From a virus: a DNA stretch of 34,632 bases. Shown piece by piece: positions 1 through 34,632 of the stretch. The stretch is taken from IMG/VR virus record IMGVR_UViG_3300037231_000299, positions 1 to 34,632 of that record. The stretch is one strand, 5' to 3'. The stretch's first letter is position 1, and the number at the start of each line of letters is the position of its first letter. The notes beneath the pieces were generated by a model, which worked only from the letters and a program-made list of their open reading frames with translations, did no database searches and had not been told where the DNA came from. The translations under genes and the position numbers were made by a program.

Positions 1-1128
1 ATGATTGTTCCAAATCAAATGACAAGCAGACGCTGTTTTCAATGCGAAACGGAGAATCCGCCTGAGCAATCCTTTTGCGGCAGTTGCGGCTCTGCCCTTG
101 TGCTCAAGGACTACATTGCTGGACAGGTGACCAAGGAACTTGAGACCGCTGTTCGCGACCGCGATGTACTCGAAACAGAGAGTGCGATTAGAGTCTTCGA
201 GCAAGCGTGGAAGTGGACAAAGCTCTTTTTGGAAGTCCTTGCGGTTCCTTTCATAGTCGTAGTGACGCTCCTCGGCTGGTTGGGATGGAAAGAGTTCGAC
301 CTCTCGAAAACGGCGCAGAATCAAAAAGAACAGATTGAAAGCACCGCCAACACCGCACGCAACGACATAGGTCAGGTGTCTGCGAAGTCCGTCGAAGAGA
401 TTCAGAAAGAGTCTGGGAAGACGATAGAAGCAAATCGCGATTCCGCTGCGAATGCCATCCGATTGTCCGATGGTGTCAAAGCAACTGCATCGAAGACAAC
501 GAAGGAACTACAAGACGAAGCGGCTTCTGTGAGGACTGAGGTTGCGAACTCTAAATCTGAAATCGAGGCGGTTAAGCAATTGCAACCTGAGTTTGACTCA
601 ATGCGAACTCAGCTTGGAAAGGCAACGTCTGACTTGGCGGCTCAACAAAAGGTTATCTCTAGCTCTGAAGATTTTGTGAAGCATGTTTTTTCGATGCACG
701 CCACGTATATGTTCTCAATTAGCGAGTTCGTTCAGGCAAATGCGATTGTTATTCCGGCACCTCAAGGCGTCAAGAACTCGACCGTGTATATGTTGGTTCC
801 AGATACTCCCGTTGATGGGACGCTTCAACTGCAATGGGGAGTTTACGCTCAGCCGCCGAACTCCTATCTTCATATCCATAACTTGATTATCTTCTTCTGG
901 GGCGAAAATCCGAACAATCTTAAGGCAAACGCTCTGGCCGTCTCATTTTTTGCAGACAAGAGCGACAGAGAGACCATTAAGACGCTCTCGTTCCGTGATG
1001 GACGAGCATACGCAGATGATCAACCGTTGCCGAAATTCTTCCAGCCAGACCCTGAGTTTAAAGGGAATAAATGGATGCCTTTCATTTCGACGCCTCCTCC
1101 ACTTCAGCCATCACCTATCAAGCCGTGA
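1..1128 (+). CDS. Zinc-ribbon, membrane-anchored coiled-coil protein of unknown function
   Basis: The 375-residue protein opens with a zinc ribbon, CFQC at about residues 12-15 and CGSC at 26-29. A hydrophobic segment at about 78-95 should cross the membrane once. A long Ala/Glu/Lys/Ser-rich stretch (about 100-220) looks like a coiled coil, and a folded C-terminal domain rich in aromatic and beta-type sequence ends in a Pro-rich tail. It is probably an inner-membrane protein with the zinc ribbon in the cytoplasm; no function is recognised. The ATG is the first base of the window, so no ribosome binding site is visible and the gene could begin further upstream. It lies outside the late operon on the opposite strand, so it is either a lysogeny-expressed accessory (moron) gene or host DNA next to the attachment site. 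Confidence 0.75.
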   Translation: MIVPNQMTSRRCFQCETENPPEQSFCGSCGSALVLKDYIAGQVTKELETAVRDRDVLETESAIRVFEQAWKWTKLFLEVLAVPFIVVVTLLGWLGWKEFDLSKTAQNQKEQIESTANTARNDIGQVSAKSVEEIQKESGKTIEANRDSAANAIRLSDGVKATASKTTKELQDEAASVRTEVANSKSEIEAVKQLQPEFDSMRTQLGKATSDLAAQQKVISSSEDFVKHVFSMHATYMFSISEFVQANAIVIPAPQGVKNSTVYMLVPDTPVDGTLQLQWGVYAQPPNSYLHIHNLIIFFWGENPNNLKANALAVSFFADKSDRETIKTLSFRDGRAYADDQPLPKFFQPDPEFKGNKWMPFISTPPPLQPSPIKP

Positions 1129-1156
1129 AAAGCTTATCTGAGGTAAACTACTCAGC

Positions 1157-1387
1157 ATGAGCACAACTTTAATTGCCCTTATCGATGCCGAGATTTCCCG
1201 GCTGCAACAGGCCCGAATCGCGTTCGCTGAAACAGCCAAGAGAGGTCCGGGACGACCGGCCAAGTCTGCGACTACTGCCCCAGTCGCCAAACCCAAGAAG
1301 AAGCGTAACCTGACGCCTGAGGGCAGAGCCCGGATTGCTGCGGCTGTGAAGGCGCGTTGGGAAAGACAGAAGAAGACTGGAAAGTAG
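1157..1387 (+). CDS. Small basic AT-hook protein
   Basis: This 76-residue Lys/Arg/Ala-rich protein has a short N-terminal helix with heptad-like spacing (about 3-25), then a GRP-type AT-hook (RGPGRPAK, about 30-37), a Lys-rich linker, and a C-terminal LTPEGRARIAAAVKARW motif that probably forms a basic helix. Proteins of this layout are thought to bind AT-rich DNA in the minor groove, like small nucleoid proteins. It starts 28 bases after the upstream gene on the same strand. A decayed copy of its C-terminal motif lies about 330 bases downstream, so the family was duplicated here. The DNA-binding role is inferred from the AT-hook only. Confidence 0.7.
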   Translation: MSTTLIALIDAEISRLQQARIAFAETAKRGPGRPAKSATTAPVAKPKKKRNLTPEGRARIAAAVKARWERQKKTGK

Positions 1388-1398
1388 GGAGACGAACT

Positions 1399-1608
1399 AT
1401 GAAGACGTTTTGGACGAGTTGTCTGTTTCTAGCCGTGAAAGGGCCAGCAGGTTGGATACAACTCTTTGCGATTTTCATTTTTGGTTCACTCATACTTCTG
1501 CTCTTAGGGCTCGGCCTCAGGCGTCTAGCCCAGCCGTACATTGACAGATGGAACTCGATACTTGCATCGGTATCACGGGCGCAAAGCATCCTGCGTCAAG
1601 GCTTCTGA
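1399..1608 (+). CDS. Possible small membrane protein
   Basis: A 69-residue frame from an ATG 11 bases after the stop of the AT-hook gene. It has one strong hydrophobic segment (about residues 17-36, rich in Leu, Ile and Phe) followed by Arg-Arg and an amphipathic tail. Its close spacing to the gene before it and the clear membrane segment favour a real small protein. There is no family recognition and no strong Shine-Dalgarno sequence, so it stays tentative. An earlier in-frame ATG at 1357 overlaps the upstream gene and is less likely. Confidence 0.35.
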   Translation: MKTFWTSCLFLAVKGPAGWIQLFAIFIFGSLILLLLGLGLRRLAQPYIDRWNSILASVSRAQSILRQGF

Positions 1609-1800
1609 CCGAGCTAGTTCTGACTTCATCGAATGATTTAATGCCCCTAGAAGGCCGTGCCCGGATTGCAGCCGCAAAACGCACGTTGGGCGATGGTGAA
1701 GAAGACAACGAAGTAGTTCAACTTGTCCACACATAGTTCGCACAGAAATTCGTCTATACTCTTTTCCCATGGCGAACAGCAGGGCGAGTATGGACTTCAT
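1573..1800 (-). CDS. Possible short ORF coupled to the end of the late operon
   Basis: This 75-codon frame begins with ATG overlapping the TGA of the sigma-like gene (ATGA). An AAGGA sits 6 bases upstream, which looks like translational coupling. The first 11 residues are hydrophobic, and the rest is basic and resembles no known family. Its second half runs antisense to the AT-hook remnant, which argues that this is a chance frame. It is kept only because of the start-site context. Confidence 0.25.
   Translation of the reverse strand: MKSILALLFAMGKEYRRISVRTMCGQVELLRCLLHHRPTCVLRLQSGHGLLGALNHSMKSELARSEALTQDALRP
1648..1716 (+). pseudogene. Frameshifted remnant of a second AT-hook-type basic protein
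   Basis: The sequence encodes LEGRARIAAAKR, matching the EGRARIAAA motif of the intact gene at 1157-1387. After the ACG codon at about 1682-1684 the match resumes in another frame, reading WAMVKKTTK and then a TAG stop at 1714-1716. This is the usual ending of such proteins (basic Lys/Thr tail). One extra base in the ACGTTGGG stretch breaks the frame. No AT-hook or N-terminal helix is left upstream, so this is the 3' end of a decayed duplicate. Confidence 0.6.
1752..1795 (-). terminator. Inverted repeat after the last late gene
   Basis: The arms 1752-1761 (GTCTATACTC) and 1786-1795 (GAGTATGGAC) pair over ten positions with one G-U, around a 24-base loop. The repeat lies directly downstream of the stop of the last late gene at 1797. 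There is only a weak T-rich tail on the minus strand, so it may be an mRNA-end stabiliser or weak terminator. Confidence 0.35.
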
Positions 1801-2750
1801 TTGCAGTCCTTATTACTCTTCTTTCTGCCGTGAGTTTTGATTACAAGAGATACTCCAGTGGCAACATACACAGTATCGCCATCTCGCTCACCGGATGCTT
1901 TAATCGTCTTCTGCCGTAATAGATAGTTAGCATACGAGCGTACATGGCTCAATGGCTTGTCCAGTCTCAGCGCCACTTCACGTAGGGTCAGGCCGCTGGT
2001 GCTATCCGATATGAGCTTTAAAGCTGGGAGAGATGCGCTACCATCCGCACGCTTTGATGGGCGTCGTGGTCGAACCGAAAATCGGTTAGAACTGGAATAC
2101 CATTTCGTGCGATTGCTAAATGGCTCTCCTGCAAAAGCCTCCGCAAGTGCAATCGTTCGCTTCACCGTAGCGCCCTTGCAGCCTGATAAGACTTGGTCTT
2201 CCAGAGCGACGATATGAGGCACGAAGTCAGGATCGTGCAGTTCCACGAAGGCAAGAAATTCCTTTAGAAGCAAAACGCGGTCGATGTCGTTTTTAAGACC
2301 GTCGCCCCGCGAGTCCCTGTGAAGCATGATGAGTTCACGCGGTTCATAATCGCCGTCATCTCCTCCCCCTCGCGACTGCTGATCGAGGCTGACGTTTCCG
2401 CGTTGCGTCGCGGCATCTGTAGTCGAAGTGAGGAAACAATTTCGTATCAGATGATTTATATACTGCCAGAAATGAGCTTTGTTTGAATTCTTGACGCTAT
2501 CCAGAAACACAGCATTGACGTATGCAATCATGTCGGTCGCCATTGGAAATCTGCTCTGGCTTCCCGGCGGGGAAAGTAGCTTTAGCCAGACTCTTTGCTC
2601 CAGATCGTCCAAATCATCGAGATATCGCCACTTCAGGCAAAGCCGCCTGACATTATCCGCATATCGCAGAAATAGCTCGTGCGCGTCCTGCGGACAAATC
2701 CAACCATCGTCGAAGACGAGATGACCATCTTCTGTAAATTTCGCTGCCAT
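1797..2750 (-). CDS. Sigma-70 region-2-like protein with C-terminal winged helix
   Basis: The N-terminal third has the look of sigma factor region 2: a helix containing ADNVRRLCLKWRY, then an acidic LDDLEQRVWLKLL segment comparable to region 2.1/2.2, then a stretch at about 75-110 where region 2.3/2.4 would lie. The C-terminal part (about 255-317) has a predicted winged helix (LTLREVALRLDKPLSHVRSY plus a beta hairpin) and a basic tail. A Gly/Asp-rich linker and a middle helical domain separate the two. It probably acts in transcription control. The ATG at 2750 is preferred (317 residues); a TTG at 2789 with an AAGG upstream would overlap the preceding gene. It is the last clear gene of the late operon. 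It could also be a replication or helicase-loader protein with a chance resemblance. Confidence 0.5.
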   Translation of the reverse strand: MAAKFTEDGHLVFDDGWICPQDAHELFLRYADNVRRLCLKWRYLDDLDDLEQRVWLKLLSPPGSQSRFPMATDMIAYVNAVFLDSVKNSNKAHFWQYINHLIRNCFLTSTTDAATQRGNVSLDQQSRGGGDDGDYEPRELIMLHRDSRGDGLKNDIDRVLLLKEFLAFVELHDPDFVPHIVALEDQVLSGCKGATVKRTIALAEAFAGEPFSNRTKWYSSSNRFSVRPRRPSKRADGSASLPALKLISDSTSGLTLREVALRLDKPLSHVRSYANYLLRQKTIKASGERDGDTVYVATGVSLVIKTHGRKKSNKDCK

Positions 2751-2776
2751 ATAATCTAATACCAATGTTCGGTTAT

Positions 2777-3067
2777 TTAATGTCCCCAAAAGGTCGCCTT
2801 AATATACTCATAGGCGACGAGTACAAGACCCCACAGGACGATGGACGCCCCTGTTAACTTCCACCACTGTTGCTCTAAGGAATTGATTCTGTCTTCAGCC
2901 TCGCTGAGTCGGCTGGGCGTACCGTTGTCCACAATCGCGGGTTTGACTGTAGCTTCGATTTTGGCAACTCTCTCACCCACGCCGCTTAGTTCTTGACGCC
3001 ATTGATAAATGTCGTTTCGTAAGTCGCGGATGTCCTGTCGAATCTCTTGTATAGTGTTGTCGTCCAT
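2777..3067 (-). CDS. XhlA/holin-like coiled-coil membrane protein
   Basis: The protein is 96 residues from the ATG at 3067, which has a clear AAGGGG five bases upstream; longer in-frame starts run back into the tip-protein gene and lack such a site. The N-terminal about 55 residues form a coiled coil (IRQDIRDLRNDIYQW, then VGERVAKIEATV), a second short coil follows (LSEAEDRINSLEQQW), and one membrane segment ends the chain (about 72-90). This layout matches XhlA-type haemolysin/holin proteins, which sit in the cytoplasmic membrane and help release lysin. The position just after the tail tip gene suits a lysis gene. It could instead be a membrane-anchored tail or superinfection-control protein. 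Confidence 0.5.
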   Translation of the reverse strand: MDDNTIQEIRQDIRDLRNDIYQWRQELSGVGERVAKIEATVKPAIVDNGTPSRLSEAEDRINSLEQQWWKLTGASIVLWGLVLVAYEYIKATFWGH

Positions 3068-3125
3068 GTTGCCCCTTAATGACGCTGTTGCGTTCTTGGT
3101 TTCAAAGCTGCGTTTATTTCCCATT

Positions 3126-6100
3126 TCACTGAATATAAATTTCAAAAACTTGCAGCACCGTCGCACCGCCGCCGTTCGCGGTTCCCGCAGGCTGGTTAGC
3201 GATGCCATTGACGGTGACCGTGCTGAGATTCGTCCCGCTGGGAATGGTGTAGGTGTACGTCGTGCTCGCGGTCGTCGCATCAATCGAGGCGACGGTGGAG
3301 ACGGTCGAACCGATCTTCACCGTGATGGAGCAGCTTCCAGCGGGCGAAGCGCCGACATTCGCAGCCGCTACGACCGACAGAGTCATCGCCGCCGTAGTAG
3401 TCACGTTGGCAAATCCACTCCAGGCGCAGTTCCCTGTCGAGTTCAAATAGGCGAACGTCGGGATGTAGCTCGGGTAAGTACCCGGCGATGTCTCGACGGT
3501 CCACCACTGCGCCACGACGTTCGCGTTCGTGAGGACATTGTTGTCATAGGCGTTGATGGGGTTCGTTGTCGTCGACGAGCCGGTGTCCGTGTACGTGGTC
3601 GGTTCATAGCGGATCGAGTAGGATGGCGTCGTGATGGTGCCGATCAGGAAGTATCCGACCTTGCCCAAGTAATCGCTCTGATTCTTCGTAGCGATCGGTG
3701 TAATCGCTCCACCGGCAAACGTGGGATCGACGTAGTAAACGTAATAGAACTGAGACTGCAACAGTCCTGTGATGGTGTAAGCACCGCCAGGCAAGCAAGC
3801 GACGGAGAGACCGCCGATTGTCGCGTCGAACGGAGCGACGTATATGTCCGCTGTGCCGCTGGACAGCGCCCATGCACTGAGAGTTCCGGCGGGCGCGACA
3901 TTCGCTCCGGTCGTTGCCGTCGACGAAAGCGTGATGCTGATTGTTACGCTGGCGACCTCAACCCATGCGCTCGTGGTGCCGTTCGGACGCACGGAGCGAA
4001 TCCTGAAGTTGTAGACCGAGCCAGCGACGAGCGGTCCGACGAATGCCTCGAATAGACCTACGTCAGCCGTGCCACCCGTCTGCCAGACGGAGGCCCCAGA
4101 CAACTGATATTGAATCTGAATCTCAGTGACAGAGATGTCCTGAGGAGCATCCCAAGACACGAGAGCCTGAGGGATGACAGTTCCGTCCGGGTTGATAATT
4201 GCAGTGCCAGCGGATGAGGTCACCGTCATCGTGGTCGGTGCAGCCGGAGTCGATGGATAGTAGCCAGTGCCGAGAGCGGGAATGTCCGTTGGCAGTAGCT
4301 CGTCCTCTTCACTCCACTCATAGACGGTCGGGTCGGTCGCATGTACGCTTACCGAGCATGAGAGAGCGATAGCGCCCTCATTGCCGTTCGCATCACGCAT
4401 CGGCTCCGCAACCAGTTGCAGTTTGTCGATTTCGAGATACGCGCTGCTCAGTCCCAGAATGCCGAAACTGAACTGCATGATGTCACACGGCTGACACTGC
4501 CAAGCCGTCATGCTCATTGGGAAGATTCCCGTTGCTTGAAAGCGATTTCGAAGCAGAGCAATCTTTGCGAGACGCTGGGCTTGAGTGATAGAAGGAACAC
4601 CACGGAGCGTTAGCTCATGAGGAACCTGAATGCCGCCATCTTGCACTAGCCATTCATTCGCCGAGTATCCGTGTAGAGTGTCTTGGGCGTACTGCGGGTA
4701 GTTCGTCGGCTGAAAGGCATAGTTCCACAGGTTCTCGGTCGTGCCGTAGTACCACCCGTTTGCGTCGTATAGATTTGAAAACGGAGGTACTGCCGAGTAC
4801 GGATAGTTGGGAGCCACGTAGGTGCCGGTCACGTAGTTGAACAGGTCTCTCGACTTTCGGTACGGAAGCCAGTTGAAATCTCCGACGACAGCGGATTCGT
4901 CAAGCGCAATGCTGGCTCCAACCCATGAAGCGGGGTAGATGTACCACTCACCGCCGACGCGGCTGTAGCGACCGCCAGCGGCTGGCATCATCATGGCGAG
5001 GACATCGCCGGGCGCGGTGCCGGTGTCGTAGTGGAGACACTGAACGTAACGAGCTTCTTCGCCTTGAGAACCTGTCACAGCTTCATCGCAGATGTTGGCC
5101 GCAGCGATTAGCTGAGTCTGATTGACGGTGTTGTCGTTCAAGCCGAACACCGGGTCTGTAATCACGTCTGCGACTTGCAGCGCCCAGTTCGTGGTGTAGA
5201 CGAGCGTGCCGCTACGAGGGTCAAGAATAGTGTTCTTGCCGTTAACCGTGATGCGAATTTCAGGGAGCGTCGAGAACTGAGCGGAGTCGTATCCGATGTT
5301 GACATACAGATACGCACAGCCAGCGAGCCTCGACGTGGATGCCCACACAGCGTCATTAGCTGATAGCGACGACATGTAGTCGCCCTCTGGCTGGTCACCG
5401 AAGCGTGCCTCGCAGAATACTTTGCCAGCGAAGTTGTAATGCGGCCCACCCGGTCCGATGCCATAGCCAAGTCCGTATCCGGGCTGTGATGGGTCTTGCT
5501 GGTCAGCAGCCGCAGTGCCACCGAACGTGTACGCGCCTTGGACATCGGCAACGGTCGCAGACGTGTATCCGCTGCCGCCCGTGCTCACAGTGATTGACCA
5601 AACAGGTGAGCCAATTGTGCCTGAGTTCGTTGCCCATGCCTCAGCACCGGAGCCGCCGCCAGTGTCGGAGATGCGGACGCGATAGCGAACTGGTTTGACA
5701 TTCGCGAATCCAGAGCCACCAGTCGCGGTGATGCCCGTGATGACGCCACCGCTGATGCTGACAACAGATGTCGGAGGATCGGACACAGTGCCGCATCCGA
5801 TGTTCGCGGGGCTTCCGCCGTCTTGCGACCAGTACACTTGGCGACCATCGAGATACAAGTTCTGAAATGCATCTATCTCATGCGTTGCGATTGCAATGAC
5901 GAAGTTGTAAACGTAGTTGCCGCCCGAACCACCAGCGCCCGTCGTTGACTGATAAACAATCGTCCCACCGACTCTCTGTGTGCCGAGGATGATTTGGCGA
6001 AGTCCCGCAGCCTGTCGGGTAGTGATGCCCATACCCCGGTTATCAGCAAGAGACTGAGCAAGAGCGGAGGCTTCGAGAGTGACGCCCAAACTGGCGGTCG

Positions 6101-6212
6101 CAGAGATGGCCGCGATAAGCAGCGGAGTGAACGCACCACCAGTGGCAATCGTTGCGATGACCGCTCCGACATCGGCGAGGAGTAACCCCGCACCTAGAAT
6201 TGCTTTAGACAT
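3126..6212 (-). CDS. J: Tail tip/host specificity protein (J-like, central tail hub)
   Basis: The 1028-residue protein ends the tail module, where the host-specificity protein sits in lambda-like phages. It has a hydrophobic N-terminal segment (1-45), a hub-like region (about 60-330 and 340-620, with the YSRVGGEWYIYPASW segment), a fibronectin type III domain (about 657-760), and C-terminal beta-rich receptor-facing modules (about 760-1028). Two Gly-rich insert modules (GGVITGITATGGSGF at 155-169, STGGSGYTSATV at 210-221) resemble units of the secreted protein at 10539-13931. It should form the tip that contacts the host surface. Its start overlaps the end of the NlpC/P60-like gene by 8 bases. 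Confidence 0.85.
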   Translation of the reverse strand: MSKAILGAGLLLADVGAVIATIATGGAFTPLLIAAISATASLGVTLEASALAQSLADNRGMGITTRQAAGLRQIILGTQRVGGTIVYQSTTGAGGSGGNYVYNFVIAIATHEIDAFQNLYLDGRQVYWSQDGGSPANIGCGTVSDPPTSVVSISGGVITGITATGGSGFANVKPVRYRVRISDTGGGSGAEAWATNSGTIGSPVWSITVSTGGSGYTSATVADVQGAYTFGGTAAADQQDPSQPGYGLGYGIGPGGPHYNFAGKVFCEARFGDQPEGDYMSSLSANDAVWASTSRLAGCAYLYVNIGYDSAQFSTLPEIRITVNGKNTILDPRSGTLVYTTNWALQVADVITDPVFGLNDNTVNQTQLIAAANICDEAVTGSQGEEARYVQCLHYDTGTAPGDVLAMMMPAAGGRYSRVGGEWYIYPASWVGASIALDESAVVGDFNWLPYRKSRDLFNYVTGTYVAPNYPYSAVPPFSNLYDANGWYYGTTENLWNYAFQPTNYPQYAQDTLHGYSANEWLVQDGGIQVPHELTLRGVPSITQAQRLAKIALLRNRFQATGIFPMSMTAWQCQPCDIMQFSFGILGLSSAYLEIDKLQLVAEPMRDANGNEGAIALSCSVSVHATDPTVYEWSEEDELLPTDIPALGTGYYPSTPAAPTTMTVTSSAGTAIINPDGTVIPQALVSWDAPQDISVTEIQIQYQLSGASVWQTGGTADVGLFEAFVGPLVAGSVYNFRIRSVRPNGTTSAWVEVASVTISITLSSTATTGANVAPAGTLSAWALSSGTADIYVAPFDATIGGLSVACLPGGAYTITGLLQSQFYYVYYVDPTFAGGAITPIATKNQSDYLGKVGYFLIGTITTPSYSIRYEPTTYTDTGSSTTTNPINAYDNNVLTNANVVAQWWTVETSPGTYPSYIPTFAYLNSTGNCAWSGFANVTTTAAMTLSVVAAANVGASPAGSCSITVKIGSTVSTVASIDATTASTTYTYTIPSGTNLSTVTVNGIANQPAGTANGGGATVLQVFEIYIQ

Positions 6213-6666
6213 GCCATGCTCTCTTTATCTGTGTAATGGGCAGTTTGAGATAGCCCTTTGCGGATGCGACGGCGACGTGACGCCCGGTGAGATGTACTAG
6301 ACCTGCGCTCAATGCGCCGTCGTGCTCAACAATGACGAGGTCGCCACGCTGCGCCTTCAGCGGATGAGCCCACTCGGTCAGATCGTGCTTTGCCGCACAG
6401 TAAGCGGCTGCATCTTCGACGGTGCCGCTCTCGACGCCTGTAATCGTTGCGATGGCCTCGATTGCAGATGTCTCGTCGGTGTACTTGCCACGGAAGTCGG
6501 CAGCGATGTCCACCCCAGTCATCGCTTGAATGCCGTCCGCACAGAACAGAGCACAATCATGTGTGCCCCATTCGTAAGGGGTGCTGGCACGAGAGACGAG
6601 GAACGTGTGAAGCTCCCGCGTATCCCATGTCCGGGAACGCTTTAGTTTGGTTTGTGTAGTTGTCAT
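6205..6666 (-). CDS. NlpC/P60-like tail-associated peptidase (DUF6950-like)
   Basis: The 153-residue protein has the arrangement of a papain-like NlpC/P60 fold: a candidate catalytic Cys in THDCALF, and a His in GLVHLTGRHVAVA after a QRGDLVIV strand. In siphoviruses such proteins (lambda gpK C-terminal domain and relatives) sit at the tail tip and cut peptidoglycan during DNA entry. The gene lies between the distal tail gene and the J-like gene, as expected. The ATG at 6666 lies 11 bases after the previous stop and is preferred over a GTG at 6690 that would overlap it. It is shorter than lambda gpK and lacks its N-terminal metallopeptidase domain. Confidence 0.75.
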   Translation of the reverse strand: MTTTQTKLKRSRTWDTRELHTFLVSRASTPYEWGTHDCALFCADGIQAMTGVDIAADFRGKYTDETSAIEAIATITGVESGTVEDAAAYCAAKHDLTEWAHPLKAQRGDLVIVEHDGALSAGLVHLTGRHVAVASAKGYLKLPITQIKRAWHV

Positions 6667-6677
6667 ATATCGTGCTT

Positions 6678-7235
6678 CTAGGCGTTCCACACAAGTGCTT
6701 GGTCGTTGAGGGATTCAACCCAGATGTATCCTGTGTCGCCGGGGTAGTAGATTTGCTGGTCGGCATTCGTGTATCGACGCTGATTCGCTCTCAGAAGATT
6801 TGCCAGCTTGTTTTCGAGAGCCAACGAAATCGACACCGTCTCTGTGCTCACGCTGATAGTCGGCTGGTCAACAGTTCCGACGAACAGCGGATACGGAGTC
6901 CCGAAGATGTTTCCATTGCCATCAAGAAACGCAAGATAGATAGTGACCGGAGCGCCAAGCTGTATGTCAGTCAGACACTCGGACAGAATGAGCGGGTCGA
7001 TGCCCGATAGCGTGATGGTTGTCCCATACGCTTCGACATCGCTGCCCTCAGTGATTTTGTCTAGCTTCCCGAAGTCTCCGACGCCCGTGTATGTATTCCC
7101 GCCATAGACGAGATTGCCGACTCCAGTCCAGCAATAAATGGTCTGCGTGTGAAACGTGATTGCAGCCATGAAGCAGGGACGAATATAGCTGCTCGTGAGC
7201 GGAGTTAGCATCCCGCGTGATATATCTCTAGGCAT
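6678..7235 (-). CDS. Distal tail/baseplate protein (gpL-like, DUF2163-type)
   Basis: The 185-residue beta-rich protein has a YTGVGDFGKLDKITEGSDVEA segment of the kind seen in phage minor tail proteins next to the tip (the lambda gpL/DUF2163 group). The repeated pattern of short strands and the C-terminal region with YPGDTGY fit a ring-forming tail component. It sits between the Dit-like protein and the peptidase, in the position of lambda L between M and K. It starts 3 bases after the Dit-like gene stop. The exact family is a judgement from position and general look; no catalytic motif is expected. Confidence 0.6.
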   Translation of the reverse strand: MPRDISRGMLTPLTSSYIRPCFMAAITFHTQTIYCWTGVGNLVYGGNTYTGVGDFGKLDKITEGSDVEAYGTTITLSGIDPLILSECLTDIQLGAPVTIYLAFLDGNGNIFGTPYPLFVGTVDQPTISVSTETVSISLALENKLANLLRANQRRYTNADQQIYYPGDTGYIWVESLNDQALVWNA

Positions 7236-7238
7236 AAT

Positions 7239-7892
7239 CTATCTCGCTTCGACTGCGTTAATGCTGATTTGAGTAAGGCTGGTATAGTCGCTATGCCAAG
7301 TGCGTTTGTTGTCGGCAAGGCGAAAGAGTCCAACGGTGTTGGTGAGAATCAAAGCTGTTCCATTGGCGGGAGATTCTCGCAACGACGGCCATATCGAGAT
7401 GGTTGCGTTGCCGCCGCTGTCGCTGTTGACGGGCTCACACACTTGGTGGAGTCGATAGCCAAGCTGAATGTAGTCGCCAGCCAGAAGCAGCCCAAACGTG
7501 CTTGGCGTCCATCCTTCGGTTACCAGAGAAGTGGCGGAGGTCAGATTATTCGTCCCTGTTGTGTTGCAGACAGGAGCGCCTGACGGTTGACCGAGTGGAG
7601 TCGTCGCGTATGGGTCACCAATCTGAAAAACGTTCTGCGTACCTCTCAACTCAGAAAGGAAGCCACGCCATGCAGCCGCAGTCCAGCGACTCATCTTCGG
7701 CGTGGTGAACTGAATCGACCAAGCGTCGGCACCCGGCCATGCCTGAGTTTGAGTCTGTCCCGGCACGAATGGCGACTGCACTTGTGCCACTGAGTCAATG
7801 AGGGCTATGCTCCACTGACTAAGTCCGGGATAGCTGGGCAATTGGACGAGCGTATATGTACTGCCCGAAGGCAATGTAATCGTGCTGGACAT
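7239..7892 (-). CDS. Tail protein after the tape measure (gpM/Dit-like)
   Basis: The 217-residue protein begins with a beta-rich region and contains the WSIQFTTPKMSRWTAAAWRGFLSELRG segment, in which a helix carrying Trp and Arg follows a strand. This is common in the small distal-tail proteins directly downstream of the tape measure gene. It probably forms the ring that ends the tail tube and starts the tip complex. The start ATG lies 30 bases after the tape-measure stop. The assignment rests on the segment above and gene order. Confidence 0.6.
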   Translation of the reverse strand: MSSTITLPSGSTYTLVQLPSYPGLSQWSIALIDSVAQVQSPFVPGQTQTQAWPGADAWSIQFTTPKMSRWTAAAWRGFLSELRGTQNVFQIGDPYATTPLGQPSGAPVCNTTGTNNLTSATSLVTEGWTPSTFGLLLAGDYIQLGYRLHQVCEPVNSDSGGNATISIWPSLRESPANGTALILTNTVGLFRLADNKRTWHSDYTSLTQISINAVEAR

Positions 7893-7922
7893 GAGGGGAA
7901 TCCTTTATCTATTGCGCTTGCT

Positions 7923-10463
7923 TTATTGGCGTGAGCCAGGTCTACGACTCTTGTTATCGCTGGCCTTCGCTTGACTGGCAGCGACAAGATGAGGAGCGGC
8001 CTGAGCAATGCCACGCTGAACAGCAGCATTCACAGCGGCGGGGTCGTTAGCGCCACGGGCGTCAATGTTCCAGTTATGAGTAGTCGATGAACCGCCACCG
8101 GCGAACATCGCTGCTGTGTCACGAGCGTTGTTTATCTTGCTTGTGCTGCCGACCTGTAAGAGTTCCGGTCCCTGTTCGCCGGTCATGTACCAGTCACCCG
8201 CAGACATCAATCCGCCGTTGGCACGACCGGGGATGGTGATACCCGACATCGGGTCATCCTGTGTTTCGGCATATGGACTGTCTGGCAAAGCAGCAGAGGC
8301 CGGAGACGTTGGCAGAGCCGAAGCTCCCAGCTTGATACCGGCCTGAGCAATCTGGGCGACCGTTCCAATCCAACCCGGAGCACCCGGAGCGTATGCTCCA
8401 ACAGAGTTGCGCTGTCCAGCACCGCCCGTGCTGCCGTCAGGGATGACGCCGGATGCGGTCGGGTCGAACAATCCACCCGCACCGAATAAACGCCCACCAA
8501 AGAGCTTGCCAGCCCAGTTTGAGTCATTGAGCGCCCCAAGTATGCCGGAGTGCGCCACGGAGCTACCAAGCGCATCAGCGCCTGCTTTAGGCATGTTGTC
8601 CACGATGACGTGCTTTACATCCTTTGCACCGAGCCCGAGAGCCTTGAGCAGGCCGCCTTCAGCATCCTGCAATCCAGTCTTGGCAACGTCTGTGAAGATG
8701 GCGTGACCGGCAGCACGAAATGGATGCGGATCATTGCGCGTCGTGAGGAGCTTAATAATCGCGTCGTTGACTTCATTGACTGTCGTGGTGAGCAGCGACT
8801 TGAACTGAGTATTGAAGTCCGTCGAACGCTTGATGAGGTCGTCAAACGCGCTGCCCATAGCGCCCTGAAAGGACGTACTCCAGACAGCTTGGTTGTCCTC
8901 AATCTGCTGAGTCTGGTAGTTGTAGCCAAGCTGACTGATTTGATTGCCGACAGCAGACGCGCCCGTAGCTCTCTGCGCTGGCGTGAGAGATGTATCCCCG
9001 TTAATCTTGTCAAGTTGTGCATTCAGCGTCACGAGCGCACGGGCGTATGCCTCTGCGTGCGTCGCAGCTTGCTGGATGGCAGCAGCGTGCGGAGAGATGA
9101 CGCCGGTGGTCTCAGCAATCTTTAGCTTCGTCTCTGAGAGCTTCTCAGCGAATGCTCCGTACTGCTCATAGCCCTTCGCGAGTTCAGCGTTGAACTGCTT
9201 CCATGCTTCTCCGCTGTGCGTGACATCGGCAGCTTGGTCACTAATCCACTTGTTGAGGTCTACCCCAGCCTGTGTAACGTCGTTCGGCACATTGGCGACA
9301 GTCGCGCTCTTGCGAATTGCAGAGAACTGACCAGACCGCTCATCGTAGTAGCCATAGAGCTTGTCCGAAACACTGCGGTACTCATCAGAGCCCTTCGTGA
9401 AGGCTGACAGCTTCGCCGACCAGAAGTTAATCTCATCTTCGACGTTAGCGCCAAACATGGACTTCTCTTTGCGGAAAGAGTCTTCCATCGCCTTGAGACG
9501 CAGTGCGTCCTGTTCGTTCCCGAATTGCTTCTGCTTCTCAGTGTGAGTACCCTTTTCCTGCTGAGCCTGTCCTTCAATAGCGGTGATGAGTCCGGACAGA
9601 GTGTCGTATCCGCCTCTCGCCTTTGCAAAGCTAGGGTCATTCGGATTGGTGATAGCGAGGTCTTGATTCTGCCGCAGGTAATCGTTCAGCGTTGAAAGCT
9701 GAGGGTCAATCGCAGCGTGCAGAGCTTTGATTTCTTCCTGACGGGTCTGTGCGTAGTTCTTCCAATCGCCGCTGGCTGCTGACCTCTTCAGAACATCATC
9801 GTAGCCGGGAACAATCTTTCGGTACTGCTGAGCACCGTAGCCAATCGTGCGGTCGAGGTCATCCTGTCCATTGCCCGATAGATTGTCGAGGAAGCCAATC
9901 TTGCGCTCGGTCGTGACCTTGAGCAGCTTGTCGATGTCCTCATCAAGTTTGTCGCTAAGCTTTTGTGCAGCGTCAGCCGCTTCCAGCAAAGCGGTCTTGA
10001 GCCCGTCGCCGGGCTTGTGTTCGAGCTTAGAAATCGAATCTTGAATCCGCGCATTGCTGAGACCCAGGTCGCGATTTACAGCGGAGACAGACTTGCTGAC
10101 TTCGCCCCACGTCGCGGCGTTCTTTTTGGCGGTCTCCTCGTTCTTTTTGGCGAACTCGACAACTTTTTCGGTGACCTCTTGAACTGTACGAATGAGAGCG
10201 AATACAACCACGCCATCGAAGGCGAGATTCATCGCGGTCGTCACGCCGGGAAGTTTGCTTATGATTCCTTGCAAGCCACGAGGGATGCCGAGACCAAGTT
10301 CCTCAGACAGAAGACGTACGGACTCGCGAGATTTATTGCTCTCTTCGCGCATCTCAGCGCCAAACTTCCGCATTTCCCCCGAAGCTTCGCCGATAGCCGC
10401 CTTAAATTGGGCGGTCTGAAGCTGGAGGTCTACGTATGCGGAGGCTACTTTTTGACTTGGCAT
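7923..10463 (-). CDS. Tail tape measure protein
   Basis: At 846 residues this is one of the longest genes of the tail module. It is largely helical with long Lys/Glu/Gln-rich stretches, one hydrophobic segment (about 75-95), and a C-terminal GEQGPELL motif followed by a Gly-rich loop and an AVNAAVQRGIAQA helix, as in lambda-like tape measures. The protein fills the tail tube and sets its length. Using the usual figure of about 0.15 nm per residue for siphoviruses, the tail would be about 125 nm (inference). The ATG has GGAG about 9 bases upstream, and a strong hairpin lies in the leader. Confidence 0.88.
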   Translation of the reverse strand: MPSQKVASAYVDLQLQTAQFKAAIGEASGEMRKFGAEMREESNKSRESVRLLSEELGLGIPRGLQGIISKLPGVTTAMNLAFDGVVVFALIRTVQEVTEKVVEFAKKNEETAKKNAATWGEVSKSVSAVNRDLGLSNARIQDSISKLEHKPGDGLKTALLEAADAAQKLSDKLDEDIDKLLKVTTERKIGFLDNLSGNGQDDLDRTIGYGAQQYRKIVPGYDDVLKRSAASGDWKNYAQTRQEEIKALHAAIDPQLSTLNDYLRQNQDLAITNPNDPSFAKARGGYDTLSGLITAIEGQAQQEKGTHTEKQKQFGNEQDALRLKAMEDSFRKEKSMFGANVEDEINFWSAKLSAFTKGSDEYRSVSDKLYGYYDERSGQFSAIRKSATVANVPNDVTQAGVDLNKWISDQAADVTHSGEAWKQFNAELAKGYEQYGAFAEKLSETKLKIAETTGVISPHAAAIQQAATHAEAYARALVTLNAQLDKINGDTSLTPAQRATGASAVGNQISQLGYNYQTQQIEDNQAVWSTSFQGAMGSAFDDLIKRSTDFNTQFKSLLTTTVNEVNDAIIKLLTTRNDPHPFRAAGHAIFTDVAKTGLQDAEGGLLKALGLGAKDVKHVIVDNMPKAGADALGSSVAHSGILGALNDSNWAGKLFGGRLFGAGGLFDPTASGVIPDGSTGGAGQRNSVGAYAPGAPGWIGTVAQIAQAGIKLGASALPTSPASAALPDSPYAETQDDPMSGITIPGRANGGLMSAGDWYMTGEQGPELLQVGSTSKINNARDTAAMFAGGGSSTTHNWNIDARGANDPAAVNAAVQRGIAQAAPHLVAASQAKASDNKSRRPGSRQ

Positions 10464-10484
10464 GAGAAATTACTCCAATAGAGA

Positions 10485-10504
10485 GGGCGACCCGAAGGTC
10501 GCCC
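10485..10504 (-). terminator. cUUCGg-tetraloop hairpin before the tape measure gene
   Basis: On the minus strand GGGCGACC-TTCG-GGTCGCCC forms a perfect 8-bp GC-rich stem with the very stable C(UUCG)G loop. It lies in the gap between the secreted-protein gene and the tape measure gene and is followed by TCTCTATT, not a long T-run. It may act as a partial terminator, an RNase barrier or an mRNA processing site that lowers or separates expression of the two genes. Confidence 0.55.
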
Positions 10505-10538
10505 GATGGTGCTGGCGTTGCTAGTTATTTAGGCTCGT

Positions 10539-13500
10539 TTAATTGACGCCGCATGAGTAATCGACGTAGATGGTTGCAGAAGCAACCGAAACGCCAGCCG
10601 TGATGGTGAAGCCTGTTGAGGTCGGGGTGCCGTGTCCAAGTCCGTAGAATGTTGTTCCACCATTCTGGTCAACATGACAATTCGGTGCAGCGGACAGGCC
10701 AGCGGTGAGATTGGCCTGTAGACCAGTGCCCACGCCACTTGTAGAGACCGAGTTGACGTTTGACGCTGAACTGCATCCCGCACCGGGTGTAGTGACAGCC
10801 AGAGCCGTCACAACACCACTTGTAGCTGTCACAGTTGCTACAGCGTTCGTAGTGCCACATGTGAACGTCACCGTGTCACCAGTAACGTAGCCAGTGCCGC
10901 CTGACGCGCCGACTGTGGCTGCGGTCAACGGATTTGAGAAGTTCAGTGTCGCGATAGTCCCCGTGGTTGCTGACGAGCCAGCGACAATCTTCACTTCGCC
11001 AGACGAGTTGACGCAGGTGTATCCCGATGCACAGGCAGCAGAAGTGATGTTCGTTCCTGCCGTATAGGTGGGCGTGCCGAGCGGTGTCGAGAGACCAATG
11101 CCGATGTAACCCGTGACGGAGTTAGCAGGATACATAGTGGTGGTGTTTGTCAGAGCGATTGGCGGTGCTGTAATCTGCATTCTGTATGAACCGGAGTACA
11201 GATAGAGCGAGGAATACAGTTCGAGAATTCCCTGAAAGTTCAAATAGTCAAAGTTCGTCAGTGAGAAGTAACGTGCGCCTGTGCAACCAGCACTCGACAT
11301 TGCGGCAGATGCAGGAGCAGTGAATCCTGCGTAGTAAGTTCCGCCAGCGCCCGAACCCATCGAAGTGCTGAAGTAGGTGTTCAGCTTCGTCGGGTTGCTG
11401 CAAGCTCCCGCCCACACTCGCCAGTTTACGCCGTTGCTTCCTTGGTTAGTCGAGCCCGACGATGTTGTCGGGTCGAGGTAGACATTGTTAATGAACGTCT
11501 GTACCTGAGGCCATGTGTTGGCGGTAGTCTGAGTTATTCCATAGCCGGAATCGATAAACTGACCATTGCCAGCGGAGACCGGGATGTCGCCACCGGAGAT
11601 GGGAGACGACACCGGAACCCCGTAGACTTGGAGACCGCAGCACGATGAAAGTGTGAGGGGATACAGAAAGCTGTTTTGAGTGAAGATGCCGTTCGTACCG
11701 TAATTCGCATCGACACCTTCGGGCGACCCAGTCTTGACGGGCGAGTAGTTGTTGGTGAGAATCTTGCCAGCCGTCGTCAGCGTGATGATGTTGCTTGCAT
11801 TCACAGCCGTCAAGTTACCGGTCGTCGTGCTGTAGCTGATGCCACGCATTCCCGAGATGGAGCCGCTGTAAGGAACTGTAGCGACGAACGTCCATGACGG
11901 AAGGCTGTACTCGTACATCTCCGTCGAATCGCACAGGTCAACAACATAGGCAACGTTCCCAGCAGCGTTAATCGCAACGCCGGTTGGGGCTTTAATCCCA
12001 CCACCCAATGTGTAAGAAGATTGGAACGCGAGTGTCGATGCTGTGAAGACACCGAGCGTTGCACCCGCATAGACGGGGGACACAGAGCAGGATGAGCCAG
12101 TTGACCAACCGGGGACATAAAGATTCCCGCCAGAGACTTCGAGGTCTCGAACAGTTTCGGTAGTCAGCCCCATCTGAGACCACGCGCTGGCGTTGACGTT
12201 GACCTGTGCCCACGGGCTGGTGGAGTTGTAGGTGGCTATGGAGCCGTTCGGCGATGAGCAGTAGAAGTACGTGCCATCGTATGCTACGCCGTAATGGCAG
12301 TTGTACAGATAAGATGTCGAACCCGCACCGATTCCAAACCCACCCGGCATGGTTACCGCTCCACTCGGACTGATGCCAAATTGGTATCCGTTGTACGCGC
12401 CGAATGTTCCGGACTGCGGAGGGAAAGCTTCAAGGAACGTTCCATCTGTACCGACAACCAACTGTGCCGACGGATAGCCAACACCACCCGTAGGGTTTGA
12501 GTACCCACCAGTGGTGCCGTTAGTCTGCATGTTCGCTTGAATTGCAACGCCATCGGAGGTCATCGTTACTGTTCCCGGTCCGGGAACAACAGCGAGTATT
12601 CCACCGTTCGTTGGCGCTGGATATATGAGAGTGCCTTGGGCGCAAGTGCCGCCTTCCAATTCACCAGACTGAGGGATTACCCCGCCGTTGTATGGATACG
12701 GAGAGACAGCGCCAGTGAGAGAGACCGTGTTGAGATAACCCGTGTCCATGCCAGCGTCGTCACTGAACGCACAGTACACGTTATGCACGTTGTCGTAGGA
12801 GAATCCTTGAATGTAGGGTAGTGCGGGCGAGAACGTGAGGGTTCCGACCTTTGTCTGAGACGTGAAGTTCCAGAGTTCGGCTGTGGCTCCTCCGCCTGTG
12901 TAAAAGCTGGCACAAACGAGGTTATTGGTGTTCACGTTGTACGCAACCGCAGAGCCGTCGCATGAGCCCGACGCGATTGAGAAGTATGTCGCGAGTGTCA
13001 GATTGGACAAGTTGTATTCGGCGATGATGGGACTCGACAAAACACCGCCGGTCTCGATGTCAACCGGGGCGCACAGATAGTTCAAGCTCGGCCCGCACAC
13101 TTCGATACCCCCAATGTGGTTATAGCCAGCCGGAAGACCTGAGTAAGGATTGGTATTCTCAACACCGGCGAGGCCGGTAGCGCAATTGAAAGCCTGTAAA
13201 ACGGAACTCACGATGTAGCAGTTCTCATTCGGGTCTTGAGCTAGTCCAGCGGCGGAGTTCACCGCACTGGAGAAGGGCATCGTGGTTAGGAAGCCAGTTC
13301 CCAGTCCAGTATTCGCCTCTACCTCCACGACAGGAGTAGTCACGCCGCTGTTATTCGACAGCGTTCCACCCGGTCCTTGGATTCCTTGTGCGCCTTGCGG
13401 TCCGACTGGACCGGGCTGAACGACCACTAGAGCGGCCTCGTTTGGCGTGTACGCATCGAAGTTGCAAGTTGCTCCCGCTGAAAGTGTCGCGGGGGTACAC

Positions 13501-13931
13501 CACGCTTGAGAGCCTGTGACGGCTGCACCGGAACCCGCTGGCTGAACGCAGTTGTATGCCGCACCAAGCAACTGCTTTCCGCTGACGTTGTCCGTTGCGG
13601 TGATTTGATAGCAGACATTTGCTGGTGAAGTGAGAGCCGTATCGGCAAGCTGGATTGTGAAAGCACCATTGGTGATAAGAGCGGTGACAGTCTTATCGGA
13701 TGCCTGTCCGTGTCCGTTCACTTGAAAGCTAATGGGGGTGCCTGAGTTGTTTACAGGTGCTACGTGCAACGTCGCGTTGGCGATGACTGTGCCGGTCGCA
13801 TCAATAAGAGTGGTGCTGCTCATCTGCACATATCCAACAGGAACGCTGGCGTGCGCAGGGACTGCGAGCAATACGAGGACGGAAAGCGCGAGGCTTCCCA
13901 TGACCTTCTTGATGAATGAGGTCAATTGCAT
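10539..13931 (-). CDS. Large Sec-exported, cysteine-rich beta protein inside the tail module
   Basis: The 1130-residue protein starts with a textbook Sec signal peptide: basic FIKK, hydrophobic GSLALSVLVLLAV, and a likely signal-peptidase I site after AHA (residues 26-28). A beta-sandwich-like region follows (about 30-130), then a short collagen-like Gly-X-Y stretch (GPVGPQGAQGIQGPGG, about 173-188), a large middle with repeats suggesting a beta-propeller (about 230-790), and a C-terminal fibre-like part with a GGTGY module (about 1007-1078). It has many cysteines, as expected for a protein oxidised outside the cytoplasm. The gene lies in the late operon between the tail assembly chaperone and the tape measure, with GGAG 10 bases before its ATG. 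A true tail fibre would not be exported, so it may be a surface-displayed or secreted adhesin, decoy or exclusion protein. No enzymatic motif is seen. Confidence 0.75.
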   Translation of the reverse strand: MQLTSFIKKVMGSLALSVLVLLAVPAHASVPVGYVQMSSTTLIDATGTVIANATLHVAPVNNSGTPISFQVNGHGQASDKTVTALITNGAFTIQLADTALTSPANVCYQITATDNVSGKQLLGAAYNCVQPAGSGAAVTGSQAWCTPATLSAGATCNFDAYTPNEAALVVVQPGPVGPQGAQGIQGPGGTLSNNSGVTTPVVEVEANTGLGTGFLTTMPFSSAVNSAAGLAQDPNENCYIVSSVLQAFNCATGLAGVENTNPYSGLPAGYNHIGGIEVCGPSLNYLCAPVDIETGGVLSSPIIAEYNLSNLTLATYFSIASGSCDGSAVAYNVNTNNLVCASFYTGGGATAELWNFTSQTKVGTLTFSPALPYIQGFSYDNVHNVYCAFSDDAGMDTGYLNTVSLTGAVSPYPYNGGVIPQSGELEGGTCAQGTLIYPAPTNGGILAVVPGPGTVTMTSDGVAIQANMQTNGTTGGYSNPTGGVGYPSAQLVVGTDGTFLEAFPPQSGTFGAYNGYQFGISPSGAVTMPGGFGIGAGSTSYLYNCHYGVAYDGTYFYCSSPNGSIATYNSTSPWAQVNVNASAWSQMGLTTETVRDLEVSGGNLYVPGWSTGSSCSVSPVYAGATLGVFTASTLAFQSSYTLGGGIKAPTGVAINAAGNVAYVVDLCDSTEMYEYSLPSWTFVATVPYSGSISGMRGISYSTTTGNLTAVNASNIITLTTAGKILTNNYSPVKTGSPEGVDANYGTNGIFTQNSFLYPLTLSSCCGLQVYGVPVSSPISGGDIPVSAGNGQFIDSGYGITQTTANTWPQVQTFINNVYLDPTTSSGSTNQGSNGVNWRVWAGACSNPTKLNTYFSTSMGSGAGGTYYAGFTAPASAAMSSAGCTGARYFSLTNFDYLNFQGILELYSSLYLYSGSYRMQITAPPIALTNTTTMYPANSVTGYIGIGLSTPLGTPTYTAGTNITSAACASGYTCVNSSGEVKIVAGSSATTGTIATLNFSNPLTAATVGASGGTGYVTGDTVTFTCGTTNAVATVTATSGVVTALAVTTPGAGCSSASNVNSVSTSGVGTGLQANLTAGLSAAPNCHVDQNGGTTFYGLGHGTPTSTGFTITAGVSVASATIYVDYSCGVN

Positions 13932-13953
13932 ATATAGGTGCTCCGATGTGTGT

Positions 13954-14621
13954 CTAGTTAGGTAAATGCTTTACTGCGATGACGCTAAGCCTCAAGGCGA
14001 GGTCTTCCGCTATCTCTTCATCCGTCCGCTCGACTCTGCGCTTGGGCATGAAGTCGTCGGGTGACAACGGCTCCTTAGGGCGTGACATCGAGAAATTAGC
14101 GGTCACTGATGCGAGTAGACCGACGAGCCAGCGCTGCTGGTCTCTTGCCTCTCTATGACGGCGGATCAAAGCTGCAAGCTGGCGACCTGAAAGGTGCCAG
14201 AACTCGACCTCGGAAAGTCCGAGGTCGAATCGTGCCGTTGACCAGAGATTGAGCCAACGTTTGTCGTTGCTTAGCTCTGATCCTTCAGAGGGTTTTCTTC
14301 TACCGCATCCTCGTCAGGTTCAGCGAGTCCCTTGACCCACGCATTGAGAACCGCTCCCCAAATCTCGGCGAGAGTCTTCCGGGTTACAAGCGTCTTTACA
14401 AAGTCGTATGTGATGTCTGGCTGCTTTGCGCGAATGCAAGCGTAGAGCAGAGCACGCACGAATGAAATCGTCGGCGTGTTCCAATCGCGCTGTTTGAATC
14501 CTGTGAGCAATGGGCGGTCGGTAAGGTCTTCCGCGTGTGCGATGGCCTCAAGGTCGAACAGCAGTTCGTACTTCACACCGCCGATTATCAGCGGAGTTGT
14601 TGGCTGTACTGGATTAGTCAT
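13954..14621 (-). CDS. Tail assembly chaperone, -1 frameshift fusion product (GT-like)
   Basis: The upstream frame (14271-14621) can be extended by a -1 slip at AAACCCT (14295 down to 14289). The new frame reads on without a stop to 13954, giving a fusion of about 222 residues: 111 from the first frame and about 111 from the second. The second part contains WSTARFDLGLSEVEFWHLS and then LIRRHREARDQQRW, typical of the downstream half of siphovirus chaperones that recruit the tape measure protein. The -1 frame is closed just upstream by a TGA within the CCTGAC at codons 99-100, so the shift must happen in the last 17 or so codons of the first frame. An isolated TTG start at 14169 would give only 71 residues and lose the conserved start of this domain. 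Confidence 0.75.
14271..14621 (-). CDS. Tail assembly chaperone, short product (gpG-like)
   Basis: The 116-residue protein has a beta-hairpin start (IGGVKYELLFDLEAIAHAED) and a helical remainder ending in an acidic tail (EPDEDAVEEN). This is the usual layout of the short tail assembly chaperone, made in excess over the frameshifted form and absent from the finished virion. It coats the tape measure protein before the tube assembles. The gene sits directly after the tail tube gene, as in lambda and HK97. Its ATG at 14621 has AAAGGA about 5 bases upstream. Confidence 0.75.
   Translation of the reverse strand: MTNPVQPTTPLIIGGVKYELLFDLEAIAHAEDLTDRPLLTGFKQRDWNTPTISFVRALLYACIRAKQPDITYDFVKTLVTRKTLAEIWGAVLNAWVKGLAEPDEDAVEENPLKDQS
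14289..14295 (-). promoter_or_regulatory. Slippery heptamer for -1 frameshifting (A AAC CCT)
   Basis: In the reading frame of the chaperone gene the heptamer parses as A AAC CCT, the X XXY YYZ pattern, with AAC as codon 110. A slip re-pairs AAC/CCT as AAA/CCC. It lies 18 bases before the zero-frame stop, inside the only interval where a -1 shift can yield the long product. Confidence 0.65.
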
Positions 14622-14634
14622 AATGTCCTTTTAG

Positions 14635-14657
14635 TGGGCGACCCATGGAGCCGCCCA
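14635..14657 (-). terminator. Hairpin between tail tube and chaperone genes
   Basis: TGGGCG (14635-14640) and CGCCCA (14652-14657) form a 6-bp GC-rich stem in the 43-base gap after the tail tube stop, just before the AAAGGA of the next gene. It may attenuate transcription or protect the 3' end of the highly used tube mRNA. Confidence 0.4.
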
Positions 14658-14664
14658 TCTATTT

Positions 14665-15207
14665 TTAACTTCCCGTTTTTACGGTCATCACGCCTTGAAG
14701 CTTTAGGCTCAACTTCACAGTGAGAGCCTTGTCGGGTGAGACGCTCACGGGCGCTGGGAGTTCTTGCACCCACGCATTGAACTCGTAGATATTCCCGGTC
14801 GTGGCTTGTCCGGCGATTGGCTGCAACTGAATCTGAAATTGATTCGCCAAACCCGAATAGAATGCCGTCTGGATAGCGGAAAGGCCGGGGTCGGAGGGCA
14901 GGAAAATACCGGTCACGCTGAACTCTCCGCCGTCGAGGACAGTAGGAATGTACTCGTTAGTAACCGTGCCAGCTACTGAGGAGGGCGAGTTAGTGTTAGT
15001 GATAGAGTCGAAGCTCAACTTCTGACTGGGCAGAGAGAATTCCTTCATCTGCAAAATTGCAATGCCGGTCGGCGAAGACGTAGGCGAGACGGTCAGTGCA
15101 GTTGGAGGTGTGGAAGGTGCGGGCGCGGGCGTGGTGACGGTAGCAGCGGTGGCAGAGATGACAAGTAGTGCCCCGGCTCCTGTACCGGCTTTGGATATAG
15201 TGCTCAT
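14665..15207 (-). CDS. Major tail tube protein
   Basis: The 180-residue protein has a flexible Ala/Thr/Pro/Ser-rich N-terminus (about 1-50) and then the beta-barrel pattern of siphovirus tube proteins: GGEFSVTGIFLPSDPGL, FQIQLQP, and YEFNAWVQELPAPVSVSPDKALTVKLSLKLQG near the end, given here as separate segments of one region (about 90-175). Hexameric rings stack into the tail tube. Position fits: tail terminator upstream, chaperone downstream. The Pro/Thr-rich N-terminal 35 residues, which include a hydrophobic Ala-rich patch, are longer than usual. Confidence 0.8.
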   Translation of the reverse strand: MSTISKAGTGAGALLVISATAATVTTPAPAPSTPPTALTVSPTSSPTGIAILQMKEFSLPSQKLSFDSITNTNSPSSVAGTVTNEYIPTVLDGGEFSVTGIFLPSDPGLSAIQTAFYSGLANQFQIQLQPIAGQATTGNIYEFNAWVQELPAPVSVSPDKALTVKLSLKLQGVMTVKTGS

Positions 15208-15235
15208 GATTTAAATCCTCTTTGTGGGTTAAGGC

Positions 15236-15664
15236 TTAGTCTGAATAAGTCACTAAGACGTGTACGGAGCAGGTGGACAACAATGCATCAGGCGAGAAGA
15301 TGTCGAGAACATTAACGACTTCTGCCATCCACACTTTGGTGCCATCAGGCAAGGTGCCCTGATAGCCGGATAGAGCGGCTTTCACCGCCAGAGCGATATT
15401 GCGAGAGACTCCATAACCACCGGGGTCGAGCGGAGCGAGACAGTCAAAGACGATGCGGGCTGTAGATATTCCCGCTGTGCCGGTCAGCGTATACTGAGGC
15501 GCGTCTGACACCATCTGAAACGTGACGCAGGGATACAGCGGATTGCCGCTCGTGTCTGTGATCTCTACAGGTGCGGGGATCGGCTGTAAGGCGTTGCCCT
15601 GCGCGATGAGAGATGTTATTGACGTTTGAGTCAGGAGATAGGCGACTAGGCCGGTGATTAGCAT
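15236..15664 (-). CDS. Tail terminator/completion protein (DUF3168-like)
   Basis: The 142-residue alpha/beta protein starts with a helix of the kind LLTQTSITSLIAQ, then beta strands including PLYPCVTFQMVSDAP and a C-terminal CSVHVLVTYSD strand. This follows the DUF3168/lambda gpU-like pattern of proteins that cap the tail tube and join it to the head. It lies between the gp10-like gene and the tube gene, the standard position. It starts 2 bases after the upstream stop. Confidence 0.7.
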   Translation of the reverse strand: MLITGLVAYLLTQTSITSLIAQGNALQPIPAPVEITDTSGNPLYPCVTFQMVSDAPQYTLTGTAGISTARIVFDCLAPLDPGGYGVSRNIALAVKAALSGYQGTLPDGTKVWMAEVVNVLDIFSPDALLSTCSVHVLVTYSD

Positions 15665-15666
15665 CG

Positions 15667-16122
15667 TTAGCCCTCGTCTTTCTCTTTGCTCAGCAGCGAT
15701 TCGCCGAGCGTCTCAATCAGAACATCGACAGCACGTTCAGCGGACTCATCGAACGCGCCTGCCATGAAATGCTTTCCTTCGATATGACGCTTGGCCTTGA
15801 TGCTGTCGAAGCCGTTTTCCACCCACCATGCGACGTGAGCCGTCTCGATGGGAGCGCCGATCTTCACTCGCGGTGCGGCGTTCGCGCTCGATTGCACCTG
15901 AGTCGTGAGGCTGTATTGAAGTACGCCCGGTGCGAGCGCATTGCTGCTTGAATCAGGCTCCACCGTGGCGACCGGGCAGAGCGCCTTCATCGAATAGAGA
16001 ATGACATCGCCAGCAGCTTGCAGCGCATCGCGTGTCTTCCGACCTGCAACCTTGACAGGTAGCTTCGACAACGCTTCGTCTAGCTCTCTCGTCTCGATGT
16101 TGATTGAGAACCCGTCGTCCAT
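15667..16122 (-). CDS. HK97 gp10-like head-tail/tail completion protein
   Basis: The 151-residue protein has a first helix ELDEALSKLPVKVAGRKTRDALQAAGDVIL, then the beta stretch APRVKIGAP and AHVAWWVENGFDSI, and a C-terminal helix with ESAERAVDVLIETLGE. This is the usual pattern of the HK97 gp10 family. Its ATG overlaps the stop of the head closure gene by one base (TAATG), so the two are translationally coupled. It likely forms part of the neck or the tail end facing the head. Confidence 0.72.
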   Translation of the reverse strand: MDDGFSINIETRELDEALSKLPVKVAGRKTRDALQAAGDVILYSMKALCPVATVEPDSSSNALAPGVLQYSLTTQVQSSANAAPRVKIGAPIETAHVAWWVENGFDSIKAKRHIEGKHFMAGAFDESAERAVDVLIETLGESLLSKEKDEG

Positions 16123-16481
16123 TACTTGCTCCCTGTCGAGATGCCGACTACCGCGAGATGTAGCACCCGATTGCGGCGAAGGACGTTATCGACGGCTTGA
16201 ATCGTGTACGTCTGGTCGCCGAATAGAACTCGCATACCGGGCGTCACATCAACCGATGGATAGCGCATCGTGATGCAGTCGGTCGCGTTGCTGGCCAGTG
16301 CGTTGTTCTGAAAGGTGAATTTGAATGTCAGTGAAGACGTGCCCTGAATTTGCGCCCATGTCGAGAGCACAGTCGCCCATGTTGAGTTCAACTGACCGAG
16401 TGCATCACGAGCCGTGCTTTGAGATTGAATAGCGATGATGTGCCGTAGGTCGCCGGGTCGAATAACTAGTGGGTCAAACAT
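16122..16481 (-). CDS. Head closure/head-tail joining protein
   Basis: The 119-residue beta-barrel-type protein has the typical N-terminus RPGDLRHIIAIQSQS followed by DALGQLNSTWATVLSTWAQI, as in the SPP1 gp16-like head closure family (Phage_H_T_join). The end FGDQTYTIQAVDNVLRRNRVLHL also fits. It sits between the connector adaptor and gp10-like gene and should plug the connector after packaging and bind the tail. Confidence 0.8.
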   Translation of the reverse strand: MFDPLVIRPGDLRHIIAIQSQSTARDALGQLNSTWATVLSTWAQIQGTSSLTFKFTFQNNALASNATDCITMRYPSVDVTPGMRVLFGDQTYTIQAVDNVLRRNRVLHLAVVGISTGSK

Positions 16482-16483
16482 GT

Positions 16484-17131
16484 TTACCTGCCCGTGTAGC
16501 CGACCGGCTGTGACTTGTAAGCTCTGAGCAGCGTACTTGCAGCGGTGTTGACGGTTGCTGAGTCAGAGCGATTCTCGTACCAATCCGTAATCATGAGCCT
16601 CATCGCCATGAGAATGGGTTCGGGAACATCTGTGTAACCGGCTACGAACTCAATCTGTACAGCGTTGCGAATCGTCCAGCTAAACGGCCAGTAGTAGTTG
16701 GCAGCGGGTGAGATACAGCCGGGGTTCGACGCTGTGTCCACTACGTAGAGCGACGGGTCAAGCGTCTGATATGAGCCACCACCTGAGGGCATGTATTGAA
16801 CTGACGTGACCGATTGCAGCGGAGCTTTAGGAATCCTTAGAGTCTGGTTCTCAGCCCACCAGTTAACAAATCTGTTTACCGTGTTGCGTGCCGGCCCGGT
16901 GTTCTCTTGCCACCCGTATGGAAATGAGTCGAGCCAATATGTCCAGGTGCTGGTGATGAGGGAACGACCCGTGATGGTCTCGGCTCTGTTCCTTGCGGCG
17001 GTGATGAGACCAGTGATGAGCGTGTCATCCGCTGTGTTGGTCGAATCGACTCGCAGAAAGTTCTTGACGTCTGCAAGCGCAAGAGGCTCACTGCCTGTGT
17101 TCTCAACCCACTGTAGACTGATTGTGCTCAT
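16484..17131 (-). CDS. Head-tail connector adaptor (gp6-like)
   Basis: The 215-residue protein has the gp6-type start PLALADVKNFLRVD followed by DDTLITGLITAARNRAETITGRSLI, and the later IRNAVQIEFVAGYTDVPEPILMAMRLMI helix region, as in the phiE125 gp8/HK97 gp6-type adaptor family. It forms the ring below the portal. A middle insertion (about 70-125, Trp- and Asn-rich) is family-variable. Its ATG overlaps the stop of the small upstream gene (ATGA). Confidence 0.8.
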   Translation of the reverse strand: MSTISLQWVENTGSEPLALADVKNFLRVDSTNTADDTLITGLITAARNRAETITGRSLITSTWTYWLDSFPYGWQENTGPARNTVNRFVNWWAENQTLRIPKAPLQSVTSVQYMPSGGGSYQTLDPSLYVVDTASNPGCISPAANYYWPFSWTIRNAVQIEFVAGYTDVPEPILMAMRLMITDWYENRSDSATVNTAASTLLRAYKSQPVGYTGR

Positions 17132-17334
17132 GACTTCCCCTTAGCTTTGTGACGAAGGCTGACTGCCTTTGCGTAATGTGGCAACACTGCGGCTTCCGCC
17201 TTGGGCGATACAGGAACAGCCAATTCAGCGCGAATCCAGTCGGTCGCAATCGCATCCGCAATCTCAATGACTGAGCCGCGAATCATCGTCGTTGACGGAA
17301 CGTAGAAGAATGACTGAGTGAGTTTGATTAACAT
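17128..17334 (-). CDS. Small head-region protein of unknown function
   Basis: From the ATG at 17334, with AAGGA just upstream, the product is 68 residues, with the start MLIKLTQSFFYVPSTTMIRG followed by short strands and a Lys-rich C-terminus. A GTG at 17367 would place the start within the hairpin after the capsid gene and is rejected. Small genes between capsid and connector often encode minor capsid-associated or decoration proteins, but no family is recognised. It overlaps the connector gene by 4 bases. Confidence 0.6.
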   Translation of the reverse strand: MLIKLTQSFFYVPSTTMIRGSVIEIADAIATDWIRAELAVPVSPKAEAAVLPHYAKAVSLRHKAKGKS

Positions 17335-17350
17335 GAGTTCCTTGGGTTGT

Positions 17351-17374
17351 GGGGGCTGCTTTGACACAGCCCCC
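17351..17374 (-). terminator. GC-rich hairpin directly after the major capsid gene
   Basis: GGGGGCTG (17351-17358) and CAGCCCCC (17367-17374) make a perfect 8-bp stem with an 8-base loop, 7 bases past the capsid stop. There is no T-run, so it is more likely a partial attenuator or 3'-end protector that lets capsid mRNA outnumber the downstream genes. Confidence 0.5.
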
Positions 17375-17381
17375 GTATTGG

Positions 17382-18536
17382 TTAAGCGTGGACAGTGAGC
17401 GACAGCACAGGAGGTGTGCCAGCGTTGAGAACAACACCACCCGCACGGGCGAAGGCCACATACGCAACCTGGTTCTGTGCCATGTAAAGCTGGTCGAGAA
17501 ACTTGACGCGGATGCCGGGATTCACTTCACGGAACGTGTAACCCTGCTTGAAATCGCCGTATTGAATGGCGACGTTGCCAGCAGCAACATTGGGCAGATA
17601 CTGGTTCAAGAAGACCTTGTGACCGAGAATCTGTCCGACCGTGCCGGGAGCATCGGTGTACGCATTGAAGATGGGACGACCGTTGCCATCGAGAATTTCC
17701 GCGACAGCGCCCTGAGTGGTCGTGTTGTAGGTCAACACCGCATCCGCACTGTAAGCCGGGTCAAGAGAAGTGACGAGCTTCACAATGTCGGCATAGCCGA
17801 TGACACCCGAGGTCGCAGAGGTCACGCCAGCGGTGATGGATGTCAGACCGGCTATGTTGCTGCCGTTACCGACCGTAATCCACTGTGACGAGTTGCGGAT
17901 GTAACGGGTGTAGATGTCGGACACGACCTGTGCCTCGATGTCGAACGCCGCGTCGGTAATCAAACTGTTGTCTAGCAACAGCGGATTGAAGCGGAGGTCA
18001 TCAATCGTGATAGTCGGCCCGGCAGAAACTGCGGGGTCGGTTGTGGTGAGTGAAGCGGAGTTCAGCACCCAAGCGTTAGACAAGTCATTCCAATACGGAA
18101 CCTTGATAGGCGCACCAGTCTCGGTTGCCATCTTGCCCACGAGGTCATAAATCTGACCCGGAGCCTTTTTAGCAACGACTGGCTGTGCAACGAAAGTAGG
18201 AATCAGGATGCCATCAGCGGAGACGCTGAGTTCACGAGATTCAATCTTGCCGGTGCGGAGATAGCTGCGGAATGCCGTCTTGGTTGCTTCCTTGTCAGCA
18301 GACTCGATAGAGCCGGTGATGTCGGAAAGGTTCAATGCCTTGGCGCGTGTTTCTGCGGAGCGAGTTTCTTCCTGCTCAAAAGCAGCAATCATCGAATCCA
18401 GACCACGAGCATCAGACAACATGGTTTCAACCTTGGTGCGTAGTTCAGAACCAAAGTCCTTCATGTCATTGGGAATAAGTGCCTGTGCATCGGCGACAAG
18501 CTTTGCACGCTTTTCGCGAAGTTCAATAGCTTTCAT
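17382..18536 (-). CDS. Major capsid protein (HK97 fold)
   Basis: The 384-residue protein has an N-terminal helical scaffolding-like delta domain (about 1-75, ELREKRAKLVADAQAL then LDSMIAAFEQEE), a linker, and then the HK97-fold start (ADGILIPTFVAQPVV at about 108-122), followed by the usual capsid segments such as YDLVGKMATETGAPIKVPYW and a late KFLDQLYMAQNQVAYVAFAR. The protease encoded upstream would remove the delta domain. Good AAGGAC spacing precedes the ATG. The 143-base leader carries two overlapping hairpins. Confidence 0.88.
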   Translation of the reverse strand: MKAIELREKRAKLVADAQALIPNDMKDFGSELRTKVETMLSDARGLDSMIAAFEQEETRSAETRAKALNLSDITGSIESADKEATKTAFRSYLRTGKIESRELSVSADGILIPTFVAQPVVAKKAPGQIYDLVGKMATETGAPIKVPYWNDLSNAWVLNSASLTTTDPAVSAGPTITIDDLRFNPLLLDNSLITDAAFDIEAQVVSDIYTRYIRNSSQWITVGNGSNIAGLTSITAGVTSATSGVIGYADIVKLVTSLDPAYSADAVLTYNTTTQGAVAEILDGNGRPIFNAYTDAPGTVGQILGHKVFLNQYLPNVAAGNVAIQYGDFKQGYTFREVNPGIRVKFLDQLYMAQNQVAYVAFARAGGVVLNAGTPPVLSLTVHA

Positions 18537-18551
18537 TTTGGTGTCCTTGTA

Positions 18552-18584
18552 TATAGGGGCTTCCTATAACTGCGTTTTAGTTAT
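18552..18584 (-). promoter_or_regulatory. Two overlapping hairpins in the capsid mRNA leader
   Basis: TATAGG (18552-18557) pairs with CCTATA (18563-18568), and ATAACT (18566-18571) pairs with AGTTAT (18579-18584). They share bases 18566-18568, so they cannot form together. They lie 15-50 bases before the capsid start on the minus strand and could tune translation or mRNA stability. The rest of the gap (18585-18679) shows no clear promoter. Confidence 0.35.
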
Positions 18585-18679
18585 GCTTGCGGCGTGCAAT
18601 ACATTAACGGTTGTGTTGTTCTCGCTTACTCATTCAAGAGTTGCTCTAGGCAGCGAAGTATCTTGCTTTAGACAATGCT

Positions 18680-19384
18680 TTAAAACTCTCTTGCTACAGC
18701 GATAGCCAGCTTGATGGCTCTAAGTTCATTGCAGTCACAGTTGGGGTCACTGCAATCTTCATCGCTGCAAATCTCGCAGCTTCCCGCTCGGCACTGGCCG
18801 CAACCACACTGGCAATCTGTCGGCGGCACATCGGTGCTTTCGTCATCGCTTGTTTCCGCCTTAGCTGCCAAGGCACGAACAACGCTGTCGGGCACGCCGT
18901 CAGGAAAGTTTCTAGCCTCGGATGAGGAGGCAGAGTAGGCCGGATAGGTCACTGGTGAGACATCCATGAGAGACACGCTCAGCAAAGTGCGTGTTGCCGG
19001 GGACGTGGTGTAATCCCACTTCTCATCGTTGGTGATGAATCCAAAACTGGACGAGTCAACATCACCGCGCTTCATGCTCGTCATCAGGTCTCTGGCTGCT
19101 TGCGTGTCTGGCGGGTCAATCTCATAGCGAAGACCTTTTGCATCCACGCTCAATCGCAGGGTGCCCGACTTGGTGCGACCGAGCACGGCATCAGGGTTGT
19201 GATTCCAAAGGGCGCGAACATCGTCAGTCAGAGTGTCATCGAAGGCATGAGGGTCGACCTTTTCGATGAAGCCCATGTCTTCTGACGGGGAGTTAAACAC
19301 CGCTGCATAGCCTGTAATCTTTGGTGAGTCTACGCCGTCCACAAGAACGGGCTGACTTGTATATCTACGTTCAATTGTGCTCAT
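18680..19384 (-). CDS. Prohead protease (HK97 type, U35) with cysteine-rich tail
   Basis: The 234-residue protein contains the herpesvirus/HK97 protease signature: TGYAAVFNSPS near the start, a candidate catalytic His62 in LWNHNPDAVLGR, the Ser in DVDSSSFGF (about 109-116), and SVSLMDVSPVTYPAY (about 136-150). It would process the capsid protein and its own scaffold during maturation. An unusual feature is the tail at about 191-218, which has nine cysteines in 28 residues (CQCGCGQC, CEIC, CSDPNCDC). The gene overlaps the portal stop by 14 bases. Confidence 0.85.
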   Translation of the reverse strand: MSTIERRYTSQPVLVDGVDSPKITGYAAVFNSPSEDMGFIEKVDPHAFDDTLTDDVRALWNHNPDAVLGRTKSGTLRLSVDAKGLRYEIDPPDTQAARDLMTSMKRGDVDSSSFGFITNDEKWDYTTSPATRTLLSVSLMDVSPVTYPAYSASSSEARNFPDGVPDSVVRALAAKAETSDDESTDVPPTDCQCGCGQCRAGSCEICSDEDCSDPNCDCNELRAIKLAIAVAREF

Positions 19385-21062
19385 TTGAAACCTCTAGCTC
19401 TGACAGGTGCTCTCTAGCTCTTGCCTCTGCGGAGTCTTCTTCAATCGCGTATACAACGCACCTCAGCAGCTTCTTGAATTCAGCGTCTGCGGTTGTCGTG
19501 CTGACTCTGGACTCAAGGCCGGTCATATATTTATCGACGGCTTTTTGTTCAGCGGTGCCGACCGTCTTGCTGCTTCTGAAGTAGTTGCCCACGGCTACAC
19601 ATACGGGTGAGAGCGTCTGTGCTATTGCAGCCGAATCTTTCTTCGACCTATTCTGCAATCTGCTGTAGGCATCGTTGAACAGAGGCTCAAACATCGACCG
19701 TGGTTGCTGCTTCGGTGGTTGCAACGCCTGAGCGATAATCTTGGTTGCGCCCTTCGCCTGTAGCACCTCAGGGTCGGTGTCTGTCTTGTCGTCGTCCGGA
19801 CTGGTGTCCTCAGGATCGTTGTCCGTCTCTTCACCCTCAGCGGCCTCAGTTGCGGTCACATAATTCAACGGCGTGATGTAGGCATCGCCGCCGGGCACAG
19901 GTTCGAGTCCAAGCTGTTCACGAATGTCATTAACAGAAAGCCATCCACCCATGCGGCCAGCGGTCTGCTTCGCTGTCATCGTGAGTGTGTCTGCTGCAAG
20001 CAGGGCGTCGAGATAGTGACGAATGACATACTGGTTGGCCGTGCGACCCATCGTGGGCAGCAGCTTGTACTGAAACTCTTGCTGAATCTTTACCAGCCAC
20101 GGCTGAAGCGAATAGGAGAGGAACTCTCTGTTCTGTGCCTCTACTGTGGACTTGAGAACTTTCTCCGTAGACCCAACCATGTAGCCGGGGACGCGCATAA
20201 ATGCGGCAATCTCGTCACGGGTGTACTTGGCGGTGGTCGTGTACTCAGCCAGCGCATTGTCGTTGGTCTCGACTGGAACAATCTTGACCCCGTTTGGAAG
20301 ATTGGCTACACGCCATGCGTTAGCACCTGTCGAAAGCGCCTCAACATCAAGTCGCATTTCGGTGAGTTCTTCCGGACTTAAGTCGTGGTCAGCTTGTAAA
20401 AAGAATGAGTTCCTTGCTCCATTCGCGTAGAATCGAGCACCAAACCGGGCTGCTACCAGAGCCAGCCCAAGACACTGCTGAGCTAGATGACTGAACGATG
20501 TCCCTTGCAAACCGTTGAATGTGAATCCAACAATGTGAAGCATGTCCTCCGACTTGATAGTTGCTGGCAACCCATCGGCGGTGTCGGTAGTTTCAAAGGC
20601 CAGAATGCCGTTCTTACGAACTGGCTTTGTCTTCCACGGGAGCAGCGGCCAAAGTGCAACAGGTCGGGCTCCGCTTGAATCACGTTCAATTTTTGCGTAT
20701 GCATTCGACCAACCAACCGCACCTGTCATCAACGTCTGGAAAAACACAGCGGCGGACATCTGAGGGTTGGGACGCTCAGTAAGCAAGTAGTACAGATAGT
20801 GCGATGGCGCGGGGCGCTGGCCGCGTAGCATCTTTTCATACACCCGAAGCGGCAAAGTTCCGACGCTCTCGGATAGAATCCTCACACACGTCAGATACGT
20901 GGGAACCTCAAAGGAAGTACGCTCATTAACCGTCTCGTTTGAGTCTGTGAATGTCCCCATGCCGAGGGAAGCGAGACCAGCGGCGAGAGACACCCCCGCT
21001 TGGTTGAGGTTGGGGGAATCTCGTTTCTCCGGTCGTGGGAGATTCAAACTAATAAAATTCAT
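19371..21062 (-). CDS. Portal protein (HK97 family)
   Basis: The 563-residue protein has the portal pattern FEVPTYLTCVRILSESVGTLPLRVYE (about 51-76), LTERPNPQMSAAVFFQTLMT, and DEIAAFMRVPGYMVGSTEK, then the SVNDIREQLGLEPVPGGD motif near residue 380. Twelve copies form the DNA entry channel. The C-terminal about 165 residues are an acidic, low-complexity linker followed by a helical domain, longer than a minimal HK97 portal. It starts 12 bases after the terminase stop. Confidence 0.88.
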   Translation of the reverse strand: MNFISLNLPRPEKRDSPNLNQAGVSLAAGLASLGMGTFTDSNETVNERTSFEVPTYLTCVRILSESVGTLPLRVYEKMLRGQRPAPSHYLYYLLTERPNPQMSAAVFFQTLMTGAVGWSNAYAKIERDSSGARPVALWPLLPWKTKPVRKNGILAFETTDTADGLPATIKSEDMLHIVGFTFNGLQGTSFSHLAQQCLGLALVAARFGARFYANGARNSFFLQADHDLSPEELTEMRLDVEALSTGANAWRVANLPNGVKIVPVETNDNALAEYTTTAKYTRDEIAAFMRVPGYMVGSTEKVLKSTVEAQNREFLSYSLQPWLVKIQQEFQYKLLPTMGRTANQYVIRHYLDALLAADTLTMTAKQTAGRMGGWLSVNDIREQLGLEPVPGGDAYITPLNYVTATEAAEGEETDNDPEDTSPDDDKTDTDPEVLQAKGATKIIAQALQPPKQQPRSMFEPLFNDAYSRLQNRSKKDSAAIAQTLSPVCVAVGNYFRSSKTVGTAEQKAVDKYMTGLESRVSTTTADAEFKKLLRCVVYAIEEDSAEARAREHLSELEVSNEHN

Positions 21063-21073
21063 TTACGCGGCCT

Positions 21074-22744
21074 TTAAAAGAACGTAATTCTCTGATACTT
21101 CCTCTTAATCGGGGGAGCCAGCATTGCTCTCGCCATCGCGATGAAGAGAGCCATTGCAACGTCGATTTTGTTGTTCGGCGTTTGTTTGTCGGGCATCGCA
21201 TAATTGCCCGACCGTGTTTCGTATGTGAGAACGTTGCCGATGCACCATGTCAGAAGCGGATTGCCGTCGAAGTGAAAGCGTCCATCGTAGACAGCCGCCT
21301 CTAGTTCCTTCATGGCGGGTGTCAGTGCTGCCGGAGAAGGTGGAACCTCGACGCGAGGAATTCCGCTCTCCTCACTCACTCTCTGGCTGTACTCATCCGC
21401 ATAACGGGCGTCGTATGCAAGCTCACTAATCTTGTACTTGGCAATATCAGCCAGCGTGTCGGCTTCGATGGTTGAGTAGTCCATCGAACTTCCACGAGTT
21501 GCCGTAAGCCAGCCTTGCTTGACCCAACCTTGATAGTGTTGATTCTCGGGAAGGTTGACCCGCGACTCGGGAAGATAAGCTTTGGCAAAGCAGTAGTAAT
21601 GCGGCCTATCGCCTAGTGAATCGTCTCTAAACAGCATCACGGTCGCAGACAAGTCCAACTTGCTTGCCAAGTCGGAGCCATGCCAGCAAGCCAGATGTAC
21701 GAGCGGCTCCGCTTTCAGAGCCGGGTCGGAGCGGGATTGCCACGCTGCCATGTTCATCCAGCCGTTCAAGGCTGTACACCAGACGTTCAGGTGCTTCGTC
21801 CGGAATATGTTTTGCTTCTGCGGATTCCTTACCGCCTCAGCTTGGTCGTCTAGTAACGCCTCTTCGTCGTTGGAGATACCCAAGTTCGGGTTCGCCATGA
21901 CGAGGGCATCGCGTGATGTCCAGTCGGTGTCATCATCAATGCCGTAGATAATGCCAAACAGCCGGTCGTTTTCTACCGTGCCGCTCAACACTAGCTCTAC
22001 GTCTTTTTGCTTCTGATGACACGGACCTTCAGTCGTGACGCCAGCAGTCGAGATTTCCAACAGCAGCGAGTTCTTACGTTTGTTAGCGCCTGTCCGGAAA
22101 CAGTCGTACTGAACCGCGTCTAATGCCTCATGCCATTCATCAAGAATGGCGCAGTAGATGCTGGCACCGTCCTTCGGATTACGAATGACAGGCTTGAAAC
22201 GAGAGCGTGTGGACTCCTGAAATATGCTCTTTGCTGCGGCTGTTATTCCGTAGCGTTTGAACAGTTCAGGGACTTGTTCGACCATCGCCTTTGCAGGTCG
22301 AAACACTTCACGAGCTTGGTCTTCCCCAGCAGCACCGCAATAGACTTCCGAACCCAATTCGCCATCGAAGAACGTCATCCATAACGCGATGATTGCCGCG
22401 AGGGGTGACTTGCCGTTCCCACGCGGGATGAGGATGAAGGCTTCCCGTACCATGCGGGTGCCCGCATCATCGACGAAGCCGAATATGCTGGCGAGGATGA
22501 AGCATTGAAAGTCTTCTAGCTTGAACCGCCGCCCTTGTAGCTTTCCTTTTTCATGGCGCTGCAATTCAGCGAAGCGACATACTTCGTTTGCAATGTCTGG
22601 TACGAAGAACCAGCGGCTATCCCTAGTTAGGAAGGCCAGAAATCTTTGGCACGCTTGGCGGACCCACTTGCAAGCTAAAATCTCGCCGCTCAGTACCCTC
22701 TGGGCGTACAAAATTGCGCGGTCGCTGTATTGCAAATTCGTCAT
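21074..22744 (-). CDS. terL: Terminase large subunit (HK97-like)
   Basis: The 556-residue packaging ATPase/nuclease has an N-terminal YAQRVLSGEILACKWVRQAC, a Walker A IPRGNGKS (106-113), a Walker B IYCAILDEWH (about 196-205, acidic residues D202/E203), and a nuclease region with SDLASKLDLSATVMLF (about 357-372). The C-terminal KIDVAMALFIAMARA is typical of the family. It pumps DNA into the prohead and cuts it at cos or pac. Its start lies inside the small-subunit gene, an overlap of 122 bases. Confidence 0.9.
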   Translation of the reverse strand: MTNLQYSDRAILYAQRVLSGEILACKWVRQACQRFLAFLTRDSRWFFVPDIANEVCRFAELQRHEKGKLQGRRFKLEDFQCFILASIFGFVDDAGTRMVREAFILIPRGNGKSPLAAIIALWMTFFDGELGSEVYCGAAGEDQAREVFRPAKAMVEQVPELFKRYGITAAAKSIFQESTRSRFKPVIRNPKDGASIYCAILDEWHEALDAVQYDCFRTGANKRKNSLLLEISTAGVTTEGPCHQKQKDVELVLSGTVENDRLFGIIYGIDDDTDWTSRDALVMANPNLGISNDEEALLDDQAEAVRNPQKQNIFRTKHLNVWCTALNGWMNMAAWQSRSDPALKAEPLVHLACWHGSDLASKLDLSATVMLFRDDSLGDRPHYYCFAKAYLPESRVNLPENQHYQGWVKQGWLTATRGSSMDYSTIEADTLADIAKYKISELAYDARYADEYSQRVSEESGIPRVEVPPSPAALTPAMKELEAAVYDGRFHFDGNPLLTWCIGNVLTYETRSGNYAMPDKQTPNNKIDVAMALFIAMARAMLAPPIKRKYQRITFF

Positions 22745-23177
22745 TCATTTCTTGCTTCTGCGGCTCTATTGAAAGTCGCGTCCGACTGGACGGCGTGAAA
22801 CCGAACTCGACAGCGAACTTGTGCATGAGTTCGAGCGCCTTGTTTGCAACGCCGACCCACGGAGCTTGAATCAGATAACCTGACTTGGAACTCTTTATGT
22901 ATTCGCCGAGACGCGTTATATCAGCCTCAGCCTTTACCCAACGCGCATATACTGTGCAGTAGGCGGCTAGTGATGCTCTATCGACTGATGTGAGCAACCC
23001 CATCGGGATTAGCTCTTTCGACACTCGCGTCCACTCACGTTTTGCAACGGCGTTGAGTTGAGATGGGCATGCCGGAATGCCTTCGGGCTTCGGTTCGTTC
23101 TTGTTCAAAGGCCGTTTGCCGGGATTTCCCGCTAGCTCTTTAATCGCGGTCGGCTTTGGCTTACGTCCTGCTGGCAT
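22623..23177 (-). CDS. terS: Terminase small subunit (P27 family)
   Basis: The 184-residue protein has the P27-family start GRKPKPTAIKELAGNPGKRPLN, then an HTH-like helical core with REWTRVSKELIPMGLLTSVDRASLAAYC and a C-terminal FGFTPSSRTRLS. It recognises the phage DNA and guides TerL. Its ATG directly follows the TAA of the formyltransferase-like gene. The last 40 or so residues are coded over the start of terL in another frame; this stretch is longer than the minimal family and is basic and Pro-rich. Confidence 0.85.
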   Translation of the reverse strand: MPAGRKPKPTAIKELAGNPGKRPLNKNEPKPEGIPACPSQLNAVAKREWTRVSKELIPMGLLTSVDRASLAAYCTVYARWVKAEADITRLGEYIKSSKSGYLIQAPWVGVANKALELMHKFAVEFGFTPSSRTRLSIEPQKQEMNDEFAIQRPRNFVRPEGTERRDFSLQVGPPSVPKISGLPN

Positions 23178-23882
23178 TTAATACTCCGAGCGCTTGTCTT
23201 GCCCGTTGCCGTCTAGCCGCTCCACTTCATACCGAAGGCCGCTCTCGCCAAGCTGCGGCAACTCAGGCCGGAATAATGGCGGCCTGTCGAATGACGGCTC
23301 CCATGTCGCGCACTGCTCATCCTGCGGCACTCTGACCGCGAGTCCGCTATCGATGTCGGCTAGCGCCTTCAGTAGGAGACGGATGCCAAGTGGGGCAAGC
23401 TGCCCGCGCCAAAGGGTCTCCGCTGTTTCACCGGGGCGAATAAATACGTGCTGTTGAGCCGCTATCGGCCCGCTGTCGATGCTGTCGGTCAGCCAGTACA
23501 CGGAGCCGCCCGTAATCCTGTCGCCGCCGTGTAGCGCCCAACGGACCGCGTCTCGGCCCCTGTGAAGGGGAAGGAGGGATGGGTGATAGCCAATTGCTCC
23601 GAATCGAGACCGCGCCCGCGTCTTGCGGCCTATGAAGTCGTGACTGTGAGCCGCGACGATGATGTCCGTGCCACGCGGCAGTGACTCAGCCCTGACTTCC
23701 GGTTGCCATGGAATCCCAAGCCGCTCCGCCGTTGCGCGTACACGGTCAAACTTAGGCGACCCATCCGTGGACAGGCTCCCCGAGAATGCCGGTGATGATA
23801 CGCCGAGGACTCTGTACTGTTTGGCGACCGCCTCAAGGACGCTTGCGCCAAACTGTTTTTGACCACAGAGGAAAACATTCAT
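23178..23882 (-). CDS. Formyltransferase-like protein (Fmt/GART fold, atypical active site)
   Basis: The 234-residue protein fits the N-terminal formyltransferase domain, which uses 10-formyl-tetrahydrofolate. There is a start MNVFLCGQKQFGASVLEAVA, the motif GYHPSLLPLHRGRDAVRWAL (98-117) and GGSVYWLTDSIDSGPIAAQ (about 125-143). His100 and Asp136 of the usual Asn-His-Asp triad are present, but the Asn place (N-x-H) is Gly98. There is no C-terminal tRNA-binding domain as in host Fmt, so methionyl-tRNA is an unlikely substrate. Its ATG overlaps the ABC-GNAT stop by 4 bases (ATGA), and the terS ATG follows its TAA. It likely acts on a small amine or nucleotide/base as part of the cassette (inference). 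Confidence 0.72.
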   Translation of the reverse strand: MNVFLCGQKQFGASVLEAVAKQYRVLGVSSPAFSGSLSTDGSPKFDRVRATAERLGIPWQPEVRAESLPRGTDIIVAAHSHDFIGRKTRARSRFGAIGYHPSLLPLHRGRDAVRWALHGGDRITGGSVYWLTDSIDSGPIAAQQHVFIRPGETAETLWRGQLAPLGIRLLLKALADIDSGLAVRVPQDEQCATWEPSFDRPPLFRPELPQLGESGLRYEVERLDGNGQDKRSEY

Positions 23883-25027
23883 TGCTTAGCTGTTTCCCCG
23901 TGGTATCTGAATCCCTGCACGGCTCTGAAGTGACCGCCGTAACCTGTGCCAGCGCCGACCGGCTCTTTTCCGAGCTTGCGCTGGCTCCTTGACGTTGACT
24001 TGGTGCTGCTCACCTTGTTAGCCCCATAAAGGATGGCCGATACCTGACGCCATTTTGGATCGCGCCGCAGACCGGCGCATAAGCCGGGGTGGGATGTATG
24101 AAAGATCGTTGTAAGGGGCTTGCCCCATTTGTTTCCGCCGCGTCGCCACATCTCGCAGATGGCATTGAGAAACCGCATACCGACGCCAGCGCCCTGCCAC
24201 TCAGGCATGACGACTAGGCGCGTCCCGCGTCCCTCGAAACCGCCCTTGCCCTTATTCATGGTGCACATTGCCATGTGGCACACCGGCTCACCGTCAACAG
24301 AGCCAACGAAGTATTGAGCGGCGACAGGGAGATGAAGGTCTAAATAGTAATGCGGCTTAAATAGCGGCCAGTAACTTGCATCCGTCTGCTGAATTTCGAG
24401 GTCAAACTTTGGCCGTCGCCAAAGTGACCCCCTTGAGAACTTGCCGGTTCCCGTGTCGAAAACCCAGTCGGGTTCGATCCACCCGATTACGTCGTAATGA
24501 CAGGACAGCAATACACACTGCCCGCCTGTACGTCTCCACGCCTTCTGGAAGGCTAATGCTCCAAACTTAGCTATTTGCCGGTCAACGACCGAGGTGAACT
24601 CATCGACGACGATGCTGGCTGGTGACTCGCTGATGATCCTTGCGAGGTCAGCGCGGAACCGCTCTCCATTGGACAGCGCCTGGTAAGGACGGAGCCAACA
24701 GGGAACTGAGCCAAGGCCTACCGTAGCGAGAGCGCCGGTGACAGCGTCGAAGTCACCCTGAGGGGCGATAGCATCGACTATAGGTTTATCTGTCGGCCAT
24801 CCCTCGGGTTGATAAAGGGCGTCGTGGCCAAACACCTTGCGGCCTAAAGAGGTCTTACCGGAGCCGGAGGGGCCGACGATCACGCCAATCTTCCAGTTAC
24901 CGTCGTCAATGTCTAGTTGCGCGTCAAGGTTAAACTCAGCGCCCGACTCCGCGTTGAATAGGGATTTGACACGAGCCGCCCGGTAGCTGTTGAAGTCTTT
25001 GCAGGAGTTGCGTACTTCCAATTTCAT
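23879..25027 (-). CDS. ABC-type ATPase fused to GNAT acyltransferase domain
   Basis: The 382-residue protein has two domains. Residues about 1-200 form an ABC ATPase: Walker A GPSGSGKT (52-59), a signature LSNGERFRAD (118-127), a Walker B SIVVDEF (138-144) and a switch His177 (LSCHYD). Residues about 210-375 have a GNAT fold, with the acetyl-CoA loop VMPEWQGAGVG (273-283) and HTSHPGLCAGL (310-320). No transmembrane segments are present, so it is not a transporter. GNAT-fold proteins of phages include Mu Mom, which modifies adenine in DNA. The combination with a ParB-like and a formyltransferase-like protein suggests nucleotide or DNA modification. Its ATG immediately follows the ParB-like stop. 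Confidence 0.8.
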   Translation of the reverse strand: MKLEVRNSCKDFNSYRAARVKSLFNAESGAEFNLDAQLDIDDGNWKIGVIVGPSGSGKTSLGRKVFGHDALYQPEGWPTDKPIVDAIAPQGDFDAVTGALATVGLGSVPCWLRPYQALSNGERFRADLARIISESPASIVVDEFTSVVDRQIAKFGALAFQKAWRRTGGQCVLLSCHYDVIGWIEPDWVFDTGTGKFSRGSLWRRPKFDLEIQQTDASYWPLFKPHYYLDLHLPVAAQYFVGSVDGEPVCHMAMCTMNKGKGGFEGRGTRLVVMPEWQGAGVGMRFLNAICEMWRRGGNKWGKPLTTIFHTSHPGLCAGLRRDPKWRQVSAILYGANKVSSTKSTSRSQRKLGKEPVGAGTGYGGHFRAVQGFRYHGETAKQ

Positions 25028-25582
25028 TTAAGTCACCACGACCTTACATTCGAGGCCGCCCGCTGTCAGGCGGTCGTATACGTCCCTCTGGTCGGCTTCA
25101 TCTTTGCAGATGACGATGACGCCGTATTGAGCCTTGTAACTGCTATCAGAGGGCGCGGTTTCCGAGACGGAGTCATCTACGACCCCCAAAATGGCCGCAA
25201 TCTCGTCCGTAGAGAAGAACGGCTGCAAGCTCAGGTCCGGGATGAGGTCTTTGAGGACATCCGCGTCCCAGTCAAGACCAAGCTCACTGGTTCTGTTGTC
25301 CGCAATCGCTAGAGCGCGGGCTTTGGGATCGTCGATGGACAGGTCCGTGCGTTGCACGGCCACAAGCTGAGTGCCATCAGTCTGGACGACGATGACATCA
25401 TCGATTCCGGCTGCTGACGCCTGCTGAGCAGTCGTATTGCCAGCGATGAGGTTGCCGTCACGGTCTATAAGTACGGAGCGTCCGGCACCGAACTGCTCAA
25501 GTGACTTGGCTACAGACTCACGCCCGCGTTTGGTTCCCCGATTGCTATTCTTCGTGTCTTGTTTTAGTTCAGAAAGCTTCAA
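25028..25582 (-). CDS. ParB/Srx-like domain protein
   Basis: The 184-residue protein has a ParB-like core (about 15-105): KRGRESVAKSLEQFGAG, then SVLIDRDGNLIAGNTT (36-51) and KARALAIADNRTSELG. A second part (about 145-184) has an alpha/beta segment YGVIVICKDEADQRDVYDRL with a C-terminal KVVVT strand. No partner ParA, central HTH for parS, or parS-like repeats are seen, so plasmid or chromosome partition is unlikely. ParB/Srx domains in phages often occur with DNA modification or nucleotide-binding genes. It begins the coupled block leading to terminase and follows a 134-base non-coding gap. Confidence 0.78.
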   Translation of the reverse strand: MKLSELKQDTKNSNRGTKRGRESVAKSLEQFGAGRSVLIDRDGNLIAGNTTAQQASAAGIDDVIVVQTDGTQLVAVQRTDLSIDDPKARALAIADNRTSELGLDWDADVLKDLIPDLSLQPFFSTDEIAAILGVVDDSVSETAPSDSSYKAQYGVIVICKDEADQRDVYDRLTAGGLECKVVVT

Positions 25583-25716
25583 AAATACCCCACCCTGAAT
25601 TTCGCGACCGTGAAAATTTGACTGGCATGCGGTCTAGTTTTGCCAGTGCCGATGCGATTTTTACCCCGCCCTACCCTGCATGAAAATCGTCGATGTCAGA
25701 ACGACATATCTATAGC
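25583..25716 (-). other. Candidate cos/terminase recognition region
   Basis: A 134-base gap between the HNH and ParB-like genes. It holds two similar C-rich blocks on the plus strand (TACCCCACCCTGAA near 25586 and TACCCCGCCCTACCCTG near 25662), an inverted repeat ACTGGCA/TGCCAGT (25621-25627 and 25641-25647), and a second inverted repeat ATGTC/GACAT (25693-25697 and 25703-25707). In HK97-like phages the cos site lies between the HNH gene and terS, which fits. No cohesive-end sequence can be proven from the sequence alone. Confidence 0.4.
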
Positions 25717-26064
25717 TCACTCACCACGGGCAGTCCTAGCAGAGTGATGCGACTCACACAGCGGAATGATGTTGCTGCGGTCATACTGCAACTCAGGAAA
25801 GTCTCTGACTTTCTTCGGATGATGCAGTTGCTCAGCCGTGCGGTAAATGTTCGCTGCTAAGCAATCCCGACACAGAACAAACTCAGGTTCTCTCATAAGA
25901 GATGCTCTGAACTTCGACCATCTGTAATCGTAGCCGCGACTGGCACTGGTGCCGCGCCACCGATCTGCTTGCCATCGTTGGCTGCTGTGACCGTCACACC
26001 AGCCGTCGTCCGTCAGTGCTGGGCATCGTGGATGCTTACAGGGCCTCTTTGGCGCGTCGGGCAT
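25717..26064 (-). CDS. HNH endonuclease (packaging-associated)
   Basis: The 115-residue protein has N-terminal zinc-type cysteines and histidines (CKHPRCP, CDGH) and a C-terminal HNH nuclease motif (QLHHPKKVRDFPELQYDRSN then IIPLCESHHSAR), with CRDC upstream as the second zinc knuckle. HNH proteins beside terminase in HK97-like phages are needed for cutting at cos and for packaging. The gene order HNH, gap, packaging genes fits this, though the coupled cassette now separates it from terS. Confidence 0.85.
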   Translation of the reverse strand: MPDAPKRPCKHPRCPALTDDGWCDGHSSQRWQADRWRGTSASRGYDYRWSKFRASLMREPEFVLCRDCLAANIYRTAEQLHHPKKVRDFPELQYDRSNIIPLCESHHSARTARGE

Positions 26065-26067
26065 TTG

Positions 26068-26562
26068 TTACAGAGGAAACTCAGTCCATTGGACGCTGGC
26101 ATACAGCGCATTAACCCCAGATGGATTTGAAGTGAATATCAATGCATAGCCGCCCGGTGGGATAGCGAGGCTTCCATTGAGGTCGATAATCTGTGTGGCC
26201 ATCACCTCATCGGTTAGGCCGGTTGCAAAAATGTGCGTTACGACGGGAGCGGTGGGAAGAGTCGCTGCGGAATCGCAAAGCCCATAGCCCGTCTGTGAGC
26301 CAAGCATGACAGGAACTACAGACAACGGGGTCGTATGAACAACATCTGTTAAAGATGTTCCCACGGCGAAACCGATGGCGGCAGCGACGTTAAAAGGATT
26401 AACGAATGAAAAGCCAACACGCTCGATGACTAGTCGTACCTGCGAGGCATTTGGATTGGAAAGAATCAACCCCTGTGCGGCAGTGGTAAGCCCAGAACTG
26501 GTCGTGACTCCGGCTTGGTTTGCTGCGCAATATGCCGGAAATGAAAATGAATTGGGTATCAC
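26068..26562 (-). CDS. Beta-rich protein of unknown function, possible virion decoration
   Basis: The 164-residue protein starts at a GTG and is rich in Ala, Val, Thr and Ser with an even beta-strand pattern. It contains two motifs typical of jelly-roll-like surface proteins: VRLVIERVGFSF and LAIPPGGYALIFTSNPSG, and it ends ASVQWTEFPL. No membrane or export signal is seen. It opens the structural part of the late operon, 3 bases before HNH. A head decoration or minor structural role is plausible from context only. Confidence 0.6.
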   Translation of the reverse strand: MIPNSFSFPAYCAANQAGVTTSSGLTTAAQGLILSNPNASQVRLVIERVGFSFVNPFNVAAAIGFAVGTSLTDVVHTTPLSVVPVMLGSQTGYGLCDSAATLPTAPVVTHIFATGLTDEVMATQIIDLNGSLAIPPGGYALIFTSNPSGVNALYASVQWTEFPL

Positions 26563-26599
26563 TGGCTGAATCCCGTCTAACTCTCTTCGGACGTGTAAT

Positions 26600-26636
26600 G
26601 GGCGGGAAACTCGATTTGGCGTCTCGTGACCCGCCC
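26600..26636. repeat. GC-rich inverted repeat upstream of the first structural gene
   Basis: GGGCGGG (26600-26606) and CCCGCCC (26630-26636) can pair around a 23-base loop in the 149-base gap between the sigma-like gene and the next late gene. It may be a terminator for the sigma transcript or part of the late promoter region. No T-run is present. The rest of the gap is AT-rich near 26700. Confidence 0.35.
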
Positions 26637-26711
26637 GTGGTCTGGAGTCTCAACATTGACCGGCTATTTATTAAGTGCAGCAAGAGGGAAAACCGGACAC
26701 ATTTTTGAAAT

Positions 26712-27212
26712 TTAATTTAGGGTCGCACTGAGCCGACGCAATTTCTTACGGGCGGATGACTCGCTGAGTCCGATCTGACGCGCAGCCGCTTTGATGGTGT
26801 GACCGGACAATATGAGGTCGGCCAGACGGCGTTCTGTCGAGTCATTCGGGATGAGCCGAAGAACAACATTCACGACAGCCTCGGCGTCTACTTCAGTGAC
26901 ACTTTCGATTTGCCCGATGGCATCCTCACACAGTTCAAGCTTGTTCGCCCGGTCGATGTGGCGGAATTCCTCAAGGAGGCGGTGCTTGGCTATCGAATGG
27001 AACCATGTCGAGAACTTGCTACGAGACGGCTGATACTTGTCCAGACAGCGCCATGCCGACGCTACGGCTTCGCTCGCAGCGTCCTCTGCGTCACGGAGAT
27101 GAAAGGAGTAGGCCAAGGCCAGCGCGTAGCTCCTGCACAACGTCAGGAGCGACGAGAGTGTTTCTGGGGTGGGATTGTCACGGTGAAGGGCGTAAGCGGA
27201 GTTGATGTCCAT
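26712..27212 (-). CDS. ECF-like sigma factor
   Basis: The 166-residue protein has sigma region 2 (DAEDAASEAVASAWRCLDKY, then KFSTWFHSIAKHRLLEEFRH, about 41-85), a linker, and a region 4 HTH (DLILSGHTIKAAARQIGLSESSARKKLRRL, about 131-160). This is the full two-domain layout of an ECF sigma factor. As the first gene of the late block on the same strand it is a good candidate for switching on late transcription. No anti-sigma gene is seen beside it; the divergent membrane protein at 27255 is a possible partner, unproven. Its divergent spacing to that gene is only 42 bases. Confidence 0.8.
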   Translation of the reverse strand: MDINSAYALHRDNPTPETLSSLLTLCRSYALALAYSFHLRDAEDAASEAVASAWRCLDKYQPSRSKFSTWFHSIAKHRLLEEFRHIDRANKLELCEDAIGQIESVTEVDAEAVVNVVLRLIPNDSTERRLADLILSGHTIKAAARQIGLSESSARKKLRRLSATLN

Positions 27213-27254
27213 ACTATCGGGGGCGGTAGTCTGTAAACTGTAAGCAACTCAAGG

Positions 27255-28184
27255 ATGAGGTACAAGTGCATGGCGCTGTTGAGAAGCATAGCAATGCTGT
27301 ATTTACTCGGTACATCGTTGTTGTTTGGGCAGAGTCATACTCTAAAACTGAAGACGAACCCAACACCCCCACCACCAACGCATGTGGTTATAGACCCTCC
27401 GGTCCCGGTTGTTGATACTACTCCGTCAAAACCTCCGGTACAGAGCATTCCGCCTGAGAAGCCACTACCATGGCCCGTCAGACCAGAGTTCTTAATCGTA
27501 TGGGTCACACTGGGATATGCAGTTATTGCGTGGTACACCTTAAGAGCCATCGCTAGACAAGCCAACACGATGGATACACAGGCCACTGATGCCCGTGCTG
27601 CCAATGCAGCCACTGCGGCGGCTACTCAGACGACGCTTGATGCGCTGAGAGAGCAGACTGCCCAACTGAAAAGACAGGTACAGGCCAGCCACGATGGGCT
27701 GAGGGCATGGGTTGGAATCGAGCTACAAGAAAACGAGCCCCCTCCCATGACGTTCGGCCTAAGCGCAATTGAACAAATTAATCTTTCGATGGTTCCAACG
27801 CCCTCTAGATTCGTCTGGAAAATGAAAAACTATGGTCAGACCCCGGCCTTCATTCAAAGAATGGGGTCAACGCACACTCGCACGGAATTGCCAACTCTGG
27901 AGCCTATGTCAATATCGAGAATGCTGCCACTTGTCACGTTTCTGGGGTCAGGTAAAGAATTGGTGAGTCCTATCGACATTTCAGAAACCGAGTTGCGGGA
28001 GATAGTGGCTCGAAAGACGCACTGGCGGATTCTAATCAAGCTAGAGTATCTGGACGCATTCGATAAGACGCAGACGCATGAGACGACGGGTAGCTTTCAT
28101 TATTATGTTCAGCAGCATTGGAAAGACCCTGTTAAGACCGGCTTCTATCAGGAGATTGACCCCACCATGAACCACAACACATAG
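27255..28184 (+). CDS. Exported/membrane protein with Pro-rich linker and coiled coil
   Basis: The protein is 309 residues from the ATG at 27255, or 304 from the ATG at 27270, which places the signal-like LLRSIAMLYLLGTSLLFGQS at the very start. A Pro-rich linker (about 30-75) follows, then a membrane segment (EFLIVWVTLGYAVIAWYTL, about 78-96), an Ala/Thr/Gln-rich coiled coil (about 100-145), and a beta-rich C-terminal domain with WVGIELQ and the FVWKMKNYGQTPAFI segment. The C-terminal domain, after the second segment, would lie in the cytoplasm. The function is unknown; the divergent position beside the sigma gene suggests an accessory lysogeny or defence role. Confidence 0.65.
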   Translation: MRYKCMALLRSIAMLYLLGTSLLFGQSHTLKLKTNPTPPPPTHVVIDPPVPVVDTTPSKPPVQSIPPEKPLPWPVRPEFLIVWVTLGYAVIAWYTLRAIARQANTMDTQATDARAANAATAAATQTTLDALREQTAQLKRQVQASHDGLRAWVGIELQENEPPPMTFGLSAIEQINLSMVPTPSRFVWKMKNYGQTPAFIQRMGSTHTRTELPTLEPMSISRMLPLVTFLGSGKELVSPIDISETELREIVARKTHWRILIKLEYLDAFDKTQTHETTGSFHYYVQQHWKDPVKTGFYQEIDPTMNHNT

Positions 28185-28210
28185 GAAGCGAAACTGGGAT
28201 GACCGTCGAA

Positions 28211-28963
28211 TTAAGGCTTCCACAACACAACCGTCCGCGTTCCAACCATCGTTCCTGACTCCTTGAACGCTCCGACCTTATTGGGCTCATTCATCATTGC
28301 GTAATCGTCGAGTAGCTCCCGGAACGCCTTAGCCTTCTTATCTTGGCGATACTCCCAGCCACCACCGCCGATAGCGGCTAGACGGCCACCGGGTTTCAAA
28401 AACTTAAATGCGTGAGTGATGTGGTCGCAGTCGCCTTGAGACTCAAACGGCGGATTCATGCAAATCCTGTCATAGATGGGTTGAGGCTCCATCGACAGGA
28501 AGTCAGATTGGATGGGCTCATACCCCTTAGCTCGTAGCTCCATGCAGAGTTTGGGCTGAATCTCAATCAGAGTCAGCTTGGCGTCAGGATGAAACTCCCG
28601 GATGACATCGGCTAAGCCACCGCTGCCAGCGGAAGGTTCCAAGACGGATAGACCGCCTTCCCAAATGTCAGCCAAACCGACGACGTATTCAGCTAGTCCT
28701 CGTGGTGTGGGAAAGTATCCGTTCTTGCTCAGCAACAGGACTTCTCCAGAGGAGACGATGCTCTGGATTTGCTCAGTGGGATCTGAAACAAAGACATGAC
28801 CCTTCTTGCCCTTGTTCCATTTGCCGCCGCATTCCTTGAGTATCTTGTCTACTTCGGTGTAGGCGGTGCGGTCGAGTGTTACGGGAAGGACGAGGATGTT
28901 GCTGTTTATTGTGGCTGACGCCAGAGCGTCTATTGCTGTGCTGCTGATTTTGGTGGTTCGCAT
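28211..28963 (-). CDS. N6-adenine-type DNA methyltransferase
   Basis: From the ATG at 28963, with TAGGAG about 7 bases upstream, the protein is 250 residues; a longer frame runs upstream without a ribosome binding site. The N-terminal about 75 residues have a GGKWNKGKKGHVF segment. The Rossmann core carries motif I VLEPSAGSGGLADV (107-120), an acidic residue after TLIEI, and motif IV ICMNPPF (167-173), the NPPY-type site that marks amino methylation of adenine (or cytosine). No nuclease partner is coded next to it, so it is probably a solitary phage methyltransferase guarding its DNA. It converges on the exported-protein gene. Confidence 0.8.
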   Translation of the reverse strand: MRTTKISSTAIDALASATINSNILVLPVTLDRTAYTEVDKILKECGGKWNKGKKGHVFVSDPTEQIQSIVSSGEVLLLSKNGYFPTPRGLAEYVVGLADIWEGGLSVLEPSAGSGGLADVIREFHPDAKLTLIEIQPKLCMELRAKGYEPIQSDFLSMEPQPIYDRICMNPPFESQGDCDHITHAFKFLKPGGRLAAIGGGGWEYRQDKKAKAFRELLDDYAMMNEPNKVGAFKESGTMVGTRTVVLWKP

Positions 28964-29014
28964 GGCTGCTCCTAAAGGAGCGGCCTGTAGTCGAAAACTC
29001 AGGGATAACTTTCG

Positions 29015-29677
29015 GTGGTAGAATGGCTGCAAATGAATGACGCAGACGAACTGGAACTCGAACGGTGCCCCCATTGCGGCGTGGCCAAGCCGCGTATAAC
29101 TCGGTTATGGTTACATGAAACCGCTCAGCATGATAACCGCAACAGGAGAAGGTGGACAACCTACGTCTGCCACACCTGCGGGGGCGTTGTTCTCACTACC
29201 GGGCACCCGTCGAATCAGTATGTCACCGAGATGTGGCCCCAGGTGGCGTCCGTTTCTGACGCGGTACCGGAACGAGCAAGGCACTTCCTAACTCAAGCCC
29301 TTGCAAGCCTACATGCCCCATCGGGAGCGGTGATGCTTGTAGCTTCCTCTGTCGATGCAATGCTCAAGGAAAAGGGGCTCAAAGGAGGCTCCCTTTACGC
29401 CCGGATAGGCGAAGCAGCGACTTCCCATCTCATCACGGAAGAAATGAAGGCGTGGGCTCATGAAGTACGACTTGAGGCTAATGATCAGCGTCATGCGGAT
29501 GAAGATGCCTCCTTGCCTACACAAGATGATGCCCGCCGGGTCATAGAATTCGCTCAAGCGTTGGCTCAGTTCCTGTTCGTCCTACCGGCGATGGTGAAGA
29601 CCGGGAGGAAGACACCGCCAGCGGCCACGACTACATCAAAAGCTGCTTCATCTGTTCCGGGAATGACTCCCTACTAA
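29015..29677 (+). CDS. Zinc-ribbon DUF4145-like protein
   Basis: The 220-residue protein (GTG at 29015 with AGGGA 9 bases upstream; an ATG at 29033 is also possible) has a zinc ribbon (CPHC and CHTC, about residues 18-56) and a C-terminal helical DUF4145-like domain (about 100-190), with VMLVASSVDAMLKEKGL, ARIGEAATSHLITEEMKAWAHEVRLEANDQRH and ARRVIEFAQALAQFLF. DUF4145 occurs in restriction enzymes and in stand-alone, often defence-linked proteins. It is divergent from the methyltransferase with only 51 bases between starts, so the pair may share control. The exact function is unknown. Confidence 0.7.
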   Translation: MVEWLQMNDADELELERCPHCGVAKPRITRLWLHETAQHDNRNRRRWTTYVCHTCGGVVLTTGHPSNQYVTEMWPQVASVSDAVPERARHFLTQALASLHAPSGAVMLVASSVDAMLKEKGLKGGSLYARIGEAATSHLITEEMKAWAHEVRLEANDQRHADEDASLPTQDDARRVIEFAQALAQFLFVLPAMVKTGRKTPPAATTTSKAASSVPGMTPY

Positions 29678-29842
29678 TGCACGGAGGGGTGAGACGGGCG
29701 GGGCGCGGAATCCTTCCAGACTTCGGGGCGGGATGCTGGTTGTGTCTCTGCTCTACTTGGAAGTCGATGTCTTGTCTCTTCCCGTTTCACCTTCCGTAGG
29801 AATCGTCCTTGTCTCCCGTCTTACACCCGGTGACGTATTGAA

Positions 29843-29901
29843 AGTGACGGGTTCAATGACGGGTTCTCTAACAGGTTCATGACGGGTTCAATGACGGGTT
29901 C
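29843..29901 (+). repeat. Five tandem 12-bp repeats (TGACGGGTTC core)
   Basis: The core TGACGGGTTC occurs at 29845, 29857, 29880 and 29892, with a degraded copy (TAACAGGTTC) at 29869. The spacing is 12, 12, 11 and 12 bases, close to one helical turn, so a protein could bind all copies on nearly one face. It lies in the 541-base gene-free stretch (29678-30218), before the iteron cluster. Confidence 0.7.
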
Positions 29902-29941
29902 CGCAATTTACTCTTTTAGAATCTAGCAATAAGCCACATCT

Positions 29942-30076
29942 AGATTCACTACCCCAGTGAATCTATTGCACTACCCCAGTGAATCTATTGCACTAGGGGG
30001 GTGAATCCATTGCACTACCTACTGGTGAATCCATTGCACTAGGTGAATCTAATGCACCAGTGCAATGGATTCACTA
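29942..30076 (+). repeat. Iteron cluster (GTGAATCYATTGCACTA), candidate phage origin
   Basis: Direct copies of the 17-base unit start at 29957, 29979, 30001, 30025 and 30043 (the last with AATGCACCA), and an inverted copy covers 30058-30074. The first two lie in a 22-base perfect repeat. The inverted half AGATTCACT at 29942-29950 pairs with the first direct copy. The position just upstream of a replication-type gene suits an origin or a repressor-binding array. The remaining gap (30077-30218) is AT-rich without a clear promoter. Confidence 0.75.
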
Positions 30077-30218
30077 GTCATAGACGGGTATGATAACACC
30101 CAGCCATCATTACAACTTACTATAAAGCTTTAAGTCCTTTAGACCGTCGTTGTTACGCGATAATTCCAAAGTTTCATTCTATCAGTGCCTTTGTAAGAAC
30201 GTGTTTACGAGGTGCAGG

Positions 30219-30389
30219 ATGAAAAAGAAGAGTGAACAAGTAAGAGCCGACGTAATTTCAGACCTAAATAACCCCGCTTTGAGTTACATGCTCATAGCTC
30301 TGAAGCACAAGGTCGGTCTTAGTTATGTGAACCAAGTAGCAAAAGCAAACGGACTTACCCGTCCTCGCGGCACCAAGGCGAAGGGGTAA
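30219..30389 (+). CDS. Small HTH-like protein upstream of the replication gene
   Basis: From the ATG at 30219, with GAGG 7 bases upstream, the product is 56 residues. It is basic with a likely helix-turn-helix (LSYMLIALKHKVGLSYVNQVAKANGL) and a Lys-rich C-terminus (RPRGTKAKG). Longer starts upstream lack a ribosome binding site. It starts 143 bases after the iterons and lies 3 bases before the next gene, so it may regulate that operon or bind the repeats. Not assigned to a family. Confidence 0.6.
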   Translation: MKKKSEQVRADVISDLNNPALSYMLIALKHKVGLSYVNQVAKANGLTRPRGTKAKG

Positions 30390-30392
30390 GTC

Positions 30393-30968
30393 ATGGCCTA
30401 TAACTTTACCGATGTTGTTTTCACCATGAAGGGGTTAACCCCTACAGACAAACTGGTGCTCCTACATCTCGCCGAACATGCGGACAAGGATACCGGCGAA
30501 TGCTGGCCGGGATTTGGTCGTCTCGCTGAATTTACGGGACTGACCCGTCGCACGGTCATCTACTCCATAAATCATCTCTGCGGGTTGGGATTCATCTGCA
30601 ACCACGGGATGGGGGGTGGAACTTGCCCCGCATGTGGTGGGGAAATCCCCGCTACCGAACGCAAGACCAATACCTACATTGTGCGGATGGATAAGTTGGT
30701 GGCCGCAACTGTCGCCCCATCTACCGAGAGGGTAAAGCGCGGGTACGAACGCACAGGAAAGTATTCCCGCACGAAGGCAAAGCGCGACCGCACGGGTCAG
30801 TATCACGAGGATGAGCCTCAGTTCCTTGACGAAGGCAAGTCAACCACCGCTTTCAACATTGAGGATGAAGACGACGAGTTAAGCTATGCCTGCTCTGAAT
30901 GTACAGATACATTTGACACCAAATCTGAGCGCGATGAGCATTTGGCTTACGAGCACGACATGATTTAA
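30393..30968 (+). CDS. Replication-type HTH protein with C2H2 zinc-finger-like tail
   Basis: The 191-residue protein begins with a helix-turn-helix domain of the HTH_36/replication-initiator type (about 10-70: LTPTDKLVLLHLAEHAD, then FGRLAEFTGLTRRTVIYSINHL). A CPACGG knuckle at about 79-84 and a basic linker (about 110-135) follow. The C-terminal end has C-x2-C-x12-H-x4-H (CSEC at about 168 and then HLAYEH), the spacing of a classical zinc finger, with the Phe at its usual place. It could bind the iterons upstream and start replication. No helicase or DnaC-like gene follows, so the host machinery may be recruited directly. Confidence 0.65.
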   Translation: MAYNFTDVVFTMKGLTPTDKLVLLHLAEHADKDTGECWPGFGRLAEFTGLTRRTVIYSINHLCGLGFICNHGMGGGTCPACGGEIPATERKTNTYIVRMDKLVAATVAPSTERVKRGYERTGKYSRTKAKRDRTGQYHEDEPQFLDEGKSTTAFNIEDEDDELSYACSECTDTFDTKSERDEHLAYEHDMI

Positions 30969-31015
30969 CTAACGATTGAAGGGGCTCCGGCTAGTTAAAT
31001 CAAAAGGAGACACCC

Positions 31016-31213
31016 ATGCTTACATCTGAACAGAGAGACAATCTCAAGCTATTTCTCCGCTACCCCGACCCCACGATTGAGTCCAGCCGGGACGTTGTAG
31101 ACGAGATACGAGATTACAAACTCCGGGGCACACAATCACAACAGCGCGACCATGCCGTCGCGTTGTTTTACCACCGACGCCGAATGTTTGAGCTATGGGG
31201 GAGAACGCAATGA
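31016..31213 (+). CDS. Small early protein, unknown function
   Basis: The 65-residue protein is preceded by a strong AAAGGAG. It is rich in Asp, Arg and Gln, with a helical middle (SSRDVVDEIRDYKL) and an end ALFYHRRRMFELWGRTQ. No family is recognised. It overlaps the next gene by 4 bases (ATGA), so the two are translationally coupled. The gene belongs to a series of small early genes on the plus strand. Confidence 0.6.
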   Translation: MLTSEQRDNLKLFLRYPDPTIESSRDVVDEIRDYKLRGTQSQQRDHAVALFYHRRRMFELWGRTQ

Positions 31214-31380
31214 AGATACGCATAAAGCACGTCGGCAAATCATCGCCATACATGGACTACAAGAGTCGCTGTCAGTTCGCCTGCGAAACTTTCCGCTCGA
31301 TTACAGCGCCCGTGGACGAGCAGGTCACTGAGCTAGAACTCTTGATAATCGAGGAGCCAGACGGTGAGCAAAATGACTAA
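31210..31380 (+). CDS. Small early protein, unknown function
   Basis: The 56-residue frame begins at the ATG that overlaps the previous stop (ATGA); a second ATG at 31195 would add five residues. The sequence has a basic start (MKIRIKHVGK) and an acidic end (EEPDGEQND), suggesting a small alpha/beta fold. No family recognised. Its 3' end overlaps the next short gene by 8 bases. Confidence 0.5.
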   Translation: MKIRIKHVGKSSPYMDYKSRCQFACETFRSITAPVDEQVTELELLIIEEPDGEQND

Positions 31381-31504
31381 ACCATTTCGCAACCTGTCTG
31401 AGGATCAAAGGCGATACTTCCGGGAACTTCTCACGGAACTTGAACAGACGATTGATACAGCCATACGAGCGGTCACAGAGTCCGCAAACGGAAAGGGTCA
31501 ATAG
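31373..31504 (+). CDS. 43-residue early protein
   Basis: A short frame from the ATG at 31373, inside the end of the previous gene, to the TAG at 31504, two bases before the next ATG. The sequence has a helical, charged middle (SEDQRRYFRELLTELEQTID). GGTGAGC lies just upstream. The chain of overlaps in this operon makes it likely to be real. No function is recognised. Confidence 0.5.
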   Translation: MTKPFRNLSEDQRRYFRELLTELEQTIDTAIRAVTESANGKGQ

Positions 31505-31506
31505 AG

Positions 31507-31749
31507 ATGTCTAAATCGAAAACAACAACAGCTAAAGCAGCATCCGCTAGAGCAGCGCAATTTCTCAGGGACAGCGTGTACGACCGCATCGTCCGTAATG
31601 CTCACCCGAAGCAGATTTATGAACTCGATAGAGCCGAGTCGTTGTGTCCTTCAGCCCACACCACGGAGGGCGTGGTATTCGAGCGCGATGCTCGGTCGAT
31701 GGCTATTGTCATGTCATGGAAGTTTAGCTTTCCGGTGACAGTAGAGTAG
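31507..31749 (+). CDS. Small early protein, unknown function
   Basis: The 80-residue protein has a basic, Ala/Thr/Ser-rich start (about 1-18) and then a folded part with VYDRIVRNAHPKQIYELDRAE and the strand-like MAIVMSWKFSFPVTVE. It starts 2 bases after the stop of the 43-residue gene and ends the plus-strand cluster. A hairpin follows at 31782. No family recognised. Confidence 0.55.
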   Translation: MSKSKTTTAKAASARAAQFLRDSVYDRIVRNAHPKQIYELDRAESLCPSAHTTEGVVFERDARSMAIVMSWKFSFPVTVE

Positions 31750-31781
31750 GCAGCGAGGCGGGGATACCGCTCAAAATGACT

Positions 31782-31814
31782 CCGGCCTCACATCCATGCG
31801 CGGTGAGAGGCCGG
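31782..31814. terminator. Hairpin between convergent early genes
   Basis: CCGGCCTC (31782-31789) pairs with GAGGCCGG (31807-31814) across a 17-base loop that can pair further. It lies between the end of the plus-strand cluster and the end of the minus-strand gene at 31823, where a two-way terminator would be expected. A short GGTTTAG follows on the plus strand; the T-run is weak. Confidence 0.5.
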
Positions 31815-31822
31815 GGTTTAGA

Positions 31823-32008
31823 CTACTCTTCTCGTAATTCATCCATTAAGCAGAGCAAATCAAGGCGACGTTTGTCGATTGGTTTTAATCGCTTTCGGAT
31901 AGAGGCACGCGAGTCATAATCGCTTGTGGTTTTCATCTGCTTCACGAGTTGCGCTGCTTCATCGTTCAGCGCGAAATACTCATTTTCGTAATCAAGTAGC
32001 GAAGGCAT
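31823..32008 (-). CDS. Small helical coiled-coil protein
   Basis: The 61-residue charged protein is almost all helix (LLDYENEYFALNDEAAQLVKQMK, then ASIRKRLKPIDKRRLDLLCLMDEL). A very good GGAGG lies about 5 bases before the ATG. It starts 68 bases after the end of the HTH gene on the same strand, so the two are probably co-transcribed. It may be a small partner or regulator; no family recognised. Confidence 0.55.
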   Translation of the reverse strand: MPSLLDYENEYFALNDEAAQLVKQMKTTSDYDSRASIRKRLKPIDKRRLDLLCLMDELREE

Positions 32009-32076
32009 CTTTCCTCCATGACATGAGCTATTGGGGCACCATTGCCCAGTACATCAAGTAGCGATTTACGTGGTTC

Positions 32077-32838
32077 TTATGCAGTCTCCTCTGCGGCCTC
32101 AGCATCTTCGGAGCCCACAGGCTTCTTCTTTTCGGTGTTGCCGCCATGAAGCTTTACCAGATATGCATCCGCCATTTTAATGAGCGTCTCGCGTGATACA
32201 TGAGGATTCTTCACCATACGGGCTAGATGTGCCCCCTCCTTGCATAGCTGGCTGGCAAGAGTCTCCTGTATGACGGGCACCATCTCTTGACGTTTGTTGT
32301 TCCCCTTCTCTTGACGTTGTTGGTTCGCCGCAACCAGTCTTGCAATAAAGTCGTCACCGGATTCATCCTTGACCTTTGGTGTGTCGCGCTTTGGGTGTGA
32401 CTCGGAACCTTTCTCCCCGCGAAATTCATGGAGGCGACGTTGAAGGCTGCGGGCAGAGAGACCATACTTCTCTGCATAGCTGATGAGGTATTCTCCCCAC
32501 TTAGGAAAGTTCATCAACTTGAGTTCGTCGGCAATGCCCCCTAGTTTGTTACGGCCCTTGCGAGAGAGGAATGCTTCCATTTCCGCTAAGGTTGGAATTG
32601 CTTGGTCTATCGTGAGCGCGATGCTGTCCCCATAGATGTTTAACTTGGAGTCCAGTGCTTCGTACTTTGCCAAGAGCGCTTGTTTCCTTCGCTTCCATCT
32701 TTCTTCGGTGCCCCGTTTCCTCTCTTCCCAATCTGACAAAATGACAGGTTCGTTTGCCGGTCCCAACACCGCCAGTGAGTCAGCATCCCCCGCTGGCGGT
32801 TGCGTAGGTTGTTCGATGAGTTGCGATTCGGAATCCAT
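32077..32838 (-). CDS. Possible HTH regulatory protein of the lysogeny region
   Basis: The 253-residue protein has an acidic Pro/Gln-rich start (about 1-30), a basic coil (EERKRGTEERWKRRKQALLAKYEA, about 38-61), a central helical part with a likely HTH-like YAEKYGLSARSLQRRLHEF (about 121-139), a Lys-rich linker, and a final helical domain (about 190-235). The Asp/Glu/Lys-rich overall look resembles DNA-binding proteins of the DUF3102 type, though the match is only general. Being divergent from the integration genes and monocistronic with the small gene, it is the best repressor candidate in the window, but this is not proven. Confidence 0.5.
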   Translation of the reverse strand: MDSESQLIEQPTQPPAGDADSLAVLGPANEPVILSDWEERKRGTEERWKRRKQALLAKYEALDSKLNIYGDSIALTIDQAIPTLAEMEAFLSRKGRNKLGGIADELKLMNFPKWGEYLISYAEKYGLSARSLQRRLHEFRGEKGSESHPKRDTPKVKDESGDDFIARLVAANQQRQEKGNNKRQEMVPVIQETLASQLCKEGAHLARMVKNPHVSRETLIKMADAYLVKLHGGNTEKKKPVGSEDAEAAEETA

Positions 32839-33334
32839 TTCTTTCTCCAGTGATCCAGTGAAGTTTAGCGATGAGTGTCAATATGTATCGCCACCTCAAG
32901 TATACGAAGGGCACAAAACTTTTAGCTATAGTTTTGAAAACATTTCTCAGAAAGCTTTGAGAGCCGCGTCTTCATTGGCGCTTCTGTATCTACTCTGGAC
33001 CCGGTTGAGATCGGCGTCTACCATAGTTGAGCTAGTTTAAGTAGGGTAGTTGGACGCCGCGCCTCGTGGATATTGACGATGATCATACTCAAAATATTTG
33101 GCTGACTACAATACCCGTGGAAAGGCCGGGAATCGGTCGAGCGACACGCTCTCTTGGCTGCAATATTTATTTTCAGCGCGTGGTTATTGGAGATTCGCTG
33201 CTTTTTAAGCTGGAAAAAATTTCCCAAAATTGCGTTCTATTTCGTGCTGACGATAATTGAGTTATGAGATGTGTCGCTACATCGCTGCAAGGAAAGCAGA
33301 GTAATAGATAGCAGAGAGGATTTGGCTACTGTTC
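32839..33334. other. Control region of about 500 bp between regulator and xis
   Basis: No supported gene is seen here; two overlapping antisense frames of 64 and 69 codons are present but lack ribosome binding sites. The region holds an inverted repeat with arms 33012-33022 (CGGCGTCTACC) and 33045-33059 (GGTA, a 4-base bulge, then GACGCCG), and a shorter one AAAACT/AGTTTT (near 32915 to 32935). A TTGACA on the minus strand at 32876-32881 is a possible -35 for the regulator. This region would house lysogeny promoters and operators, and possibly attP arm sites. Confidence 0.4.
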
Positions 33335-33517
33335 ATGGGGGACTATACTCACGACGACGTATTGACGCTTGACGAGGCCGCCGCGCTATTGCGCTGCCAC
33401 CCTGTCACGGTGAAGCGTCAGGCCGCTCTGGGTAAAATCCCCGCCAAAAAACTAGGAAGCCTCTGGCGTTTTTCGCGCCAGAGGCTTATTGAGTGGTTGC
33501 AGTCGAGTGATGTTTAG
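33335..33517 (+). CDS. xis: Excisionase-like HTH protein
   Basis: The 60-residue protein has the HTH_17 (MerR/excisionase) form LTLDEAAALLRCHPVTVKRQAALGKIPAKKLGSLWRF followed by a helix ending IEWLQSSD; the long segment is one continuous domain (about 10-47). Such proteins bend DNA and steer the integrase to excision. It converges on the integrase, and their stop codons overlap (33514-33517). Part of its coding sequence doubles as a hairpin that can terminate integrase transcripts. It could alternatively be a small regulator of another process. Confidence 0.75.
   Translation: MGDYTHDDVLTLDEAAALLRCHPVTVKRQAALGKIPAKKLGSLWRFSRQRLIEWLQSSDV
33446..33487 (-). terminator. Rho-independent terminator of integrase, within xis
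   Basis: The perfect 12-bp arms AAGCCTCTGGCG (33457-33468) and CGCCAGAGGCTT (33476-33487) surround a 7-base loop. On the minus strand the hairpin starts 27 bases after the integrase stop and is followed by CCTAG and six T (33446-33451). This is the best classical terminator in the window. The same bases encode GSLWRFSRQRL of Xis. Confidence 0.8.
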
Positions 33518-34632
33518 CCGATAAGCTTCTCGACTAGCTGGTCGTGCGCCTTCCTCATATCATCCGTCAGAGCAGCCCCGTAAATGTTCATGGTCGTAGC
33601 GATGTCGCTGTGACGAAGCAAGTCCTTCTGAGTGCCCACGGCAGCGCCACCGCTGGACAGCCACGAGCGGCAAGCGTGACGCAGAGAGTGAAACCCGACA
33701 TTCCCTATGCCAAGCTCCTTGGCGACCGGCCTCAATCCCTTTTGCAGAAGCATCGACGCCGAGCGCGGTCCACCCGTTCGTGGGGAAGGGAACAGCCACT
33801 CACTGTCCTTGGTCTTTGGCTTGTACGCCAAGAGAGCATCTAAGATGGGCTTGGACAGCGGGAGTGGAGCTTCTGACGACTGTGTTTTCGTTTCACCCAG
33901 TTTCCCCGCCGTGAACTTGCGGACGATGGAAATCGTCTTTGCCTTTTCGTCGATGTCTTCCCACTTGAGAGCCAGCAGTTCGGAGATTCTGAGCCCATAG
34001 GCCCCCAGAAGCAGCACCATGATGTTGAGCGGCTCCGGGAGATTCGCCAGCAGCTTCTTGAAGTCGTCTACAGAGAGTGGCGTGATTTTCTTCTGTCGCT
34101 TGCTGACGCCCTTGAGCTTGATTAGCGTCATCGGATTTGCTTCCATGGCAGGGATGTACTCGTGCAGCGCGGCCAGGCGGAAGCAGACAGACATCACCGT
34201 CCGGATGTTCCTCTTGGAGGAGGGACTCAAGTCGAGCGCCTGTATCCAGTTGTTGATAACCAGAGGGCGCATCTCACGCAACGGGGTCTGGGAGAACTGG
34301 TCTTCGATGTAGTCGCGCAGCAGATACTCAGACGATTTCTTAGATGAATGTTGAAGAGTGGGAAGGTGCTCCGTACGATACAGCGTCGTGATAGCCCCGA
34401 ACTTGGCGTCTGTTCTCACCCCGGCTGTGCCTGAGTTGATTTGAGAGACCGTGAGTTCGATGGCCTTCCGCACATCCTTTTCAGTCTTGTATTTGGCCGG
34501 GTCGTAAATCTCCGTACGCTGATGCCGCTTGCCGTCCTTCATCTCAGAGAAGCGCACTTCCCATACGTATCCCTTGGCTCTTTTAACTCGTCGGATGCTA
34601 CCATTCTGGTAGCGTGCTCGCTTCGTTTTCAT
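33514..34632 (-). CDS. int: Tyrosine recombinase integrase
   Basis: The 372-residue protein has an N-terminal arm-binding domain (about 5-65, with KGYVWEVRFSE), a core-binding domain (about 75-180) and the catalytic domain. The active residues are visible: Arg215 (GLRISELLALKW), Lys249 (TKTQSSEAPLP), His315 and Arg318 (HSLRHACRSW), His341 (LLRHSDIATTMNIY) and Tyr351. The protein is complete if the ATG on the last base of the window is its start; its promoter and probably one att site lie beyond. It integrates and excises the prophage. Its 3' end overlaps the xis stop. Confidence 0.92.
   Translation of the reverse strand: MKTKRARYQNGSIRRVKRAKGYVWEVRFSEMKDGKRHQRTEIYDPAKYKTEKDVRKAIELTVSQINSGTAGVRTDAKFGAITTLYRTEHLPTLQHSSKKSSEYLLRDYIEDQFSQTPLREMRPLVINNWIQALDLSPSSKRNIRTVMSVCFRLAALHEYIPAMEANPMTLIKLKGVSKRQKKITPLSVDDFKKLLANLPEPLNIMVLLLGAYGLRISELLALKWEDIDEKAKTISIVRKFTAGKLGETKTQSSEAPLPLSKPILDALLAYKPKTKDSEWLFPSPRTGGPRSASMLLQKGLRPVAKELGIGNVGFHSLRHACRSWLSSGGAAVGTQKDLLRHSDIATTMNIYGAALTDDMRKAHDQLVEKLIG

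What the first reader, a model, noticed from the sequence alone, without database searches (positions are those of the whole stretch)
22623..25582. ParB-like, ABC-GNAT and formyltransferase-like genes form one coupled block with terminase
Sequence: every junction is immediate or overlapping (ParB-like TAA then ATG; ATGA; TAA then ATG), then terS overlaps terL. Known families: Mu Mom is a GNAT-fold DNA-modifying enzyme; ParB/Srx domains occur beside DNA modification genes; formyltransferases hand over one-carbon groups from folate. Inference: a cassette that makes or installs an N-acyl or formyl-type modification on phage DNA before or during packaging, to evade restriction. The coupling to packaging would time it to the late phase.
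Basis: partly seen in the sequence, partly recalled or inferred. Interest (0 to 1): 0.78.

Follow-up and report, generated by a model that had tools for sequence, protein, structure and literature searches.

The report
Phage DNA-acylating cassette with formyl supplier
This virus of bacteria carries, just before its DNA-packaging genes, a recurring gene cassette that probably attaches a small formyl-type chemical group to its DNA, with one gene preparing that group as an activated thioester; relatives swap in different supplier genes, so the kind of group added looks exchangeable.

Summary
In detail: ParB-like, ABC-GNAT and formyltransferase-like genes abut or overlap directly upstream of terS-terL. 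The linkage recurs widely. Of 162 relatives (at least 55% identity) with room downstream, 145 have the formyltransferase-like gene after the ABC-GNAT gene. In the reverse search, 75 of 75 formyltransferase loci with room have ABC-GNAT upstream. The constant upstream part is not ParB but a ~36-residue domain, fused to ParB in half the loci and encoded as its own ~50-residue gene in the rest.

The 'formyltransferase' is closest to the hydrolase domain of 10-formyl-THF dehydrogenase, which gives formyl to a thiol. It never has the catalytic Asn of amine formylases (0 of 146). A distant ABC-GNAT branch carries aspartate decarboxylase and/or class III CoA-transferase genes (23 loci) in that place.

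Best explanation: the GNAT N-acylates bases in phage DNA, helped by the ABC ATPase, and linked genes make its acyl-thioester donor (formyl-CoA here, perhaps beta-alanyl-CoA elsewhere). The chemistry is inferred. ABC-GNAT as a DNA-acyl modifier was already predicted (PMC7824862); I found no earlier account of the donor module, but key papers were unreadable here.

The parts
25028..25582 (-). ParB/Srx-like protein, 184 aa, TTG start; N-terminal ParB-like domain (about residues 1-140), shared with some phage DNA methyltransferases
   Evidence: phrog_620 3e-24, phrog_498 'DNA methyltransferase' 3e-19; PADLOC MTase_II 2e-8
25031..25138 (-). C-terminal ~36-aa domain of the ParB-like protein (YKAQYGVIVICKDEADQRDVYDRLTAGGLECKVVVT); the constant upstream partner of ABC-GNAT, a separate ~50-aa gene in many relatives
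   Evidence: phrog_28816 matches residues 149-182 at 4.5e-12 and the separate 49-aa gene of phage Komp_PAO1_1 at 1e-21; fused in 80, separate in 72 of 170 loci
23879..25027 (-). ABC-GNAT protein, 382 aa: ABC-type ATPase (about residues 1-204) fused to a GNAT acyltransferase domain (about 206-382)
   Evidence: phrog_11143 5e-143; Walker A, LSNGE signature, Walker B DE and H-loop His conserved; AlphaFold pLDDT 88.6, matching ABC ATPases in PDB
23879..24412 (-). GNAT domain with PEWQGAGVG acyl-CoA motif and a clade-specific set of conserved His (251, 310, 313, 366)
   Evidence: separate AlphaFold model pLDDT 90.4; best PDB matches are GNATs, many of them CoA-bound; clade-specific residues
23178..23882 (-). 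Formyltransferase-fold protein, 234 aa, closest to the 10-formyl-THF dehydrogenase hydrolase domain; His100, Ser102 and Asp136 kept, the Asn position is Gly98
   Evidence: PF00551 6e-19; PDB profile match 1s3i 8e-35 against Met-tRNA formyltransferase 5e-22, repeated; motif GYHPSLLPLHRG
22623..23177 (-). Terminase small subunit, the gene after the cassette
   Evidence: PF05119 5e-28, phrog_83 2e-47
21074..22744 (-). Terminase large subunit, overlaps terS by 122 nt
   Evidence: PF20441 1e-36, phrog_9 4e-151

Best explanation
The block is a phage DNA-modification cassette. The GNAT half of ABC-GNAT transfers an acyl group from a CoA thioester to an amino group of a base in phage DNA; the ABC ATPase half grips or remodels DNA, or gates access, in an ATP-driven way; the small C-terminal domain of the ParB-like protein is a constant partner and the ParB domain an optional DNA-targeting addition. 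The formyltransferase-fold protein does not act on DNA: it moves formyl from 10-formyl-tetrahydrofolate to the thiol of CoA (or an equivalent thiol), and the GNAT uses this formyl thioester. The likely product is an N-formylated exocyclic amine (N6-adenine or N4-cytosine) that hides the DNA from host nucleases. In a distant branch an aspartate decarboxylase and a class III CoA-transferase would supply beta-alanyl-CoA instead. Shown: gene order, co-inheritance, domain identities, active-site make-up. Inferred: DNA as substrate, the acyl group, the ABC role, the biological benefit.
For: Linkage both ways: 145/162 clade-A ABC-GNATs have Fmt downstream; 75/75 Fmt loci with room have ABC-GNAT upstream; distances of the two proteins are correlated (Mantel r 0.70, 0 of 1000 permutations). 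Fmt is found in none of 117 more distant viral loci (its single Fmt locus, L283, groups with clade A). Fmt is nearest to 10-formyl-THF dehydrogenase, which passes formyl to a phosphopantetheine thiol (PMC8748788) and has Ile where amine formylases need Asn; changing that Ile to Asn leaves under 10% activity (PMC4388273). Here the position is Gly/Ser/Ile/Val in 146/146, while His and Asp are invariant and Ser is kept. The HypX N-domain is proposed to make formyl-CoA (PMC6802093). The GNAT fold matches CoA-bound GNATs. Jace-type ABC-GNATs are followed by PanD + class III CoA-transferase (17 loci) or the latter alone (6), with PanD catalytic residues kept and the transferase's only PDB match a formyl-CoA transferase. 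DNA as substrate: the same ParB-like domain occurs in DNA methyltransferases; some relatives sit where com-mom lies in Mu; independent prediction of DNA-base acylation for ABC-GNAT (PMC7824862).
Against: About 10% of clade-A ABC-GNATs have no adjacent Fmt, including viral records of about 42 kb with no Fmt found anywhere (those of L021 and L059), and the conserved GNAT residues do not obviously differ, so formyl is not proven to be the donor. No DNA-modification data exist for any carrier phage that I could find. Fmt could simply hydrolyse 10-formyl-THF, as the isolated dehydrogenase domain can. The dehydrogenase keeps Ile at the Asn position, whereas most phage proteins have Gly. The CoA-transferase is about half the usual length. 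No carrier-protein domain is present. Locus counts come from best-hit lists and include near-identical contigs.
Confidence: 0.42

Rival explanations
1. The ABC-GNAT N-acetylates DNA with ordinary host acetyl-CoA, and the formyltransferase acts separately, either on the installed group or on another target.
For: Some clade-A phages have no Fmt; most distant ABC-GNATs have neither Fmt nor CoA-transferase; the GNAT motif for acyl-CoA is canonical.
Against: Fmt is confined to one ABC-GNAT clade and was not found without it; Fmt lacks the Asn of amine formylases; a second branch has a CoA-thioester enzyme in the same slot.
Confidence: 0.2
2. The acylation target is a protein (terminase, host RNA polymerase, a defence protein), not DNA; GNATs in phages often act on proteins.
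For: The closest GNAT folds are protein N-acetyltransferases (Naa60, Naa50, RimI); the cassette often lies next to terminase.
Against: GNAT folds are too general to tell the substrate; the ParB-like domain is shared with DNA methyltransferases; the terminase types beside it are diverse, and other loci sit after tail-fibre genes.
Confidence: 0.17
3. The GNAT transfers an aminoacyl group from aminoacyl-tRNA and the Fmt formylates the aminoacyl-tRNA or the adduct, as in fMet-tRNA formation.
For: The second-best match of Fmt is Met-tRNA formyltransferase; some GNAT-fold enzymes use aminoacyl-tRNA (general knowledge).
Against: The tRNA formyltransferase needs the missing Asn (PMC4388273); the phage protein matches mainly the N-terminal catalytic domain; the GNAT keeps the acyl-CoA motif.
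Confidence: 0.08
4. Metabolic cargo: Fmt merely drains or recycles folate one-carbon units during infection and its linkage to ABC-GNAT is operonic.
For: PHROGs files phrog_9240 under auxiliary metabolic genes; formyltransferase genes occur in cyanophages.
Against: Linkage holds in hosts of at least seven phyla and in two different genome positions, with correlated divergence.
Confidence: 0.08

Closest known systems
ABC ATPase-GNAT predicted phage DNA-acyl modification system (Aravind laboratory; PMC7824862, section 3.4.7, citing their earlier work)
   Same: Same protein architecture; the example phage there, Tenacibaculum phage pT24, is hit by our protein.
   Different: The passage read does not mention a formyl or CoA donor gene, nor the small ParB-C-terminal partner; our protein belongs to a distinct clade (about 35% identity to the others).
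Phage Mu Mom (GNAT-fold adenine modifier)
   Same: GNAT fold; some Mu-like relatives of our cassette sit after tail-fibre genes, the position of com-mom, behind a small overlapping gene.
   Different: No detectable sequence link; Mom has no ABC ATPase and no donor-making partner; in this window the cassette is beside terminase.
10-formyl-THF dehydrogenase (ALDH1L1) N-terminal hydrolase domain
   Same: Best structure-database match to Fmt; HPSLLPxHRG motif, His/Ser/Asp kept and no catalytic Asn.
   Different: The phage protein is the formyl-removing domain only (no carrier or dehydrogenase domain); Gly replaces Ile at the Asn position in the window.
HypX/HoxX (formyl-THF to CoA, proposed)
   Same: Same fold, proposed thiol (CoA) acceptor (PMC6802093; PDB match 8e-13).
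   Different: HypX carries its own enoyl-CoA-hydratase-like domain and makes CO for hydrogenase.
Class III CoA-transferase (formyl-CoA transferase) plus PanD, in the Jace-type branch
   Same: Active-site residues of both are recognisable.
   Different: The CoA-transferase is about 225 aa against about 400; not present in this window.

Membership tests
Phage ABC-GNAT DNA-modification family | ABC-type ATPase domain fused to a GNAT domain | tested here: met
   phrog_11143 5e-143; both folds in the models
Phage ABC-GNAT DNA-modification family | Intact ATPase motifs (Walker A/B, signature, H-loop) | tested here: met
   G52-S54-G55-G57-K58, L118-S119-G121, D142-E143, H177 invariant in 115 sequences
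Phage ABC-GNAT DNA-modification family | Modified base in virion DNA | not testable with these tools
   needs LC-MS of virion DNA
Mom | Sequence relation to Mu Mom | tested here: not met
   hhalign probability 0.4%
Mom | GNAT fold | tested here: met
   for our protein; Mom's placing in the GNAT superfamily from PMC7824862
Amine formyltransferases (FMT, ArnA, PurN) | HxSLLPxxxG motif with catalytic His and Asp | tested here: met
Amine formyltransferases (FMT, ArnA, PurN) | Catalytic Asn two residues before the His | tested here: not met
   Gly98 here; Gly/Ser/Ile/Val in 146/146 relatives and Gly in 80/80 of the second set
10-formyl-THF dehydrogenase | N-terminal formyl-removing domain with non-Asn residue and His/Ser/Asp triad | tested here: met
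   best PDB match 8e-35
10-formyl-THF dehydrogenase | Carrier and aldehyde dehydrogenase domains | tested here: not met
   the protein is 234 aa with one recognised domain
ParB partition proteins | N-terminal ParB/Srx-like domain | tested here: met
   phrog_620 3e-24
ParB partition proteins | Central HTH DNA-binding domain | tested here: not met
   no Pfam HTH domain in the 184-aa protein at E up to 1
ParB partition proteins | Adjacent ParA and parS sites | not tested
   the annotated neighbours are an HNH nuclease and ABC-GNAT; parS was not searched

The most novel reading that the evidence does not exclude
ABC-GNAT is a modular DNA N-acylation platform: a constant ATPase-acyltransferase core with a small partner protein, plus exchangeable neighbouring enzymes that make the acyl-CoA donor (formyl-CoA from formyl-folate in this clade; beta-alanyl-CoA from PanD plus CoA-transferase in another), giving phages a set of different base modifications, including N-formylated and N-beta-alanylated bases that I do not know as programmed DNA modifications.
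Probability: 0.35. Interest if true: 0.88.

Novelty: new variant of a known kind. Interest (0 to 1): 0.68.

Why it matters
If true, formyl-folate, normally a donor for nucleotide and fMet synthesis, also feeds DNA modification through a formyl thioester, and a widespread family of phage enzymes adds different acyl groups depending on which supplier gene sits beside it. That would explain uncharacterised genes next to terminase in many phages, predict which phages carry which base, and offer enzymes for labelling DNA. It also gives a direct test on phages already in collections (Gordonia Sourvirus phages; Rhodococcus phage Jace).

Tried and rejected
Mom membership: rejected at sequence level. 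Defence-system membership: PADLOC gave only weak, partial ATPase hits (mad3 1e-7 over 38 residues) and a ParB/MTase hit. Rfam on the whole window: nothing. Promoter scan 19000-27400: none found, so no evidence on timing. A first automatic count of Fmt and ParB neighbours was spoiled by overlapping reading frames and was redone with trimmed domains. Foldseek with the whole ABC-GNAT model found only ABC ATPases, so the GNAT half was modelled alone. Leptospira LE3/LE4 paper searched for restriction or modification data: none. The ASCH-domain gene after GNAT in some Firmicutes phages was considered as a modified-base reader but not followed. Iyer et al. 2013 and the Mom iron paper are not in the library. 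One IMG/VR locus that looked like distant ABC-GNAT plus Fmt (L283) falls in clade A on the tree.

Full report
What is there. The window is a 34,632-base virus record of a temperate tailed phage: integrase at 33514-34632, HK97-type capsid, prohead protease, portal, TerL and TerS. On the minus strand, directly upstream of terS-terL, lie a ParB-like gene (25582-25028), an ABC-GNAT gene (25027-23879) and a formyltransferase-fold gene (23882-23178), called Fmt below. Junctions are TAA-ATG, ATGA and TAA-ATG, and terS overlaps terL by 122 nt.

Relatives. The ABC-GNAT protein has relatives in 67 phage records. They fall into a close group (at least 55% identity, 'clade A') and a distant group (below about 40%). 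I collected 170 clade-A loci from IMG/VR, bacterial genomes and phage records. An Fmt gene lies next to ABC-GNAT, on the same strand, in 143 of the 162 loci with at least 650 nt downstream, and within 700 nt in two more. In the reverse direction, of the 80 best Fmt loci in IMG/VR, 75 have ABC-GNAT directly upstream and 5 are cut by the contig end. Pairwise divergence of the two proteins is correlated (141 pairs, Mantel r 0.70, 0 of 1000 permutations). Fmt absence needs 13 changes for 17 cases on the tree, that is, scattered absence. Among 117 distant viral loci outside clade A, none has Fmt. Hosts of the genomic loci with adjacent Fmt span at least seven phyla. Limits: these are best-hit samples with near-identical members, so counts are not independent events.

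The ParB-like gene. Its N-terminal part matches ParB-like domains, including those on phage DNA methyltransferases. But only its last ~36 residues are constant: in 72 clade-A loci a ~50-aa gene with just this part (phrog_28816) precedes ABC-GNAT, usually with an ATGA overlap, and in 80 it is fused to the ParB-like domain. The two forms change only 5 times on the tree. Separate-gene loci tend to follow tail-fibre genes, and Mu Gam is found in 10 of 33 of their genomes against 0 of 16 for fused loci. On the contigs of L118, L136, L142 and L174 the Gam gene appears to lie roughly 20-33 kb from the cassette (matched by contig coordinates), as expected of the other end of a Mu-like prophage. In the Mu-like phage Komp_PAO1_1 the order is tail-fibre assembly, small genes, ABC-GNAT, Fmt; in Mu the end of the genome holds tail fibres, invertase, com (62 aa) and mom. 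Fused loci tend to follow HNH, primase or regulator genes. After Fmt, terminase genes are the commonest recognisable neighbour, and terminase follows most distant-clade loci too.

ABC-GNAT. All ATPase motifs are conserved. The model has high confidence (pLDDT 88.6). The first half matches ABC ATPase domains; the second half, modelled alone (pLDDT 90.4), matches acetyl-CoA-type GNATs, several with CoA bound. Clade A has fixed residues absent from most of the distant group, among them His251, His310, His366 and Arg368, with His313 fixed in clade A and variable elsewhere. The GNAT domain has no detectable sequence relation to Mu Mom.

The formyltransferase-fold protein. Against solved structures its profile is nearest to the hydrolase domain of 10-formyl-THF dehydrogenase (8e-35), then Met-tRNA formyltransferase (5e-22), ArnA (1e-15), HoxX/HypX (8e-13) and PurN (1e-12) (same order at the top with another alignment). 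PMC4388273 states that FMT, ArnA and GART have a catalytic Asn before the HxSLLPxxxG motif where the dehydrogenase has Ile104, and that changing this Ile to Asn leaves under 10% of activity. In all 146 linked phage proteins the position is Gly, Ser, Ile or Val, never Asn; His100, Ser102 and Asp136 are kept. The dehydrogenase domain hands formyl to a phosphopantetheine thiol (PMC8748788), and the HypX N-domain is proposed to hand it to CoA (PMC6802093). A thiol acceptor is therefore more likely than an amine, and the obvious user of a formyl thioester is the GNAT whose gene it overlaps.

A second supplier. In the branch of Rhodococcus phage Jace, ABC-GNAT is followed by an aspartate decarboxylase (PF02261, 2e-33) and a class III CoA-transferase-like protein. 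Among related loci 17 have both and 6 the CoA-transferase alone. The decarboxylase keeps its cleavage site Gly-Ser and the Lys, Arg, Thr and Tyr of the active site (roles from general knowledge of PanD). The only PDB match of the transferase is a formyl-CoA transferase, and its FDxxAQA motif aligns with YDxxVQA there. Supplier type follows the ABC-GNAT tree: 11 changes against 46-51 after shuffling. Two unrelated enzyme sets in the same slot, both able in principle to make acyl-CoA, is the main argument for the donor-supply model. It is an inference; the transferase is about half the usual length.

Mechanism and confidence. I put about 0.65-0.7 on ABC-GNAT acylating phage DNA, and about 0.42 on the full statement with formyl thioester as donor. 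[quoted passage not shown] Whether that earlier work notes the formyltransferase or CoA-transferase neighbours is unknown to me. Against strict formyl use: clade-A phages without Fmt exist.

Verdict. Real, recurrent and functionally linked. The cassette is a variant of a predicted phage DNA-acylation system with a distinctive, testable donor module.

Noticed in passing
L085:1141-4706: One IMG/VR contig carries two different ABC-GNATs on the same strand: a clade-A copy with Fmt (Fmt at 2301-2825) and, further on, a distant-clade copy (3561-4706).
   Followed up: partly
L010:7092-7469 and L020:6097-6489: In Streptococcus and Oenococcus phages with separate ABC and GNAT genes, an ASCH-domain protein (PF04266) follows GNAT; ASCH proteins can bind or hydrolyse modified nucleosides (function from general knowledge).
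   Followed up: no
L009:6074-7185: Aspartate decarboxylase and class III CoA-transferase genes behind ABC-GNAT in phage Jace; both present in 17 loci, CoA-transferase alone in 6 more.
   Followed up: yes
window 28211-29074 (-): Methyltransferase-like protein of 287 aa (phrog_15406 'DNA methyltransferase' 1e-50, MTS 3e-5) upstream of the late region; a second possible DNA modification in this phage.
   Followed up: no
window 26712-27212 (-): Sigma-70 region 2 protein (PF04542 6e-13) at the head of the late-strand block, perhaps the late-gene activator.
   Followed up: no
window 26068-26562 (-): 164-aa open reading frame between the sigma factor and the HNH gene with no Pfam or PHROG match.
   Followed up: no
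one member of alignment A11 (gene behind a distant ABC-GNAT): An S-adenosylmethionine decarboxylase (PF02675 4e-17) lies just downstream of one distant ABC-GNAT, another pyruvoyl enzyme that might supply a substrate.
   Followed up: no
Gordonia Sourvirus phages, gene 3 (L007:1805-2452): The Fmt gene is annotated as 'tRNA-methyltransferase' in several deposited genomes; this looks like a misannotation.
   Followed up: partly
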